From Methylobacter tundripaludum SV96 (GTDB lineage: Bacteria; Pseudomonadota; Gammaproteobacteria; Methylococcales; Methylomonadaceae), in the NCBI RefSeq assembly GCF_000190755.2, contig NZ_JH109153.1:1053872-1117871 (forward strand): DNA of 64,000 nt, written 5' to 3'. Positions 1 through 64,000 of the stretch are shown here, in pieces. The translations under genes and the position numbers were made by a program. Under the pieces are notes generated by a model, which saw only the letters and a list, made by a program, of their open reading frames with translations, had not been told where the DNA came from and made no database searches. Within the stretch, counting starts at the first letter, position 1, and every line of letters starts with the position of its first letter.

Positions 1-342
1 GCAGTGGATTTGATTTATGCCGAAGATGCGCTGGCCATTTACCGGCTGGTGGTGGCGGAAAGCCCGGACTTCCCGGAACTGGGTCAATTGTTTTATCAGA
101 GCGGCCCGCAAGCCGTATTGACGCAGCTGGAGGACTATTTCCGGCAACTGAATGCCGACGGCAGCTATCATATCGCCGATCCGGTATTTGCGGCGGATGC
201 GTTTTTCAGCATGCTGAAAGGCGACCTGCATTTGCGCTGCCTGTTGTCGAAAACGCTACGGCCTTCCGCCGACGAAAAAAAACGCCTGGTCTCACAAGTC
301 ATTGCTTTTTACATGCGGGGTATGCTCCATGCCAAGTCCTAA
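1..342 (+). CDS. TetR-family transcriptional regulator, C-terminal part (gene cut by window edge)
   Basis: The frame is open from base 1 and ends at TAA 340-342, so only about the last 113 residues are visible and the DNA-binding helix-turn-helix lies outside the window. The visible part is all-helical and resembles the ligand-binding/dimerisation domain of AefR-like TetR repressors, ending in a stretch typical of the last helix (VSQVIAFYMRGML). The gene overlaps the start of the TolC-like gene by 14 bases, so it is probably the first gene of the efflux operon that follows and likely regulates it. The family call rests on general pattern and context rather than on a diagnostic motif. Confidence 0.7.
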   Translation, partial: AVDLIYAEDALAIYRLVVAESPDFPELGQLFYQSGPQAVLTQLEDYFRQLNADGSYHIADPVFAADAFFSMLKGDLHLRCLLSKTLRPSADEKKRLVSQVIAFYMRGMLHAKS

Positions 343-1606
343 AAATCATTTAATCGGACTGTTACTGGTTCTGACTGCATCGGGGGCTTCGGCGGAAACG
401 CTGGAAGACGCCTGGAACAGCGCCATTAATAACAACCACCAGATCAAGTCGGCGAAAGCCGATACCAGCGCCTCCGAACAGCAATTGCAATCTGCCCAAG
501 GGCAGCGCTTACCCGATCTTAACGTAAGCAGCGGTTACACCCAGTTTAGCGAAACACCGGCGGCAAAAGCCCAGATAGCGGGGCAATCGGCCCAGTTCAA
601 CACCGCTCAGGCCGGAAGCGTCAAAGCCCAGGCGATTGCCTCGGTGCCGATTTTCACCAGCGGACGTATCAGCCATAACATCGATGCCGCCGAAGCCTCC
701 TTGCAAGCGGTTCAATCCAATGAAACCACCTCGGTATTGAATATCAAAATGCAGGTGGCGGAAGCCTATATCACGGTATTGCGCATGGATAGCGCCTTGC
801 AGGTTGCGCAAAGCCATGTCGATACTCTCGACCTGCACATGAAGGATGTGAATAACCTGTTCGATCAAGGCATGGTCGCGCGTAACGACGTATTGGCGGC
901 CAATGTGGAGCTGGCCAATGCCCGGCAGCTGGTCGTGCAGGCAAATAATCAACTGGACATTGCCAAGGCGCACTATAACCGGCTACTGGACCGGAATCTT
1001 GCCGATGAGGTTAAGCTGGCTCATCAATTCCCTGAATCCCCGCAAGGCACATTAAACGACCTGAGCGGCAATGCGTTAAAACAACGGCCCGAATTGGTCA
1101 CGCTGGCGCAGCAAATAGAGTCGTTAGACCAACAGGCACAGAGCGTAAAAGCCGGACTGTTGCCGCAGGTCGCCGTCAATGGCGGCTATCAATACCAGGA
1201 AAACCGCTATCAGGCCTTTGAAGGCATGTGGATGGCCAATGTCGGCGTGGATTGGAAAATATTCGACGGCAGCTCCGGTCATCGTAGCGATGCGATTACC
1301 CGTCAAGCGATTGCCTTAAAAGAGCAACGCGACGACTTATCCAGTATGATCGGCTTGCAGGTGCGCCAAGCCTGGCTGGATATTCAAGAAACGCAAAAAC
1401 GCATCGCCGTGACTCAGCAAGCCATCGCGCAAGCCGATGAGAACTTAAAAGTCACCACCGACCGCTACCAGCAGGGCTTGTCCACCAATACCGACTTGCT
1501 TAAGGCGGAAGATTTGCGCAAGACGATGCACGATAATTTTAATAATGCGAATTATGATTCCACACTGGCGACACTACATTTGCGGCGCGCGTTAGGCATT
1601 TTATAA
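329..1606 (+). CDS. TolC-family outer membrane efflux channel
   Basis: Predicted 425-residue outer membrane factor that would form the exit duct of the tripartite exporter encoded downstream. I chose ATG 329 because it starts directly before a clean signal peptide (LIGLLLVLTASGASA, cleavage after about residue 24); upstream TTG/ATG choices are out of frame or add a poor leader. The mature protein carries two outer-membrane efflux repeats rich in Ala, Gln and Asn heptads (around 25-215 and 235-420), typical of the TolC helical barrel, with the family ending in a short LRRALGIL. It overlaps the TetR gene and is followed after 22 bases by the HlyD-like adaptor, so it belongs to the same transcript. 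Confidence 0.9.
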   Translation: MPSPKNHLIGLLLVLTASGASAETLEDAWNSAINNNHQIKSAKADTSASEQQLQSAQGQRLPDLNVSSGYTQFSETPAAKAQIAGQSAQFNTAQAGSVKAQAIASVPIFTSGRISHNIDAAEASLQAVQSNETTSVLNIKMQVAEAYITVLRMDSALQVAQSHVDTLDLHMKDVNNLFDQGMVARNDVLAANVELANARQLVVQANNQLDIAKAHYNRLLDRNLADEVKLAHQFPESPQGTLNDLSGNALKQRPELVTLAQQIESLDQQAQSVKAGLLPQVAVNGGYQYQENRYQAFEGMWMANVGVDWKIFDGSSGHRSDAITRQAIALKEQRDDLSSMIGLQVRQAWLDIQETQKRIAVTQQAIAQADENLKVTTDRYQQGLSTNTDLLKAEDLRKTMHDNFNNANYDSTLATLHLRRALGIL

Positions 1607-1628
1607 CACTGGGTTCCCTGCATCGAAT

Positions 1629-2738
1629 ATGGAAAATAAAACCGGAATATTGACTGTTATCGCGCTGCTCATCAGTGGTTTGCTCATTGCACTGGTCGTC
1701 TGGTGGCTGGCGTGGCGCGAACCGCCTTTTCCCGAAGGACTGGTTCAGGCTAATGGCCGCATCGAGGGCGATCATTACACCGTGGCCGGTAAATGGCCGG
1801 GACGCGTCACTGAATTGCTGTCCAGGGAAGGCGATCCGGTTGAAAAAGGCCAAATTCTGGTCAAACTGGATGATGTCCAGACCCGCGCCCGATTAGATCA
1901 GGCCAAATCGGCGGTGGATGTCATTAAAGCAAAGCTCACGGCCGCGCAGACATCGCTGGCAATTTTCAAGAAAAACATCCCGTTAAAGGTAGAAACGGCT
2001 AAAGCCGGGGTTACCCATGCCAATGCGTTCCAGGCTTCCGCCAATGCCACTGAAGAACAGACTCGCAAGGATGCCGAGCGGTTCAGCGAACTGTTAAAAA
2101 GACAAACGGTAGACAAACAGCGCAGCGAACAGGCCGAGCTAAGCTGGAAGGTGGCGCATGCGCAGCGCACCACGGCTCAAGCTGCCGTTGTTCAGGCCGA
2201 AAAACTGTTGGCGGAAGCGGGGCTGGATTGGGACCAAGTCAAAGCCAGGGAGGACGAAGTCGCGGCACTGACTGCTCAAGTGACACAGGCCGAAGCGGCA
2301 CTGGCCGAGGCGCAAAGCATGCTGGACGATCTTGTTATTCGAGCGCCTGCGACCGGCATGATTACTACCCGTGTTGTCGACACCGGTGAAGTGGTGGCGG
2401 CAGGCAGTCCGCTATTCGACATTGTCGATCTGGATCGTCTGTATTTGAAAGTCTATGTGCCGGAAATAGAAATCGGCAAGGTTCGATTAGGTCTGCCTGC
2501 CCGGATTTATACCGATGCATTTCCGGATAAGCCATTTCCGGCGACGCTCCGTTATATTGCCTCCCAGGCGGAATTCACGCCTAAAGAAGTCCAGACCGCC
2601 GATGAGCGAATCAAGCTGGTCTATGCCGTCAAACTCTATCTGGATGAAAATCCGGATCACCGATTGACTCCCGGACTACCCGCCGACGCGGTGATTCGTT
2701 GGCAGGAGAACGCGCCATGGGCGAAACCCCGCTGGTAA
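1629..2738 (+). CDS. HlyD-family membrane fusion (periplasmic adaptor) protein
   Basis: Adaptor subunit of 369 residues linking an inner membrane ABC exporter to the TolC-like channel. One N-terminal membrane anchor (about residues 7-28) is followed by a biotinyl-lipoyl half-motif (VTELLSREGDPVEKGQ), a long coiled coil (about 75-215), the second lipoyl half (VIRAPATGMITTRVVDTGEV) and a beta-barrel region. The layout matches E. coli YhiI, which sits with YhiH and YhhJ in the same type of operon. Its 3' end overlaps the ATPase gene by 22 bases. Confidence 0.9.
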   Translation: MENKTGILTVIALLISGLLIALVVWWLAWREPPFPEGLVQANGRIEGDHYTVAGKWPGRVTELLSREGDPVEKGQILVKLDDVQTRARLDQAKSAVDVIKAKLTAAQTSLAIFKKNIPLKVETAKAGVTHANAFQASANATEEQTRKDAERFSELLKRQTVDKQRSEQAELSWKVAHAQRTTAQAAVVQAEKLLAEAGLDWDQVKAREDEVAALTAQVTQAEAALAEAQSMLDDLVIRAPATGMITTRVVDTGEVVAAGSPLFDIVDLDRLYLKVYVPEIEIGKVRLGLPARIYTDAFPDKPFPATLRYIASQAEFTPKEVQTADERIKLVYAVKLYLDENPDHRLTPGLPADAVIRWQENAPWAKPRW

Positions 2739-4681
2739 ATGAAAACCCTGTCATCAAAATACAGGGATTCTGCAAAAGCTATAAAAAACAGGCCGCCGTA
2801 AAAGGCGTTGACCTGAGTGTTGAGCGCGGCGAAATTTACGGACTGATCGGGCCGGACGGTTCCGGCAAGAGCAGTTTGATGAAGGCGATTGCCGGCGTGC
2901 TGTCCTTTGAACAAGGCGAGCTGGAAGTGTTCGGTATCAAGGTTGATTCCGAGTCGTCCGCAGAGCGCATAAAAGGGCGACTGGGTTTCATGCCGCAGGG
3001 GCTGGGCCTCAATCTCTACGGCGACTTGTCGGTCGAGGAAAATATCGATTTCTTTGCGCAACTGCGTCAGGTAACGCCCGCCCAACTTGCCGAGCGCAAA
3101 CAAAAGCTACTCAAAATAACCCGGCTGGACAAGTTTCGCGACCGGCCGATGAAAAATCTCTCCGGCGGCATGAAGCAAAAACTGGGGCTGGTTTGCACAC
3201 TGATTCATGGACCTGAACTGGTCGTCCTTGACGAACCCACAACCGGCGTTGATCCGGTTTCGCGCGGCGACTTCTGGGCCATTCTCGCCGAACTGCTACG
3301 CGAGCAGGGCGTTACGGCGTTGGTTTCTACGGCGTATATGGATGAAGCGGCTCGTTTCCATCGGCTTTCCTTGATGTATGACGGACGCATACTGGCCGCA
3401 GGAGAGCCGGAGTTTATTTGTCGGCAGGCGCAAGGCAGTCTGGTCGAGCTGTCGGCCGAACCCCAGATTCAGGCGCTGGATCAACTTAAAAATCATTATG
3501 CCCAGGTGGAAGCCATCGGCTCCCGGTTGCGGGTTTTTGTTGATGATAAATCTCCGAATGAGGCATCAAAAGCAGTCTCCGATTTGCTCGTTGGCGTCGA
3601 AGTTAAAGCCATTCGCGCCTCTGAAGCCGAACTGGAAGATGCCTTTATTGCCTTGTTGCGCAGGCGGCGACTGGCCGATCAGAAGACAAACAATCATGCC
3701 GTTCCCCGTCTGGATCCGCCGTTGCCTGAAGGTCAAGGCATCGCTATAGAGGCGCGGCAATTAACCCGCGATTTCGGTCAATTCCGTGCGGTCGACCGGA
3801 TCGATTTCACAGTTCGTCAAGGAGAGATATTCGGCCTGCTTGGAGCCAATGGAGCAGGCAAGACTACCGCCATTAAAATGCTGACCGGCATAGTGCCGCC
3901 CACCGCCGGAGAAGGTCAGGTGGCGGGCGCCGATATGCGTTATGCAGGACAAACTATCAAGGAACGCATCGGCTATATGTCGCAGGCGTTTTCCCTTTAT
4001 CTGGATCTGACGGTGCTGGAGAATATCCATCTTTATGCGCGCATTTATGGCGTTAGCAGGAGCATCATCAAGCAACGCATCGCCTGGGTAATAGACATTG
4101 CCGGATTAGCCGATGTCACCGGGCAGCTGACAGGCAGCCTGCCGATGGGTATCCGTCAGCGGCTGGCGTTGGGTTGTGCGCTGGCCCACCAGCCCGGCGT
4201 GCTTTTTCTGGATGAACCGACCTCAGGCGTCGATCCTGTCGGACGCCGCCGCTTCTGGGATATTCTGGTGCGCCTTGCCCGCGTGGAACAAGTCGCTATT
4301 CTGGTGACTACGCATTACATGAGTGAAGCCGAGCATTGCGATCATCTGGCGCTGATGTATGCAGGCCGTATCATAGCCGACGATTCACCAACAAACATGA
4401 TCCGGGCCTTGCAACAGGAAGCCGGGCAATTGCTTAAAATCGCCACCGACCGCCCACTGGAAGCGCTGGCTTTACTTAAACAGGCCGATTTCAAGGGTGC
4501 CGCTCTATTCGGCAAGCATATTCATCTGTTGGCGCTGGATATTGAAACAGTGAAAAAACAGATTGACGCCTTACTGGATAAACAGGCCATTCGGCTGATT
4601 GATTTGACTGTCCATGCGCCTACGCTGGAAGATGTTTTTGTTTACCGGGTTCTGGCCCTGGAAAACCAGGAGCTGTCATGA
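2717..4681 (+). CDS. ABC exporter ATPase with two nucleotide-binding domains (RbbA/YhiH-like)
   Basis: A 654-residue protein made of two ABC ATPase domains in tandem. Domain 1 has Walker A GPDGSGKS (45-52), signature LSGGMKQK (about 147) and Walker B LVVLDEPTTG (about 168). Domain 2 has Walker A GANGAGKT (about 375) and Walker B VLFLDEPTSG (about 494), but its signature reads LPMGIRQR rather than LSGGxxQR, so that site may be catalytically weak, as in other YhiH-type proteins. ATG 2717 was chosen because it follows a GGAGA ribosome site at 2704-2709. Unlike full-length RbbA, it has no membrane domain; two separate permeases follow, the first overlapping by ATGA. Confidence 0.92.
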   Translation: MGETPLVNENPVIKIQGFCKSYKKQAAVKGVDLSVERGEIYGLIGPDGSGKSSLMKAIAGVLSFEQGELEVFGIKVDSESSAERIKGRLGFMPQGLGLNLYGDLSVEENIDFFAQLRQVTPAQLAERKQKLLKITRLDKFRDRPMKNLSGGMKQKLGLVCTLIHGPELVVLDEPTTGVDPVSRGDFWAILAELLREQGVTALVSTAYMDEAARFHRLSLMYDGRILAAGEPEFICRQAQGSLVELSAEPQIQALDQLKNHYAQVEAIGSRLRVFVDDKSPNEASKAVSDLLVGVEVKAIRASEAELEDAFIALLRRRRLADQKTNNHAVPRLDPPLPEGQGIAIEARQLTRDFGQFRAVDRIDFTVRQGEIFGLLGANGAGKTTAIKMLTGIVPPTAGEGQVAGADMRYAGQTIKERIGYMSQAFSLYLDLTVLENIHLYARIYGVSRSIIKQRIAWVIDIAGLADVTGQLTGSLPMGIRQRLALGCALAHQPGVLFLDEPTSGVDPVGRRRFWDILVRLARVEQVAILVTTHYMSEAEHCDHLALMYAGRIIADDSPTNMIRALQQEAGQLLKIATDRPLEALALLKQADFKGAALFGKHIHLLALDIETVKKQIDALLDKQAIRLIDLTVHAPTLEDVFVYRVLALENQELS

Positions 4682-5832
4682 ATTTAATCCGTGTCTGGGC
4701 GGTAACTTATAAAGAGTGGCGTGAAATTTTGCGTGACCGGCTGTTTTTCGCCATGGCTTTCGTGCTGCCTCTGGTTATCTTTCTGGTACTGGGCTGGGGG
4801 ATTTCCTTCGACGTGGAAAATATTCCGTTCGCAGTGCTCGATCAGGATAAGACGGCCATGAGCCGGGATTTTCTGCACCGGTTTATTGATTCCCGTTATT
4901 TCGATTACAAAGGCGATGTCCGTAGCGAACGCGAATTCGACGCGCTGTTGGCGCATAGCGATATACGCTTTGCCATCATCATCCCACCCAGATTCCAGGA
5001 GCATCTGCTGGCCGGGCAATCGACATCGGTACAAAGCCTTATCGATGGCGTTTTCCCTTACCGGGCACAGGTGGCAAAAGGTTATGTATCGGCGATTATC
5101 GCCAATTTTAATAGCTATTCCTTGGCTGATTATTTAGCCGGAACGCGTGGCATTTCCAGAGAACAAGCCCTTGCTCAAGTTGCCCCGGTATTGATTGATC
5201 CGCGTTATTTGTATAACCAGGCGTTGCGTAGCCAGTGGTCTATGGCATCGGGCTTGCTGATGCTGGTGTTGATGGTGACTCCGCCGTTTCTTACTGCGCT
5301 GGGCGTGGTGCGGGAAAAGGAAAACGGTTCTATCTACAATATTTATGCCTCCACCATCAGCCGTAGCGAATTTATTCTGGGTAAATTCCTGCCTTATCTG
5401 CTGATTTCCTGCCTGAACATTCTTATTCTCTGGTGGGTAGTCATGAACGTGTTCGGCACCCCCTTCAAAGGCGACCCACTGTTTTATTATGCCGCCTCAG
5501 TAATCTATGTGATCTGTACGGCGGGTGCCGGCCTACTGATATCATTGCTGGTTCAAACCCAGGTTGCCGCGATCATGCTGACCATGGTGATTTCCTTTGT
5601 CCCGGCTATGCTGTACTCGGGCCTGCTGGTGCCTATTGAATCAATGGAGGCGGGAACCCAATTTGAGGCGCATTTGTTCCCGACGCTTTATTATCTGCGC
5701 ATTTCATGGGGCAGTTTTCTTAAAGGATTGGGCTGGGCCGAACTTTGGTTCGATGTGGTTGCGCTAATGCTTTACGCTATTATCCTGTGGGTTGTCGGCT
5801 ACCTTAATTTCCACAAAAGGCCGAAACAATGA
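4678..5832 (+). CDS. ABC-2 type permease (first of two)
   Basis: Inner membrane subunit of 384 residues in the ABC-2 (YhhJ/YhgE-like) family. An N-terminal transmembrane helix (about 21-43) is followed by a large extracytoplasmic domain (about 45-170) and five C-terminal helices from about residue 185 on. The conserved VVREKENGSI segment that precedes the helix bundle in these drug/antibiotic exporters is present. Start and stop overlap the neighbours by ATGA on both sides, indicating translational coupling and a stoichiometric complex with the double ATPase. The substrate cannot be read from the sequence. Confidence 0.92.
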   Translation: MNLIRVWAVTYKEWREILRDRLFFAMAFVLPLVIFLVLGWGISFDVENIPFAVLDQDKTAMSRDFLHRFIDSRYFDYKGDVRSEREFDALLAHSDIRFAIIIPPRFQEHLLAGQSTSVQSLIDGVFPYRAQVAKGYVSAIIANFNSYSLADYLAGTRGISREQALAQVAPVLIDPRYLYNQALRSQWSMASGLLMLVLMVTPPFLTALGVVREKENGSIYNIYASTISRSEFILGKFLPYLLISCLNILILWWVVMNVFGTPFKGDPLFYYAASVIYVICTAGAGLLISLLVQTQVAAIMLTMVISFVPAMLYSGLLVPIESMEAGTQFEAHLFPTLYYLRISWGSFLKGLGWAELWFDVVALMLYAIILWVVGYLNFHKRPKQ

Positions 5833-6983
5833 ATAGCAGCCGTTTCCTGTTATGGTGGGATCGCGTCATCGCCATGACCGTTAAAGAGCTGAAACAGCTT
5901 TTCCGCGATCCGGTGCTGCTTGCGATCATTGTTTATTTTTTTACCGCTGACGTTTATATGGCAGGCAACGGCATAAAACTGAATCTTCACAGCGCATCGG
6001 TGATGGTCATCGATCATGATCATAGCGCCGCCTCCCGTGAATTGATTTATCGTTTTCGACCGCCTTATTTCGATTTGAAGGGAGAAATTTCCGGTAAAAA
6101 AGAAGCTGAAAACTTGTTAAATAAAGGACAAATCCTGGCGGTACTGGATATACCGGAACACTTTCAACGGGACTTGTTGCGGGGCAAACAAGTTGCCGTT
6201 CAATTACAGGTGGATACCAGTAATACGGTGCTGGGCACGTTGGCAACCTCGTACGCCACGGAAATTACCGCAGGCTTCGGCCAGGACCTGGCAATGCAAC
6301 AGCTTGGGTTGAGCGCAGGGCAGGTGGATAGCCTGCCCGTTATCGAGGATCGTCATCGCGTGTTGTACAATCCCAACCAGATTGACAGCTGGTTTATGTC
6401 GATCTCGGAGCTATTGACTGTCATCACCATACTGTCGATGATGCTGCCCGCGGCGGCGGCCGTTCGGGAAAAGGAGCGCGGCACCATCGAACAACTGGCG
6501 GTATCGCCGCTGACGCCGCTCCAGATTCTGCTGCCCAAGGTCATCGCCATGAGCCTGGTGATTCTTTTAGGCACGGCGGTGTGTTTATTCCTGATCATCA
6601 TCCCGGTTTTTCATTTGCCGGTTAAAGGCAGTATCGGACTGTTCTTTGCCGTAACCGCTTTGTATGTCTTCGCAACTTCGGGGATTGGCCTGTTCATAGC
6701 GACTGTCAGTCGCAGTCTGGGCCAGGTGTCAATGTTGGTGATTTTGCTGCTGATGCCGATATTGCTGCTTTCGGGCGCATGGACGCCGCCGGAAGCCATG
6801 CCGCAAGGTCTTCGCTGGGCCATGGCTATTTCCCCTTTGTACTACTTTATTGAAATGGGCTATGACATTTTGCTCAAAGGCGCGGGCATTGCTGTTTTAA
6901 AGGATTCGCTGCTTGGGTTAACGCTATTGGGCTTAGTCTTCTTCAGCTTCGGCGTGTGGCGTTTCCGGCGGCAGTTTGGATAA
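5829..6983 (+). CDS. ABC-2 type permease (second of two)
   Basis: Second permease, also 384 residues and of the same architecture as the preceding one: N-terminal helix, periplasmic domain, then AAVREKERGTIEQL and a C-terminal helix bundle. The two permeases probably form a heterodimer with the double ATPase. The gene overlaps its partner by ATGA and is the last of the operon; two hairpins lie in the 106 bases after its stop. Taken together the operon (TetR, TolC, HlyD, ATPase, two permeases) is a self-contained tripartite exporter. Confidence 0.92.
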   Translation: MNSSRFLLWWDRVIAMTVKELKQLFRDPVLLAIIVYFFTADVYMAGNGIKLNLHSASVMVIDHDHSAASRELIYRFRPPYFDLKGEISGKKEAENLLNKGQILAVLDIPEHFQRDLLRGKQVAVQLQVDTSNTVLGTLATSYATEITAGFGQDLAMQQLGLSAGQVDSLPVIEDRHRVLYNPNQIDSWFMSISELLTVITILSMMLPAAAAVREKERGTIEQLAVSPLTPLQILLPKVIAMSLVILLGTAVCLFLIIIPVFHLPVKGSIGLFFAVTALYVFATSGIGLFIATVSRSLGQVSMLVILLLMPILLLSGAWTPPEAMPQGLRWAMAISPLYYFIEMGYDILLKGAGIAVLKDSLLGLTLLGLVFFSFGVWRFRRQFG

Positions 6984-7047
6984 TCTCAGGAGTTTGCATC
7001 AAACACATCAATTGAAGCCGTCATCTGTTGATGTTCTCCGTGGAACC

Positions 7048-7078
7048 GGTGCGCATAATTGATTACCTCATGCGCACC
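7048..7078. terminator. Hairpin between convergent genes
   Basis: Perfect 9-base arms (GGTGCGCAT at 7048-7056, ATGCGCACC at 7070-7078) enclose a 13-base loop between the convergent permease and bacterioferritin-like genes. There is no clear T-tract, so it may act as a weak bidirectional terminator or simply be a repeat. A second, weaker hairpin (ACATCAA/TTGATGT) lies at 7005-7034. Confidence 0.4.
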
Positions 7079-7089
7079 CCTTAACCGCC

Positions 7090-7545
7090 TTATTGGTCAA
7101 ACGATTGCACATCGCCCGGTTTCCGAAGCATTTTATTCACCTCGTCCAGATGCAGTTCTTCCCCGACAATCATCTCTCTCGCATACTCCTCCAACAATAC
7201 TGAAACGCCCTCGGAGGCTTTCAGCAGGTCAAAATAGGCGGCTATCGCTGTTTTCTCGTGCTCCAGGCTTTCTCTTAGAATATCGCCAATATCGTGTTTG
7301 GCTGTTTCCAATAAAGGGCCGATCTTGAGAGAAGGATGTCCTCCCAATAAGGTCACCAGCTCGCCCGCTTTATGCGCATGAGCAAGGCTCTCGTCAGCAT
7401 TGCCCTTCAGCCAGGAAACAATGGGAATGCGGTTATAGCCGTAAACCATCAGCGAGTAATGCGTGTAGCGCACAACCCCCGCCAGTTCAAGCTCCATAAT
7501 TTTGTTAAGAATATCTACAGCCCGTTGTTTTTGTTGATCGTTCAT
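7090..7545 (-). CDS. Bacterioferritin-like di-iron protein
   Basis: A 151-residue four-helix-bundle protein of the ferritin/bacterioferritin superfamily, expected to oxidise and store iron in the cytoplasm. The ferroxidase ligand pattern is visible: E18, E53 with H56, E97, and E129 with H132 (two ExxH pairs). The length is close to the usual 155-160 for bacterioferritin. The Met that binds haem in classical Bfr is not evident, so it may be a haem-free variant. The start is supported by AGGAG eight bases upstream. It stands alone, with a 276-base gap upstream that should hold its promoter. Confidence 0.82.
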   Translation of the reverse strand: MNDQQKQRAVDILNKIMELELAGVVRYTHYSLMVYGYNRIPIVSWLKGNADESLAHAHKAGELVTLLGGHPSLKIGPLLETAKHDIGDILRESLEHEKTAIAAYFDLLKASEGVSVLLEEYAREMIVGEELHLDEVNKMLRKPGDVQSFDQ

Positions 7546-7821
7546 GTCGATGCTCCTGTTGATTATAGAAAAATGTCACCTAACATTAAGCGACACCCAT
7601 TCAGATGTTCATCAAAAATTCGGATAACGATGTAAGACACCGTCTCACCACCTAATTACTTGAAGTCCTAGACTATAGCAACAACAATTTTCCTCAAAAT
7701 GAATTGATGAAAAAATGACCCAAAGCTTGAATCAAGCGCTACTCCACTTAAACGCGCTGTTTGGGGATACAATAAGCGCATAACCTGCCTATAACGCGAT
7801 GCCCACACTGGAGATTTCTCG

Positions 7822-8274
7822 ATGAACTATACAAACATGCTGGCTGTGGCGTTCGCCGAAGCGCAAGCCGGTTTTGATGAAGGCGGCGTACCGGTCGGCG
7901 CGGCGCTGTTCGACGCGCATGGCAACCTGCTCGGACGCGGCCGCAATCGCCGGGTACAAGACAACGATCCTTCCATCCACGGCGAAACCGATGCCTTTCG
8001 TAAAGCCGGCCGCCAAACCAACTATCGCGACAAGATTTTGGTAACGACACTGGCGCCCTGCTGGTATTGCTCGGGTTTGATCCGGCAATTCAATATCGGC
8101 ACGGTGGTAGTCGGTGAATCGGTCAACTTCGAAGGCCACCTGGATTGGCTCAAGGATGCCGGAGTACACATTGTTGAAATGAACGACGCCGATTGCATTG
8201 CGCTGATGCGGCGCTTTATCGAACAATCGCCGCAAATCTGGTTTGAAGACATCGGCGAATGCGCTTGCACTTAA
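7822..8274 (+). CDS. Cytosine deaminase, yeast FCY1-type
   Basis: A 150-residue zinc hydrolase of the cytidine deaminase fold, predicted to convert cytosine to uracil for pyrimidine salvage. The zinc ligands and catalytic glutamate are H53, E55 (HGE), C80 and C83 (PCWYC). The pattern follows the small fungal enzyme rather than the large bacterial CodA: the region after the second zinc motif (VVVGESVNF) and the C-terminal segment PQIWFEDIGE closely resemble yeast FCY1 as I recall it. A guanine or tRNA deaminase is less likely because those use HAE and a different C-terminus. It is a single gene with its own upstream gap. Confidence 0.82.
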   Translation: MNYTNMLAVAFAEAQAGFDEGGVPVGAALFDAHGNLLGRGRNRRVQDNDPSIHGETDAFRKAGRQTNYRDKILVTTLAPCWYCSGLIRQFNIGTVVVGESVNFEGHLDWLKDAGVHIVEMNDADCIALMRRFIEQSPQIWFEDIGECACT

Positions 8275-8413
8275 CAGCCGCAGACACCTTTCCAAGCCAA
8301 AATGCTTGCTGAATCCGCCTGTCTGAATATGCGGCGACCCAATCTAACGATATGCCCCATGGCGGTTTTTCAGTTATAATCCCCCACTTTTTATTGCCCA
8401 AGAGCGTTAATCC

Positions 8414-9328
8414 GTGTCCAGCATAAACAACGACTTATCTACTTTTCAGGGACTCATCCTGGCCTTACAGAAATACTGGTCAGATCAAGGCTGTATTTTA
8501 TTGCAGCCGTTGGATCAAGAAGTTGGCGCGGGGACGTTTCATCCCGCCACATTTTTACGCGCCATAGGCCCCGAGCCTTGGAACGCGGCTTATGTGCAAC
8601 CGTCGCGCAGGCCGACCGACGGCCGCTTCGGCGAAAACCCCAACCGCTTGCAGCATTACTACCAGTTTCAGGTGGTGTTAAAACCGTCGCCGGACAATAT
8701 TCAGGAATTGTATCTGGGTTCGTTACGCCATTTGGGCCTGGATTTGCTCGAACACGATGTGCGCTTTGTCGAAGACAATTGGGAATCACCGACGCTGGGC
8801 GCATGGGGCTTGGGCTGGGAAGTCTGGTTAAACGGCATGGAAGTGACCCAGTTCACCTATTTCCAGCAAGTCGGCGGCCTCGAATGCAGGCCGATCACCG
8901 GCGAAATCACTTACGGCCTGGAGCGCATCGCGATGTACTTGCAGGGCGTTAAAAGCGTTTACGATCTGGTCTGGACCAAAGGCCCCTTCGGCACCGTCAC
9001 TTACGGCGACGTGTTCCATCAAAATGAAGTGGAAATGTCCGCTTACAACTTCGAACACGCCAACGTCGAGTTCATGTTCGAGTGTTTCAACACCTACGAG
9101 CAGGAATGCACCAAGCTGATCGAATTGAACTTGCCGTTACCGGCCTATGAAATGGTGCTGAAAGCCTCGCATGCCTTTAACCTGCTGGATGCGCGTCACG
9201 CCATTTCGGTTACCGAGCGCCAACGGTATTTGTTACGGGTCAGGAATTTGGCCAAATCCGTTGCCGAAGTTTATTACCAACGCAGGGAATCGCTGGGGTT
9301 TCCGATGTGTCAGAATCCGGCCGAGTAA
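8414..9328 (+). CDS. glyQ: Glycyl-tRNA synthetase alpha subunit
   Basis: Catalytic subunit of the heterotetrameric bacterial glycyl-tRNA synthetase, which charges tRNA-Gly. The 304-residue length and highly conserved blocks such as [34 protein letters not shown] and [14 protein letters not shown] identify it without doubt. The start is GTG 8414. In most gammaproteobacteria glyS follows immediately; here two unrelated AT-rich genes come between (9332-10931), the first only three bases after the glyQ stop. Confidence 0.98.
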
Positions 9329-9331
9329 TCC

Positions 9332-10384
9332 ATGTCCACATTCTTCAATTCGGTACATATTACCAATTTCAAATCGCTTAAAGATGTCACTTTAAGCGAT
9401 TGCAGACGTATTAATTTACTGATTGGTAAGCCGAATGTTGGAAAATCGAATATTCTTGAGGCGCTTGGATTGTTCGGCGTCGGCTATAGCCGACTTAATA
9501 AAAATAAAAAACTGACGCAATTCGTCAGATTCAATAATATTCGGGAATTATTCTTTGATGGCGACACCACTCAACCGATTGTTATTGAACTGAATAATAA
9601 TGATCGTGGTAGTAATGTTCCTAGCTGTAGAGTTGATTATCAAGCTTCAAAGCAGAGAGATCTCTTTGGCTCATTTGTACTTAATAACGAGCAACTATTA
9701 ATTACATTGCTTTTTAGTGATGGTAAACACTCCAAACTAACCGTAAATAGTAAATTAAATATTGATATTACTGAGTTAGGCGGATTATATGATATTAAGC
9801 AGTATAAATTTATTCATAACTCAGCATTGGAAAATTTAAATATACCGTATCTTATTCCACCATTTGGCACAAATTTACTTAATGTTATTCAAGAATATAA
9901 ACAATTACAAAAAGAACTGCGCGATATTTTTTCTGAATATAACTTAAAGTTGGTTATTGATACTGGAAATCACGAGTTAAGGATACAGAAAGAAATAAAA
10001 GATGGCCTCGTATTTTCACTTCCTTATGATTCGATAGCCGACACCCTACAAAGAATAATATTTTTTAAAGCCGCCATTGCTTCTAATGAAGATTCGATTT
10101 TATTGTTTGAAGAACCTGAAGCACATTGTTTTCCACCTTACATTACGCATATAGCAAAAGAAATCATCAGCTCAGAAACTAATCAGTTTTTTATCGCTAC
10201 ACACAGCCCTTATATTCTTGATACCTTCTTGGAAAATAGGCGTGATGATTTAGCGATTTTCATGGCTGATTTCAAGGATGGACAGACTGTTATTAAAAGG
10301 CTGACTGATGGTGAATTAAATGATGTTTATGAATATGGATTAGACCTTTTCTTTAATTCTGAGCTATTTACGGATGAGCTTTAA
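9332..10384 (+). CDS. RecF/OLD-like AAA family ATPase in a cassette between glyQ and glyS
   Basis: A 350-residue ATPase of the AAA15/AAA21 (ABC/SMC-like, RecF and OLD) group. It has the N-terminal pattern ITNFKSLKDV, Walker A GKPNVGKSN (32-40), Walker B LLFEEPEAH (about 256-263) and the H-switch segment ATHSPYIL (about 289-296). No nuclease domain is fused to it. Base composition is clearly more AT-rich than glyQ and glyS, suggesting acquisition by transfer. It starts three bases after the glyQ stop and overlaps the next gene by 11 bases, so the pair is co-translated. ATPases of this type paired with a small TOPRIM-like gene occur in phage defence (PARIS, Gabija, OLD), which is the basis for a tentative defensive role. 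Confidence 0.85.
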   Translation: MSTFFNSVHITNFKSLKDVTLSDCRRINLLIGKPNVGKSNILEALGLFGVGYSRLNKNKKLTQFVRFNNIRELFFDGDTTQPIVIELNNNDRGSNVPSCRVDYQASKQRDLFGSFVLNNEQLLITLLFSDGKHSKLTVNSKLNIDITELGGLYDIKQYKFIHNSALENLNIPYLIPPFGTNLLNVIQEYKQLQKELRDIFSEYNLKLVIDTGNHELRIQKEIKDGLVFSLPYDSIADTLQRIIFFKAAIASNEDSILLFEEPEAHCFPPYITHIAKEIISSETNQFFIATHSPYILDTFLENRRDDLAIFMADFKDGQTVIKRLTDGELNDVYEYGLDLFFNSELFTDEL

Positions 10385-10931
10385 TATCAATTACCGTATT
10401 ATTCCAGAATGTTATATCGATACTAACCTGGTTGAAACAATTACTCCTCCTGAAAGATTCGGTAGCACACGTGGCTATAATCACCAACGTAGTTGTAATA
10501 AAGTTATTGGAGTAATGAAAGACAAATTGAATGATGATTTTTCCGTAGGTATTTTGGATTACGATAAAAGACCTTTATCTCATACTTATAAATTTGTATT
10601 ACTTACTGAAAAGCACTGTTTAAAGCTATATAAGCATTCTGAAAAAAATCATTATTTGATATTTCATCCGCCAATCGAACAATGGATTCTTGATGAGGCA
10701 AAACGAGTAGGTATTTCTTTAGATGACCCTGCATATGATCTTCCAATAACACTTAAAGAGCTCATGGATGAGACCAAACATGAGTACAGTAAAAATGATC
10801 AAAGATTTAAACGTTTGTTTCGCGCTTTAATAAAACAAGATGCAATCGGTATCAATTTATTGGCTAATTGGACAAGGTATTTAAAAGAACATCCTTATAA
10901 TGCTGATAAACACGAATTAATAAACTTATAA
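10374..10931 (+). CDS. Small TOPRIM/DUF4276-like protein paired with the ATPase
   Basis: A 185-residue protein I cannot place in a named family. Its arrangement is compatible with a TOPRIM-like or RloB/DUF4276-like nuclease: a beta strand ending in E12 (YRIIPECYID), then D62 and D64 in a VGILDYDKR strand, then a PPIEQWIL helix. The gene overlaps the ATPase by 11 bases and is 22 bases upstream of glyS, with the same AT-rich composition as its partner. I infer that the two act together, the ATPase sensing or loading and this protein as effector. The nuclease assignment is an inference from the acidic residues only; it could be a non-catalytic partner. Confidence 0.6.
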   Translation: MSFNINYRIIPECYIDTNLVETITPPERFGSTRGYNHQRSCNKVIGVMKDKLNDDFSVGILDYDKRPLSHTYKFVLLTEKHCLKLYKHSEKNHYLIFHPPIEQWILDEAKRVGISLDDPAYDLPITLKELMDETKHEYSKNDQRFKRLFRALIKQDAIGINLLANWTRYLKEHPYNADKHELINL

Positions 10932-10953
10932 CGACATATAAAGGCAACTTATC

Positions 10954-13020
10954 GTGACCGCACAACACTTACTTTTCGAACTGGGTTCGGAAGAACTGCC
11001 TCCTAAGACTTTGCTAAAACTGAGCAACGCCTTATTGAACAACATTACCCAGGGGCTTAACGCCGCCGAATTAACTTTTACCGGCAGCAAAGCCTACGCC
11101 ACCCCCAGACGTCTGGCCGTATTCATTGAAAACTTGGCAACAGCACAACCGGATAAAACCGTCGAAAAACGCGGCCCGGCAATACAAGCGGCTTTCGCAC
11201 CGGACGGATCGCCCAGCAAAGCCGCCTTGGGTTTTGCGGTCAGTTGCGGCACCAGTTTCGATCAACTGGAACGCCTGAAAACCGACAAAGGCGAATGGCT
11301 CAGCTTTACTCAAGCCGTCAAAGGCCAAGCGACTGAAAACCTGATTCCCGACATTATCCGTCAAAGCATCGCCGGATTGCCGATTGCCAAGCGTATGCGC
11401 TGGGGCAGTTTCACTACCGAGTTCGTCAGGCCGGTACATTGGGCTGTTTTGCTTTACGGCGATAGCGTCATCGACACGGAAATCCTGGGCCTCAAAACCG
11501 GTGCGGCAACTCAGGGACACCGCTTCCACGCACCGCAAAAAATCACCCTGACCAAGCCGGAAGACTACGCTGATGTGTTGTATAAACAAGGCCGCGTCAT
11601 CGCCGATCTTGAACAAAGAAAAACGCTGATCCGTGACGCGGCGCAAAAAGCCGCCGCCGCAGTACACGGTCAGGCGCATATCGAAGACGATTTGCTGGAA
11701 GAGATTGCCGCCCTGAACGAATGGCCGGTGCCGATTACCGGAACTTTCGACCCGCGTTTCCTGGAGCTGCCGCCGGAAGTATTGATCACCACGATGCAGA
11801 CCAACCAGAAATACTTTCCGGTTAAAAATGCCGACGGCGGTTTGCTGGCGAACTTCATCACTTTCAGCAATATCGAAAGCACCAATCCCAAGTCCATCCA
11901 ACAGGGTAATGAGCGCGTGGTAACCCCGCGTCTTTCCGATGCGGAATTTTTCTGGAATCAGGATCGGAAAAAAACGTTGGAAGATCGCGTGGAAAGCTTG
12001 TCCAGCGTGGTTTTTCAGGAAAATCTGGGCACGGTTTTCGCCAAAACCAAACGGGTGCAAAATCTCGCGAAATTTATTGCCGGACACCTGAACGCCAATA
12101 TTGAACTGGCCGAACGTGCCGCGTTATTAGCCAAAACCGACCTGATGACCGAAATGGTCGGCGAATTCGGCAACCTGCAAGGCATTATGGGACGCTACTA
12201 TGCGCTGGCGGACAACGAACCGGAAGAGGTCGCACTGGCGATTGAGGAACAGTATTTCCCCAAACAATCCGGTAGCCCGACTGCGGACAGCACAACGGGG
12301 CAAGTCCTTGCTATCGCGGAAAAAATAGACACGCTGGTCGGCATTTTTGCCGTCGGCTTGATCCCTACCGGCGACAAAGACCCTTATGCATTGCGCCGCG
12401 CCGCATTAGGCATTCTCCGAACCATCATAGAGAATAAACTCAACATCAATATCATTGAGCTGACGGAATTCGCCGGCGCTCAGATTAAAACAACTTCCGA
12501 TCAATCGGGAACATCCGACCGGGTTATCGATTTTATTTTCGACCGATTGAAAGGCTATTGTCTTGATCAGGGCTACACTGCCGATGAATTCGATGCAGTC
12601 ATCACCGTAACTCCCGCCGAACCGCTGGATTTTATGCAACGTTTGCAGGCGGTTAAAGCCTTCAGGCAGTTGCCCGAAGCCGAAAGTCTGGCGGCGGCGA
12701 ATAAACGCATCCGCAACATCCTGAAAAAATCGGAGTCGCAACCGGCCGCCAGCGTCGGCGCATTGCTTGAGCCGCAAGAAAAGCAGCTGTTGCAAGCCGC
12801 ACTGCAATCCGCCGATGACATTCAACCGTTGCTGGCGCAGCGCAATTACCAGGCGACGCTTAACCGTTTGGCGGGTTTACGCAATGACGTCGATGCCTTT
12901 TTCGATCATGTGATGGTGATGACCGATGATCTTGACTTGCGCGCCAACCGGCTGGCATTGCTCAACCTGTTGTCCGAGCAGTTCTTAACCTGCGCCGACA
13001 TCTCCAAATTGCAATCGTAA
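10954..13020 (+). CDS. glyS: Glycyl-tRNA synthetase beta subunit
   Basis: tRNA-binding beta subunit (688 residues) that works with GlyQ. Conserved stretches include LLFELGSEELPPK at the start, RMRWG around 145 and TNQKYFPVKNADG around 288, and the C-terminal anticodon-binding DALR-like domain contains FFDHVMVM. The start is GTG 10954 with a weak AAGG at 10941. It is separated from glyQ by a 1.6 kb cassette, so it may depend on readthrough transcription across the two inserted genes. Confidence 0.98.
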   Translation: MTAQHLLFELGSEELPPKTLLKLSNALLNNITQGLNAAELTFTGSKAYATPRRLAVFIENLATAQPDKTVEKRGPAIQAAFAPDGSPSKAALGFAVSCGTSFDQLERLKTDKGEWLSFTQAVKGQATENLIPDIIRQSIAGLPIAKRMRWGSFTTEFVRPVHWAVLLYGDSVIDTEILGLKTGAATQGHRFHAPQKITLTKPEDYADVLYKQGRVIADLEQRKTLIRDAAQKAAAAVHGQAHIEDDLLEEIAALNEWPVPITGTFDPRFLELPPEVLITTMQTNQKYFPVKNADGGLLANFITFSNIESTNPKSIQQGNERVVTPRLSDAEFFWNQDRKKTLEDRVESLSSVVFQENLGTVFAKTKRVQNLAKFIAGHLNANIELAERAALLAKTDLMTEMVGEFGNLQGIMGRYYALADNEPEEVALAIEEQYFPKQSGSPTADSTTGQVLAIAEKIDTLVGIFAVGLIPTGDKDPYALRRAALGILRTIIENKLNINIIELTEFAGAQIKTTSDQSGTSDRVIDFIFDRLKGYCLDQGYTADEFDAVITVTPAEPLDFMQRLQAVKAFRQLPEAESLAAANKRIRNILKKSESQPAASVGALLEPQEKQLLQAALQSADDIQPLLAQRNYQATLNRLAGLRNDVDAFFDHVMVMTDDLDLRANRLALLNLLSEQFLTCADISKLQS

Positions 13021-13043
13021 ATGAACATGCCACAGGGTTCATC

Positions 13044-13067
13044 GTTCCCACGCTCCAGCGTGGGAAC
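13044..13067. repeat. Short palindromic repeat
   Basis: Perfect 11-base arms GTTCCCACGCT / AGCGTGGGAAC with a 2-base loop, between glyS and gmhB. A related palindrome (TTCCCACGC...GCGTGGGAA) occurs in the narJ-narH gap near 36832-36855. It is followed by a second GC-rich inverted repeat (about 13078-13094). Probably a dispersed REP-like element; it could also serve as a transcript-end hairpin for glyS. Confidence 0.75.
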
Positions 13068-13110
13068 ACAATCAGCGCCGCGCCAGCGGCGCGGGAACGC
13101 ACTATAATCC

Positions 13111-13662
13111 ATGCCCGAAAACCGCTACGTATTGCTGGATCGTGATGGCGTCATTAACCATGATTCGGATGACTTCATAAAATCCCCGGAACAATGGCTG
13201 CCGATTGAAGGCAGCCTTGAGGCGATTGCCCTGCTCAACGAACATGGCTATAAAGTCGTGGTGGTCACCAATCAGTCCGGCGTAGCCCGCGGCTTACTCG
13301 ATGCCGCCACGCTGGAAAAAATCCATGCAAAAATGCAGCGCATGGCCGAAGAGAAAGGCGGAAAAATCGACGCCGTCTATTTTTGCCCGCACGGCCCGGA
13401 CGACAACTGCAACTGCCGCAAACCCAAGCCGGGCTTGCTTGAAGCCTTTGCAGCCGACCACCATGTCAGCCTGAGCGGCATGGCGGTTATCGGCGATTCG
13501 CTCCGCGACCTCCAGGCAGCGCAGGCCGTCGGTGCAAGCCCGATACTGGTCAAAACCGGTAAAGGCCGAAAAACCCTAACTGAAAATCCTAATCTCGATA
13601 TTCCTGTTTTTGAGAACTTATATGACGCAGCAAAACACCTCACATCAAGACTCCAGACCTAA
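13111..13662 (+). CDS. gmhB: D-glycero-beta-D-manno-heptose-1,7-bisphosphate 7-phosphatase
   Basis: HAD-superfamily phosphatase (183 residues) of the ADP-heptose pathway that supplies the lipopolysaccharide inner core. The nucleophile motif is DRDGVIN with D10 and D12, followed by VVTNQSGVARG, a zinc-binding Cys/His cluster in FCPHGPDDNCNCRKPKPG (about 93-110) and the acidic motif VIGDSLRDL. The zinc cluster separates GmhB from histidinol phosphatase relatives. It overlaps the acyltransferase gene by 41 bases, which links two envelope lipid genes in one operon, as in many gammaproteobacteria. Confidence 0.93.
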   Translation: MPENRYVLLDRDGVINHDSDDFIKSPEQWLPIEGSLEAIALLNEHGYKVVVVTNQSGVARGLLDAATLEKIHAKMQRMAEEKGGKIDAVYFCPHGPDDNCNCRKPKPGLLEAFAADHHVSLSGMAVIGDSLRDLQAAQAVGASPILVKTGKGRKTLTENPNLDIPVFENLYDAAKHLTSRLQT

Positions 13663-14368
13663 AAACTATATAGGCTCGGCCCTGTTATTTTTGGGTATTT
13701 TCTCTACCGCTACCATCGTAGGAATATTGCTTATTCTAGGCATGCTGACGACCTTTAAAATACGCTGGAAAATCGGTCATGCCTGGTGCGCTATTATCGG
13801 CTGGATAACCAAAGTGACCTGCGGCCTCACCTATGAAGTGGAAGGACTGGAAACCATCGATCCGCAACGGCCTGCCATTATTTTGAGCAATCATCAGTCT
13901 GCGTGGGAAACGCTGGCGTTAAGATATATTCTGCCGCCTCATTCAGTCGTCATAAAACGTGAACTGCTTTATCTCCCGATTTGGGGATGGTCGCTGCTCA
14001 CCCTGAAATCCATCGTCATCAACCGGAAAAATCAACGCGCCTCATTACGTTCATTGCTCGAACAAGGCACTAAATATTTAAACCAGGGCTTATGGGTGCT
14101 GATTTTTCCTGAAGGCACTCGCGCAGGAGCCAGGGAAGTATTGAAGTTCAATATCGGCGGCGCGATGTTGGCGCATAAAACCGGCTACCCCGTCATTCCG
14201 GTCGCACATAATGCCGGTGATTTTTGGCCGCGCTATAGTTTTTTAAAATATCCCGGCGTTATCAAGCTGAAAATCGGCCCGGTCATAGAGACCAAGGGAC
14301 GCAAAGCCGCCGACATCAATGCCGAAGCGGAGGCTTGGATAACGCAGGCAATGAAGGAGATGGATTGA
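13622..14368 (+). CDS. plsC: 1-acyl-sn-glycerol-3-phosphate acyltransferase
   Basis: Inner membrane acyltransferase (248 residues) making phosphatidic acid for phospholipid synthesis. A transmembrane helix spans about 18-44. The catalytic block is SNHQSAWE (H91), where the usual HX4D is HX4E, a known variant in this subfamily; the second block is FPEGTR (162-167), followed by PVIPVAHNAG. ATG 13622 is preferred over a TTG four codons upstream. The gene lies within the end of gmhB in another frame, a typical overlapping pair. Specificity within the PlsC family cannot be fixed from the sequence. Confidence 0.88.
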   Translation: MTQQNTSHQDSRPKNYIGSALLFLGIFSTATIVGILLILGMLTTFKIRWKIGHAWCAIIGWITKVTCGLTYEVEGLETIDPQRPAIILSNHQSAWETLALRYILPPHSVVIKRELLYLPIWGWSLLTLKSIVINRKNQRASLRSLLEQGTKYLNQGLWVLIFPEGTRAGAREVLKFNIGGAMLAHKTGYPVIPVAHNAGDFWPRYSFLKYPGVIKLKIGPVIETKGRKAADINAEAEAWITQAMKEMD

Positions 14369-14370
14369 TT

Positions 14371-14441
14371 CAGGCGAAAGACAAAGGGCAAAGGGCAAAA
14401 AGAAGAGCGCCCCCTTTGCCTTTCGCCTTTCGCCTTGCGCC
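14371..14441. repeat. Imperfect inverted repeat after plsC
   Basis: The left arm CAGGCGAAAGACAAAGGGC and the right arm GCCTTTCGCCTTGCGCCTG fold into a long imperfect hairpin just after the plsC stop. Internal AAAGGGC units resemble the GGCTAAA heptamer array at 27133. It may end the gmhB-plsC transcript. Confidence 0.55.
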
Positions 14442-14495
14442 TGATGTATAATGCCGCACGGCGCATTTTCAATTTAATAACGGTAATATACTCAC

Positions 14496-14903
14496 ATGAA
14501 AAAACTACTGCTCATTTCCCTGTCCGCATTATTACTCTCCGGTTGCGCAGATAAAAAACAATATGAAGAGACTGTGTTGGAGCAAATGCAGCTGGAAAAA
14601 GACATTAAGGACTACAAACTGTCCCCCGAGCGCATGGCTAAATGCGTCGTCGATACGACCTCGGGCAAAATGCCCGGCATTTTTGCTCTCGACCCCAAGC
14701 GCTTGACCGCTTACCGTAACTATACAAAAATGTTGACGCTGTCCTCGTCTAAAGACCCTAAAAAGACCCTTGAAGAATTACGCGCTGATTTCGGTTCGGC
14801 ACAAGATCTTGCAGAAGCTCACTCCAACTATACCGAAAGCCAGATGGATTGCTTGGCCGCCCTGATCGGGGAATCGGAAGAACCCACAAAAGGTGAAAAA
14901 TAA
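14496..14903 (+). CDS. Small lipoprotein of unknown function
   Basis: A 135-residue predicted lipoprotein: a basic, hydrophobic leader ends in the lipobox LLLSGC with the lipidated cysteine at position 17. Asp is not at position +2 (the residue is Ala), so outer membrane localisation is likely by the E. coli rule. The rest is charged and mainly helical, with two later cysteines (C50 and C123) that might form a disulphide. I do not recognise the family. It converges with the YchJ-like gene. Confidence 0.75.
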   Translation: MKKLLLISLSALLLSGCADKKQYEETVLEQMQLEKDIKDYKLSPERMAKCVVDTTSGKMPGIFALDPKRLTAYRNYTKMLTLSSSKDPKKTLEELRADFGSAQDLAEAHSNYTESQMDCLAALIGESEEPTKGEK

Positions 14904-14936
14904 CGTTTTTTTGAGTAACTTGATCAGAACTGCCCA

Positions 14937-14967
14937 ATCAAGGGCGGCCCAACCGGTCGCCCTTGAT
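14937..14967. terminator. Bidirectional hairpin terminator candidate
   Basis: Perfect 10-base arms (ATCAAGGGCG at 14937-14946, CGCCCTTGAT at 14958-14967) sit between the convergent lipoprotein and YchJ-like genes. A run of seven T at 14906-14912 precedes it on the plus strand, but no T-run follows directly, so efficiency is uncertain. Confidence 0.5.
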
Positions 14968-14975
14968 GCCCCGCC

Positions 14976-15461
14976 TCACTCAGCTCCGCAACACCGCTTA
15001 AACTTCTTGCCGCTGCCACAGGAACACGGGGCATTTTTGCCCAGATTAGTCTGTAAACCTACCTTGCCGATGGATTTAACCAGCCCATCCAGATAAAACC
15101 AGCCGCCCGCGCGTTTGATAAATTGGCTGATCTCAGTCATGACGTACTCTTCGCCATCCTCCAAATAATACGCCTTAAACTCCACCACACCTTTAGCATC
15201 CTTGGCCCCGCCTTTTTTAGTGTTGCCGATTTCCAAGCGTTGCCAATCGACTTTTTCCTTGGAAAAATCGATCAATTCAGGCCGCACCGTGGCATCCCAG
15301 GTATCCTGCAAATAACCGGCATTATGCAAAGCATAAGCAGTAAAGCGCGAACGCATCAAAGCTTCGGCAGTTACGGGCTTTTTTTCGCCGGAATGAAATG
15401 GGCCGCAGCATTGAGCGTATTCAATGCCCGATCCGCAAAGGCAGAAGGTCGGTGTGTTCAA
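14976..15461 (-). CDS. YchJ-family SEC-C zinc-binding protein
   Basis: A 161-residue UPF0225 (YchJ) protein. SEC-C zinc motifs flank the protein: CLCGSG...CCGPFH at residues 7-22 and CSCGSGKKFKRCCG near the C-terminus, each giving a C-x-C...C-C/H site like that of SecA. The central domain has the NTF2-like pattern RSRFTAYALHNAGYL. The function is unknown; roles in protein quality control have been proposed for SEC-C proteins in general. The gene stands alone with no operon partner. Confidence 0.9.
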   Translation of the reverse strand: MNTPTFCLCGSGIEYAQCCGPFHSGEKKPVTAEALMRSRFTAYALHNAGYLQDTWDATVRPELIDFSKEKVDWQRLEIGNTKKGGAKDAKGVVEFKAYYLEDGEEYVMTEISQFIKRAGGWFYLDGLVKSIGKVGLQTNLGKNAPCSCGSGKKFKRCCGAE

Positions 15462-15668
15462 AAGAAGTTCCTTATTAAAATGTTGGCTTATTTTACATGG
15501 ATCCGCATTCGATAGTAGGGTGAAACCTGACAGTTTGGGCTTCGATTGCCCGTCTAATTTCTGTTTATGAATAGGCTCCCGTTATAATGTTCCACCGGAT
15601 GAACTGCATAACGCCCACGCTCCCACCGCCAATCCGTAACCTCATCAACTCAACTATCCGACAAGAAA

Positions 15669-16664
15669 TTGATAAGTAAGCAAAATAAAAAACCTCATCC
15701 CGGCAGAAAATTCTGCGTTGCCCCGATGCTGGACTGGACTGATAGACACTGCCGTTATTTTCATCGGCTGATTTCACAACATGCTTTTTTGTATACCGAA
15801 ATGGTGACGACCGGCGCCTTGATTCACGGCGACCACCACCGATTCCTGCAATTTAGCGCAGCCGAGCGCCCGGTTGCATTTCAGTTGGGCGGCAGCAACC
15901 CTCGTGAACTGGCTATCTGCGCCAAGATGATTGAAGATTACGGCTATGACGAGGTGAACTTGAATGTCGGCTGTCCCAGCGACCGAGTCCAGAACGGCCG
16001 CTTCGGCGCTTGCCTGATGGCGGAACCCGAACTGGTCGCCGAATGCGTTGCCGCAATGGCTCAGGCGGTTTCAATTCCGGTCACGGTTAAATCGAGAATC
16101 GGCATTGATGAGCGCGATTCTTATGAAGAGCTGGTGCATTTTGTATCGACGGTTGCCGATGCCGGTTGCGAAACTTTTATTATCCATGCAAGAAAGGCGT
16201 GGCTGAGCGGCTTGTCGCCCAAGCAAAACCGCGATGTTCCGCCGTTGCGCTACGATGTGGCCTATCAAATAAAACAGGACTTCCCGCAGCTGGAAATCAT
16301 CCTGAACGGCGGCATCACCACCCTGGATCAGGCCGAAGCTGTTTTGGCCCATGTTGACGGCGTCATGGTAGGCCGGGAGGCTTATCACAACCCTTATCTG
16401 TTGGCCGAAGTGGATCGGCGGTTTTATGGCGAGTCCAAAGAACCCCGGTCACGGGAAATGATTATGGATTTGTTGATCCCCTATATTCAGCAGCAACTTG
16501 AACTTAACGATGGCGTTCGCTTAAACAACATCTCCCGGCATATCTTAGGCCTGTTTCATGGCGAGCCGGGTGCCAGAGGCTGGCGACGGCATCTTAGCGA
16601 AAATGCCTGCAAGCCCGGCGCGGACATCAAGGTGATTTTGGAAGCGCTGCCTACCCGGATCTAG
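15669..16664 (+). CDS. dusA: tRNA-dihydrouridine(20/20a) synthase
   Basis: FMN enzyme (331 residues) that reduces uridines 20 and 20a in the tRNA D-loop. The motif VAPMLDWTDRHCRYFHRL at the N-terminus distinguishes DusA from DusB and DusC. LNVGCPSDRVQNGRFGACLM carries the catalytic cysteine (GAC) and FIIHARKAWLSGLSP binds RNA/FMN. The start is uncertain: no in-frame ATG occurs before the VAPM methionine and an in-frame stop lies at 15609, so TTG 15669 is the most plausible start. Confidence 0.94.
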   Translation: MISKQNKKPHPGRKFCVAPMLDWTDRHCRYFHRLISQHAFLYTEMVTTGALIHGDHHRFLQFSAAERPVAFQLGGSNPRELAICAKMIEDYGYDEVNLNVGCPSDRVQNGRFGACLMAEPELVAECVAAMAQAVSIPVTVKSRIGIDERDSYEELVHFVSTVADAGCETFIIHARKAWLSGLSPKQNRDVPPLRYDVAYQIKQDFPQLEIILNGGITTLDQAEAVLAHVDGVMVGREAYHNPYLLAEVDRRFYGESKEPRSREMIMDLLIPYIQQQLELNDGVRLNNISRHILGLFHGEPGARGWRRHLSENACKPGADIKVILEALPTRI

Positions 16665-16714
16665 GTAAAGAGCGAAGCTTTGCCTACAGGGATGTAGGCA
16701 AGGGGCGTGAGCTT

Positions 16715-16762
16715 CGACTGCATGGATGCAGGAGGTAGAGCAATGCAGGAGCAATTGCCGAG
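16715..16762 (+). repeat. Dispersed 48-base repeat, copy 1
   Basis: Begins CGACTGCATGGATGCAGGAG and ends GCAGGAGCAATTGCCGAG. Close copies occur at 18376-18446 (with an internal insertion of about 22 bases) and, inverted, at 36623-36671. It contains the small inverted repeat TGCATGGATGCA. All three copies are intergenic. Confidence 0.8.
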
Positions 16763-16835
16763 GAAGCGGAAGCTTTAAAATTCCCAACGCCATGCTGTAT
16801 ACTGACCAGCTATTTTTATAACTGGGATTGAAACA

Positions 16836-17378
16836 ATGGAACAGCATTTTGCCAGCATTATTGAGGCAGTCGGTGAAGATTTAACTCGCGAAGGCCTGAT
16901 CGATACGCCAAAACGCGCGGCCAAAGCTTTCAAATTTTTAAACAACGGCTATGAAAAAACCCTGGAAGAAGTGCTGAACGGCGCTATTTTTACCGCCGAT
17001 ACCGAAGACATGGTTATCGTGAAGGATATTGAACTGTATTCTTTATGCGAACACCATTTACTGCCGTTTATCGGCAAATGTCATGTCGGTTATTTGCCGA
17101 AAGGCAAGGTCATGGGCTTGTCCAAAGTGGCTCGTGTTATCGATATGTACGCACGCCGCCTACAAATCCAGGAAGTACTGACCAAACAGATAGCCGACGC
17201 GATTGAACTGGCAACCGGCGCCCGAGGCGTAGCGGTGGTTATTGAAGCCAAGCATTTGTGCATGATGATGCGCGGCGTTGAAAAGCAAAACTCGGTGATG
17301 ACGACGTCAGTGATGACCGGGATTTTCCGTAAGGAAATCAGCACCCGTTCGGAATTCTTAAACCTGATCAACCGATAA
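16836..17378 (+). CDS. folE: GTP cyclohydrolase I
   Basis: Makes dihydroneopterin triphosphate from GTP, the first step of folate (and tetrahydromethanopterin-type pterin) synthesis. The 180-residue protein shows the zinc site [17 protein letters not shown], with the cysteine and histidines in order, and the second zinc cysteine in [14 protein letters not shown], followed by TTSVMTG. Both are invariant in FolE type IA. A 171-base gap upstream contains a dispersed repeat and a probable promoter; hemH follows after 7 bases, so the two are likely co-transcribed. Confidence 0.97.
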
Positions 17379-17385
17379 GCCTGAA

Positions 17386-18354
17386 ATGACCGCAAAAAAG
17401 ACCGGCGTATTACTGGCAAATCTGGGCTCGCCCACCGCGCCGACCACATCGGCGGTCAGGCGGTTTCTTAAGGAGTTTCTTTGGGATCCGCGCGTGGTCA
17501 ACCTGCCCAGACCGCTGTGGTGGGTGATACTGCATTTTTTCGTGCTGCCTTTTCGCCCCCGAAAATCGGCAAAGGCCTATCGCAAAGTATGGGATGAAAA
17601 AGGTTCGCCGTTAATCTTCCTGACCCTGCAATTAACCGAGCGGGTTGCCGAAAAGTTGCATGCCAAAGGCGTCACTACCCAGCATGTGATGCGCTATGGC
17701 GAACCTTCCATCGCCAAGCAGTTAAAAGCCTTCAAAACGGCGGGCATCGATAATTTAATCGTCCTGCCGTTGTACCCGCAATATTCCTCAACAACCACTG
17801 CATCGATCTATGACGATGTGATTAAAGAGCTGAATCAGTGGAGGCATCTACCCAACATTCACTTTATCAGCGATTATCACCAGCACAGTCACTATATTGC
17901 TGCGGTTGCCGAATCCATTGAGCAAAGCTGGCGGGAGCACGGCAAAAACGAGCTGTTATTGATGTCCTTTCACGGCTTGCCCGAACAACTCACTAAATGG
18001 GGCGACCCTTATTTTCATCAGTGCCACAAAACCGCCGCCTTGATTGCGGCAAAATTGGGCATCGATGAAAAACAATGGATGATTGTGTTCCAATCGCGTT
18101 TCGGCAAGGCGCAATGGCTGAAACCTTATTGCGTGGACACGTTAAAGGATCTTCCTGGGCAAGGCATTAAAAAGATAGATGTTGTTTGCCCAGGGTTTGC
18201 GGTGGACTGCCTGGAAACGCTGGAAGAAATAGCCATGGAAAACAAAGCTGTTTTTATGGCGTCCGGCGGCGTGGAGTATCGTTATATCGCGGCGCTGAAT
18301 GACTCGGAAATCCATGTTGATGCTATAGTTAATCTGCTTGAGCAGAAGCTTTAA
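17386..18354 (+). CDS. hemH: Ferrochelatase
   Basis: Inserts ferrous iron into protoporphyrin IX, the last step of haem synthesis. The 322-residue length and motifs GVLLANLGSPTAP at the N-terminus, LPLYPQYSSTTTAS (about 124-137), LMSFHGLPEQ with the catalytic histidine (about 194-203) and VVCPGFAVDCLETLEEI (about 266-282) are diagnostic. No C-terminal Fe-S cysteine set is seen. Starts 7 bases after folE. Confidence 0.97.
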   Translation: MTAKKTGVLLANLGSPTAPTTSAVRRFLKEFLWDPRVVNLPRPLWWVILHFFVLPFRPRKSAKAYRKVWDEKGSPLIFLTLQLTERVAEKLHAKGVTTQHVMRYGEPSIAKQLKAFKTAGIDNLIVLPLYPQYSSTTTASIYDDVIKELNQWRHLPNIHFISDYHQHSHYIAAVAESIEQSWREHGKNELLLMSFHGLPEQLTKWGDPYFHQCHKTAALIAAKLGIDEKQWMIVFQSRFGKAQWLKPYCVDTLKDLPGQGIKKIDVVCPGFAVDCLETLEEIAMENKAVFMASGGVEYRYIAALNDSEIHVDAIVNLLEQKL

Positions 18355-18375
18355 TTTAAGACATTGCACCACGAA

Positions 18376-18446
18376 CGACTGCATGGAAGCAGGAGGTAGA
18401 GCACCAACAGTAGGCGCTTTATGCGACGCATGGAGCAGTTGCCGAG
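18376..18446 (+). repeat. Dispersed repeat, copy 2 (longer)
   Basis: Matches the element at 16715-16762 at both ends (CGACTGCATGGAAGCAGGAG and GGAGCAGTTGCCGAG) but carries an extra internal segment, about 18405-18430. It directly abuts the CACGAAG inverted repeat at 18446-18506. Confidence 0.75.
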
Positions 18447-18506
18447 ACACGAAGAACACGAAGTTTTTATTGTGGCTTTTTTCTTCGTGCCCTTCGTGTC
18501 TTCGTG
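18446..18506. repeat. CACGAAG/CTTCGTG inverted repeat, copy 1
   Basis: Left arm GACACGAAGAACACGAAG and right arm CTTCGTGCCCTTCGTGTC fold over a loop that contains a T-rich stretch. The right arm continues TTCGTGGTGA as in the element at 42370-42442. It lies between hemH and the MutS-like gene and may end the folE-hemH transcript. Confidence 0.75.
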
Positions 18507-18589
18507 GTGAATTAGTCAATCTGCTTATATTTATTGATTGAATATACGTACTTTTGGTGTTGCAAACGACGGACAAAAAGGCTAATCAG

Positions 18590-20188
18590 ATGAACCAAAC
18601 ACTATTAGAAAACTGGCAAGACAGCAGCTGGCCGACCATCAAATCCAGCAAAGCTCTGGGTACCGGCGATGGCGTTATTGACGAAAGAACCTTTAACACC
18701 ATTGAAGTCGACAAACTGTTCGATGCCGTTAATCACGCATCAACGATTGCCGGGCAGGCGGCGCTCTACCGTTCTTTAGCCCAACCGCTGAATGAGCTGG
18801 ATCAGATCAAAGCCAAACAGCAAGCCGTTGAAGAGCTGCGCAATAATCCGGCACTCAAAGAACAGCTGGAACAGATCGTACAGCAGGCTGTTCCCGATGA
18901 AAAAAACTTCTATTTGCTGTTGTTCGGCGAATTTCTGGGAACCTTCGGCACCGCCCGAGAAGAGCATGAAATTGAAGGCTACGGCTATCTGCAATATAAA
19001 CGCGGCATCCGTTTTATGTTGGAACTGGTCGACCAAATTCAATCTACAGAGGCCCCGCAAAGCCACTATCTACAAGGTATTTTCGACAAGATAAAAGCCT
19101 TTGCAGAATCTCGGCCTTATTCGCTGATGCAAGGACCTGTTTACATCACTGAAAACAATATTCAGTGCAAAGAACAAAGAAAAGGCTTGATCTCACCTGC
19201 GATTATTTTCAAGCCCCGGCTATTCAAACCGCTGCTGATCAGCCTGTTTTTCGCAGCCGTCTGGGCGCTGGCGCATTTTTTCCCCACCGACATGTTCCAG
19301 GTTTCAACCGAGGCCATCCCGACTGCCACTATTTTCTTCGTACCTTTATTGCTGGCGTATTACCCCATTGTCGGCGGCTTTGACCGGGACAGCTGCATTA
19401 TCCCGCTAAGAAATGAGTTCAAAAAATCCCCGGCGGTAGCCGAAACGTTGGATGCGCTGGGCCAGCTCGACGAATTGCTGTCGTTTATAAAATTTTCCGA
19501 GGCATTCGGCGGCAGTAAGGTGTTGCCTGAATTGGTTGACGCGCCGCATCACCGGATAAACCTGCAAGATGCCAGAAATCCTGTCCTAGGCAAGCAGAAT
19601 CCTGATTATGTCGGCAACGACTTTGTTTTGGAAGACGACAAACTGGTGCTGGTCACCGGCCCCAACAGCGGCGGCAAGACGGCTTTTTGCAAAACCGTCA
19701 CCCAAATCCAACTGCTCGCGCAAATCGGCTGCTTTGTTCCGGCCCAATCGGCAACCCTGACTGTCGCCGACCGGATTTTCTACCAAGCCCCCGAAATCAG
19801 CCATCTGGATGACGGCGAAGGCCGCTTCGGCACCGAACTGAAACGAACCAAAGACATTTTCCTGGCCGCAACCGCAAAAAGCCTGGTGGTGCTGGACGAA
19901 TTATCCGAAGGCACGACTTTCGAAGAAAAAATGGAATCGTCTTCGAATGTGCTGGACGGCTTTTACCGGAAAGGCAACAGCACCATCTTAATCACCCACA
20001 ACCATCAACTGGTCGATCATTTTGTCGCTCAGGGCATAGGCTTGCCCAGGCAGGTCGAGTTTGCCAATGACGCACCGACCTACAAACTGGTTGCAGGCAT
20101 TTCCCGCGTCAGTCATGCCGATCGCGTGGCGAAAAAAATCGGTTTTTCCAAAGAAGATATAGACAACTATCTGGCAGATTCACAATGA
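18590..20188 (+). CDS. MutS-family ATPase with membrane segments
   Basis: A 532-residue protein with a MutS-type C-terminal ATPase: Walker A GPNSGGKT (about 357-364), Walker [14 protein letters not shown] (about 433-445) and the trans-acting segment [15 protein letters not shown]. It lacks the mismatch-recognition and connector domains of MutS. Two hydrophobic stretches in the middle (about 215-235 and 246-263) look like membrane helices, a feature of the uncharacterised MutS-like group related to MutS5/MutSL. ATG 18590 is chosen over an upstream TTG because the sequence homologous to family members seems to begin there. It overlaps purT by ATGA. Substrate unknown; mismatch repair is unlikely. 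Confidence 0.8.
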
Positions 20189-21387
20189 AAATAGGCACCG
20201 CATTATCAAACAGCGCAACCAAAGCCCTGCTGCTCGGCAGCGGCGAGCTGGGCAAAGAACTGGCTATTGCCTTGCAACGCTACGGCGTGGAAGTGATTGC
20301 GGTCGATCGCTACCCGAACGCACCGGCGCAACATGTCGCGCATCGCAGCCATGTGGTCGACATGACCGACACGGCAGCGGTCAAAAAACTGATCGCACTG
20401 GAACAGCCGGATTTCATCATCCCGGAAATCGAAGCGATTGCGACCCAGGCGCTGCTCGACATTGAAGCGGAAAGTCAATGTACCGTGGTGCCCAATGCCA
20501 GGGCGATTCAACTGACCATGAACCGGGAAGGCATCAGAACCCTGGCCGCCGAGCAGCTTAAAATCCCCACCTCGGCCTATGCGTTTGCAGAAAATTTTGA
20601 GCAGTTGCAGGCGGCGGTTGACGGCGGCATCGGTTATCCGTGCTTTATCAAACCGACTATGTCATCATCCGGCAAAGGCCAGTCGATGGTTAAAAGCGCC
20701 GACCAACTTAAGGCCGCTTGGGATTACGCCAAATCCAGCGGCCGGGTGGATACCGGCAAGGTCATCGTTGAAGCAAAAATCGACTTTGATTTTGAAATCA
20801 CCCTGCTGACGGTGCGCGCCCTGAATCAGCAAGGCGAAATCGAAACTCACTTTTGCGCACCGATAGGCCATGTACAGGAAAGCGGCGATTACCGCGAGAG
20901 CTGGCAACCGCAAGCCATGAGTGCCGCAGCCATCAAGGCGTCACAGGACATTGCGTTTAAAATAACCAATGAAATCGCCGGGCTCGGCCTGTTCGGCGTT
21001 GAACTGTTTATCAAGGGCGATGTCGTCTGGTTCAGCGAAGTCAGCCCCAGACCGCATGATACCGGCATGGTGACATTGGTCACCCAGAAACAAAACGAAT
21101 TTGAATTGCACGCCAGAGCCATTTTAGGCTTACCCGTCGATACCGGCATGCAAAGCACAGGAGCCAGCGCCGTCATATTGGGCGGCCTGGATGCACAAGG
21201 CGTGATTTACGAAGGGCTGGACAAGGCGCTTAGTGTGCCGACCAGCGAAGTCAGATTATTTGGCAAGCCTGAAGCATTTACCAACAGGCGCATGGGTGTT
21301 GCGTTAGCTACCGCTGAAACTGTCGATGAAGCCAGGAACAGAGCGGTCAAAGCCGCAACGATGATCGTTATTAAACCTGACCGATAG
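20185..21387 (+). CDS. purT: Formate-dependent phosphoribosylglycinamide formyltransferase
   Basis: ATP-grasp ligase (400 residues) that uses formate and ATP to formylate GAR in purine synthesis, bypassing the folate-dependent PurN. Recognised from [20 protein letters not shown], the [14 protein letters not shown] lid (about 153-166), [11 protein letters not shown]-like region at about 235 and [14 protein letters not shown] (about 286-299). Use of formate fits an organism with one-carbon metabolism but is not specific to methylotrophs. Overlaps the MutS-like gene by ATGA. Confidence 0.95.
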
Positions 21388-21395
21388 GTGACAAT

Positions 21396-22031
21396 ATGAT
21401 GAGAATGCATGTCAGGCTATCCTGCCTGCCCTTCGGGTTAATGCAAAGCTGTCCCAGACAGATTTGTGCCGTTATCTTGACCACATTACTCATCTCGAAC
21501 GAGGTGCAGGCCGACATCTATAAATTTATCGCGAATGACGGCCGCATCTATTATACCGACAAGCCTAAAAACAGCCTGTACAAACGCATCATCCGAACAA
21601 GGCCGATAAATTATGCCGCCGCCCTGCCCTATATGGGCACTAACAAAAAGAAATTCGCCGATCTTATTGCCGAGGCGGCCAACCGGCATCAGGTTGATGC
21701 CAGATTGCTACACGCCGTTATTCAGGCGGAATCCGCTTACGATGCCAACGCAATTTCCACAGCCGGAGCCGTCGGTTTAATGCAGCTAATGCCGGATACC
21801 GCAAGGCGCTACGGCGTTGTTAACCGGAATGATCCGGTCCAGAATATCGACGGCGGCACCCATTATTTGAAAGACTTGCTCAAGATGTTCGATTCGAATC
21901 TGGACTTGGCCGTTGCAGCGTATAACGCCGGTGAAAATGCGGTGATCCGGCACAACAACTCCATTCCGCCCTACCCCGAAACCCAAAATTACGTCAAAAT
22001 AGTGAAGGCTTTGTATAACAGGCACTCTTGA
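21396..22031 (+). CDS. Lytic transglycosylase (DUF4124 + SLT domains)
   Basis: Exported peptidoglycan lytic transglycosylase of 211 residues. A signal-like segment (about 20-39) is followed by a short DUF4124 domain (DIYKFIANDGRIYYTDKP) and a C-terminal SLT lysozyme-like domain with the catalytic glutamate E112 in IQAESAYD, then GAVGLMQLMPDTARRYG and AVAAYNAGENAV. The layout matches MltE/Slt family 1 enzymes. It starts 8 bases after purT, possibly in the same transcript. Confidence 0.9.
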   Translation: MMRMHVRLSCLPFGLMQSCPRQICAVILTTLLISNEVQADIYKFIANDGRIYYTDKPKNSLYKRIIRTRPINYAAALPYMGTNKKKFADLIAEAANRHQVDARLLHAVIQAESAYDANAISTAGAVGLMQLMPDTARRYGVVNRNDPVQNIDGGTHYLKDLLKMFDSNLDLAVAAYNAGENAVIRHNNSIPPYPETQNYVKIVKALYNRHS

Positions 22032-22073
22032 GCTGGATCATAAGCTGTTGGGTAGCTCGCCAAGGAGCCAAGC

Positions 22074-22520
22074 ATGATAAACGCAAGCAACACCGTCGAC
22101 TTAAGTCGTTTCACGAATGCGCAAGAAAGCATCTATGCCAGCGTCCTCGCAGAGTTAAGAAACGGCCGGAAACGCACTCACTGGATGTGGTACATATTCC
22201 CGCAAATTGATGGCCTGGGGCACAGTGCAACATCAAAACACTATGCCATTAAGAGTATAGAAGAAGCTCGGCAATACCTGAATCATCCCGTTCTTGAACA
22301 AAGACTGCTGGAATGCGCCGAAGCGGTTTTTGCCATTGAAGGACGATCAATTTCAGAAATCTTCGGTTACCCTGATAATCTAAAGCTTAAATCTTCCATG
22401 ACATTGTTTGCCTATGTGGCAGCTCCATGCTCCGTGTTTGCCCGTATCATTGATAAATATTTTAATGGCGAGCAGGACGCTTTGACGCTCCAATTATTAG
22501 AGAAACTTAAGGCGAAATGA
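22074..22520 (+). CDS. DUF1810 family protein
   Basis: A 148-residue cytoplasmic protein of the DUF1810 family, recognised by RFTNAQESIYASVLAEL near the start, GRKRTHWMWYIFPQIDGLGHS and SKHYAIKSIEEARQYL. The family is widespread and functionally uncharacterised. It is preceded by an AGGAG at 22064-22068 and overlaps a 57-residue ORF at its end by ATGA. Confidence 0.85.
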   Translation: MINASNTVDLSRFTNAQESIYASVLAELRNGRKRTHWMWYIFPQIDGLGHSATSKHYAIKSIEEARQYLNHPVLEQRLLECAEAVFAIEGRSISEIFGYPDNLKLKSSMTLFAYVAAPCSVFARIIDKYFNGEQDALTLQLLEKLKAK

Positions 22521-22690
22521 GCCGGAGCCGGTTTTATATGTCCTGGATACGTGTAGGCGATGCAATTGCCTTTGAAATTGATCATACCAGTGTCCAGTCG
22601 CCGATCGACTCGGCCTTTACTGAAGCGCTACAAGACACCTTGAGCGAATGGAATTCTGCTGTGGATGACGAAGCGTATGCTAATCTTTGA
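22517..22690 (+). CDS. Very small ORF, antitoxin-like, unknown
   Basis: A 57-codon frame from ATG 22517 to TGA 22688-22690 overlaps the DUF1810 stop by ATGA, the usual sign of translational coupling. The product (ends EWNSAVDDEAYANL) is acidic at its C-terminus, like many small antitoxins, but has no recognisable DNA-binding motif and no toxin gene follows. An internal ATG at codon 8 (22538) is an alternative start. It might equally be the decayed end of a longer gene. Confidence 0.4.
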   Translation: MSRSRFYMSWIRVGDAIAFEIDHTSVQSPIDSAFTEALQDTLSEWNSAVDDEAYANL

Positions 22691-23042
22691 AATGTTCGCT
22701 AGATCCCAAGCTCAAGCTCTCATTGTTATACATATCTTCGGCGGGTACTCAAATCTCCAGTTTGGGTACCCGCGCAAAGGCTGTCCAGGCGGTTGTTGAA
22801 AGCTGGAGTGCAGGCTTCGCCTGCAAGCGCAAGCAAAGCTTGCACTCCCGCTGCCGTCTTTAATATGTAACGATGGACATAGGCTTGCACCGGAGCAGAG
22901 ACGGCTTGTGTATCCTTGCCAGAGTCCCACAGGCACTTGTGTATAAAGATGAGAGCCTCAAGCTTGGGAATTCGATTTGGACGCTCTAGCTTCGCCTTTG
23001 AGGTTCCCAATATGGAGATTGGAAACCAGCGCTAAGTCAGGC
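22691..23042. other. 352-base gap with inverted repeats
   Basis: No convincing gene. It lies between the small ORF and a convergent hydrolase gene and is mostly occupied by the inverted-repeat element at 22705-22968, including the internal hairpin GCAGGCTTCGCCTGC (about 22811-22825). Confidence 0.6.
22705..22968. repeat. MITE-like element with terminal inverted repeats
   Basis: Left end CCCAAGCTCAAGCTCTCAT (22705-22723) and right end ATGAGAGCCTCAAGCTTGGG (22949-22968) are imperfect inverted copies about 225 bases apart. The interior holds smaller hairpins. It resembles a non-autonomous insertion or a decayed insertion; no target duplication is evident. Confidence 0.45.
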
Positions 23043-23891
23043 CTATTGAAGCGCCTGTTTTAAAGCCGCATTAAACCGGTCCGGCGCTTCCTGTGGGATA
23101 AAGTGGCCGACATTTTGCACAACAATGACTTTTTCCGCCGCTGACGGTTTGTTGGTTTGAGCGGCATTAATATGAATCAACGGGGACTTCAACCGACTCC
23201 TCTGCTTTTGATAATCGCCGGATACCCATTTAAAGATATTTGTTAATGCGCTGATACCGACTTCTGGAGGCGCTGAAGCCATATCGTCGGCGATATGTTG
23301 AACGATAACCGGGTCTGCGGTCGGCGCAAACATGCTCTTAACCATCTGATAGGTGGTTTTATAAAAATCGCTTTTAAACGGCGCAAGGACTTCGGCAATT
23401 TTATTTTCCGGCGGCCATTGAACCTTAGTCTCGAACGAATCCACGGCAACCAGCCCGGAAACACGTTCCGGCATCCGCAGTGCGGTTTCGATAATGACCG
23501 ATCCGCCCATCGAATGCCCGACCAGAATTACTTTTTTTAAATCGAGACTGTCGATGACGTGCTCTACATCATCCGCAAAACCGGAAATCGTATACTCTTT
23601 CCTGCCCATTCCCGATTGACCGTGGCCCGCTAAATCGATAGCAACCACCCGATAGTCGGCGGCAAAGTAATCCATTTGCGCCTGCCAGTAACTGCTGTCG
23701 CAAGACCAGCAATGCACAAACACCAGCGCGGTATCGCCGTTGCCGCGCATCGTGAAGTGAATGGGTACGCCGTCCGCCGATTTGATATTGCTTTCAACAA
23801 TCTGAGGCTGTTTTACCGGCAACTCCTGACAACCCGGCAAACAGACTGCGAATATCCATAAAGTTATTATTTTCAGGTAAAGTTTCATCAT
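23043..23891 (-). CDS. Alpha/beta hydrolase lipoprotein
   Basis: A 282-residue alpha/beta-fold hydrolase anchored by lipid: the leader ends in a lipobox LPGC with C21. The nucleophile is S127 in VGHSMGG, the oxyanion region is FVHCWSCD (about 58-65) and the likely catalytic histidine is in NVGHFIP near the end. The substrate is unknown; the HCWSCD motif is seen in a group of periplasmic esterase-like proteins. AAGGA lies eight bases before the start. Confidence 0.85.
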   Translation of the reverse strand: MMKLYLKIITLWIFAVCLPGCQELPVKQPQIVESNIKSADGVPIHFTMRGNGDTALVFVHCWSCDSSYWQAQMDYFAADYRVVAIDLAGHGQSGMGRKEYTISGFADDVEHVIDSLDLKKVILVGHSMGGSVIIETALRMPERVSGLVAVDSFETKVQWPPENKIAEVLAPFKSDFYKTTYQMVKSMFAPTADPVIVQHIADDMASAPPEVGISALTNIFKWVSGDYQKQRSRLKSPLIHINAAQTNKPSAAEKVIVVQNVGHFIPQEAPDRFNAALKQALQ

Positions 23892-23913
23892 TTTTTCCTT
23901 GTTAATAAATCAT

Positions 23914-24855
23914 TTAAGCCTTAGCCCGGCTGACCACATAAACGCCGATCAACACCAAAGCAGTCCCGGCCAGTTGCGCCGCCGTCAAGGTCTCGTTTAA
24001 CAACAAGAAGGCCAGCGCCAACGTACCTATCGGCCCTATAGAGCTGATAATGGATGCCGAACCGGCGCCGATACGACTGATCCCGGCATTCATTAAAAAC
24101 GCCGGAAGTACGGTGGAGAAAATCGCCATGATTAGCGCCAGCCAATAAACATTGGCCGGTAAATTCAATAGCTTGACGCCGTGCTGAATCACGAAATGCA
24201 GGCCGGTAGCCAGACAGGCGACGGTCATCGAATAGGCGGTAAAACGCGTCGAACCTATCCGTTTGACCATCATGCCACTACCCATCAGGAAAAAAGCAAA
24301 GGCGATGGCGCTAGCCAAGACCAATGCCGAACCTAACAACAATCCCGATGACGCCATTGCCGCCCTATTGTCGACAAACACCAGAATCATCCCCGCATAA
24401 CTTAAAGCCAAGGCAAGTGCCTGATGCCGGTTAATGGCCCGGCGTTGTATCGCCGCCGTGAATAAAACCACGAAGGTCGGATAAAGAAACAAGATCAATC
24501 GCTCAAGACCTGCCGAGATATATTGCAGCCCTGCAAAATCAAGGTAGCTGGCAATGTAGTAGCCCAATATGCCCAAGCCGAAAATCATCAGCCAGTCCTG
24601 CCTGTTTAAGCGTTGTGCATCTTCCGCTTTTGTCGAATTATTGACTGGCCATAACGCAACCACCAGAAAAAAAGGTAATGAAATTGCCATGCGCAACACC
24701 ATCAAGGTGATGACATCCAGTTGATGACTGTAGTCGTAAGCTAATTTGATCAGCACCGCTTTGGCTGAAAAGCCAAACGCGCCAAGTAAGACAAACAGGC
24801 AGCCGATAATAGCCTGACGATTGTTCGGCGGTATAACGGATTCGGGTTGATGCAC
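23914..24855 (-). CDS. EamA/DMT-family transporter
   Basis: Inner membrane protein of 313 residues with ten predicted helices in two EamA repeats (about 15-155 and 170-310), the drug/metabolite transporter fold. FSAKAVLIKLAYDY at the start of repeat 1 and SIISSIGPIGTLALAFLLLNE in repeat 2 are typical. Start is GTG 24855 with AAGGAG six bases upstream. It lies 22 bases from the hydrolase gene in the same direction and may share its transcript. The substrate is not predictable. Confidence 0.88.
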   Translation of the reverse strand: MHQPESVIPPNNRQAIIGCLFVLLGAFGFSAKAVLIKLAYDYSHQLDVITLMVLRMAISLPFFLVVALWPVNNSTKAEDAQRLNRQDWLMIFGLGILGYYIASYLDFAGLQYISAGLERLILFLYPTFVVLFTAAIQRRAINRHQALALALSYAGMILVFVDNRAAMASSGLLLGSALVLASAIAFAFFLMGSGMMVKRIGSTRFTAYSMTVACLATGLHFVIQHGVKLLNLPANVYWLALIMAIFSTVLPAFLMNAGISRIGAGSASIISSIGPIGTLALAFLLLNETLTAAQLAGTALVLIGVYVVSRAKA

Positions 24856-25280
24856 AAACTTCTCCTTAAAATGGAAAAACTGCGAATCTTGCCGGAAAGA
24901 CTACCAAAGCAACGGGGACAAGACCCGCAGTTGCTTTGCTAAAATGGGACTAATGAACCAAAAAGACAGCACTGCGGTGAAAGCTAATAATCTTTCGCAG
25001 CCATCGTTTGCTAATTTTCAGGGATGAGGTCATGTGGTTCATGGTTTGTATTCTATGAATACGTTTGTGCGTTGTCAATTTATGTGGGGTTTTCGAGCAC
25101 TTGCTCGTAATACGAACGATGAGTAGGGCGTGCCACGCGCGCCTTCCCCCGATGCTGGAATAATCCTGCTATCCTTTGGCGCGCACGGCGCGCCCTACAT
25201 GGGCATCGCTGGTTGTCCGTTATCAATTTGCGTTGCATGATAGAATCCTTTCACGTCCAGCCAACCAAGAACTCAAAACC
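24856..25280. other. 425-base divergent intergenic region
   Basis: Separates the minus-strand EamA gene and the plus-strand ABC export operon, so it must hold both promoters. No gene was found. An in-frame extension of the permease reaches back to 25176 but lies within a repeat and is unlikely to be translated. The only clear structure is the inverted repeat at 25123-25198. Confidence 0.6.
25123..25198. repeat. GC-rich inverted repeat
   Basis: Left arm GTAGGGCGTGCCACGCGCGCC (25123-25143) pairs with GGCGCGCACGGCGCGCCCTAC (25178-25198) with three mismatches. Repeats of the GTAGGGCG type are dispersed in many proteobacterial genomes; only this copy was seen here. Confidence 0.75.
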
Positions 25281-26435
25281 ATGAATCACATTGCCATAAA
25301 AATGCTGATGGGGGATCGCGGCAAATATCTCGGTATTGTCATGGGACTGACCTTTGCCTCATTGATCATGACCCAGCAACCGGCGATTTTTTTGGGGCTG
25401 ATGTCGCGCTCTTACAGTTTCATATCGGATGTCGGTTTGCCCGATATTTGGGTGATGGACGAGAAAGTCCAGTTCGTCGATGACATTAAGCCCTTGCAGG
25501 ACACCGAGCTTTACCGGGTGCGCGGCATTTCCGGCGTGGAGTGGGCGATGCCGATGTACAAGGGGCTTCTAAAAGCGCGACTTGCCGACGGCACTTTCCA
25601 AACCTGCAATGTTGTCGGCCTGGACGACGCCACCTTAATCGGAGGCCCGCCGGTCATGCTGGAAGGATCGATTGAAGATTTACGCCGCAGCGACGGCATT
25701 ATCGTCGATATAGACGGTGCCAGGGATAAACTGGGCAAGCCCACACCCGGCGGCGAACGCATTCCGCTTAAAATTGGCGACAGCGTGGAGTTAAACGATC
25801 ACCGCGCCATCGTTGTCGGCATCGCCAAGGTCACCCGCACCTTTCAGTCCCAACCCGTGGTCTATACCACTTATTCCCGCGCCAAGAACTACGCGCCCAA
25901 GGAGCGTAAGTTGTTGTCCTTCGTCCTGGTTAAAGCCAAGCAAGGACAAGACCTCGCCGAATTGACCCGACGCATCCGGGCAACTACCGGTTTGGCGGCT
26001 TATACGGGGGAAGCGTTTAAAACCCTCACTTATGAATATTTCATGCACAACACCGGCATCCCGATTAATTTCGGCATTTCCGTGTTATTGGGTTTTATCG
26101 TCGGAGCGGCCATCGCCGGCCAGACTTTCTACAACAGCACGCTGGAGAACCTGCGACAATTCGGCGTGCTGAAAGCGATGGGCACCAGCAACTGGGTTTT
26201 GCTGCGCATGATTTTGCTACAGGCGGTTTTAGTGGGTACCATCGGTTACGGGTTAGGCGTGGGCTTGACCGCATTGTTCGGCTATTCGATGCGCAATTCG
26301 ATACTGGCGTTCAAGTTTCCGTGGCAACTGCTTATGTTTAGCGGTGCCGGAGTCAGCTTGATTTGTATCTTTGCGGCACTACTCAGCATCATTAAAGTGA
26401 TTCGCTTGGAACCGGCTATTGTATTTAAAGGCTAA
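25281..26435 (+). CDS. FtsX-like ABC exporter permease (DevC/MacB type)
   Basis: A 384-residue permease: N-terminal helix (about 16-37), a periplasmic MacB-type core domain (about 40-265) and three C-terminal helices (about 268-290, 315-340, 355-375) ending in IKVIRLEPAIVFKG, as in DevC and MacB relatives. ATG 25281 is used because it starts the family-typical MNHIAIKML. It is the first gene of a permease-ATPase-adaptor-channel group, resembling the cyanobacterial DevBCA exporter plus a dedicated outer membrane factor. The cargo is unknown. Confidence 0.88.
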   Translation: MNHIAIKMLMGDRGKYLGIVMGLTFASLIMTQQPAIFLGLMSRSYSFISDVGLPDIWVMDEKVQFVDDIKPLQDTELYRVRGISGVEWAMPMYKGLLKARLADGTFQTCNVVGLDDATLIGGPPVMLEGSIEDLRRSDGIIVDIDGARDKLGKPTPGGERIPLKIGDSVELNDHRAIVVGIAKVTRTFQSQPVVYTTYSRAKNYAPKERKLLSFVLVKAKQGQDLAELTRRIRATTGLAAYTGEAFKTLTYEYFMHNTGIPINFGISVLLGFIVGAAIAGQTFYNSTLENLRQFGVLKAMGTSNWVLLRMILLQAVLVGTIGYGLGVGLTALFGYSMRNSILAFKFPWQLLMFSGAGVSLICIFAALLSIIKVIRLEPAIVFKG

Positions 26436-26438
26436 CGC

Positions 26439-27152
26439 ATGAATCCATCACCATTGGCGGTACGCTGCCAGAATGTAGTCAAGATTTACGATACCGGCGA
26501 CCAAAAAGTGACCGCGCTGAACGGCGTCAATCTGGAGATCGCGATGGGCGAGTTGATGATGCTGGTCGGCCCCTCAGGCTGCGGAAAGACCACGTTGATT
26601 TCAGTCATCGCCGGTATTCTCGACCAGGATGACGGCTATTGTGAAGTATTCGGCGAGGACTTACTGAGCATGAGCAACCAGCGCAAACTGAATTTCAGGG
26701 CGCGCAACATCGGTTTCGTGTTTCAGGCCTTTAACCTGTTGCCTGCACTCACTGCGGCGGAAAACGTGTCGGTACCGCTGATCATCAACGGCATGAAACG
26801 CAGCGATGCCGAGCGCAAAGCCGTCGCTGTGCTGGAGCAGGTAGGCTTGGGCGCGAGAGTGACGGCTTTACCCTCGGAGCTTTCCGGCGGACAGCAGCAG
26901 CGTGTCGCCATTGCCCGAGCGCTGATTCATAGTCCGAGACTGATTGTTTGCGACGAGCCCACCAGCTCGCTGGACCATGAAACCGGACATAATGTGATGA
27001 CCCTGCTCAAGGAAGTGGCCTTGCACAAAGACCGGGCGCTGGTCATCGTCACCCATGACGCCCGGATTTTCGACTTCGCCGACCGCATCGCCGAAATGGA
27101 TGACGGGCATATTGTTGGGGTGAAAGGGGCAGGGCTAAAGGCTAAAGGCTAA
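26439..27152 (+). CDS. ABC exporter ATPase (DevA/LolD/MacB type)
   Basis: A 237-residue ATPase partner of the preceding permease, starting 3 bases after it. Walker A GPSGCGKT (44-51), Q-loop region FQAFNLLPALTAAENV, signature LSGGQQQRVAIARAL (about 147-161) and Walker B LIVCDEPTSSLD (about 166-177) are all intact. The last few codons and the stop lie within a GGCTAAA heptamer array, so the final residues GLKAKG are repeat-encoded and probably recently altered. Confidence 0.93.
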   Translation: MNPSPLAVRCQNVVKIYDTGDQKVTALNGVNLEIAMGELMMLVGPSGCGKTTLISVIAGILDQDDGYCEVFGEDLLSMSNQRKLNFRARNIGFVFQAFNLLPALTAAENVSVPLIINGMKRSDAERKAVAVLEQVGLGARVTALPSELSGGQQQRVAIARALIHSPRLIVCDEPTSSLDHETGHNVMTLLKEVALHKDRALVIVTHDARIFDFADRIAEMDDGHIVGVKGAGLKAKG

Positions 27153-27181
27153 AGGCTAAAGGCTAAAGGCTAAAGGCTAAA
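27133..27181 (+). repeat. Tandem heptamer array (GGCTAAA)7 across a stop codon
   Basis: Seven exact copies of GGCTAAA run from 27133 to 27181. The TAA stop of the ABC ATPase gene is inside the third copy. Because the unit is seven bases, copy-number change beyond the third unit does not alter the protein, but loss of units below three would extend it. Confidence 0.95.
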
Positions 27182-27284
27182 AATTATGCTGCAAAGCCTT
27201 TTCGTGGACAATAACCATTAAGTTCGTGCTCAGCAAAACAATCGAATCATAAACCTATCGTAACTACTCAGTATTCTCAAACAC

Positions 27285-27393
27285 AATAGAACGCAGATGA
27301 CGCGGATGAATATGATGAACACAGATAAAATCTTATTTAATCATAATTATCAGCGTCGCCTAGAGGTGCCTGCTTTGGCATCAGCGTTCCATT
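27285..27393. repeat. Dispersed repeat pair, copy A
   Basis: AATAGAACGCAGATGACGC near the start and CATCAGCGTTCCATT near the end match the element at 53983-54113, including a shared internal region with TAAAATCTTATTTAATCATAA-like sequence in inverted order. It lies upstream of the HlyD gene, in a 285-base gap with no gene. Confidence 0.65.
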
Positions 27394-27437
27394 TTTTTTA
27401 ACTGCTGAGTCGTTACAATCTATCTACAGGAGGTGGT

Positions 27438-28397
27438 ATGCAAGTCAAATACACATTACCGATACTGGCGGCTGTCGGATTCTTTTTTGCGATTTATACG
27501 GTCGTCAACAGCAATAAGCCGATACCGGTTGCTCCCGCCGTTGCGCCGCCCGCCTCCGCGCCGTTTAAATCGTTTATTGCCGGGGCGGGTATTGTCGAGG
27601 CAAAAAGCCAGAACATCGCCATCGGCACGCCCTTGTCCGGCATCGTCAAAACCTTGGCCGTCAAGGTCGGCGATAAGGTCAAAGCCGGGGCGCCGCTGTT
27701 TTACCTGGACGACCGAGATACCCGCGCGGAATTAGCCGTTAAACGCGCCGATCTCGCCAAAGCTCAAGCCGGTATTAACGAAGCCAATGCCTCGCTCAAA
27801 GATACCCAATCGCTGAGCGATTTGGCCGAAGCGGTGACCGACCGCCGCGCCATCAGTTCCGAGGAATTGCTTAGGCGACGCAATGCCCTGCAGATCAACG
27901 CCGCCAAACTGGACAGCGCCAAAGCCCTGATGCAACAGGCCGAAGCCGCGTTGGCAACGACGCAAACCACGCTGGCCCGGCTCGTCGTTCAAGCGCCGGT
28001 AGACGGCGAGGTGTTGCAGGTCAATATCCGGCCCGGCGAGTTCGCCCAAGCCGGAGCCTTGACCACACCGTTGCTGGTGCTGGGTAATATGGATCAGCTG
28101 CATGTGCGGGTAGACATTGACGAGAATGACGCCTGGCGGTTCGACAAAAACAGCAAGGCCGTGGCCTTCCTGCGCGGCAACCGGAACTTCAAAACCGATC
28201 TGATTCCGGCTTATGTCGAGCCCTATGTGATCCCCAAAAAATCGCTGACCGGCGACAGCACCGAACAGGTTGATACCCGCGTTTTGCAGGCGCTGTACAG
28301 CTTTGACAGGAGCCAACTGCCGGTCTATGTGGGCCAGCAAATGGATGTCTTCATTGAAGCCAAGGATTATGCAGAAGATGGCGGTTCACCGTTATGA
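27438..28397 (+). CDS. HlyD-family periplasmic adaptor of the second ABC exporter
   Basis: A 319-residue membrane fusion protein: N-terminal anchor (about 6-23), Pro/Ala-rich linker, lipoyl half-motif (VKTLAVKVGDKVKAGAPLFY), helical hairpin (about 90-180), second lipoyl half (VQAPVDGEVLQVNIRPGEF) and beta-barrel. A strong AGGAGG lies four bases before ATG 27438, so this gene may be translated independently of the ATPase 285 bases upstream. It overlaps the outer membrane channel gene by ATGA. Confidence 0.9.
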   Translation: MQVKYTLPILAAVGFFFAIYTVVNSNKPIPVAPAVAPPASAPFKSFIAGAGIVEAKSQNIAIGTPLSGIVKTLAVKVGDKVKAGAPLFYLDDRDTRAELAVKRADLAKAQAGINEANASLKDTQSLSDLAEAVTDRRAISSEELLRRRNALQINAAKLDSAKALMQQAEAALATTQTTLARLVVQAPVDGEVLQVNIRPGEFAQAGALTTPLLVLGNMDQLHVRVDIDENDAWRFDKNSKAVAFLRGNRNFKTDLIPAYVEPYVIPKKSLTGDSTEQVDTRVLQALYSFDRSQLPVYVGQQMDVFIEAKDYAEDGGSPL

Positions 28398-29842
28398 CCC
28401 GTCGCCCGCTTGCACTTTTTGCCGCCCTGCTGTTATCCGGCTGCTTTGCTGTCGGCCCCGACTATCAGCGCCCCAAAATCCCGATTCCCCGGCAATGGAC
28501 TGAAACGCCTGCGGTTCAAGGTTCCCAACCGGAACAATGGTGGAAGACTTTTAACGATCCGATTCTCGACAAACTGATCAGCGAGGCCATCGCGTCCAAC
28601 CTGGATTTGAAGCTTGCCTTGGAGCGGGTTAAAGACGCCCGCGCCCTGCGTTCAGCAACCATTGCAGCAGGCTTGCCCAGCTTGGACGCCAAGAGCAGCG
28701 CCAGCAGGCGGTTCAACAACTCGTCCTCACCCGCTTCCCAAACCGGCACATCCTCTGCGGGCGGCGGTTTTGGCATCGGCAATCAATTCATCAACATTTT
28801 CCAGATGGGCTTCGATGCCCAATGGGAGCTGGATTTTTTCGGCGGCGTCAGGCGTGCGGTAGAATCTGCCGATGCAACGATTGATGTCGAAGTCGAAAAC
28901 AGCCGGGATGTGCTGGTTACGCTGTTGGGCGAAGTCGCCCGCAACTATATCGAGCTGCGCGCCAATCAACGACTGATCGCCATTACCCGTGAAAATTTAC
29001 ATGCGCAGCAGGAAACCCAGGAACTGACGCAAATCCGCCAACAGACAGGGCTTGCCGGCATGCTGGAAGTGACCCAGGCGCAAGCACTGGCGGCAACGAC
29101 CGAGGCGCAGTTGCCGAATTATGAAACGGCAGTCAAGCAATCGATACACGCACTCAGCGTATTGCTCGGCAAAGAACCCGGTGCGCTGGTCGTTCGGCTT
29201 GACCAACAAGGCACTATCCCGGCCATTGCCGCTAATGTAATAACCAACCTCCCCTCCGAATTATTACAACGCAGGCCGGACATTCGCCGCGCCGAACGGC
29301 AACTGGCCGTCGCTAACGCATCGGTCGGCGTTGCAACCGCCGAGCTTTACCCGAAAATCAACCTGGCAGCGTTCATCGGCTTGCAAAACACGACCATCAC
29401 CGACTTCACGCCGGTCGGAAAATCGTGGTCGGCAGCGTCATCATTAACACTGCCGATCTTCAATTGGGGAAAACTGAACGCCAATATCGACAGCAAAAAA
29501 GCGCAATTTGAGCAATCCTTCCTGACTTATCAGTCCACCGTTTTATCGGCTTTTAAGGAAGTGGAAGATGCGCTGATCGCCTATAGCAAAGAGCAGCAGC
29601 GGCACAAAGCATTGGCAAAAGCCGTTGCCGCCAACCAGCTGGCGGTTCAATTAGCCAACGAACGCTATCAAAAGGGCTTGACCGCATTTCTTGATGTACT
29701 GACCAGCCAAACCGCGCTTTATCAAGCCCAGAGCTTGCTGGTCACCAGCGAGTCCCAGCTTGCCGGCAACCTGGTCGCCCTGTATAAAGCGCTAGGCGGC
29801 GGCTGGCAAACCGAGGCTATCGTGAGTGATGTTGAAAAATAG
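28394..29842 (+). CDS. NodT-family outer membrane efflux lipoprotein
   Basis: A 482-residue OprM/NodT-type channel. The leader ends in lipobox LLSGC with C16 (MTRRPLALFAALLLSGC gives position 17 when the first Met is counted), followed by the typical AVGPDYQRP and WWKTFNDPILDKLI. Two outer membrane efflux repeats follow, with LLQRRPDIRRAERQLAVAN in the second. It supplies the channel for the preceding ABC exporter, an arrangement more often seen with RND pumps. Confidence 0.93.
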   Translation: MTRRPLALFAALLLSGCFAVGPDYQRPKIPIPRQWTETPAVQGSQPEQWWKTFNDPILDKLISEAIASNLDLKLALERVKDARALRSATIAAGLPSLDAKSSASRRFNNSSSPASQTGTSSAGGGFGIGNQFINIFQMGFDAQWELDFFGGVRRAVESADATIDVEVENSRDVLVTLLGEVARNYIELRANQRLIAITRENLHAQQETQELTQIRQQTGLAGMLEVTQAQALAATTEAQLPNYETAVKQSIHALSVLLGKEPGALVVRLDQQGTIPAIAANVITNLPSELLQRRPDIRRAERQLAVANASVGVATAELYPKINLAAFIGLQNTTITDFTPVGKSWSAASSLTLPIFNWGKLNANIDSKKAQFEQSFLTYQSTVLSAFKEVEDALIAYSKEQQRHKALAKAVAANQLAVQLANERYQKGLTAFLDVLTSQTALYQAQSLLVTSESQLAGNLVALYKALGGGWQTEAIVSDVEK

Positions 29843-29878
29843 CCTCGGCACCGTTCAACCTGAAAACCGCAGTTAGTT

Positions 29879-29993
29879 CACGAAAAGCACGAAAGACACG
29901 AAAAAAGTCATTATGTTGTATTGCACAGCCATTCACCCTTTGGGTGATGATTCGCAACTTGGTATCGAGTTGAATATTTTCGTGCTTTTCGTG
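29879..29993. repeat. CACGAAAAGCACG inverted repeat, copy 2 of the CACGAA family
   Basis: CACGAAAAGCACG (29879-29891) and its exact complement CGTGCTTTTCGTG (29981-29993) flank about 90 bases after the NodT-type gene. It is a variant of the elements at 18446 and 42370. It lies between two convergent genes and may also act in transcript termination. Confidence 0.7.
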
Positions 29994-30040
29994 CCGCCTG
30001 GAGGCGCCTACTTTTGGCTTTCGTGGATCAAATAATTTTT

Positions 30041-31033
30041 CTAGGTTGAACAGCTTCGCCGGAATTCACGCGGGGAACAGCCAAACCGCTGCTTGAATGC
30101 ACGACTAAAATGCGCCGCATCGTTAAACCCCCAGCGAAATGCAATGTCGGACAATCGATGGCCTGCATAAACCGGATCTTGCATATCCTTTCGGCAATTC
30201 TCCAGCCTGCGCTTCCAAACGTAGCGCATCAATGAAGTCCTTTCATCTGTAAACAGGTCGTTGATATAACGCGCCGACAAACCCGCGTGACGGGTAATCA
30301 AACCTGTATCGAGACCGGCATCCCTAAGGTTTTGCTCGATGAACGTCTTGATGCCGTTAAGCGAGACTGACCGGCTTCTGGACAGATTAAAATCAACCGG
30401 GCGCACCGATGCGACGGCCAAGGTCAGCAAATCCAACGCATGATCGGAAAGGCTGGAGAATTCGTGGTCTTGTAACTGGTCGGCGTGAGTGGCGGACGAG
30501 CGCAGGAAATTCGATGCAACAAAACCGATTCCTTGAGCGCCGGGAATGCGCAACGCAGTGCAACGGTCTATCCCCGCAATTCTGTCCCTGAACACCGACC
30601 GAGGGATTGATAAATAAATCATCTTGCTTAACTCGCCAAAGCAATGAACCCGGTGCGGCCGGGTCGCATCATAGAGACTTATGTCGCCCGGCCGGAGCAA
30701 AACTTCCCGTCCATTTTGCTCCAACAGGCCGGAACCGGAAAGAAGCATGACCACGAAGTAGGCATCCTGGCTGCTCAAGTGCGGCTCCCTGGGCAATCGC
30801 TGTAACGAGATCGGGCTGGATTGAATTATCGACAGTTGCAGATTTCCCCAAGGATAAATAATCAGGTCTTGCGACAAGTTGCCATGGGCGGGTGAGATTA
30901 TCTCAACATGCGTGTATTCACGGCATATCACCTCACGCAACCAGTCGACTCTTTCACGCGGCGCAATAGCGTTGCTCGAAAGCTTGAGACCGGCTCTGCC
31001 CGGCAGTTTATCGGATAACGCAGTCATATTCAT
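30041..31033 (-). CDS. AraC-family transcriptional regulator
   Basis: A 330-residue regulator with an N-terminal AraC-binding-like cupin domain (about 50-215, containing LLRPGDISLYDATRPH) and a C-terminal double helix-turn-helix (about 228-330) with the family motif LSDIAFRWGFNDAAHFSRAFKQ. This order matches the FeaR/AraC-binding-2 group that senses aromatic or amine compounds, but the ligand here is unknown. ATG 31033 is preferred because it has AAGG eight bases upstream; a GTG ten codons earlier (31063) is possible. It is divergent from a small membrane protein gene. Confidence 0.9.
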   Translation of the reverse strand: MNMTALSDKLPGRAGLKLSSNAIAPRERVDWLREVICREYTHVEIISPAHGNLSQDLIIYPWGNLQLSIIQSSPISLQRLPREPHLSSQDAYFVVMLLSGSGLLEQNGREVLLRPGDISLYDATRPHRVHCFGELSKMIYLSIPRSVFRDRIAGIDRCTALRIPGAQGIGFVASNFLRSSATHADQLQDHEFSSLSDHALDLLTLAVASVRPVDFNLSRSRSVSLNGIKTFIEQNLRDAGLDTGLITRHAGLSARYINDLFTDERTSLMRYVWKRRLENCRKDMQDPVYAGHRLSDIAFRWGFNDAAHFSRAFKQRFGCSPREFRRSCST

Positions 31034-31203
31034 GATCCGGACCTTGTTTAAAGAAATATTCACTCATTGTTTTCATATAAAAGTCGAAACAGCCGTTACG
31101 GTCAAGTTTTAGTTCCGTTTCGCACCAGCGGGAAACCGTAAAAAACACCAGACTAAAGGCTTAACCCTTCGGCAAAACTGTCAACACACTCAAGGATACT
31201 AAA

Positions 31204-31644
31204 ATGGAAGAACTACTCAACCACGCAGCGCCCCGCATTGCGCTTATCGCCTCCGGCATTTTCTTTATGACCGGTTTGCTGACCGGCGCATGGAAGTACC
31301 TCTGCATGAGACGGCACCCAAGCGCCGAAACGCCGCACTATGTCAACACCGCCCACCGTGCCGCACTGATGTACGCGTTTGCGGCGCAATTGCTTGCCGT
31401 TTTCGCCGCGACCAGCGCATTTTCCGATACAGTGAATACCGTCGCCGTGATCTTTCCGCTACTGTTTTTCGGCATCGCTATTTTCCACTATATCAACCTA
31501 GGCTTGACCACCCAAAGCAATAACAGCCTGCGCGATTCCGCCGACCGAGCGAAAGATTACCTTATGCTCAATATCCTGGCGGTGGCGGAAATCGGCGGAT
31601 TTTCCGTGCTGTTGCTGGGTTTCTTTTTACGGATATGGGGTTGA
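31204..31644 (+). CDS. Small four-helix membrane protein, unknown
   Basis: A 146-residue protein with four predicted transmembrane helices (about 10-30, 52-72, 76-96 and 120-143). It is divergent from the AraC-like regulator, so it could be its target. I do not recognise the family; nothing in the sequence suggests a catalytic or metal site apart from two histidines near helix 2 and one in helix 3. AAGGATACTAAA precedes the start. Confidence 0.72.
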   Translation: MEELLNHAAPRIALIASGIFFMTGLLTGAWKYLCMRRHPSAETPHYVNTAHRAALMYAFAAQLLAVFAATSAFSDTVNTVAVIFPLLFFGIAIFHYINLGLTTQSNNSLRDSADRAKDYLMLNILAVAEIGGFSVLLLGFFLRIWG

Positions 31645-31790
31645 ACAGGCCGCCAATACCTAGAATGAATTTTAGTGTCATGTTAAGCTCAACTGCATTT
31701 CCGGTTTTTTCTTAAGTCTACTTTGTCAGGCCGCGGGGAGCGGGTTTCTAGTGCCATGAATGGTCAATTCAATCCATCCATGGTGCCTGG

Positions 31791-31813
31791 ATTCCGGCAA
31801 TCCATGCCGGAAT
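31791..31813. repeat. Short palindromic repeat ATTCCGGCA/TGCCGGAAT
   Basis: Perfect 9-base arms with a 5-base loop in the 241-base gap before the cytochrome b gene. Elements reading ATTCCGGCAATCC...TGCCGGAATGAC are widespread intergenic repeats in proteobacteria. Confidence 0.7.
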
Positions 31814-31885
31814 GACGGTCATACATTGTATGTCTATGAAATATAATTAATAGCTCATCAACACGACAAGAACAGGGGTACAAAA

Positions 31886-32440
31886 ATGAACTCGCAAGAA
31901 TTAGTTAAAGTATGGGATCTCCCGCTTAGAATTTTTCACTGGCTGCTGGTTGCCGGATTTTTTATCGCTTACCTGACTGAAGATGACTTATTAACGGTTC
32001 ACGTCTGGGCGGGTTATCTGGTGGCCGGATTATTGGCATTCCGATTGGTCTGGGGATTTATCGGCAACGACTATGCCCGGTTCTCGAATTTTTTATGCAG
32101 CCCTGCCAAGTCAATTGCCTATATTAAAGACCTGCTCGTATTAAAAACCCAGCGTTACATCGGCCACAACCCGGCGGGTGCGGCGATGATTGTCTTATTA
32201 CTGGTCAGTCTATTAGCGACGGTTATCACCGGATTTGCGGTGTACGGCGCAGACCAGGCCGCCGGACCGCTGGCGGCTATAGGCCCGGCCAACGAAAAAA
32301 TGTGGGAAGAAGTGCATGAGTTTTTCGCCAACTTCACGTTGATTCTGGTGGTAGTGCATGTCGCAGGCGTGGCTATAGAAAGCTATATCCACCGAGAGAA
32401 TCTGGCCAGGGCGATGGTGCATGGGTTTAAGAAAAAATAA
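31886..32440 (+). CDS. Cytochrome b561-type membrane protein
   Basis: A 184-residue di-haem b-type cytochrome with four transmembrane helices. Candidate haem-ligand histidines are in RIFHWLL (helix 1), VHVWAGYL (helix 2) and VVVHVAGVAIESYIH (helix 4). The start VWDLPLRIFHWLLV is characteristic of the Ni,Fe-hydrogenase-I cytochrome b/cytochrome b561 family. No hydrogenase or dehydrogenase lies nearby, so its electron donor is unknown; such orphan proteins often pair with a c-type cytochrome encoded elsewhere. AGGGG lies upstream of the start. Confidence 0.88.
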   Translation: MNSQELVKVWDLPLRIFHWLLVAGFFIAYLTEDDLLTVHVWAGYLVAGLLAFRLVWGFIGNDYARFSNFLCSPAKSIAYIKDLLVLKTQRYIGHNPAGAAMIVLLLVSLLATVITGFAVYGADQAAGPLAAIGPANEKMWEEVHEFFANFTLILVVVHVAGVAIESYIHRENLARAMVHGFKKK

Positions 32441-32464
32441 TCCTTTTGCGCAAGTTTCAGTTGC

Positions 32465-32498
32465 GTAGGTCGGGTTAGCGTAGCCTAACCCGACCTAC
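32465..32498. repeat. Perfect palindromic repeat
   Basis: Fourteen-base arms GTAGGTCGGGTTAG / CTAACCCGACCTAC with a 6-base loop, directly after the cytochrome b gene and before the convergent DUF1289 gene. This is a known widespread REP-like sequence type and may also terminate both genes. Confidence 0.85.
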
Positions 32499-32518
32499 CT
32501 GGCTGTCACCGCCAGAAT

Positions 32519-32707
32519 CTATATATGATCCATATTTAAATCGATGATCAATTTTCGTGCATTTGCCAAATATATTATTTTTTGCTTTTGCTGTTCTGTT
32601 GCATCGCTCCATTGAAGAATTTCATCAATGCTGCGAAAGCAACCAAGGCAGACATCTTCCCCATTCAGGCAGCAGTTCCTTACACACGGCGAGATAATAT
32701 TTATCAA
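32519..32707 (-). CDS. DUF1289 small cysteine-rich protein
   Basis: A protein of about 62 residues with the DUF1289 signature SPCVRNCCLNGEDVCLGCFR, giving four or five cysteines that probably bind a metal or Fe-S centre, followed by SIDEILQW. The usual family length is 55-90. The start is uncertain: TTG 32707 gives MINIISPCV, and no in-frame ATG was found upstream. Family function is unknown. Confidence 0.75.
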   Translation of the reverse strand: MINIISPCVRNCCLNGEDVCLGCFRSIDEILQWSDATEQQKQKIIYLANARKLIIDLNMDHI

Positions 32708-32815
32708 TGAAGAATCTCCAGAGCTGGACGGGGCATGTTGCCCACATTCGAAAGGTTTTGTGTTGGTTAAACATAGCTATTAAGCTCAGGCATTGCAAAA
32801 ACGTATAGGACGGGG

Positions 32816-33043
32816 TTGCAAACCCCGGCCTGCGAGGAGGAGCTGGACATTAGAAATGAACTTGCTTACCGGCCTAATGCAGAGACCCCCTTCACAGGCA
32901 AACATGAAATGCATCATTCAAACGGCAAGAAATATGTTGAAGTGAAATACAAAGACGGCAGGAAAAATGGTTCGCTTATTATGTGGGATGAATACGGACA
33001 TAAAGTGGGGGAAATCATCTTTGAAAATGGAAGCCAAATTTGA
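32816..33043 (+). CDS. Small MORN/YwqK-like repeat protein or fragment
   Basis: A frame of about 75 codons whose second half resembles MORN_2 repeats of YwqK-type proteins (TPFTGKHEMHHSNGKKY, KDGRKNGSLIMWDEYGH). Such proteins normally carry several repeats, so one and a half suggests a truncated or residual gene. The start is unclear: TTG 32816 lies directly in front of AGGAGGAG (32835), and the first in-frame ATG is at codon 32. Function unknown. Confidence 0.45.
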   Translation: MQTPACEEELDIRNELAYRPNAETPFTGKHEMHHSNGKKYVEVKYKDGRKNGSLIMWDEYGHKVGEIIFENGSQI

Positions 33044-33089
33044 CTGATACCGAAAAGATGCGGTTTTTCTTAACTTATTGGCCTCGGCG

Positions 33090-33539
33090 CTACGCGTGGG
33101 GGAAATACGCCTTGGCGTTCGGATGAACCATAGTCAGATCGCCGTTTTTTCCCACCCAGCGATATTCGCTATGTTGCTACATCGGAAGTTGCTGCTGATC
33201 GACATCAACCGGTAGCTCATAAGCAAGAACAACGTAATGCGTGCTGACGCCCGGCACGTGAGTAAAGTTTGTCGGGTACTTATGAGTAAATGCGCCCAAT
33301 AGCCGGGCATGATCAATCGAGTAGGGCTTCCCTAACTCTGCCTTCGTTATCCTCAAAAACGCATCCTCGATTGATTCGTCTTTTCGGATTCGTCCGCCGG
33401 GTACGAACCACCAACCCGCCGCCGGTTCGTTTACCCGCATGCCCATCAGCAACTCGTTATCCTTGGAGCGAATAACAAGATCCAGCGCCACCAGCGGCGT
33501 ATTTTTCACCACCCTAATAAATTCGTCTTCTTCGAGCAT
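33090..33539 (-). pseudogene. gmm: GDP-mannose mannosyl hydrolase (Nudix) with an in-frame amber codon
   Basis: From ATG 33539 the frame encodes 120 residues with the non-classical Nudix box of the Gmm family (GGRIRKDESIEDAFLRITKAELG) and then meets TAG at 33177-33179. Past that codon the same frame continues for 28 more codons as QHSEYRWVGKNG...MVHPNAKAYF before a second TAG at 33090-33092. That tail is the expected C-terminus of Gmm, giving 149 codons, close to the normal length. The gene therefore carries a single nonsense change rather than a frameshift. The missing tail includes the conserved YRW and VHPN segments, so the product is probably inactive unless the amber codon is read through or is a sequencing error. 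Confidence 0.8.
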
Positions 33540-33689
33540 CTTCTAGTCATAGGTCTGTCAGGCTGCCGGCCAATTTGATGCATACGATGTCAATTATTTT
33601 CTAAATAAGCCTAATTTTCGTGTATTTCCAGGATGCGCGCCCTTGGCTTCTTTGTATTGCACGGCACCGCTGCCAAAGCGGTGCGCATA

Positions 33690-35036
33690 TTAAAGCGTTG
33701 CACACTCAGGCTCCAAAGCCGCCGAACAAAGCCGGTTTCTGCCGTCGGCTTTTGCCCGATACAGATTATTATCGGCAGCCGCCAATATGTGTTCGAAGCG
33801 CTCAAGACTAAGATCGTCACTCAGGCCCATACTCATGGTAACCTGAAGATCGGGATGTATGGTTGACCAGGGAAAACCCTCAATCAACTTACGCAGTCTT
33901 TCGCATTGTGCCGCTGCCTGCATCAACGGCGTTTCAGGAAAAATAACGACAAATTCCTCACCGCCATAACGGGCGACAATGTCGCTTGCACGTGTGCTGT
34001 TTTTCAATATGCCGGAAACGGCTTTTAGCACCTCGTCGCCGGTAGCATGGGAAAATCTGTCATTTATCCGCTTGAAATGATCGATATCGCCAATCATAAA
34101 GCTCAATGAATGGTTATATCGTTTCATTTGGGCAAAAAGCTTGATTGCCTGTTCATTAAAATAGCGACGATTATAGAGCTGGGTCAATTCATCGCGGATG
34201 CTCAGCTCTTTTAAAAGCAACGCCTGCTCGCTAATGGTGCGGTGGGACTCTTCCAGTTCCTCGTAGGCATGAGCAAGATCCGCACTCATGCGATTAAACG
34301 CTTCCGCAAGGATGCCTGTTTCGTCCTTGCCATGCACCGTCACTTTTTGCCGGAGTTCGCCCTGGTTCATGGCTCTGATAGCCATTGTCAGCTCATGAAG
34401 CGAGCTGCTTAACCGCTTACTGAGCAGAAAACCGAGAAAAATCGCCAGCATGCCGGCAATAAAAAATCCATATATCAGCGCTTCCCTGATTGTCGCCAGA
34501 TAATTCCGGTCTATCGCGGACAAATTGGGCTTACCCTGCGGAATCGCCAATGCCAGTACCTGGTTTTCCAGCATAACAGGACTCGCCCCCAAACGGGCCG
34601 ACACCGGCACAAATTCTCCATTTTCATATTTTCCGCCCCCCAATAACACCTTGCCCTGCGGATCCAGCAATATGAACAGGAACGGCGGAGCCCACTCAGG
34701 CTCATCCGGTATCGGCGGCGTCAATCGCCGCCCGGCAGGCCCTATCCGGCTTTTCGGCCCGGCAAAGAACGGTTCATCGGAAAGTGTGTCTGTCGGCATG
34801 TGCCTGCGTCTGACAAACTGGCCAAACCGTTCGACCTGTTGTGCTTCATTCCAAGACCCGTAAGAGGCAATATAGGCCGTAACATCCGCCTGGAAATTTT
34901 CAAAAGAGCGCTCCATCGCCATTTGGTCGAATCTTGTCGATACACGCCACTGGGCAACGACACCGACGACGATGACAGCACTCATACTGGTGATAATAAG
35001 CGCTAATGAAAGTTTAATTCTGAGTGAATGCATCAT
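33690..35036 (-). CDS. Membrane-bound diguanylate cyclase (HAMP-GGDEF)
   Basis: A 448-residue sensor protein making cyclic di-GMP. One helix at about 8-30, a periplasmic sensing domain resembling CHASE4 (about 31-185, rich in FENFQADVTAYIASYGSWNE-like helices), a second helix (about 188-210), a HAMP region (about 210-265) and a GGDEF domain (about 275-440). The active site reads GGEEF in RYGGEEFVVIF, the functional variant. An RxxD inhibitory site is not obvious upstream of it. It is 109 bases downstream of narI in the same direction, so it may be part of the nitrate operon. Confidence 0.92.
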   Translation of the reverse strand: MMHSLRIKLSLALIITSMSAVIVVGVVAQWRVSTRFDQMAMERSFENFQADVTAYIASYGSWNEAQQVERFGQFVRRRHMPTDTLSDEPFFAGPKSRIGPAGRRLTPPIPDEPEWAPPFLFILLDPQGKVLLGGGKYENGEFVPVSARLGASPVMLENQVLALAIPQGKPNLSAIDRNYLATIREALIYGFFIAGMLAIFLGFLLSKRLSSSLHELTMAIRAMNQGELRQKVTVHGKDETGILAEAFNRMSADLAHAYEELEESHRTISEQALLLKELSIRDELTQLYNRRYFNEQAIKLFAQMKRYNHSLSFMIGDIDHFKRINDRFSHATGDEVLKAVSGILKNSTRASDIVARYGGEEFVVIFPETPLMQAAAQCERLRKLIEGFPWSTIHPDLQVTMSMGLSDDLSLERFEHILAAADNNLYRAKADGRNRLCSAALEPECATL

Positions 35037-35145
35037 TAGAACGATACGGGCTGCAATTTATTTTATCCATGATCATGATTTTCAGGGCGCACCGGCCTCC
35101 TCATGGCATTATACAGCGCTTGAGCCTTAACGCTCAGCCATTCCA

Positions 35146-35823
35146 TTAACGTCTGCGAACGACTTGATAAGGACGCGTGACATAGCCCAGCGGAACGCTC
35201 CAAACATGCACCAAGCGACTAAACGGAAAAACCAGGAACAAGGTTTGCCCTAAAAACAAATGCAATTTGAAGATAATGCCAATCTCACTGACTTGATCCG
35301 CCGCGCCGCTACGGAAAGTCACGATGCGTTGCGCCCACTCCGACAGCAGCAACATGTTAGCGCCGTCATGATGATAAATGGAAATAGGCAAGGTCATCAG
35401 GCCCAGCACCAGCTGTACGCCGATCAGCAACAAAATGAAAATATCCATGCGGCTGCTGGTGGCGCGAATGCGGGCATCGGTCAGGCGGCGGCGTATCAGG
35501 ATAATGATACCTCTTAAACACAAGCCGCCGAAGATGCCGCCCGCAACTACGGCCAGCATTTGTTTGCCAGACGTTGACAAGCCCAAGGCATGATAAACCG
35601 CAGGCGGCGTCAACAGGCCGACGAAATGCCCGACGAACAGCAACAGGATGCCGATATGGAATAAGTTGCTGCCCAGCCTTAATTCGTCGGCTCGCAAAAA
35701 TTGGCTGGAACCGGTGCGCCAAGTGTATTGGTCGCGGTCGTAACGCGCCAGGCTGCCGATGAAAAATACGCTGATGGCGACATAAGGGTAATAGCCGAAT
35801 AGTAAGGTATTGAGATAATCCAC
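35146..35823 (-). CDS. narI: Respiratory nitrate reductase gamma subunit (cytochrome b)
   Basis: Membrane di-haem b subunit (225 residues) that passes electrons from quinol to NarH. Five transmembrane helices and the conserved histidines in LFHIGILLLFVGHFVGLL and in the last helix region (LHLFLGQTLFLVFPFSRLVH) match NarI. The start is GTG 35823 with AAGGAG six bases upstream. It follows narJ after 13 bases. Confidence 0.95.
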   Translation of the reverse strand: MDYLNTLLFGYYPYVAISVFFIGSLARYDRDQYTWRTGSSQFLRADELRLGSNLFHIGILLLFVGHFVGLLTPPAVYHALGLSTSGKQMLAVVAGGIFGGLCLRGIIILIRRRLTDARIRATSSRMDIFILLLIGVQLVLGLMTLPISIYHHDGANMLLLSEWAQRIVTFRSGAADQVSEIGIIFKLHLFLGQTLFLVFPFSRLVHVWSVPLGYVTRPYQVVRRR

Positions 35824-35836
35824 GATTGACTCCTTC

Positions 35837-36547
35837 TTAAAGAGAACGGTTTTGCGCTTTTAAAAACTGCTCGCGCGGCGTGATTGTGATCGGACTGGCT
35901 GCGGGGGTTTGGCTTTTACACGCATCCCCTGCCCCCATAAAACTGACGGCTTCATCTTCCCAAATTTCATCCATGTAAACTACCGTTTCATCCTCGCCTT
36001 CGGTTGCGACTTGCTGACGGATTTCTTCCAACTCATCGGGTTCGCCGGCAAAACCTGCCAGTGCGTCGAAAATTGCGCGAAACTCGCTGCCGCGTTCGGT
36101 TAAACGCGCACCCAGCAAACTTAACACGGGCATCGCGTCTTGCAATAACTGCATAGCTTCGGCCTGTTCTTGCTGCGAGAGAAACTCCAGAAATAACGGG
36201 ATGTAGTCCGGCAGTTCATGCGTGGACATTTCAAAGCCGTGCGCTTCGTACATTTGCAGCAGGTTAACCATGGCCTGCCCGCGGTCTCGGGATTCGCCGT
36301 GGACATGCTCGAATATATGCAGCGACAAAAACCGTCCCCGGTCGAATAACGCCACATAATCCTCTTGGCTATCCATCAGGTCTGCGCCGCGATATGAATC
36401 GATCAGCGCCAGTACGGATTTTTTATGGTCTTCCAGCAGCAGATTTTCCTGCTCGACGACCTCCGCCATTTCGTCTATTGCTTCAAGCATCTCGGCTTCG
36501 GGATAGCTCAGGAGTAGCGATAGAACTTTTAGGGTTTGCATGCTCAT
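35837..36547 (-). CDS. narJ: Nitrate reductase molybdenum cofactor assembly chaperone
   Basis: Cytoplasmic TorD-family chaperone (236 residues) needed to insert the molybdenum cofactor and Fe-S cluster into NarG. The helical motif LSLLLSYPEAEMLEAI at the start, LFDRGRFLSLHIFEHVHGESRDRGQAMV and LPDYIPLFLEFL are diagnostic for NarJ. The start is ATG 36547, with AGGAG upstream. A longer reading frame back to 36718 runs through repeat sequence and is not part of the gene. A 362-base gap full of palindromes separates it from narH. Confidence 0.94.
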   Translation of the reverse strand: MSMQTLKVLSLLLSYPEAEMLEAIDEMAEVVEQENLLLEDHKKSVLALIDSYRGADLMDSQEDYVALFDRGRFLSLHIFEHVHGESRDRGQAMVNLLQMYEAHGFEMSTHELPDYIPLFLEFLSQQEQAEAMQLLQDAMPVLSLLGARLTERGSEFRAIFDALAGFAGEPDELEEIRQQVATEGEDETVVYMDEIWEDEAVSFMGAGDACKSQTPAASPITITPREQFLKAQNRSL

Positions 36548-36582
36548 TTTAGCTCCTGTGTTGTCGTTATGCGGGTTACGCT

Positions 36583-36855
36583 GGTTCCCAAGCTCCTGCT
36601 TGGGAACCCAGTTAACGAAGCTCTCGGCAACTGCTCCCTGCGTTGCTCTACCTCCTGCATCCATGCAGTCGCAGCTTCGCGAAACGGGAAGCTGGAGCTT
36701 CCCGCACTGAATTCCCAAGCTGGAGCTTGGGAACTAGCAAACCCTCGTTCCCACGCGCTGCGTCCCGTATTGGCACGGTGCGCGTTTCTATATACTGGCC
36801 GTGACTCGCGGCGCAGCGCGCCTTTAACCGCATTCCCACGCAGCGCGTGGGAACG
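36583..36855. repeat. Cluster of palindromes between narH and narJ
   Basis: Several perfect hairpins: GGTTCCCAAGC/GCTTGGGAACC (36583-36608), GGGAAGCT/AGCTTCCC (36686-36703), TTCCCAAGCT/AGCTTGGGAA (36712-36733), and CCCACGC/GCGTGGG around 36832-36855, related to the palindrome at 13044. They share the TTCCCA...TGGGAA core and probably stem from one repeat family. Confidence 0.8.
36623..36671 (-). repeat. Dispersed 48-base repeat, copy 3 (inverted)
   Basis: Read on the minus strand it begins CGACTGCATGGATGCAGGAG and ends GCAGTTGCCGAG, nearly identical to 16715-16762. Confidence 0.8.
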
Positions 36856-36909
36856 AGGATGTACTTGTGGGAACGATAAAACTAGTTTTAGTGTTTGCAT
36901 AATGATTCC

Positions 36910-38544
36910 TTATTTTGCCGGTTCGACTTTAATCGGAATCTTGATCGGAATGCCGCCGCTACGTTGCGGCTTCTTGTTGCCGCCAAACAGGTTGGTATCG
37001 TTATTACCCGTGGAACATCCGCTGCCGAAACTGAATCCACAGCCGCCTTGCTCGCCGTAAGCATCGAAGGTGGAGCTGGCGTATTCGCGATGGCTGGTTG
37101 GAATCACAAAGCGGTCTTCGTAATTGGCAATCGCCATGTAGCGGTACATTTCTTCAACCTGCAACTGGGTCAAACCGACGCGCTCCAACACCTCGGTATT
37201 GACTACGCCATCGACGGTAAGACTGCGCATATAGGCACGCATCGCCAGCATCCGCTCCAGGCTCAACACGACAGGCTCTTCTTTACCCGCTGTCAGTAAG
37301 TTGGCCAGATACTGCACCGGAATACGCAATGAACGCACGTCGGGAATATCGCCATCCATGCCGATTTGGTCGTTTTCCGCCGCCGACTGAATCGGCGATA
37401 ACGGCGGCACATACCAGACCATCGGCAGGGTGCGGAATTCCGGATGCAGCGGAAACGCGACTTTCCAGTCTATCGCCATTTTATAAACCGGCGACTCTTG
37501 CGCGGCCATTAACCATGATTCGGGGATGCCTGCCGCTCGCGCCTCCGCTATGACTTCTTCATCCTTAGGATCGAGGAAAATATCCAGCTGCTGCTGGTAC
37601 AAGTCCTGCTCGTTCTCACAGCTGGCCGCCGCTTCGATACGGTCGGCGTCGTACAGCAACACGCCCAAATAACGAATCCGCCCGACGCAGGTTTCCGAAC
37701 AAACCGTAGGCTCCCCGGCTTCGATGCGCGGATAACAGAACGTGCATTTTTCCGATTTTCCGGTTTCCCAGTTGTAGTAGATTTTTTTGTACGGACAGGC
37801 GGAAACACACATCCGCCAGCCGCGGCATTTGTCCTGGTCGATCAACACAATGCCGTCTTCTTCGCGCTTGTAAATCGAACCGCTGGGGCAGGCTGCAACG
37901 CAGGTCGGGTTAAGACAGTGTTCGCACAAACGCGGCAAATACATCATGAAGGTGTTTTCAAATTCACCGTACATGTCTTTTTGGATATTGTCGAAATTGA
38001 CATCGCGCGAACGTGATGAAAACTCGGTGCCCAGGATTTCCTCCCAGTTCGGGCCGCCTTCGATTTTTTCCATGCGCTCGCCGGTAATCAACGAATAGGG
38101 ACGCGCAGTCGGCGGAGTTTTGGATTCCTTGGCGTTATGCAAATGCTGATAATCGAAATCGAACGGCTCGTAATAATCGTCGATTGCAGGCAAATCCGGG
38201 TTGCCGAAAATATTGCGCAAACTCTTGACCTTGCCGCCTTGGCGCGGTTCTATCTTGCCGTTGATTTTGCGTACCCAGCCGCCGTTCCATTTGTCCTGAT
38301 TTTCCCACTGCTGCGGAAAACCCACCCCTGGCTTGGTTTCAACATTATTGAACCACACATATTCAACTCCTTTACGCGAGGTCCAGACGTTCTTGCAGGT
38401 AATGGAGCAGGTGTGGCAACCGATACACTTGTCCAGGTTCAGCACCATGCCTATTTGTGCGCGAATATTACGCGGTCTTTTCTTTGACCGCGTTGCTTCT
38501 GAACCCGCTTCGTGGTCCAAATTTGTTCCAGACAAATTAGTCAT
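36910..38544 (-). CDS. narH: Respiratory nitrate reductase beta subunit (Fe-S)
   Basis: Electron-transfer subunit (544 residues) with four iron-sulphur clusters. Cysteine motifs are CIGCHTCSITC near residue 38, CEHCLNPTCVAACPSG, CRGWRMCVSACP (Trp replaces the third Cys, marking the [3Fe-4S] site as in E. coli NarH) and CTFCYPRIEAG...CSETCVG. The start ATG 38544 has AGGAG upstream and overlaps the narG stop by ATGA. The C-terminal tail holds an extra Gly/Cys-rich segment (GGCGFSFGSGCSTG), as in the NarH of several beta/gammaproteobacteria. Confidence 0.97.
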   Translation of the reverse strand: MTNLSGTNLDHEAGSEATRSKKRPRNIRAQIGMVLNLDKCIGCHTCSITCKNVWTSRKGVEYVWFNNVETKPGVGFPQQWENQDKWNGGWVRKINGKIEPRQGGKVKSLRNIFGNPDLPAIDDYYEPFDFDYQHLHNAKESKTPPTARPYSLITGERMEKIEGGPNWEEILGTEFSSRSRDVNFDNIQKDMYGEFENTFMMYLPRLCEHCLNPTCVAACPSGSIYKREEDGIVLIDQDKCRGWRMCVSACPYKKIYYNWETGKSEKCTFCYPRIEAGEPTVCSETCVGRIRYLGVLLYDADRIEAAASCENEQDLYQQQLDIFLDPKDEEVIAEARAAGIPESWLMAAQESPVYKMAIDWKVAFPLHPEFRTLPMVWYVPPLSPIQSAAENDQIGMDGDIPDVRSLRIPVQYLANLLTAGKEEPVVLSLERMLAMRAYMRSLTVDGVVNTEVLERVGLTQLQVEEMYRYMAIANYEDRFVIPTSHREYASSTFDAYGEQGGCGFSFGSGCSTGNNDTNLFGGNKKPQRSGGIPIKIPIKVEPAK

Positions 38545-41500
38545 TTTACTTTCTCCTGCTGATTGGCATTTTGACTGGGCTCTTCCAGCCAATCGACGTT
38601 GCTGAGCTTGCGGATAATCACAAACTCATCCCGATTGGAACCGACCGTGCCGTAATAGTTAAAGCCGTAACTTAGCTGGGCGTAACCGCCGATCATGTGC
38701 GTCGGTTTAAGCGTCGCCCGGGTAACCGAGTTATGGATGCCGCCGCGCCCGCCGGTTGTCTCCGATCCCGGCGTGTTGATGATTTTTTCCTGGGCGTGAT
38801 ACATCATGCACATGCCTTCGGGGACGCGCTGACTGACCACCGCCCTGGCGACCAGCGCGCCGTTGACGTTATAGGCTTCTACCCAGTCGTTGTCCTTGAT
38901 GCCGACTTTCGCCGCATCGACTTCACCCATCCACACAATCGGACCGCCTCGCGACAAGGTCAGCATCAGCAGGTTATCGTTATAGGTGCTGTGGATGCCC
39001 CACTTCTGGTGCGGCGTGATGAAATTCAACACGATCTCATCATTGCCGTTGGGCTTTTGACCCAGAATCGGCGCAATGGAGCGGGTATCAACAGGCGGCT
39101 TGTAGACGCATAAGGTCTCGCCGAACGCCCGCATCCAGCTGTGATCCTGATAAAACTGCTGGCGGCCGGTCAGCGTGCGCCAGGGAATCCGCTCGTGGAC
39201 ATTGGTATAACAGGCGTTGTAGCAGACTTGTTCGGATTCCAGGCCGCTCCAGGTCGGCGACGAGATGATCTTGCGCGGCTGCGCCTGTACGTCGCGGAAA
39301 CGGATTTTGTCGTCTTCGCGCGGCAACGCCAGATGGGTATGATCCCGCCCGGTGATTTTGCTTAAGGCTTCCCAGGCTTTAACTGCGACATGACCGTTGG
39401 TTTCAGGCGCCAGCATCAAAATGACTTCGGTCGCATCAATATCGGATTCGATGCGCGGCAGGCCTTTGCTGATGCCTTCGTCGGTCACCAGTCGGTTCAG
39501 TTCGCCCAGTTGCTTGACTTCGGTCTCGGTGTTCCACGCTATGCCTTTGCCGCCGTTGCCGACTTTGCTCATCAACGGACCCAGCGAAGTGAACATCTTA
39601 TAGGTGTTCGGGTAGTCACGCTCGACCACCACCAGCGTCGGCATGGTTTTGCCCGGAATCGGCTCGCATTCCTTCTTTTTCCAGTCCTTGACGTCGAACG
39701 GCTGAGCCAGCTCTGCCGGTGTGTCGTGCAGGATCGGCACGGCGACTATGTCTTTTTCCAGTCCCAAATGACCTATGGTCAATTCCGAGAATTTCTTGGC
39801 GATGCCTTTGTAAATATCCCAATCGGAACGCGACTCCCAGGCGGGATCGACAGCCTTGGACAACGGATGGATGAACGGGTGCATATCCGAGGTGTTCAGG
39901 TCGTTTTTCTCGTACCAGGTTGCGGTCGGCAGAATAATGTCCGAATACAGGCAAGTCGTGGACAGGCGAAAATCCAGCGTGACCAGCAAATCGAGTTTGC
40001 CTTCCGCGGCGGTTTCATGCCATTCGACTTCCGAGGGTTTATCGCCGCTATCGCCGAGGTCTTTGCCCTGAACGCCGTGTTGCGTACCCAGTAAATACTT
40101 CAGGAAATATTCATGGCCTTTGCCCGAAGAACCCAGCAAATTGGAGCGCCACACAAACATGTTGCGCGGAAAATTTTGCGGATTATCGGGGTCTTCGCAG
40201 GACATCTTCAGCTTGCCGCTTTTCAGCGATTTGACGACATATTCAATCGGGTCTTGTTTGGCTTTTTCCGCATCCCTGACCACTTGCAGCGGGTTGGTTT
40301 GCAGTTGCGGCGCGGACGGCAGCCAGCCCATGCGTTCGGAGCGGACGTTAAAATCGATCAAGCTGCCTTGCCAGTCGTCGGGCTTTGCCAGCGGCGACAA
40401 AATCTCATGAACTTTGAGCTTTTCATAACGCCATTGGCTGGTGTGGCTGTAGAAAAACGAGGTGCTGTTCATTTGCCTTGGCGGACGCTTCCAGTCCAGG
40501 CCGAACGCCAGCGGCAGCCAGCCGGTTTGCGGACGCAGTTTTTCCTGTCCGACATAATGCGCCCAACCGCCGCCGGACTGCCCGACGCAACCGCACAGCA
40601 TCAGCATATTCATGATGCCGCGGTAATTCATGTCCATGTGATACCAGTGGTTGATACCGGCACCCAGAATGACCATCGAGCGGCCTTTGGTTTTTTCGGC
40701 GTTGGTCGCAAATTCCCGCGCCACCGCAATCACGTTTTTCCGGCTAACGCCGGTGATTTTTTCCTGCCACGCAGGAGTGTACGGGACATCTTCATCATAA
40801 GAACTGGCGACATTGCCGCCGCCTAAGCCACGATCTATGCCGTAGTTCGCAACCAGCAAATCGAACACCGTGATCGCCAAGACTTCAGTGCCGTCGGCCA
40901 GAGTGATTTTCTTGACCGGCACATTGCGCTTTTGGATAACGTCATGGGCGGAATGGGTAAAATGCGGATGTTCGGAGCCGCCGAAATAAGGAAAGCCGAC
41001 GCTGGCAACATCGTCTTTGGTATCAATCAAGCTCAAGCGCAAGCGCACTTCCTGATTATCTACGGTTTTTTGTTCGATGTTCCAATGCCCGCTTTCGCCC
41101 CAGCGGAAACCGATAGAGCCGCAAGGCGGGACGATGTGGCCGTTGATTTCGTCATAGGCCACCGTTTTCCAGTCGGGGTTGTTTTTTTGACTTAAGCCAC
41201 CTAAAAAGTCCGAGGCTCTAAAGAACCGGTCCTGCACATAGTAGCCGTCTTGTTCTTTCAGCATGACCAGAAAAGGCAAGTCGGTATTTTCGCGCACATA
41301 CTGGTTGAAATACGGGCTTTGCCGCTCGACATGAAACTCCTTCAGGATCACATGCCCTATCGCCATCGCCAGCGCGGCATCGGTGCCTTGCTTGGGATGC
41401 AGCCACAGGTCGGCGAACTTGCTGGCCTCCGAATAATCGGGACTCACGACCACGACTTTCGCACCTTTATAACGCGCTTCAGTCATGAAATGAGCGTCGG

Positions 41501-42284
41501 GTGTGCGGGTTTGCGGCACGTTCGATCCCCACAGCATCAAAAATCCTGCGTTATACCAGTCCGCCGATTCCGGCACGTCGGTTTGTTCGCCCCAGGTTTG
41601 CGGCGATGCAGGCGGCAAATCGCAATACCAATCGTAAAAACTCATGCTGACGCCGCCGATCAACGACAGATAACGGCTACCGGCCGCATAAGACACCATC
41701 GACATGGCGGGGATCGGCGAAAATCCGATAATACGGTCTGGGCCGAAGGTTTTGGCGGTGTATATATTGGCCGCCGCGATGATTTCGTTGACTTCGTCCC
41801 AATTGGCGCGAACCAATCCGCCCAGGCCGCGTACGGCTTTATATTCAGAGGCTTTGTCAGGATTTTCGACTATCGACGCCCAAGCTTCGACCGGGTCTAA
41901 AGTCAGTCTGGCCTCGCGCCACAACTTGATCAGGCGTCCGCGTATCAGCGGATATTTAAGGCGGTTGGCGCTGTACAAATACCAGGAATAACTCGCACCA
42001 CGCGAGCAGCCGCGCGGCTCGTGGTTGGGCAGATCGGGACGGGTGCGCGGGTAATCGGTTTGCTGGGTTTCCCAGGTCACCAGCCCGTTTTTAACATATA
42101 TCTTCCAGCTGCAAGAGCCCGTGCAATTGACGCCGTGCGTGGAACGCACGATTTTATCGTGTTGCCAGCGCGATCGGTAGCTGTTCTCCCAGCTTCGGTC
42201 TTCATTGGTCACCACGCCGTGATCACCGGAGAAGGTATCTACTTTTTTCTTGAAGAAGAGCAAGCGATCCAGGAAATGGCTCAT
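38541..42284 (-). CDS. narG: Respiratory nitrate reductase alpha subunit (catalytic)
   Basis: Cytoplasm-facing molybdenum subunit (1247 residues) reducing nitrate to nitrite and using the membrane quinol pool. The N-terminal [4Fe-4S] region HGVNCTGSCSWKIYVKNG, the segment TDYPRTRPDLPNHEPRGC, and QTRTPDAHFMTEARYKG are typical of membrane-bound NarG. No twin-arginine signal is present, so the active site faces the cytoplasm. AGGTAA lies before ATG 42284. This gene heads narGHJI and follows the fused narK after 178 bases. Confidence 0.98.
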   Translation of the reverse strand: MSHFLDRLLFFKKKVDTFSGDHGVVTNEDRSWENSYRSRWQHDKIVRSTHGVNCTGSCSWKIYVKNGLVTWETQQTDYPRTRPDLPNHEPRGCSRGASYSWYLYSANRLKYPLIRGRLIKLWREARLTLDPVEAWASIVENPDKASEYKAVRGLGGLVRANWDEVNEIIAAANIYTAKTFGPDRIIGFSPIPAMSMVSYAAGSRYLSLIGGVSMSFYDWYCDLPPASPQTWGEQTDVPESADWYNAGFLMLWGSNVPQTRTPDAHFMTEARYKGAKVVVVSPDYSEASKFADLWLHPKQGTDAALAMAIGHVILKEFHVERQSPYFNQYVRENTDLPFLVMLKEQDGYYVQDRFFRASDFLGGLSQKNNPDWKTVAYDEINGHIVPPCGSIGFRWGESGHWNIEQKTVDNQEVRLRLSLIDTKDDVASVGFPYFGGSEHPHFTHSAHDVIQKRNVPVKKITLADGTEVLAITVFDLLVANYGIDRGLGGGNVASSYDEDVPYTPAWQEKITGVSRKNVIAVAREFATNAEKTKGRSMVILGAGINHWYHMDMNYRGIMNMLMLCGCVGQSGGGWAHYVGQEKLRPQTGWLPLAFGLDWKRPPRQMNSTSFFYSHTSQWRYEKLKVHEILSPLAKPDDWQGSLIDFNVRSERMGWLPSAPQLQTNPLQVVRDAEKAKQDPIEYVVKSLKSGKLKMSCEDPDNPQNFPRNMFVWRSNLLGSSGKGHEYFLKYLLGTQHGVQGKDLGDSGDKPSEVEWHETAAEGKLDLLVTLDFRLSTTCLYSDIILPTATWYEKNDLNTSDMHPFIHPLSKAVDPAWESRSDWDIYKGIAKKFSELTIGHLGLEKDIVAVPILHDTPAELAQPFDVKDWKKKECEPIPGKTMPTLVVVERDYPNTYKMFTSLGPLMSKVGNGGKGIAWNTETEVKQLGELNRLVTDEGISKGLPRIESDIDATEVILMLAPETNGHVAVKAWEALSKITGRDHTHLALPREDDKIRFRDVQAQPRKIISSPTWSGLESEQVCYNACYTNVHERIPWRTLTGRQQFYQDHSWMRAFGETLCVYKPPVDTRSIAPILGQKPNGNDEIVLNFITPHQKWGIHSTYNDNLLMLTLSRGGPIVWMGEVDAAKVGIKDNDWVEAYNVNGALVARAVVSQRVPEGMCMMYHAQEKIINTPGSETTGGRGGIHNSVTRATLKPTHMIGGYAQLSYGFNYYGTVGSNRDEFVIIRKLSNVDWLEEPSQNANQQEKVK

Positions 42285-42342
42285 AAGATTTACCTATATT
42301 TTAGGGTTTTGGTGTTTGTTTGGGGTTCGTACCTCATCCCCA

Positions 42343-42370
42343 ACACATCAACTTAAACAAATTGATGTGT
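42343..42370. promoter_or_regulatory. Inverted repeat upstream of narG
   Basis: Perfect 9-base arms ACACATCAA (42343-42351) and TTGATGTGT (42362-42370) lie about 60-85 bases upstream of the narG start. The half-sites face outwards relative to an FNR box (ATCAA-N10-TTGAT), so this is not a standard FNR site; it might bind another regulator or form a hairpin. Confidence 0.35.
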
Positions 42371-42442
42371 CACCACGAAGACACGAAGTTCACAAAGAAA
42401 AACCAAAGTAAAAACTTCGTGCCCTTCGTGTCTTCGTGGTGA
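42370..42442. repeat. CACGAAG/CTTCGTG inverted repeat, copy 3 (perfect)
   Basis: Nineteen-base perfect arms TCACCACGAAGACACGAAG (42370-42388) and CTTCGTGTCTTCGTGGTGA (42424-42442) in the narK-narG gap. The right arm of the element at 18446-18506 is nearly the same sequence. The hairpin could attenuate transcription between narK and narG. Confidence 0.85.
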
Positions 42443-42462
42443 TAGCTTTTATTTTGTAACGA

Positions 42463-45138
42463 TCAACAAGGCATAGTCGCAGTTTTACGCGCGTAAAACC
42501 ACCAGGTAATGCCGATACATACCAGATAAAAAGATATGAAACAATACAATGCCGCATCGGGCGTGCCGGTCATGCTGATCGCCGTACCGTAACTCTTGGG
42601 GATAAAGAACGCGCCGTAAGCTGCAATCGCCGAGCTAAAACCCAGCACCGCCGCCGCTTCTTTTGCCGCATCTTTTTTGGCTTTGGCAATCGCTTCTTCG
42701 CCCTGCCCTTTTGCAGCACACAGCCGTTCAGTCATGAAGATAACCGGAATCATGCGGAAGGTGGAACCGTTGCCGATGCCGGTGGTGATAAACAACAGCA
42801 TGAACATCGCGAGGAAGCCCCAGAAATCGCCGGGATTTCCGGCCGAAGGCATAAAATGCAGCACGCCGAATACCGCACAAATCATGATAACGAAATTCCA
42901 CAACGTCACCTGCGCCCCGCCCAACTTATCAGCCAGCCAACCTCCGACGGGGCGAATTAACGCACCGACCAGCGGCCCCAAAAAGGCGTATTGAGTCGGG
43001 TTAATATCGGGAAACAGTATTTTGATCAGCATCGGAAAACCCGCAGCATAGCCGATAAACGAGCCGAATGTTCCGGTATAAAGCCAGCACATCAGCCAGT
43101 TATGTTTGCGCTTGAAAATGATCGACTGTTCTTTGAACGAAGCTTTAGCGGAGGCAATATCGTTCATGCCGAACCACGCCGCAATACTGGTGGCGATGAT
43201 AAACGGCACCCAGATAAAACCGGCGTTTTGCAGCCAGATGGATTTGGTCAGCGCGCCCTTAACCCACTCTTGCGGCTCGCCGCCCAGCGAACCGAACACG
43301 CCCGCGGCGATAACCAGCGGCACCACAAATTGCACGGTACTGACGCCCAAGTTGCCTAATCCGGCATTCAAGCCCAACGCCGTGCCTTTTTGGGATTGAG
43401 GATAAAAAAAGCTGATATTCGCCATGCTGGAGGCAAAGTTGCCGCCGCCGAAACCGCATAACAACGCCAACACCACCATTAACACATAAGGCGTTTCAGG
43501 ATTTTGCACTGCAAAACCGATCCATAAGGACGGCAACAGCAATGAAGCGGTGCTGATCGTCGTCCAGCGACGTCCGCCGAAAATAGGCACCATGAACGAA
43601 TAGAAAATCCGTAAAGTCGCCCCCGACAGACCCGGCAATGCCGCCAACCAGAACAATTCGTTGGTGGTGTATTTAAAGCCGATGCTGGGCAGGTTGATGA
43701 CCACGACGCTCCACACCATCCACACCGCAAACGCCAACAGCAAGGCGGGAATGCTGATCCACAGGTTACGGGTCGCGATACGCTTGCCGGTTGTTTCCCA
43801 AAAGCCTTGGTCTTCAGGATTCCAGTCGGTGAGCACCAGTGGAGCAGGATGGCTCAGCTCATGCAAGTCTTTGGATATTTTGGCCAATTCAGGCACTTCG
43901 CGACGCTCCATCCTCACAATGGAAAAATGCATCCAGCTCAGCGCGATCGTCATCAAAACGAACAGCAGCATAAAGCAGCTGCTCCAAATGCCGGTCAAAT
44001 CGTTCAACATGCCGAAAGTCAGCGGCAACAAGAATCCGCCCAGCCCGCCGACCATGCCCACAGCGCCGCCGACAGCACCGACATTATCGGGATAATAAAC
44101 CGGGATATGTTTGTACACCGCCGCCTTGCCGAATGACATGAACAGGCCCAGCACCGAAACCAGGAAAATAAAGCCCATCGGTTGAATCGCCAGACTAAAG
44201 GCAATGTCGCCCTTGCTGCCGTGAACGATGTAATCCGTAGGGGGATAGGACAGGAAAAATGTACAAATAGAGGCGACAATAAACGTCCAGTACATCAACA
44301 ACCGCGCCCCGTAACGGTCGGACAACCAGCCGCCCAACGCACGAAACAGACTGGCGAAAATGGAATACGCCGCAGCCAACATACCGGCCGACTTAATATC
44401 GAAACCGTAAGCCCCAACCAGATAGCGCGGCAACCACAACGCTAATGCGACAAAAGCGCCGAATACGCAGAAGTAATAAAGCGAAAACCGCCAGACCCGC
44501 ATATCCTTGAGCGGTTCCAGTTGTTTGAGGAATGACTCAGGTTTGACGCCAGACTCGCGACGTTGTTTAAGCATCGGCTCGTCATCGGTCACAAACCAGA
44601 AGATTGCCGCCATCAACAACAGGGCTGCCGCCCAGATTTGCGCTACCGCATGCCATCCGAATGCAACCATCACAAAAGGTGCGACGAATTTGGTCACCGC
44701 CGCCCCGACATTGCCGAGTCCGAAAATACCTAACGCCGTGCCTTGCTTCTCTTTAGGGAACCAACGCGAAACATAGGCAATGCCCACGGCAAACGAGCCG
44801 CCGGCAACCCCGATGCCGAGTGCGGTTACTAGAAACATGGTGTAAGTTTCAACGGTGGTCAGCAAGAAGGTAGCGATAGCCGCCGTCACCATAACCAGCA
44901 CATAAACGATACGGCCGCCGTACTGGTCGCTCCAGATGCCCAGCATCAGCCGGATTAACGAACCTGAAAGTATCGGCGTGCCGACCAGCAAGCCGAATTC
45001 GGTCTCGCTTAAATGCAGGTCTTTCTGGATTTGTAAGCCGATGATAGAAAAGATGGTCCACACCGCAAAGCAGGTGGTGAATGCCACCGTGCTCGCGGTA
45101 AGCGCGCGTTTTTGTTGGGAGGAATTAATGTATGACAC
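42463..45138 (-). CDS. narK: Fused nitrate/nitrite transporter NarK1-NarK2
   Basis: An 891-residue protein made of two MFS transporters in tandem (about 1-405 and 460-885), each with twelve predicted helices. Such NarK fusions, known from Paracoccus and other denitrifiers, combine a proton-coupled nitrate uptake half (NarK1) with a nitrate/nitrite exchange half (NarK2). Nitrate-signature-like glycine-rich segments are visible (GFGGGNFASSMANISFFYP in the second half; GNVGAAVTKFVAPF in the first). The linker (about 405-455) is hydrophilic. Start is GTG 45138. It is the first gene of the nar operon. Confidence 0.94.
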   Translation of the reverse strand: MSYINSSQQKRALTASTVAFTTCFAVWTIFSIIGLQIQKDLHLSETEFGLLVGTPILSGSLIRLMLGIWSDQYGGRIVYVLVMVTAAIATFLLTTVETYTMFLVTALGIGVAGGSFAVGIAYVSRWFPKEKQGTALGIFGLGNVGAAVTKFVAPFVMVAFGWHAVAQIWAAALLLMAAIFWFVTDDEPMLKQRRESGVKPESFLKQLEPLKDMRVWRFSLYYFCVFGAFVALALWLPRYLVGAYGFDIKSAGMLAAAYSIFASLFRALGGWLSDRYGARLLMYWTFIVASICTFFLSYPPTDYIVHGSKGDIAFSLAIQPMGFIFLVSVLGLFMSFGKAAVYKHIPVYYPDNVGAVGGAVGMVGGLGGFLLPLTFGMLNDLTGIWSSCFMLLFVLMTIALSWMHFSIVRMERREVPELAKISKDLHELSHPAPLVLTDWNPEDQGFWETTGKRIATRNLWISIPALLLAFAVWMVWSVVVINLPSIGFKYTTNELFWLAALPGLSGATLRIFYSFMVPIFGGRRWTTISTASLLLPSLWIGFAVQNPETPYVLMVVLALLCGFGGGNFASSMANISFFYPQSQKGTALGLNAGLGNLGVSTVQFVVPLVIAAGVFGSLGGEPQEWVKGALTKSIWLQNAGFIWVPFIIATSIAAWFGMNDIASAKASFKEQSIIFKRKHNWLMCWLYTGTFGSFIGYAAGFPMLIKILFPDINPTQYAFLGPLVGALIRPVGGWLADKLGGAQVTLWNFVIMICAVFGVLHFMPSAGNPGDFWGFLAMFMLLFITTGIGNGSTFRMIPVIFMTERLCAAKGQGEEAIAKAKKDAAKEAAAVLGFSSAIAAYGAFFIPKSYGTAISMTGTPDAALYCFISFYLVCIGITWWFYARKTATMPC

Positions 45139-45505
45139 GATATTTCGCCCTTATGTTTTTATTGTTATAGGCCCATACCCTACCATAAAACATATGGTAT
45201 TTATTCATATAAAATACATCTTATACTGGCTTCCTTAAGTCGTTCCATATCACCATGAAAGTTAACAACTAATTCCAGATAAATTTACATTTTCATCTAC
45301 AAAACAAGGAATACTGCAGACCTCAACAAGAAAAACATTGTCCGTAGCACTGCCACATTCGCGACAACCCGTAGTCGTGGCCGACACTGCCCAATTCAAT
45401 TAAAAACGTAAAGTTTATCCCCTACAAACCAGGCCATAGAATAGCTTCGCGACTTTTATCTTTTCATGTAGAATGCTTGAAGTTTAGCCTTAGTAAAAAT
45501 CAATC
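45139..45505. other. 367-base divergent region between narK and the CheY-like operon
   Basis: No gene found. It must hold the promoter of the nar operon (minus strand) and that of the signalling operon (plus strand). The only notable structure is the palindrome at 45181-45199; no convincing FNR or NarL box was seen. Confidence 0.6.
45181..45199. promoter_or_regulatory. Palindrome upstream of narK
   Basis: TACCATA-AAACA-TATGGTA (perfect 7-base arms) lies 43-61 bases upstream of the narK start. The outer halves recall NarL-type heptamers (TACYYMT) but do not match them fully. Candidate operator for nitrate or low-oxygen control. Confidence 0.35.
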
Positions 45506-45889
45506 ATGCCTGTGGACAGTTCAATAAAAAAACTTTTGATCGTCGATGATAGCAAGGTATCCAGAATGTTAATCCGCACACACATTCTTGTCCAACGCCC
45601 CGACTGGGTTATTTTTGAAGCTGTCTGCGGCGAAGACGCTATTGAACTGGCCGATAATGAGCGTCCAGACTATTGCACCATGGATATTAACATGCCGGGC
45701 ATTTCAGGAACCGATGCCGCAGAGCGGATATTATCTAAATATCCTTTAATGAAAATGGTTATTTTCTCGGCAAACATTCAAGAAACCCACAAAAATCGTG
45801 CCCGTTCGTTTGGGTCCATATTAGTTGCAAAACCAGTCACAGAAAAATCAATTGCTCTGACGCTAGACTATTTTACAAATTCCAAATGA
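45506..45889 (+). CDS. CheY-like response regulator receiver
   Basis: A 127-residue stand-alone receiver domain with the acidic pair D14/D15, phospho-acceptor D60 in CTMDINMPG and the conserved lysine K109 in LVAKP. No output domain is attached. It overlaps the CheC-like gene by ATGA and begins a three-gene operon, so it probably acts with the phosphatase and cyclase that follow. No kinase is encoded nearby. Confidence 0.93.
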   Translation: MPVDSSIKKLLIVDDSKVSRMLIRTHILVQRPDWVIFEAVCGEDAIELADNERPDYCTMDINMPGISGTDAAERILSKYPLMKMVIFSANIQETHKNRARSFGSILVAKPVTEKSIALTLDYFTNSK

Positions 45890-46500
45890 GCAATCTCAGC
45901 GAACTTCATCTTGATGCCTTGGCTGAGATATTTAGTATCGGCGCAGGCCGCGCAGCATTAAGCCTTAGCGAGATTGTCGGAGACGAAGTACATATTTCCG
46001 TCCCCTCTGTGCAAGTCATTAACGTAGAAGACATCAATGCGACAACATTATCGTTGAACAGTGGACGATTCGGTGCGGTAAGTCAGTACTTTAGCGGCCC
46101 GTTTAATGCCGAGGCGGTGCTTTTATTTACCGAAGAGCAAGCCTTAAAAATCGTCAGCGATATGATGGGCTCGCAGATGAGTCTTGAAGAACTTGCAGAA
46201 TTTGAGCACGAAGCGATGTGTGAATTGGGCAACATCATTTTGAATGCTTGCCTGTCCGCGATGGCTGACATACTCCACTTCACACTGGAAAGCTCCTTAC
46301 CCAATTACAGAGTCGCATCAGCCGATGAAATATTACATCGGCTCAAAGAAAACTCCAATCAGCCCTATGTGATGGTATTACATATCGATCTCGCCATCGA
46401 AAAGCGGCATACGACCGGCAATCTCGTATTCCTGTTAAGCTCCACATCCCTGACGAATCTTGTTATCCATATTAATCAATTTCTTGGCAGTATTTCATGA
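45886..46500 (+). CDS. CheC/CheX-like phosphatase
   Basis: A 204-residue CheC-family protein, expected to dephosphorylate CheY-P. CheC motifs have the form ExxN in helices 1 and 2. Here the second is intact (E113-L-G-N116 in AMCELGNIILNA) while the first reads E14-I-F-S17 in ALAEIFSIGAGRAAL, so one active site appears lost, as in some CheX proteins. It overlaps both neighbours by ATGA, suggesting a fixed ratio with the receiver and the cyclase. Confidence 0.85.
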   Translation: MSNLSELHLDALAEIFSIGAGRAALSLSEIVGDEVHISVPSVQVINVEDINATTLSLNSGRFGAVSQYFSGPFNAEAVLLFTEEQALKIVSDMMGSQMSLEELAEFEHEAMCELGNIILNACLSAMADILHFTLESSLPNYRVASADEILHRLKENSNQPYVMVLHIDLAIEKRHTTGNLVFLLSSTSLTNLVIHINQFLGSIS

Positions 46501-47474
46501 ATACCCTCAGTGCAAAGCGTTTTGATATGGAAGATATATTTAATTCACTAAACCTCGGGGTCTGCGTTGTCGATGCCGATAGCAAAGTATTGCTCTGGAA
46601 CAACTGGATTGCCAAGCATAGCGACATTAAAGAAACCGACGCCCTTAACCGGCAATTTGAAAACGTGTTTTCAGAGTCTGTGTCACCGGCATTCCTGACC
46701 GCACTCAAAAACACCCTGACACACAGACTGCCCGTGGTTTTGTCGACGGCTCTACACCGCACGCCGCTGCCGCTGTACAATGGATGCGAAGCAAATCAAC
46801 AACAAACCAGGATGTATCAATCGATCACCATCACGCCCATTCAGTCGCAACTGAACGAATCATGCTGCCTCATTCAAATAACGGATTCCAGCACCTCAAT
46901 CAAGCGTGAAAAAATGCTGCGCTCACACTCGGAAATCCTGAAGAAAGAAGCGACAACGGACAGTTTGACCGACATCTGCAACCGCCGATTCTTCGATGCG
47001 CATTACGAAATGGCCGTAGCCGAGGCAAAGCGGCAAAAACACCCCTTATCCATCTTCATGGTCGATATTGATTTTTTTAAGTCCTATAACGATTATTACG
47101 GACATATAGCCGGCGATAATGCAATAAAGCAGGTCGCGAGCGCGTTAAAATCGCAACTATCGCGCGCCACCGACATCGTGGCACGTTATGGCGGAGAAGA
47201 ATTCGTTCTGGTGATGCCGCATTTACCCCAGAAAGTCGCCGAACAATTTGCCGAAAAATTAAGAAGCGCCGTTTTTAATCTGGCAATGCCGCATATAAAA
47301 TCCCGCCCATTCAATCAGATAACGATTAGCGTCGGTCTTTGCACCGGCATTCCGGAAAACGACGACAACCTGTTAAACAAAGCTGACGCGGCACTCTATC
47401 AAGCCAAACTGAAAGGTCGCAACCGGTGCATTTGCCTCCCGCTTTGCGAAACCGAAGAATATCTGGAACAATAG
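46497..47474 (+). CDS. PAS-GGDEF diguanylate cyclase
   Basis: A 325-residue cytoplasmic protein with an N-terminal PAS-like domain (about 10-130; FNSLNLGVCVVDADSKVLLWN) and a C-terminal GGDEF domain (about 150-315) with RYGGEEFVLVM as active site, so it should make cyclic di-GMP. It contains no membrane helix. It is the output gene of the three-gene operon and may be controlled by the receiver encoded first. Confidence 0.93.
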   Translation: MNTLSAKRFDMEDIFNSLNLGVCVVDADSKVLLWNNWIAKHSDIKETDALNRQFENVFSESVSPAFLTALKNTLTHRLPVVLSTALHRTPLPLYNGCEANQQQTRMYQSITITPIQSQLNESCCLIQITDSSTSIKREKMLRSHSEILKKEATTDSLTDICNRRFFDAHYEMAVAEAKRQKHPLSIFMVDIDFFKSYNDYYGHIAGDNAIKQVASALKSQLSRATDIVARYGGEEFVLVMPHLPQKVAEQFAEKLRSAVFNLAMPHIKSRPFNQITISVGLCTGIPENDDNLLNKADAALYQAKLKGRNRCICLPLCETEEYLEQ

Positions 47475-47570
47475 ATCAGACCTGCCGGATAAAACTCAAG
47501 ATCATGAACCTGATATTGAGCCGCTAACAACCCGATTAAACTCAAGTTAAATTTTATTCAGTCTCATCGT

Positions 47571-49028
47571 ATGAAATTCAAACCATCCGCCATTACACTG
47601 GCTTTAAGCCTCGCCCTCTTCCCTGCCCCGCCACAGGCCGTTGAGATTACCAAAATCGAATTGCCTGACATGGGCGACTCTTCCGGCACCCTGATTACGC
47701 CCGCCGAAGAAAAAGAGTTTGGCGAAGCGTTTTTCCGCAGCCTGCACTCGCAAATTTCCATCAATCAGGATGCCGAAATTCAGCAATACATTCAAACTAT
47801 CGGCGAAAGACTGGTAGCCAATAGCGATGCACCGAGCAACCCGTTCCATTTCTTTGTGGTAATGGAAAATGACATTAATGCTTTTGCGGGACCTGGCGGC
47901 TATATTGGCGTAAATTCCGGGTTGATTTTAATCACCGAAGCCGAAAGCGAATTGGCATCGGTGATGGCGCACGAAATTGCCCACGTTACCCAACGCCATT
48001 TGTACCGCGCTTACGAGGCCTCCAGCCGCTTATCGATCCCTACTGCCGCTGCGACACTGGCCGCCATTTTATTGGGCACCCAATCCCCCGCTCTTGGACA
48101 AGCCGCCATCGTGGCTATCCAGGCCGGTAACGTTCAGTTTCAAATTGATTTTACGCGCGAAAACGAGGCGGAGGCTGACCGGGTCGGCATGCAAACCTTG
48201 GCAGGCTCCCAATATGACCCGCGCAGCATGCCCACTTTTTTCGAGCGTCTACAGCAATCCAGCCGCTATTACGGGCAGAACATTCCTGAATTTCTAAGGA
48301 CCCACCCGGTTACCGCCTCACGTATTTCCGACACCCGGGGCCGCGCGGAAACCTATCCCTACAAACAATATCCAGATTCGCTCGGCTACCAATTAGCCAA
48401 GGCAAAAATTCGGGTGTTAACCGGCGCCGACAATGCCGAGACGCTTAAATACTTTCAAGCCCGATCAACTCAAGGCACCATCGAACAACGCACCGTTGCC
48501 CGCTACGGGCTTGGCCTGTGCGCACTTAACTCGCAAAAATTCAATGAAGCGGAAACAATTTTCCAGCAACTCGGCAAGGAATACCCAAACCAGGCTCAAT
48601 ATGCAACCGCGCTTGCCCGCACTGCGCTGGACTCGAAAAACTACAGCACAGCGCTGGCTCGCTATAAAAAACTGACCGAGCAATTTCCCGATAACGAGGC
48701 CATTAAGCTCGAATACATTACCTCCCTGCTAAAAGCCGGTAACGCCGACCTGGCACGGAAAAACTTACTTCTGTTAAAGCCTAAAACCCAGCAACAACCG
48801 ATTTATTCGCAGCTATTGGCACAAGTTTATAGCGACTTAAACCAACCCGCCGAATCTCATCGTTATCTTGCGGAATACTACTATGCAACGGGGCAAACCA
48901 GAGATGCAATCCTGCAAATAAAACTGGCTCAAAAATCAAAAGGCCTTAATTTTCAACTATCTTCCATCCTTAATGAACGACTCAACTTCTTTACCAATGA
49001 GGAAGAAGAGGCCAGACGCAATCGGTGA
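47571..49028 (+). CDS. bepA: M48-family metalloprotease with TPR repeats (BepA-like)
   Basis: A periplasmic zinc protease of 485 residues that in E. coli (BepA/YfgC) checks the assembly of outer membrane proteins. A signal peptide (about 1-23) precedes the M48 domain with HEIAH (H134, E135, H138) and the glutamate ligand in TRENEAEADRVG (about 196-207). The C-terminal half (about 300-480) has TPR-type repeats. The enzyme lies downstream of the signalling operon after 96 bases and is probably transcribed on its own. Confidence 0.9.
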   Translation: MKFKPSAITLALSLALFPAPPQAVEITKIELPDMGDSSGTLITPAEEKEFGEAFFRSLHSQISINQDAEIQQYIQTIGERLVANSDAPSNPFHFFVVMENDINAFAGPGGYIGVNSGLILITEAESELASVMAHEIAHVTQRHLYRAYEASSRLSIPTAAATLAAILLGTQSPALGQAAIVAIQAGNVQFQIDFTRENEAEADRVGMQTLAGSQYDPRSMPTFFERLQQSSRYYGQNIPEFLRTHPVTASRISDTRGRAETYPYKQYPDSLGYQLAKAKIRVLTGADNAETLKYFQARSTQGTIEQRTVARYGLGLCALNSQKFNEAETIFQQLGKEYPNQAQYATALARTALDSKNYSTALARYKKLTEQFPDNEAIKLEYITSLLKAGNADLARKNLLLLKPKTQQQPIYSQLLAQVYSDLNQPAESHRYLAEYYYATGQTRDAILQIKLAQKSKGLNFQLSSILNERLNFFTNEEEEARRNR

Positions 49029-49099
49029 TAATCCTGAACGTTACCTGAACAAAAAGCACTGCTTGCCTGTCATTTTGTTTATTAGCAGCAGCTAAAATT

Positions 49100-49378
49100 C
49101 CATAACTAGCTGTATTTATTTAAATTTTTAGGAGCGATCATATTTTTCCAGCGAATCCCCATTTTTAAATAGACAAGGGGAGTTCATTTGAATAAAATTC
49201 GCACCAGCTTAAGGGACTGAGCTCGGTTTCATTACCGACTAAGAGGGGGAATTTAGTCTTTTAGACTAGCTGATAATAATAATAAAATAAGTGACACTGC
49301 TTGGGTCAAGTTGCAAACGACAACTAAATAACAATAATAACAGCACTCAACACGCCCGCTTTATGCGGGCTTTTTATT
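49100..49378 (+). ncRNA. Candidate small RNA
   Basis: Between the bepA-like gene and the TonB receptor gene lie an CCCC...GGGG stem (about 49157-49180), GACTAA...TTAGTC with a GGGGGA loop (about 49237-49259), AGTCTTTTAGACT (about 49256-49268) and, at the end, a strong terminator. Several GGA motifs in loops recall Rsm/Csr-type RNAs, but fewer than usual. Start and class are unknown; this is an inference from structure only. Confidence 0.35.
49354..49377 (+). terminator. Rho-independent terminator
   Basis: Perfect 6-base arms GCCCGC (49354-49359) and GCGGGC (49365-49370) with a 5-base loop followed by TTTTTATT. It lies about 325 bases past the bepA-like stop, so it probably ends a separate small transcript. 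Confidence 0.8.
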
Positions 49379-49503
49379 GCCTGAAGAAATGTGACTGGAA
49401 AGCGGCTTTTAAAGCACGTCATCTCAGCAGTAGCCGAAGGAAAAGGTAACTTTCAAACCAAGCCGGATGGGACATGTCGCTCCGCTCGAAACCTTGCAAG
49501 TCA

Positions 49504-49534
49504 GACCTTCCAGGTTTTAAAAACCTGGAAGGTC
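49504..49534. repeat. Near-perfect 31-base palindrome
   Basis: GACCTTCCAGGTTTT (49504-49518) and AAAACCTGGAAGGTC (49520-49534) are separated by one base. Located between the candidate small RNA and the TonB receptor. Probably a dispersed repeat. Confidence 0.8.
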
Positions 49535-49678
49535 CGCATGTCGGCCTGCTTCTCGCCTAACGCTAGGTAAGGGACTGCCGGAATAACGACATCCCGCAGA
49601 TGCTTGTGAATAACGACGAGCGCAAAGCGTGGGAATGATAAGTCCAAGTTTCGGGAAGTTTTATTTCCGACCAAATCC

Positions 49679-52003
49679 TTACATAGTCAAGCGCACCCCA
49701 ATCCAACCCGCTCTGGGCGCACCGGGCGCCACAAACCGGCGATCGTCAAAGCCCGGCAATATCTCATTGGCCTGCCCATAAACACCGAAAGAGTTGTAGT
49801 TCTTGTCGAAGATATTATCGACCTTGCCGAATACCGCAAAATTCTTGGTCACCTTGTATTCCGCCTTGGCGTTAAACAGCCAGTAACCGGCTAACGGCGC
49901 TGTGGAATTGGCCTCGTCGCCCCTGAAATACTTATTGCCGCTGTAGATGCCGTCAATGCCCAACGACACGCGCTGCCATAAATCGACGCTTACATTAGCC
50001 TTATAGATATGCTCGGGGATACCCGGAATTCTGTTGCCTTTGGTAACAGCCATCGCCTGGGTCGTATCCAGCGGGTTCTGAATATCAAAGCCATCCAAAA
50101 ACCGGGCGTTTAAATAGGTATAGTTGGTCGACAAATGCCAGTCGTCAATCCCGCTGAACAGCTGCGGATAATTAACGGTCGTTCCCGCTTCTATGCCGTA
50201 GCGACGGGTCTTGCCTACATTGCTGAAATAGCCTTGACTGATAAGACCGCTGGCGGCATCTCGGCGAAAAATAATGTCATTGTGGTTGATGGTGTTGAAA
50301 TAGCCCAGGTTCCATTTCAAATCCCCCTTGCCTAACAGCTCATCCAAGTCTCCCCTGAAACCGCCTTCCCAGGTTTTGGCGACCACCTGCTCCAGCGGCG
50401 GATCAGCCACAAACGAGTTGGGCAATTTACACGGAGCCGTCGGATCGGCACAGCTTAACTCCATCGGCGTCGGCGCACGGGCAGACTCGCTATAGCTGCC
50501 GTACACATTCAGGTTATCCCTGATTTGATAAGTCAATCCGGCAGAAGGATTAAGCCTGTCAAAGGTATGCGACCCGTCCAGGGTTTTTAAAGGATCCTTT
50601 ATGTATTTATCTTCCATGTTGATGTGACTATAGTTGTAACGCCCGGCGATGGTCGCGGTCAGGTCATCGGTAATGGAAAAACTGTCGGTCAGGAATACGC
50701 CTACTGTTGAGGTATTGGTATGTAACCGGACTCTGGATTCATCGACAAGAACTCCGCTTTGCGTTGTTCCCCGCGTGTTGGTCAGCGAACCCAGCTCGGT
50801 GTCCGAACCGAAATGCGCCTCGGCATAATCGTAACTTGTACCTACAGTCAGGTTGTTTTTGTGCTTGAATAAGTCCGGGGCAAACGCCGTCTGCAACGTA
50901 CCCCCACGGCTGCGCATATTGGTTTGGCTGGAATTGTTGGTCGCGCCTTTAACACCATCAACAGCATCAACATTCAAACCATTAATATCTGTAACAACTT
51001 GTTCGTCAACACCCGGATGCTGACATAATAAGCCTGCATTTCCAGGTAATGTGCAGTCATCATAATTACTGTTATCCCCATTAAAGGTCCTGATCCGGTT
51101 CTGCCTGAAATAAGCATTACCGCTCACTTCAATATCATCAGCCAGATCGTAGCTGCCCGCCAATTCGGAAAAGAACATCCGGGTGACAGTCTGGTCGGGA
51201 TGGGTGAACACCGCCGCCCGATCTTGCTGCTGCAACTGGATCGGCGCAGCACCGTTACCCCGCATATTGTTATCGTTGCCGCCCAAGGTCAGGTCTAAAG
51301 AACCTTTATCGCCGCGCCAGCTCAAGGTGCCGAACGCCTGATCGGCTTTAGTCGGTGAAAAATCCCGCCACCCGTCTTCCTCAAAGTGATGCAGGTCTAA
51401 AAAATAGCCCCAGGTCCCGTTATTCCAACCGCTGCTTAATTCTTCCGAATGCCTGCCCCAAGAGCCGCCGTAAGCTTCAATCTCATGCTTGGGCGCCGAA
51501 AACCCGGTTTTGGTCTTGATCGATATGGCGCCGCCTAAACTGTTCAGCCCGTAAACCGGGTTGGAGCCCGGATATAAAGCCATCGAATCAATCGCCCCTT
51601 GAGGAATTAAATCCCAGTTAACCGTATCGCCAAACGGTTCGTTAAACCGGACGCCGTTAACATAGGTCGACAACCCTTGCGGCAATCCCAACAGCGGTGA
51701 AGCGACAAAACCGCGATAAGAAATATCAGGCTGCAACGGATTATTTTGCGCTTCATTGACATGCACGCTGCCCAGATAGCGGTTGATATAATCCGCCAGG
51801 GTGATGCTTTGGGCTTTTTCCAGCTGTTCGGAAGAAACGGTTTGGATATTCGCCGGTATTTTAGAAGCGGCAACCTGGCTGCTTTGCAGTGGCGTAACGC
51901 CGACAACGTCTATGATGCCCAGATCCAGCGGCTTATCCTTGGCCGACACGGCACCGGCCGCCGTCAGGCTTAGCCCGAGTAGTGTGCATGTCAATTTTTT
52001 CAT
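49679..52003 (-). CDS. TonB-dependent outer membrane receptor
   Basis: A 774-residue receptor: signal peptide (about 1-21), plug domain (about 45-160; ISYRGFVASPLLGLPQGL, GSNPVYGLNSLGGAISI) and a 22-strand barrel. The N-terminus has DVVGVTPLQ as TonB-box region. Substrates could be siderophores, haem, copper/zinc chelates or vitamins; no diagnostic motif is present. The last residues (VRLTM) end in Met rather than Phe. It is divergent from the ZIP transporter gene, which hints at metal uptake. Confidence 0.93.
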   Translation of the reverse strand: MKKLTCTLLGLSLTAAGAVSAKDKPLDLGIIDVVGVTPLQSSQVAASKIPANIQTVSSEQLEKAQSITLADYINRYLGSVHVNEAQNNPLQPDISYRGFVASPLLGLPQGLSTYVNGVRFNEPFGDTVNWDLIPQGAIDSMALYPGSNPVYGLNSLGGAISIKTKTGFSAPKHEIEAYGGSWGRHSEELSSGWNNGTWGYFLDLHHFEEDGWRDFSPTKADQAFGTLSWRGDKGSLDLTLGGNDNNMRGNGAAPIQLQQQDRAAVFTHPDQTVTRMFFSELAGSYDLADDIEVSGNAYFRQNRIRTFNGDNSNYDDCTLPGNAGLLCQHPGVDEQVVTDINGLNVDAVDGVKGATNNSSQTNMRSRGGTLQTAFAPDLFKHKNNLTVGTSYDYAEAHFGSDTELGSLTNTRGTTQSGVLVDESRVRLHTNTSTVGVFLTDSFSITDDLTATIAGRYNYSHINMEDKYIKDPLKTLDGSHTFDRLNPSAGLTYQIRDNLNVYGSYSESARAPTPMELSCADPTAPCKLPNSFVADPPLEQVVAKTWEGGFRGDLDELLGKGDLKWNLGYFNTINHNDIIFRRDAASGLISQGYFSNVGKTRRYGIEAGTTVNYPQLFSGIDDWHLSTNYTYLNARFLDGFDIQNPLDTTQAMAVTKGNRIPGIPEHIYKANVSVDLWQRVSLGIDGIYSGNKYFRGDEANSTAPLAGYWLFNAKAEYKVTKNFAVFGKVDNIFDKNYNSFGVYGQANEILPGFDDRRFVAPGAPRAGWIGVRLTM

Positions 52004-52194
52004 TCTTCGCTCCAGATAAATAATACCGCCATCATAGCCAAACCCTTACTCAGGCACTAGACAGCGGCCGACAAAAGGAAATATTCCTATATCACTGAAA
52101 AGCGAACACAGGGGGCTCAAGGCAATCCACCACAAACAAACCCAAGTTATGGGTATTTGGTTATAATGCTTGGCGCACATTCCAAAACAAGCTG

Positions 52195-53160
52195 ATGCAG
52201 GTAAACCTTATGACTTTAACAACAAAGACTGTAACTAAATTGCAACGCTATTTTGAAGACCAGGTAGACGCCATAAAATCCAGCGAAAACTATCAAAAAC
52301 TGCTGGCGATGCCGCCGCTAAAACGCTGGGCGACACTCGCGGGATTATTCCTGTTGTCGCAGTTGGTGGTGTTCGGCGCTTTGTATTTAATTTTCGGACG
52401 GATTGTTGTTATCGGTTTTTTTGCCAGCATCCTGGCCGGACTGGCGACAGGCCTTGGCGCCTTGCCCGCCCTGTTTTTCAAAAACATTTCCCAAAACCTG
52501 TTCAACAGCATGCTCGGCGCTGCCGCCGGCGTTATGCTGGCCGCAACCGCATTTTCCCTGCTGGTTCCCGGCATGGCATACGGCAACCTGGTATCGCCGG
52601 GGAAAGGTATTTATATCGTATCTTTCGGCATGCTGATCGGCGCCCTGTTTTTGCATTACGCCGACCGCCAATTGCCGCATGTGCATTTTGAGTCAGTTTC
52701 CGATACTCACCTGAGCTCCCTAAAAAAAGTCTGGCTGTTCATCATTGCAATCACCATCCATAACTTTCCTGAAGGCATGTCGGTCGGCGTCAGTTTCGGT
52801 TCCGGGGAGATGAAAAACGGCGTGGTTCTGGCAATTGCGATAGCCCTGCAAAATATTCCCGAAGGCTTGGCCGTCGCCCTGCCCTTGGTCGGACTGGGCT
52901 ACAATAAGTGGCGAGCCGTAGGCATTGCCACGCTAACAGGTCTGGTGGAGCCGGTAGGCGGCTTGCTCGGCATCACCATGGTCACCCTGTTCCAACCCAT
53001 CCTGCCGATAGCCATGGGCTTTGCCGCCGGAGCCATGCTCTTTGTGATCAGCGAAGAAATCATTCCCGAAACCCATTCCAACGGTCGTTCGCGCTACGCT
53101 ACATTTGCCTTAATGATCGGCTTCATCATTATGATGACTCTGGACAATATGCTGGGTTAA
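52195..53160 (+). CDS. ZIP-family metal transporter
   Basis: An inner membrane ZIP protein of 321 residues with a hydrophilic N-terminal extension (about 1-45) and eight helices. The metal-site motifs HNFPEGMSVGVSFGSG (helix 4) and NIPEGLAVALPLVGLG (helix 5) are clear. Likely substrates are zinc, iron or manganese. ATG 52195 is the first start; ATG 52210 has a better AGGT spacing and may be the true one. It is divergent from the TonB receptor and precedes a GDT1-type transporter. Confidence 0.92.
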   Translation: MQVNLMTLTTKTVTKLQRYFEDQVDAIKSSENYQKLLAMPPLKRWATLAGLFLLSQLVVFGALYLIFGRIVVIGFFASILAGLATGLGALPALFFKNISQNLFNSMLGAAAGVMLAATAFSLLVPGMAYGNLVSPGKGIYIVSFGMLIGALFLHYADRQLPHVHFESVSDTHLSSLKKVWLFIIAITIHNFPEGMSVGVSFGSGEMKNGVVLAIAIALQNIPEGLAVALPLVGLGYNKWRAVGIATLTGLVEPVGGLLGITMVTLFQPILPIAMGFAAGAMLFVISEEIIPETHSNGRSRYATFALMIGFIIMMTLDNMLG

Positions 53161-53216
53161 TACCTTACCGAAATACTGCCGTTGCAGGGTGAGCTGTACG
53201 CACCTTACAACGGCGC

Positions 53217-53954
53217 ATGCAGGAAAAACCGTTCCCCGGAAACAAAATGGATCATCTTCAAAGCTATTTACAACATTTTCTAACCTCACTGAGCACAGCA
53301 CCTATTGTCGAAAATCTTCAAAGCTCTTTACAGCATTTTTTATCGTTGCTGAGCAACGGCAACTTTGGCGAAATATCAGCCACGGCAGCAACCAGTTTTG
53401 CCCTGATTGCTGCGGCTGAAATTGGCGATAAAAGCCAGCTGGTATGCATGACGCTGGCATCCCGGCACAGAGCCATGCCGGTTTTGCTGGGCGCTATCGC
53501 CGCCTTTGCCTTTTTAAACACCCTGGCCGTTATGTTTGGCATCGCCATTGCCAGCTGGCTACCGGCATACATTGTCGCGACAATCGTCGCGATCCTGTTC
53601 GCCGCCTTCGGCATTCATTCCTTACGCGTAGAAATGGAAGATGAAAATGAGGAAATTAAGGAAAAAAGCGGTCACAGCATTTTTTTCACCACTTTTTTAT
53701 TGATTACCGTGGCTGAGTTCGGCGACAAAACCCAGTTGGCTGTTGTCGGTTTAAGCAGTACCGCTGCACCTATTGCCGTATGGCTCGGTTCGACAGTCGC
53801 GCTGGCCTCAACATCCGCCTTGGGAATTCTGGCAGGCCGCACTATTTTGCAAAAAGTCCCGTTGGTGTTGTTGCACAGGATCAGCGGAACTATCTTCCTG
53901 ATGCTGTCGGTTTTTGCAGGTTATCGGGCTTATATTAGCTACATTGGACTGTAG
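53217..53954 (+). CDS. GDT1/UPF0016-family (Mn2+/Ca2+) transporter
   Basis: A 245-residue membrane protein of the GDT1/TMEM165 family, which exports or sequesters manganese or calcium. The two hallmark motifs are EIGDKSQL (in the first half) and EFGDKTQL (in the second), each in a bundle of three helices with a charged linker (EMEDENEEIKEKSG) between them. The N-terminal extension holds an imperfect duplication (LQSYLQHFLTSLS at 14-26 and LQSSLQHFLSLLS at 34-46). ATG 53247 is an alternative start. Together with the ZIP gene it suggests metal homeostasis. Confidence 0.9.
   Translation: MQEKPFPGNKMDHLQSYLQHFLTSLSTAPIVENLQSSLQHFLSLLSNGNFGEISATAATSFALIAAAEIGDKSQLVCMTLASRHRAMPVLLGAIAAFAFLNTLAVMFGIAIASWLPAYIVATIVAILFAAFGIHSLRVEMEDENEEIKEKSGHSIFFTTFLLITVAEFGDKTQLAVVGLSSTAAPIAVWLGSTVALASTSALGILAGRTILQKVPLVLLHRISGTIFLMLSVFAGYRAYISYIGL
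53256..53354 (+). repeat. Intragenic imperfect tandem duplication
   Basis: Two copies of about 40 bases beginning CTTCAAAGCT(A/C)TTTACA, 60 bases apart, in the 5' part of the GDT1-type gene, giving the duplicated peptide described there. Confidence 0.7.
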
Positions 53955-53982
53955 ACTGGAAACGCCTGCTACCCGGCAGCCC

Positions 53983-54113
53983 AAAATAGAACGCTGATGA
54001 CGCTGATACTTATGATTAAATAAGATTTTTTCGATTATCCAGAAAAATCAGCTAATCGCCGTTTTCGAGTTATCGGTGTTGATCATAATCATCCGCGTCA
54101 TCAGCGTTCCATT
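53983..54113. repeat. Dispersed repeat pair, copy B
   Basis: AACGCTGATGACGC (53990-54003) and its exact complement GCGTCATCAGCGTT (54095-54108) enclose an AT-rich interior. Matches the element at 27285-27393. It lies between the convergent GDT1-type and dehydrogenase genes. Confidence 0.7.
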
Positions 54114-54140
54114 GCCTTTGATAGCCGAGTAGTTGCAGCC

Positions 54141-55247
54141 TTACACTCTTGGCATCTGTCTCAGCTTTTCAACAACCTTATCACCAAACTCTTCGGTGCT
54201 GATCATCTTAACGCCGCTGCCCGGCTTGGACAGATCGGCGGTTGAGTAACCGTCGCCAAACACGCCTTGCATCGCATCCCAGACATTCTTGGCTTCTGCT
54301 GCCATATCGAAGCTGTTTTCCAGCATCATCGCAACCGAGCCGATCATTGAGTAAGGATTGGCGATATTTTTCCCGGCGATGTCGGGCGCCGAACCATGTG
54401 ACGGCTCGTAGTAGGCTTTTTCATCACCTATACAAGCGGAAGGCATCAAGCCCAGTGAGCCCAGAATACCGCCGCCCTGATCGCTGAGTATATCGCCGAA
54501 CATGTTTTCCATGACCATCACGTCGAACTGGGTAGGCTTCAAGCACAGATTGGTCGCGGCCGAATCAACCAGTTGATGGATGACCTCCACTTCGGGGTAT
54601 TCCTTAGCCACTTCATCGAGTATTTCATTCCACAAAACACTGGATTTCAGCACATTGCTTTTATGAATGTTGTGCAGCACTTTCTTGCGTTTTTGGGCAA
54701 GCTTGAACGCCTGGTGCAAAATTTGGCTGATTTGGTGTTCATCGTATTCCAGGGTTTCTTTGACATAACGCAAGCCCTGCTCGTTAATGCCGGTTTCCTT
54801 GCTACCGAAATACAGGCCGCCGACCAATTCCCGAACCATAATAATATCGATGCCCTCGCCGATAATTTCAGGTTTTAGCGGCGAGAAATGGGCCAAGGCT
54901 TTGGGCAGGAAAACCGGCCGAAAGTTTGCGTAGGTGTTGTAACGGCGACGCATCGGCAGCAACGCACCGCGTTCGGGTTGCTTATCAATGGGAATTGTTT
55001 TGGATTGCTCATGGCTCAAACCAATCGGGCCTTTAAGAATCGCATCGGCCTGGTCGCAAATATCGATGGTCGATTGCGGAAAGGCATCGCCGAATTCAAA
55101 ATAGGCGCAGGCTCCGAAAGCTGCGGGCATCAGTTCGAAAGTAACATCGTTACGCTCTTCGATAAGCTTGAGCACTTTAATGGCTTCCCGAGTAATTTCA
55201 GGACCGATACCGTCACCGGCTAACACTGCGATTTTATAATTCTTCAT
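54141..55247 (-). CDS. Isopropylmalate/isocitrate dehydrogenase family protein
   Basis: A 368-residue NAD(P)-dependent beta-hydroxy acid oxidative decarboxylase. It has IAVLAGDGIGPEITREAIKVL at the N-terminus (as in LeuB), the family block ENMFGDILSDQGGGILGSLGLMPSA (about 246-270) and YEPSHGSAPDIAGKNIANP. The substrate-binding helix reads NIHKSNVLKSS rather than DKANVL of LeuB. Without leuC/leuD neighbours the substrate is uncertain: 3-isopropylmalate, isocitrate, homoisocitrate or tartrate/malate are all possible. Confidence 0.85.
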   Translation of the reverse strand: MKNYKIAVLAGDGIGPEITREAIKVLKLIEERNDVTFELMPAAFGACAYFEFGDAFPQSTIDICDQADAILKGPIGLSHEQSKTIPIDKQPERGALLPMRRRYNTYANFRPVFLPKALAHFSPLKPEIIGEGIDIIMVRELVGGLYFGSKETGINEQGLRYVKETLEYDEHQISQILHQAFKLAQKRKKVLHNIHKSNVLKSSVLWNEILDEVAKEYPEVEVIHQLVDSAATNLCLKPTQFDVMVMENMFGDILSDQGGGILGSLGLMPSACIGDEKAYYEPSHGSAPDIAGKNIANPYSMIGSVAMMLENSFDMAAEAKNVWDAMQGVFGDGYSTADLSKPGSGVKMISTEEFGDKVVEKLRQMPRV

Positions 55248-55746
55248 TATGTACCTTTGCTGTCTGCTTAATATCTACGGAGTGAGATTTTTAAAAAACC
55301 GCTATTTTACTTTATTTTTTTTAATAAAGCCGGGCATACATCGCCCTAAAACAGTGTTTATTGCTACCCATCTCCAAATCGTTGGCTGAGTGCTGCTGTA
55401 TATTGCTGCAAATTTTCAATTTGCTCCTGAAAAGTAGAGTCCGACTAGCCATTCAAGCGGCAGGCCCAATGCGTTACATATCCCTTTGATGCTATGGACT
55501 AAGCGCCGTATCCGTTTAAAATGGCCTCGTTCAATACCTACTGCATGGCGACAACATCGTTTTCCCGCTTTTTTAGCAAAAACACATCCGCATCCCCTAA
55601 TGAAGACCGGAAACCAATCCATTTAACCATACAAAATTAAATGGATTGCTTTAAAATGATCGGTTTTCAATCACGTTTACCCCGACGGCATTGATTGGCA
55701 ATCTTACAATTTCCCCCTTCCAAACAAAAATAATAAGAGACAGTTC
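55248..55746. other. 499-base divergent intergenic region
   Basis: Between the dehydrogenase (minus) and chemoreceptor (plus) genes. It contains a weak reading frame of 68 codons (55416-55622, minus) with four cysteines and a basic centre; I do not recognise it and give it low weight. The palindrome at 55616-55647 is the only clear regulatory-like structure. Confidence 0.5.
55616..55647. promoter_or_regulatory. Palindrome upstream of the chemoreceptor gene
   Basis: Perfect 11-base arms AATCCATTTAA (55616-55626) and TTAAATGGATT (55637-55647), 100-130 bases upstream of the chemoreceptor start. Candidate operator. Confidence 0.4.
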
Positions 55747-58581
55747 ATGAAGACCAATATGCCGGTAACCAATGTAGAGTATTCGCTTAAAGAGAGCGAC
55801 TCCATCGTATCCAAGACTGACTTAAAAGGGATGATTACCGACATCAATGAGGACTTTCTTCGGGTTAGCGGATTTACCAAAGCAGAGCTGATCGGCTTTC
55901 CGCACAATATAGTGAGGCATCCGGACATGCCGCCGGAAGCGTTTGCAGATATGTGGAAGGCATTGAAAGAAAATCGCCCGTGGACCGGACTGGTAAAAAA
56001 TCGCTGCAAAAACGGCGACTTCTACTGGGTGCTGGCCAATGCCACACCCTTTTATGAAAACGATCAGCTGGCCGGTTACATGTCGGTACGCAGCAAACCC
56101 AGCCGGGACCAAGTCACTGCAGCCGATGCCGCCTACCGGCTGTTTAAGGAAGGCAAAGCCGGCAATCTGAAAATCCAGGACGGAAAAGTCGTCAAATCAA
56201 CTTTTTGGGGGAAATTCAACCCCTTCAATAACCCCACGATCAAAAGTCGTTTGGTAACCGTTATCGGCCTGCTGAGCATATTGATGATGATCATCGGCGG
56301 CATGGGCCTGCATGGCATGGACAAGGCCAATGACGGCTTGCGCACGGTGTATGAGGACCGCACGGTGCCGATGAACCAGATTTCCACTATCAAGGAACTG
56401 ATGCTGACCAACCAACTGAGACTTACCGCTACCTTGGTTACGCCAACGCCCGAGGCGATCCGGAACAACACCGGTGAAGTAGAACAAAACATCGCGGAAA
56501 TCAGCAGGATTTGGACGACCTACATGACCACCTACCTAACCGCCGAAGAAGAAAAGCTGGCCGACCAGTTCACCGCAGACAGAAAACTGTTTGTAGAGGA
56601 AGGTTTGAAACCGACCCTTGCTGCGCTGAAAGCCCATGACCTCGAACTCGCCAACAAGCTTGCTGTAGACAAGATTAACCCGCTTTTTAAACCCGCTAAC
56701 GAAGATATCAAGCTTTTGATGCAATTGCAGGTCGATGTCGCCAGGCAGGAGTTTGAATTGGCGCAATCCCGCTATGACCGCACCCGTAACATCGGCATCG
56801 GCTTGATCGCGATGGGCACACTGCTGGCCTTATGGCAGGGCTTTCTTCTGATTCGTGTCATTGTGCGTCCGCTTGATGCCGCTATCAGCGATTTTGGCCG
56901 CATCGCCCAAGGCAACTATAACAACGCCATAGCTATTGAACGCCATGACGAAATCGGCAAGGTGATGGAAGCGCTTAAATCCATGCAGATCAAACTCGGT
57001 TTCGACGTTGCGGAAAGCAAACGCATTACCGATGAAAGCTTACGCATCAAAATCGGCCTGGACAGCTCCACGTCCGCGATCACCATATCCGGCACCGATA
57101 CCCTGCTAATCCACATGACCCCGGCGGCCAAGAGTCTTCTTGCTTCGATAGGCGGCCCCGATTTCAATGTCGAAGGCCTCTACGGCAACAGCCTCTCCAA
57201 GCTGTTCAACAATCCGGAAGCTGCCGCCAAATTCGATCGCGCCGCACAAACCGGCGAAGACGTGGACTTGTTCTTTCAGGATCATCACCTCCGTCTGGCC
57301 GCCCGCCCCATCATTGGCGAAAGCGGCAACTCGCTGGGCCGGGTAACGCAATGGCTGGATCGCACCGCCGAAGTCGAGGTAGAACAGGAAGTGGCCGCCA
57401 TTGTCCACGCCGCAGTCATGGGCGATTTCACCCGGCGCATTGAAATGCAAGGTAAAAAGGATTTCTTTAAGCAACTGGGCGAAGGGCTTAACGAACTGCT
57501 GGAAACCACCGAGAGCGGCATCAATGATGTGGTGCGCGTACTGGACGCACTGTCCCGCAGCGACTTGACCCAAACCATCACCAGCAACTATGCCGGAAGT
57601 TTCGGGCAACTCAAGGACGACGCCAATACCACGGTGGAAAAACTCAAGGAAATCATCAGTCAAATCAAGGAAGCGACCGACAGCATTAACACCGGCTCTA
57701 AAGAAATCGCCTCGGGCAATAATGACTTGTCGCATCGCACCGAGGAGCAAGCCGCCAGCCTGGAAGAAACTGCGGCCAGCATGGAACAGCTGACCTCCAC
57801 CGTGCAGCATAATGCCGCCAACGCCAGCCAAGCCAACCAACTTGCCGTTGACGCATCCGATATCGCCGGTAAAGGCGTCGAAGTGGTCGGCCAGGTGGTT
57901 CGAACCATGGACGACATTAACGATTCGTCGCGCAAGATCGGCGATATTATTTCGGTCATCGACGACATTGCGTTCCAAACCAACATCCTTGCCCTCAACG
58001 CCGCCGTCGAAGCGGCGCGCGCCGGGGATCAAGGCCGGGGCTTTGCCGTGGTCGCCGTCGAAGTGCGCAACCTTGCGCAACGCGCCGCCACGGCTGCCGG
58101 AGAGATCAAAACCCTGATTGACGATTCGGTCATTAAAGTCTCCAGCGGCAGTCAATTGGTCACGCAAGCCGGTCAAACCATGGAAGAAATCGTCAATTCC
58201 ATTCGCGGCGTTACCGTCATGATGTCTGAAATCAGCGCCGCCTCAACGGAACAGACGGCCGGTATTGAGCAGGTCAACCAGGCCATCACCCAGATGGACG
58301 ATGTAACCCAACAGAATGCCGCACTGGTAGAGCAAGCCGCCGCCGCAGCGGAATCACTGGAAGAACAGGCTCAAAACCTGTCGGATACGGTAGCGCAATT
58401 CAAAGTGGACGGTTACTCTCGCAATGCCCACGGAGCCGTGTCTCAAGCCACGTCTTTTCATGCAACACCGCTACGCAAAGAAACGGTACAAGCGTCAAGA
58501 ACAGTGGCAACCCAAAAACCGGCAGCAGCCCGTCATCAACCAATACAGCAGTCTTCCAGCGATGAATGGGAAGAGTTTTAG
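55747..58581 (+). CDS. Methyl-accepting chemotaxis protein with N-terminal PAS (Aer-like)
   Basis: A 944-residue chemoreceptor. An N-terminal Aer-like PAS domain (about 10-125; [19 protein letters not shown] and [16 protein letters not shown]) may sense redox or FAD state; TM1 (about 166-188), a periplasmic four-helix domain (about 190-345), TM2 (about 348-372), HAMP segments (about 375-430 and 575-640) with a PAS-like region between, and the signalling hairpin [18 protein letters not shown] (about 742-759). The C-terminus EWEEF is of the WxxF type that binds CheR/CheB, so adaptation is likely. No other che genes lie beside it, apart from the CheY/CheC-like pair 10 kb away. Confidence 0.94.
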
Positions 58582-58933
58582 TTAAACACATTACCCGGCT
58601 TATTGGATGCGCTTCATACAGTGAAGCGCATCCATATTTCAAACGATGCGCCCTTCGAAAAGCTCAGGGCAGTCACGCTCCCTCCTCCGAACCACCTAAA
58701 GCGCCTGCTTTACCGGCAGTGATTCCGGCCTTGTTATTAATACCCATCCGGGATTAATACATACCTGATCCTTCAATTATGCAAGACGTTCAGCTCAATA
58801 GCGGATTTAACCCGATAGGTAACTGCACTTATTGATTGGACACGTTGAATTCTCTATCCTAAAGACCTCTGTACAACGCCAACCGATTTTTTAGATTAAT
58901 GTATTTCGTCTTCGTGAAAATAAATGCCCGACT
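58582..58933. other. 352-base gap after the chemoreceptor
   Basis: No gene found. It holds the strong hairpin at 58605-58633 and then nothing that I recognise before the coiled-coil gene. Confidence 0.6.
58605..58633. terminator. Hairpin after the chemoreceptor gene
   Basis: Perfect 12-base arms GGATGCGCTTCA (58605-58616) and TGAAGCGCATCC (58622-58633) with a 5-base loop, 24 bases after the stop. No T-run follows, so it may act as an RNA-stabilising hairpin rather than a terminator. Confidence 0.5.
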
Positions 58934-59401
58934 ATGTTCAATTTCACTAAAAAATACAGCGATGCGCTGGCCGATGCGAATAAAAAAACCGCCGGAATAA
59001 GCGAAAAGTACGATGCCGCGATAATAAAAATCGAACGGCTTGAGGACGAATTATCCCAAAAAACAGATGAATTAAACCAAAGCTGCAAGGCCCAATCCAT
59101 AATGGCTGAAGGTGTAAAAAAATGCGTTGAATCGCTTTACGCCGTTCAAAACCAACTGCAAGCCGTAGCGGCGCATTTAGACCTTTCAAACAAACGAATT
59201 TTTGAGTTAATGCAAAAAAACAAGGCGCTTAAATCATCAGGCGACGAGTGGTTCAGGCGTTCCATCAAACTGGAATTTGAAGTTTTAATAGCTAAGGACG
59301 AGCTTAAAAAAATCGAAAATGAACGTGATTCGGCGATAAAAATGTGCGAGCTTCTTCAAGCCGAGTTAATGTCCAACAGCCCAAGCAGAAAGCAGGGCTA
59401 A
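58934..59401 (+). CDS. Coiled-coil protein, unknown
   Basis: A 155-residue hydrophilic protein with no signal or membrane segment and continuous heptads (about 5-150), rich in Lys, Glu and Ala (KKYSDALADANKKTAGISEKY). It has only three cysteines (C47, C58 and one near the end). I do not recognise the family. It lies downstream of the chemoreceptor and might interact with signalling arrays, but the link is speculative. Confidence 0.6.
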   Translation: MFNFTKKYSDALADANKKTAGISEKYDAAIIKIERLEDELSQKTDELNQSCKAQSIMAEGVKKCVESLYAVQNQLQAVAAHLDLSNKRIFELMQKNKALKSSGDEWFRRSIKLEFEVLIAKDELKKIENERDSAIKMCELLQAELMSNSPSRKQG

Positions 59402-59428
59402 CACCTCTACATCAGCTTAACACGCGAC

Positions 59429-60112
59429 TCATCTCGCAAAATAACCCTGTTGAATAAAATGCAACGCCTGTTCTATAACAGCCTCACGTTGCATGATGAA
59501 TGAATGCGAATAAGGCATCACCATAAAATCCTTCATGCCCGCCACTTGCGCCCGGCTTATCGACACGATGCCGTCGTTGACGTCGGGAATCAGCCGTGAA
59601 AACAAAGGATTGACGGTTTTATCGCCGGCAATAACCCCAAGCTGAAAATTCACCGGCCCCAGCCGGTTCGGCACGCTGTTGTTATCGGTGCCCAGCTGCA
59701 ATACGGCCGGACCGCTTAAATAATAAAACAGCCGCCAACCTCCCAGTTTATCCATGACTTCGGTGCCTTGATTGGGCGGCGCCAGCATCACTGCTCGACC
59801 CAGTTTATCGATACTTTGGTCCGCCAAGTAAGCTCGCAGCAGAATGCCGCCCATCGAATGGGTCAGGAAATGGATTTTTTTAATGCCTTCCGACTCGCAT
59901 TGTTTCAATGCCTGAGCTATGTATTTTTGCGCCAATGAACTGATGTCTGCGCTGCGCGAAGGATAATCGACATTGATGATTTTATAGCCGTAAGCCGCCA
60001 GCAGCTTGGCCGCTTTATTCATGCTGCGGCTGGTTCTGGACAGACCGTGCAGCAGAATAATCGCCTCCGAGCCCTTATCTATCGGTTTCAGTTTAGCTTT
60101 TAAATTTTCCAT
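59429..60112 (-). CDS. Alpha/beta hydrolase, lipase-like (PGAP1/esterase group)
   Basis: A 227-residue cytoplasmic alpha/beta hydrolase: oxyanion region ILLHGLSRTSRSM (about 19-31), nucleophile S86 in THSMGG, an aspartate in ISRLIPDVNDGIVS-like region and the histidine in MPYSHSF. It resembles PGAP1-like/alpha-beta lipases often annotated as lipase class 2. It overlaps the RND pump gene by 20 bases, so it is translated with it; a functional link is not known. Confidence 0.85.
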   Translation of the reverse strand: MENLKAKLKPIDKGSEAIILLHGLSRTSRSMNKAAKLLAAYGYKIINVDYPSRSADISSLAQKYIAQALKQCESEGIKKIHFLTHSMGGILLRAYLADQSIDKLGRAVMLAPPNQGTEVMDKLGGWRLFYYLSGPAVLQLGTDNNSVPNRLGPVNFQLGVIAGDKTVNPLFSRLIPDVNDGIVSISRAQVAGMKDFMVMPYSHSFIMQREAVIEQALHFIQQGYFAR

Positions 60113-63100
60113 AACGCAGCAAAATGGCGGGCAGCAATAATAAGTTCAGCAACGTTGAAGAGGCCAAGCCGCCGATAATGATCGCCGCCATCGGCCCCAT
60201 GATCTCGCGCCCCGGATTATCGCTGTTGAACGCGATCGGGAACATCGCCAACGCGGTGACCAGCGCCGTCATCAGGATCGACGGCAAGCGTTCCTGCGCA
60301 CCCAGTACGGCGGTGTCCAAATTCCAGCTCTTGCCTTCGACTTCGACCAGATAGCGATAATGCGACAGCAGCATGATGCTGTTGCGCACGGTAATGCCGA
60401 ACAGCGTCACAAAGCCCACGACCGAGCCGACCGACAAGGTGGCCCCGGTCAACACCACGGCGGCAACCCCGCCGATCAGCGCAAATGGAAGATTGGCGAG
60501 GGTCAGCAACATGTGCCGGATACTGCCGATCGCGATATAAATAAAAATCAGCACCCCGGCTCCGGCCAGCAGCGAATGCAAGATTAACTCTTTCCGCGCC
60601 TGCGCCTGTTCAATTGCCGCACCGGTGAACTCGGGATAAATATCCGCCGAGAACGGAATCTCCTTTAATACCCGCGCTTTAAGCTCCTCGACAAAAGCAT
60701 CCAGATCCCGGTCGATCACATTGCCGGTCACGGTTTGCCGCCGCTGCGAGCCTTGATGGAGGATGTTGTAGCGGCTGGCCGAGTGCCTGATTTCCGCGAC
60801 CTGGTCCAGCGTAATCACCGCGCCGTCCAGGGTCCTGATCGGCAACTTGGCTATCGATTCAGGCTGCTGTCTCAGCTCCGGCATCAAGGTCACCGCGACG
60901 TTATAGATTTTATTGCCCTGAATGTTCTTGCCGACCACCCGGGTTTCGTAAGCGGCCTGCAAAGTATCGACAACCTGGGCAGGCAACACGCCCCAGAAGC
61001 TGAGCTGGTCGAGATTCAGGTTGATTTGCAGCAACGGCGTGCCGGGCGGCGAGCGCAACTGCACATCGGTAGCGCCGTCTATATCGCGCATGATTTCAGC
61101 AACCACCTGCGCTTTGGCGTCCAGCTTATTCAGGTCATTGCCGTAAATATTAACCACCACCGGCGAGGTGTAGCCGGAAATAGTCTCATCGACCCGCTCC
61201 GTCAAAAAAGTGTTGGCTTCAAACAAAATACCGGGGAAACCGACCAGAATCGCCCGCAGCCTGTCCTTAATCTGCTGCTGCTCCGCGCCCGACATCGGCT
61301 CCAGCCGCACTTCATACTCGCTGTAATGGCTGCCGTAAGTATCGGCGCCCCGTTCCGCCCGCCCTGCCCATTGCGATACCGATTGTATGCCGGGAATAGT
61401 CATAAACTGTTCGGTCAACTTGCTGCCGATTCTGATCGATTCCTGCAACGAAGTGCCGGGAATGCTGGTGGTGTGGACGATATAATGCCCTTCGCGCAAT
61501 TCGGGCAGGAACTTGCTGTCGAGGCTGAAAAAGGCCAGCAAGCCTGACAGGCAAACAATAACGCTGCCGATAACCACCGGTTTAAAATGTCTGGAAACCG
61601 TGCCCAACAAATCCTTGTAATGCGGCTTGATGCGCCTGATCAGCGGCGGATCGTCATTGGCAAGATCGGCCTTACCCAGCAACGCATAGCACAGCGCCGG
61701 TGTTAAGGTCAGCGCCACCAGCAGCGACATTAAAATCGCCAGAATGTAGGAATATCCCAACGGCGCAAACAAGCGCCCGGCAACGCCGTTCAAGGTCAAC
61801 AACGGCACAAAAACCAGCGCGACGATAAAGCTGGCGTAAACCACGGAGCTGCGCACCTCCAGCGATGCCCTATAAACCACATCGGCTACCGGCAGCGGCT
61901 TGGCTAACAGACGGTTCTCCCGCAAGCGCCGGAAAATGTTTTCGGTATCGATAATCGCATCGTCAACCACCTCGCCCAACGCGATAGCCAAGCCACCCAA
62001 CACCATGATATTGAGATTAACTCCGCTTTCCAGCAGCACAATCACTGCACCAACCAACGACACCGGAATGGCCAGCGCGGAAATAAACGCGGTACGAAAA
62101 TTAAACAAAAACAGGTACAGGATAATCAGCACGAACAAGCCGCCGATCAGCAAATGCCCGGACAAATTGCTCAGCGAGCGTTCGATATAATCGGCGGGAC
62201 GAAACAAGTGCGAGTAAAAATTAATCGCCTGCTTGTTGAAAATAGGCTCGAACTCGTGCAACGTCTGCTCGACTTGCCGAGACACCGACAAGGTATTGGC
62301 CCCGTATTGGCCGATCACCATCATCACGATGCCGGGTTTGCCCATGATTTGCGCCGCACCGATCGGCGGTTCCGGCGCATAGCCAATCGTAGTGACTTCG
62401 CCCAACGTAACATTGCGCCCCTGATCCCGCTTGACGATAATCTTGGCGAATTGTTCCGGCGTGGCGGGCTGCCCCGTCACCTGCAAAGTGAAACGCTGGT
62501 TGTCGTTTTCGATAAAACCGCCGCCCTGAATATTTCCGGCCTTTGAGGCGGCCAAAATAATATCCTCCAGCGTCAGGCTAAAGCGATGCAGTTGCAGCGG
62601 GTCGACCTGGATTTGCAATTGCTGAATATCGCCGCCGAACACGTTAACATCGGCAACGCCCGGAACAGCCTTCAAGCGCGGCACTATCGTCCAGTCGACC
62701 AGACTGCGCAACGCCATCAAATCGGTTTGGTCGTCCTTGTTTAAACCGATCGTTAAAACCGTTGCGGAAGACGAGGACAGCGGTATCGCAACCGGCGTAA
62801 TGCCCTGCGGCAGCAGGCCCGATAGCGTGGTCAAGCGCTCACTGATCAGCTGGCGATTACGATACACATCGCTGTTTTCGACAAAGGTCGCGATAATAAT
62901 CGACAGGCCCTGGATGGATTCCGAGCGCACCGACTTCATGCCGATCAAGCCACTGATCGAGGTTTCGATTTGCTGGGTCACCAGCACTTCCACCTGCTCC
63001 GAAGAAAGGCCGGGCGATTCGGTTTGGATGATGACCTGTTTCGGGGAGAATTCAGGAAAAATATCCAGACCCGCCGTGGCGAAACGATAGCTGCCGTAGA

Positions 63101-63173
63101 GCAGGATTAATATCGCAAGCGCGATAACGATGCCGTAGAAACGGATGGAGAAGCGGACGAGTGTGGCTAGCAT
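60093..63173 (-). CDS. CusA/CzcA-family RND efflux pump
   Basis: An inner membrane RND transporter of 1026 residues with twelve helices and two large periplasmic loops. The helix-4 motif is VVDDAIIDTENIF (about 401-413), a form seen in the CusA/CzcA (heavy-metal) group; it pumps ions or organic compounds using protons. The usual adaptor and outer membrane genes are missing on both sides: downstream is a hydrolase, upstream are two unrelated frames and an insertion sequence. It may use partners encoded elsewhere. Confidence 0.92.
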   Translation of the reverse strand: MLATLVRFSIRFYGIVIALAILILLYGSYRFATAGLDIFPEFSPKQVIIQTESPGLSSEQVEVLVTQQIETSISGLIGMKSVRSESIQGLSIIIATFVENSDVYRNRQLISERLTTLSGLLPQGITPVAIPLSSSSATVLTIGLNKDDQTDLMALRSLVDWTIVPRLKAVPGVADVNVFGGDIQQLQIQVDPLQLHRFSLTLEDIILAASKAGNIQGGGFIENDNQRFTLQVTGQPATPEQFAKIIVKRDQGRNVTLGEVTTIGYAPEPPIGAAQIMGKPGIVMMVIGQYGANTLSVSRQVEQTLHEFEPIFNKQAINFYSHLFRPADYIERSLSNLSGHLLIGGLFVLIILYLFLFNFRTAFISALAIPVSLVGAVIVLLESGVNLNIMVLGGLAIALGEVVDDAIIDTENIFRRLRENRLLAKPLPVADVVYRASLEVRSSVVYASFIVALVFVPLLTLNGVAGRLFAPLGYSYILAILMSLLVALTLTPALCYALLGKADLANDDPPLIRRIKPHYKDLLGTVSRHFKPVVIGSVIVCLSGLLAFFSLDSKFLPELREGHYIVHTTSIPGTSLQESIRIGSKLTEQFMTIPGIQSVSQWAGRAERGADTYGSHYSEYEVRLEPMSGAEQQQIKDRLRAILVGFPGILFEANTFLTERVDETISGYTSPVVVNIYGNDLNKLDAKAQVVAEIMRDIDGATDVQLRSPPGTPLLQINLNLDQLSFWGVLPAQVVDTLQAAYETRVVGKNIQGNKIYNVAVTLMPELRQQPESIAKLPIRTLDGAVITLDQVAEIRHSASRYNILHQGSQRRQTVTGNVIDRDLDAFVEELKARVLKEIPFSADIYPEFTGAAIEQAQARKELILHSLLAGAGVLIFIYIAIGSIRHMLLTLANLPFALIGGVAAVVLTGATLSVGSVVGFVTLFGITVRNSIMLLSHYRYLVEVEGKSWNLDTAVLGAQERLPSILMTALVTALAMFPIAFNSDNPGREIMGPMAAIIIGGLASSTLLNLLLLPAILLRYGKFKS

Positions 63174-63260
63174 GGGTTAGTGGTTTTGGTTTCGAATAAT
63201 GTATATTTCGTTAACTAGCCGTAATTCAGTCATCTCAGAACGATCAGCGTTATCTGTTTT

Positions 63261-63644
63261 TCAGAGTATAAGTGAGTCAATTTGGTCATCGATATTTTTG
63301 AGCGATGTTTTCATGGCTAAGGCGATTCTGTAATAGAATTCTCTTAATTCCTGCTCACTACGCTCTTCTTTCGACATTAATTCTTCAAACGTTTTAGATA
63401 CGTTTTCTGGAAATAAGATTTCGATATCGCTCATCATATTGGACGAGTAGTCGTTATTCTTCATTCCCTCGTTTAGATTAATTAGGGTTTTTTCATAAGC
63501 GATTTCGAGCTTTTCTCGCTTTGTGCTGAGTCTTGTAATCTTATTTTCTAAAATCCATCGTTTGTGCTGAATGCCAATAGTTAACCAAGTTCCGAGGCCA
63601 GACAATACTCCGCCGATTATTATGCCTATTAGTGTTTGTGACAT
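63261..63644 (-). CDS. Small membrane-anchored coiled-coil protein, unknown
   Basis: A 127-residue protein with one N-terminal helix (about 4-25; IGIIIGGVLSGLGTWLTIG) and a charged coiled-coil remainder. The base composition is more AT-rich than its surroundings, and it lies next to an insertion sequence, suggesting recent transfer. No family recognised. Confidence 0.65.
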   Translation of the reverse strand: MSQTLIGIIIGGVLSGLGTWLTIGIQHKRWILENKITRLSTKREKLEIAYEKTLINLNEGMKNNDYSSNMMSDIEILFPENVSKTFEELMSKEERSEQELREFYYRIALAMKTSLKNIDDQIDSLIL

Positions 63645-63779
63645 GTGATTCCTTTAGTATCTGAATAAGTTATTTTTTGGGTCTGGATAACATACAAATT
63701 TCGATGATACACAGTTGGGGTGGTTGGACAACATCTTTTCGTAGCCCAACATTTCACTAGTTCCCAAGCTCAAGAGACT

Positions 63780-64000
63780 GTGAAAGTATTCTCTCGCACC
63801 ATACTTTATAATATGCGCATCATCCGGTAACCGCCAGTTAACAAACACTCATGTCATCACGCCGCTATCAACCCGTATTAAACCGTCAGCAAGAAATGTT
63901 GCTCCCGCCTTGTGTCGATGAATACGTCAGCCAGAACAATCCGGTACGAGCCATTGATGCCTATGTCGATACCTTGGATTTACAGGCTTTTGGATTTGCA
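63780..64000 (+). mobile_element. Left end of an IS1182-type insertion sequence
   Basis: The element includes the transposase start at 63851 and probably begins about 60-75 bases upstream, around GAGACTGTGAAAGTATTCTC, but the exact terminal inverted repeat cannot be fixed without the right end. Confidence 0.6.
63851..64000 (+). CDS. IS1182-family transposase, N-terminal part (cut by window edge)
   Basis: From ATG 63851 the frame encodes 50 residues of the conserved N-terminus of IS1182-family transposases (RRYQPVLNRQQEMLLPP, then DEYVSQNNPVRAIDAYVDTL) and runs off the window. The DDE catalytic domain is outside. Confidence 0.85.
   Translation, partial: MSSRRYQPVLNRQQEMLLPPCVDEYVSQNNPVRAIDAYVDTLDLQAFGFA

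Follow-up and report, generated by a model that had tools for sequence, protein, structure and literature searches.

Three genes of Methylobacter tundripaludum SV96 encode a stand-alone receiver, a CheC-like protein, and a PAS-GGDEF diguanylate cyclase (Table 1). Positions are those of the window, the whole stretch of 64,000 nucleotides that was analyzed. The three genes lie on the plus strand, and ATGA overlaps join the receiver gene to the CheC-like gene (45886–45889) and the CheC-like gene to the cyclase gene (46497–46500). An earlier note, made from the DNA letters, had described a three-gene operon linked in this way, and its coordinates, order, strand, and both overlaps proved exact. A scan for promoters and terminators gave no more matches than shuffled sequences did.

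Table 1. Features of the operon and its upstream region, in window positions.
Feature	Position	Strand	Description
Intergenic region between divergent narK and the receiver gene	45139..45505	.	From the sequence
Receiver gene	45506..45889	+	Stand-alone, PdcC-like, 127 aa; predicted phospho-acceptor D60; Pfam PF00072 Response_reg 2.5e-17
CheC-like gene	45886..46500	+	PdcB-like predicted phosphatase, 204 aa; Pfam CheX PF13690 3.3e-09, CheC PF04509 4.7e-07
CheC site 1, E14-I-F-S17	45925..45936	+	EIFS, Asn lost; Ser in 17/17 Methylobacter rows
CheC site 2, E113-L-G-N116	46222..46233	+	ELGN, intact; from the sequence and alignment of homologues
PAS-GGDEF diguanylate cyclase gene	46497..47474	+	PdcA-like, 325 aa; Pfam GGDEF 1e-44
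Module-specific PAS domain of the cyclase	46536..46913	+	173 bits with profile A2 (profile includes the window row)

The receiver carries the full acceptor set of D14, D15, D60, S88, and K109, each of which is conserved in 87–89 of 89 module receivers. In the cyclase, GGEEF is accompanied by RATD at the position of the RxxD inhibitory site, and the enzyme is therefore predicted to be active and product-inhibited. By Pfam its PAS domain scores 2.5e-04, just under the Pfam cut-off. A second GGDEF protein, of 448 aa, is encoded elsewhere in the window (33690–35036, minus strand).

The CheC-like protein is the sole CheC/CheX match above cut-off in its genome. Its family profile matches the T. maritima CheC structure 1xkr at E 1.6e-24, and a single-chain AlphaFold2 model built from 17 close sequences (pLDDT 88.4) is nearest in fold to 1xkr (TM 0.85), followed by FliY 4hyn. 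The CheX structures (1squ, 1xko, 3hm4, 3hzh, 6vpw) have a related fold but are shorter and match less well, with TM 0.48–0.55 by query length. The structural comparison with CheX proposed in the earlier note thus places the model nearer to CheC, and a CheX identity is ruled out by the fold ranking; at 204 aa the protein is also longer than CheX. With T. maritima CheC (1xkr, 2f9z) it shares the two-site fold of ~200 aa, from which it differs by the loss of the first ExxN site and by lying outside any chemotaxis cluster. Fold and length are those of a classical two-site CheC, but the two sites, EIFS and ELGN, are not.

Loss of the first site had been noticed in the earlier note and is confirmed in all 17 Methylobacter rows. 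Among 111 non-repeated homologues (L062 and L070, repeats of L152 and L158, were removed from an earlier count of 113), both sites read E..N in 62, only site 1 does so in 31, only site 2 in 18, and neither in none. One site thus departs from E..N in 49 of the 111, where "lost" means such a departure and a D..N may still work. The 18 rows with only site 2 are the 17 Methylobacter rows (the window and 16 loci) and L067; among the rows examined, loss of site 1 is confined to these, and all remaining rows have E..N there. In the Burkholderia cenocepacia and Caballeronia records and in the receiver-CheC fusions, site 1 is kept and site 2 is D..N, D..S, or D..T. Since changes at the sites group along lineages, the counts do not represent independent events. 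Read from the alignment, the pattern would fit a CheC protein that needs one working ExxN site, without proving it.

With our own profiles, which detect some but not every kind of kinase, neither a HisKA-type kinase nor a second receiver was found in the window, in the 19.9 kb before it, or in the 14.0 kb after it. The earlier statement that no histidine kinase is nearby stands for kinases within reach of the profile. A putative PAS chemoreceptor of 944 aa, recognized by reading the sequence, is encoded 8 kb downstream of the module (55747–58581, plus strand), so the window is not entirely devoid of chemosensory genes.

The order receiver-CheC-PAS-GGDEF is found at 16/16 named Methylobacter loci and at 17/17 genus hits of the genome set, two sets that overlap. 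A search for the same order in other genomes had been suggested, and the order is not unique to this one. Six of the 23 genus-set genomes have no CheC match; completeness is 70–90% in five of them and 99% in the sixth (G004). In wider sets, the CheC protein is present in 25 of 61 relatives, in 66 of 369 genomes of a class draw (E 1e-10 or better), and in 105 of 398 genomes of a phylum draw. Flanks were examined at the class CheC places (73, minus 20 low-scoring ones) and at part of the phylum places, and L163 (at a contig end) and L164 (with overlapping frames) were excluded from the resulting set and from the CheC tree.

Outside Methylobacter, this set comprises 78 CheC rows. In 60 of them the gene directly upstream encodes a receiver, in 12 the receiver is fused to CheC, and in 6 the directly upstream position holds no receiver. 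The special PAS domain follows directly downstream in 67; receiver, CheC, and special PAS occur together, adjacent or fused, in 62. The downstream gene carries GGDEF in 45 rows (in 14 of which the locus also shows an EAL domain), a histidine kinase in 22, and a PAS alone in 3, one of them (L090) cut by a contig end. None of these follows in the other 8, and 3 of those are second CheC copies adjoining another CheC. The exceptions downstream of CheC include the kinase of L165 and the REC-GGDEF-EAL proteins of L068 and L156, each lacking the special PAS. The order is also recognizable in the annotation of the Phytobacter diazotrophicus plasmid pTMTA97303 (response regulator, chemotaxis protein CheC, diguanylate cyclase), and an Azospirillum plasmid has the differing order CheC, PAS-kinase, receiver.

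Two side observations concern particular loci. In L110 (genome G035, 2655–3590), a CheC gene with an internal stop lies behind a receiver 62% identical to that of the window, with no PAS gene; judged by these reading frames, the module seems to be decaying there. In L104 and L106, from two genomes of the same taxonomic order, the module is immediately preceded by a REC-REC-GGDEF gene, and a single receiver-CheC pair may therefore serve two cyclases.

The PAS domain is closely tied to the module. Profile A2, made from 24 N-terminal domains of module third genes and including rows from some of the genomes searched, scores the window cyclase far above its next-best match in that genome (20 bits). 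The N-terminal domains of the third genes resemble one another whether a cyclase or a kinase comes after them. Of the 369 class genomes, 56 have both CheC and PAS, 10 CheC only, 3 PAS only, and 300 neither, which gives PAS matches in 59 genomes; Fisher's test of this co-occurrence ignores kinship. Two of the 10 genomes with CheC only (G093 and G198) do have a PAS behind CheC by another profile. At the level of single matches, 56 of 62 class PAS matches lie directly behind CheC and 6 apart from any CheC. The 61 relatives, searched for CheC and PAS with differing cut-offs, divide into 24 with both, 1 with CheC only, 1 with PAS only, and 35 with neither. These profile matches mark the PAS as a subfamily specific to the module, with an output that alternates between a diguanylate cyclase and a histidine kinase.

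When the outputs cyclase and kinase are mapped on a CheC tree of 84 rows, 10 changes are needed. The output has therefore been exchanged more than once, although several long branches meet in this tree and its support is of a quick kind. SH-aLRT support is 98% for L107 (PAS-GGDEF-EAL) and L108 (PAS-kinase-REC-REC) as sisters. PAS-alone genes stand behind a receiver-CheC fusion in Pseudomonas asturiensis (as annotated) and in Aeromonas caviae (by profile).

Among described systems, pdcABC of Burkholderia thailandensis (BTH_II2363–II2365) is the closest. According to the accessible part of the review PMC9899790, PdcC in its phosphorylated form binds to the PAS domain of the PdcA cyclase, which it inhibits, and PdcB, a phosphatase with a CheC/CheX domain, dephosphorylates PdcC and thereby raises the activity of PdcA; repression of PdcA by PdcC is repeated in the part of PMC12421958 that was available. 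A table in the same portion of PMC9899790 ties BCAM2836 and BTH_II2363 (pdcA) to one B. pseudomallei protein, at 85.7% and 97.4%, respectively. As far as the available text of PMC3296584 goes, loss of BCAM2837, which has CheC and receiver domains, leaves swimming intact and impairs swarming, and the receiver-CheC protein is presumed to be transcribed together with a cyclase and a kinase, an arrangement that was thus already published. The motility effects reported in Burkholderia agree in direction with the model set out below, across differing strains and assays, and the attachment result does not.

PdcABC, BCAM2836–BCAM2837, and the window operon are alike in bringing a receiver, a CheC/CheX phosphatase, and a PAS-GGDEF cyclase together at one locus. 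In the B. cenocepacia record, the order is receiver-CheC-PAS-GGDEF and the PAS belongs by profile to the same subfamily as that of Methylobacter (129 bits with profile PAS3, iterated over module loci). The two differ in that B. cenocepacia has an adjoining hybrid kinase and keeps CheC site 1 (EIAN) with DVAN at the second site, whereas the Methylobacter operon has no adjacent kinase gene and retains site 2 rather than site 1. The hybrid kinase lies upstream on the opposite strand in both the B. cenocepacia and the Caballeronia records; such a neighboring kinase accompanies the Pdc-type module there but does not define it. Identity to the Burkholderiaceae proteins is 27–30% for the cyclase, 28–31% for the receiver, and 24% for CheC (Caballeronia); BLASTP gave no match between the window CheC and B. 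cenocepacia CheC at E 1e-3, and the B. cenocepacia CheC and PAS were found via profiles of module members. PSYR0886 of Pseudomonas syringae resembles the protein by description, being listed as a CheC-like response regulator in the accessible part of PMC2222644. Vibrio VC0377, of the CheX family, was considered as a precedent and rejected, since the available portion of PMC8789113 describes no operon of such kind; the accessible parts of PMC9239204 and PMC2222644 likewise contain no comparable operon.

Adjacent genes on one strand, active-site residues in cyclase and receiver, and a PAS of the module-specific subfamily are all present in the window. Judged by its gene order, domains, and PAS profile, the operon is probably best read as a Pdc-type module, in a comparison that covered sequences of the B. 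cenocepacia and Caballeronia records. In such a module, an unlinked kinase would phosphorylate the receiver at D60, and the phospho-receiver would dock on the cyclase PAS and alter its activity. The effect of docking would most likely be lowered cyclase activity, as reported in B. thailandensis. This sign is the least certain step and could differ, because the Methylobacter PAS is closer to the kinase and GGDEF-EAL versions than to the Burkholderia-like version. The CheC-like protein, if it is a phosphatase, would reset the switch by removing the phosphate, using only its second ExxN site, and the cyclase may also be limited by product feedback at the RxxD site. Gene order, domains, catalytic residues, conservation, and the tie between PAS and module are observed. 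The conservation, the receiver-CheC fusions, and the described pdcABC also give good support to a small module of phospho-signalling that acts on c-di-GMP. The earlier description as a "small phospho-relay controlling cyclic di-GMP" holds for phospho-signalling on c-di-GMP, and a relay receives no support, as no phosphotransfer chain is encoded here.

Other explanations have to be weighed against this one. It had been suggested that the divergent narK promoter may tie the operon to nitrate or low oxygen. The narK gene (42463–45138, minus strand) encodes a protein of 891 aa that looks, by sequence reading, like two fused transporter halves, and narG lies behind it. Sixteen Methylobacter loci are informative, namely the window and 15 fetched loci; L042 was left out for having too little upstream sequence. 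In 13 of the 16 (the window and 12 of the 15 others), narK lies within about 5 kb upstream, which speaks for a nitrate- or oxygen-responsive module. It is close and divergent, however, in only five, with a gap below 0.7 kb in the window, L027, L028, L037, and L040. The gap exceeds 1 kb in eight (L029–L032, L035, L038, L039, L041), and the seven of these with listed reading frames have a 410–445 aa protein or a 167–194 aa regulator-like protein in between; no narK occurs within about 4.6 kb upstream of the module in L033, L034, and L036. Loci of other genera, mostly covered for only 2–3 kb upstream, gave no narK match. A search for FNR-like sites tells little, since the match at 45490 carries 2 mismatches and the window holds 59 matches of this kind against 36 expected in shuffles. 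The adjacency of narK is local and not part of the module, and regulation of the module from the narK promoter is highly improbable.

Two further alternatives concern the CheC-like protein itself. It may serve the chemotaxis systems of the cell together with CheD and damp CheY-P, the receiver and cyclase being merely co-transcribed. The genome does have four CheA-type and three CheD matches and no other CheC/CheX above cut-off, and a CheC-CheD complex is known from T. maritima (2f9z). Across Pseudomonadota, however, CheC accompanies a receiver and the special PAS, to the point of fusion with the receiver, which makes a role in chemotaxis quite unlikely. Receiver and CheC might instead not be substrate and enzyme but form an adaptor that acts on the PAS in a phosphorylation-dependent way, with phosphatase activity marginal after the loss of one site. 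Such an adaptor would suit both the frequent departure of one ExxN site from E..N and the PAS-alone genes of P. asturiensis and A. caviae, but none of the 111 homologues lacks both sites and PdcB is reported as a phosphatase in the accessible part of PMC9899790; we regard the adaptor, too, as unlikely.

The preferred Pdc-type reading can be extended, more tentatively and with somewhat less than an even chance of being right, to the phylum. Receiver, CheC, and PAS would form a portable Pseudomonadota cassette in which the PAS docks the phospho-receiver, the enzyme behind the PAS is repeatedly exchanged (diguanylate cyclase with or without phosphodiesterase, or histidine kinase), and reset by CheC needs one of the two sites. 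If so, the same two proteins would gate either c-di-GMP synthesis or a kinase. The Pdc mechanism is already known; what is new is the Methylobacter member, by which a c-di-GMP switch described in Burkholderia would be carried over to methanotrophs, and the comparative extension. A literature search, with most subscription papers outside its reach, found no paper in which the words Methylobacter and CheC both occur, and none whose title or abstract deals with the PAS subfamily or with the switching of outputs. Through the comparative pattern, a mechanism from a single species becomes testable in general, as docking of the receiver on the PAS subfamily whatever the enzyme, and a second general question arises, whether one ExxN site is enough. 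A CheC domain also need not imply chemotaxis.

Two neighbors of the module recur. A 410–445 aa protein, with a start that looks export-like by sequence reading, is encoded directly upstream of the receiver in L030, L032, L035, L036, L038, L039, and L041 but not in the window. An M48 protease with TPR repeats (47571–49028, plus strand, in the window) lies 3′ of the module in 15 of the 16 named Methylobacter loci, the remaining one (L039) ending before its position, and it also adjoins a receiver-CheC-PAS-kinase module of another family (L143 and L146; 43–45% identity).
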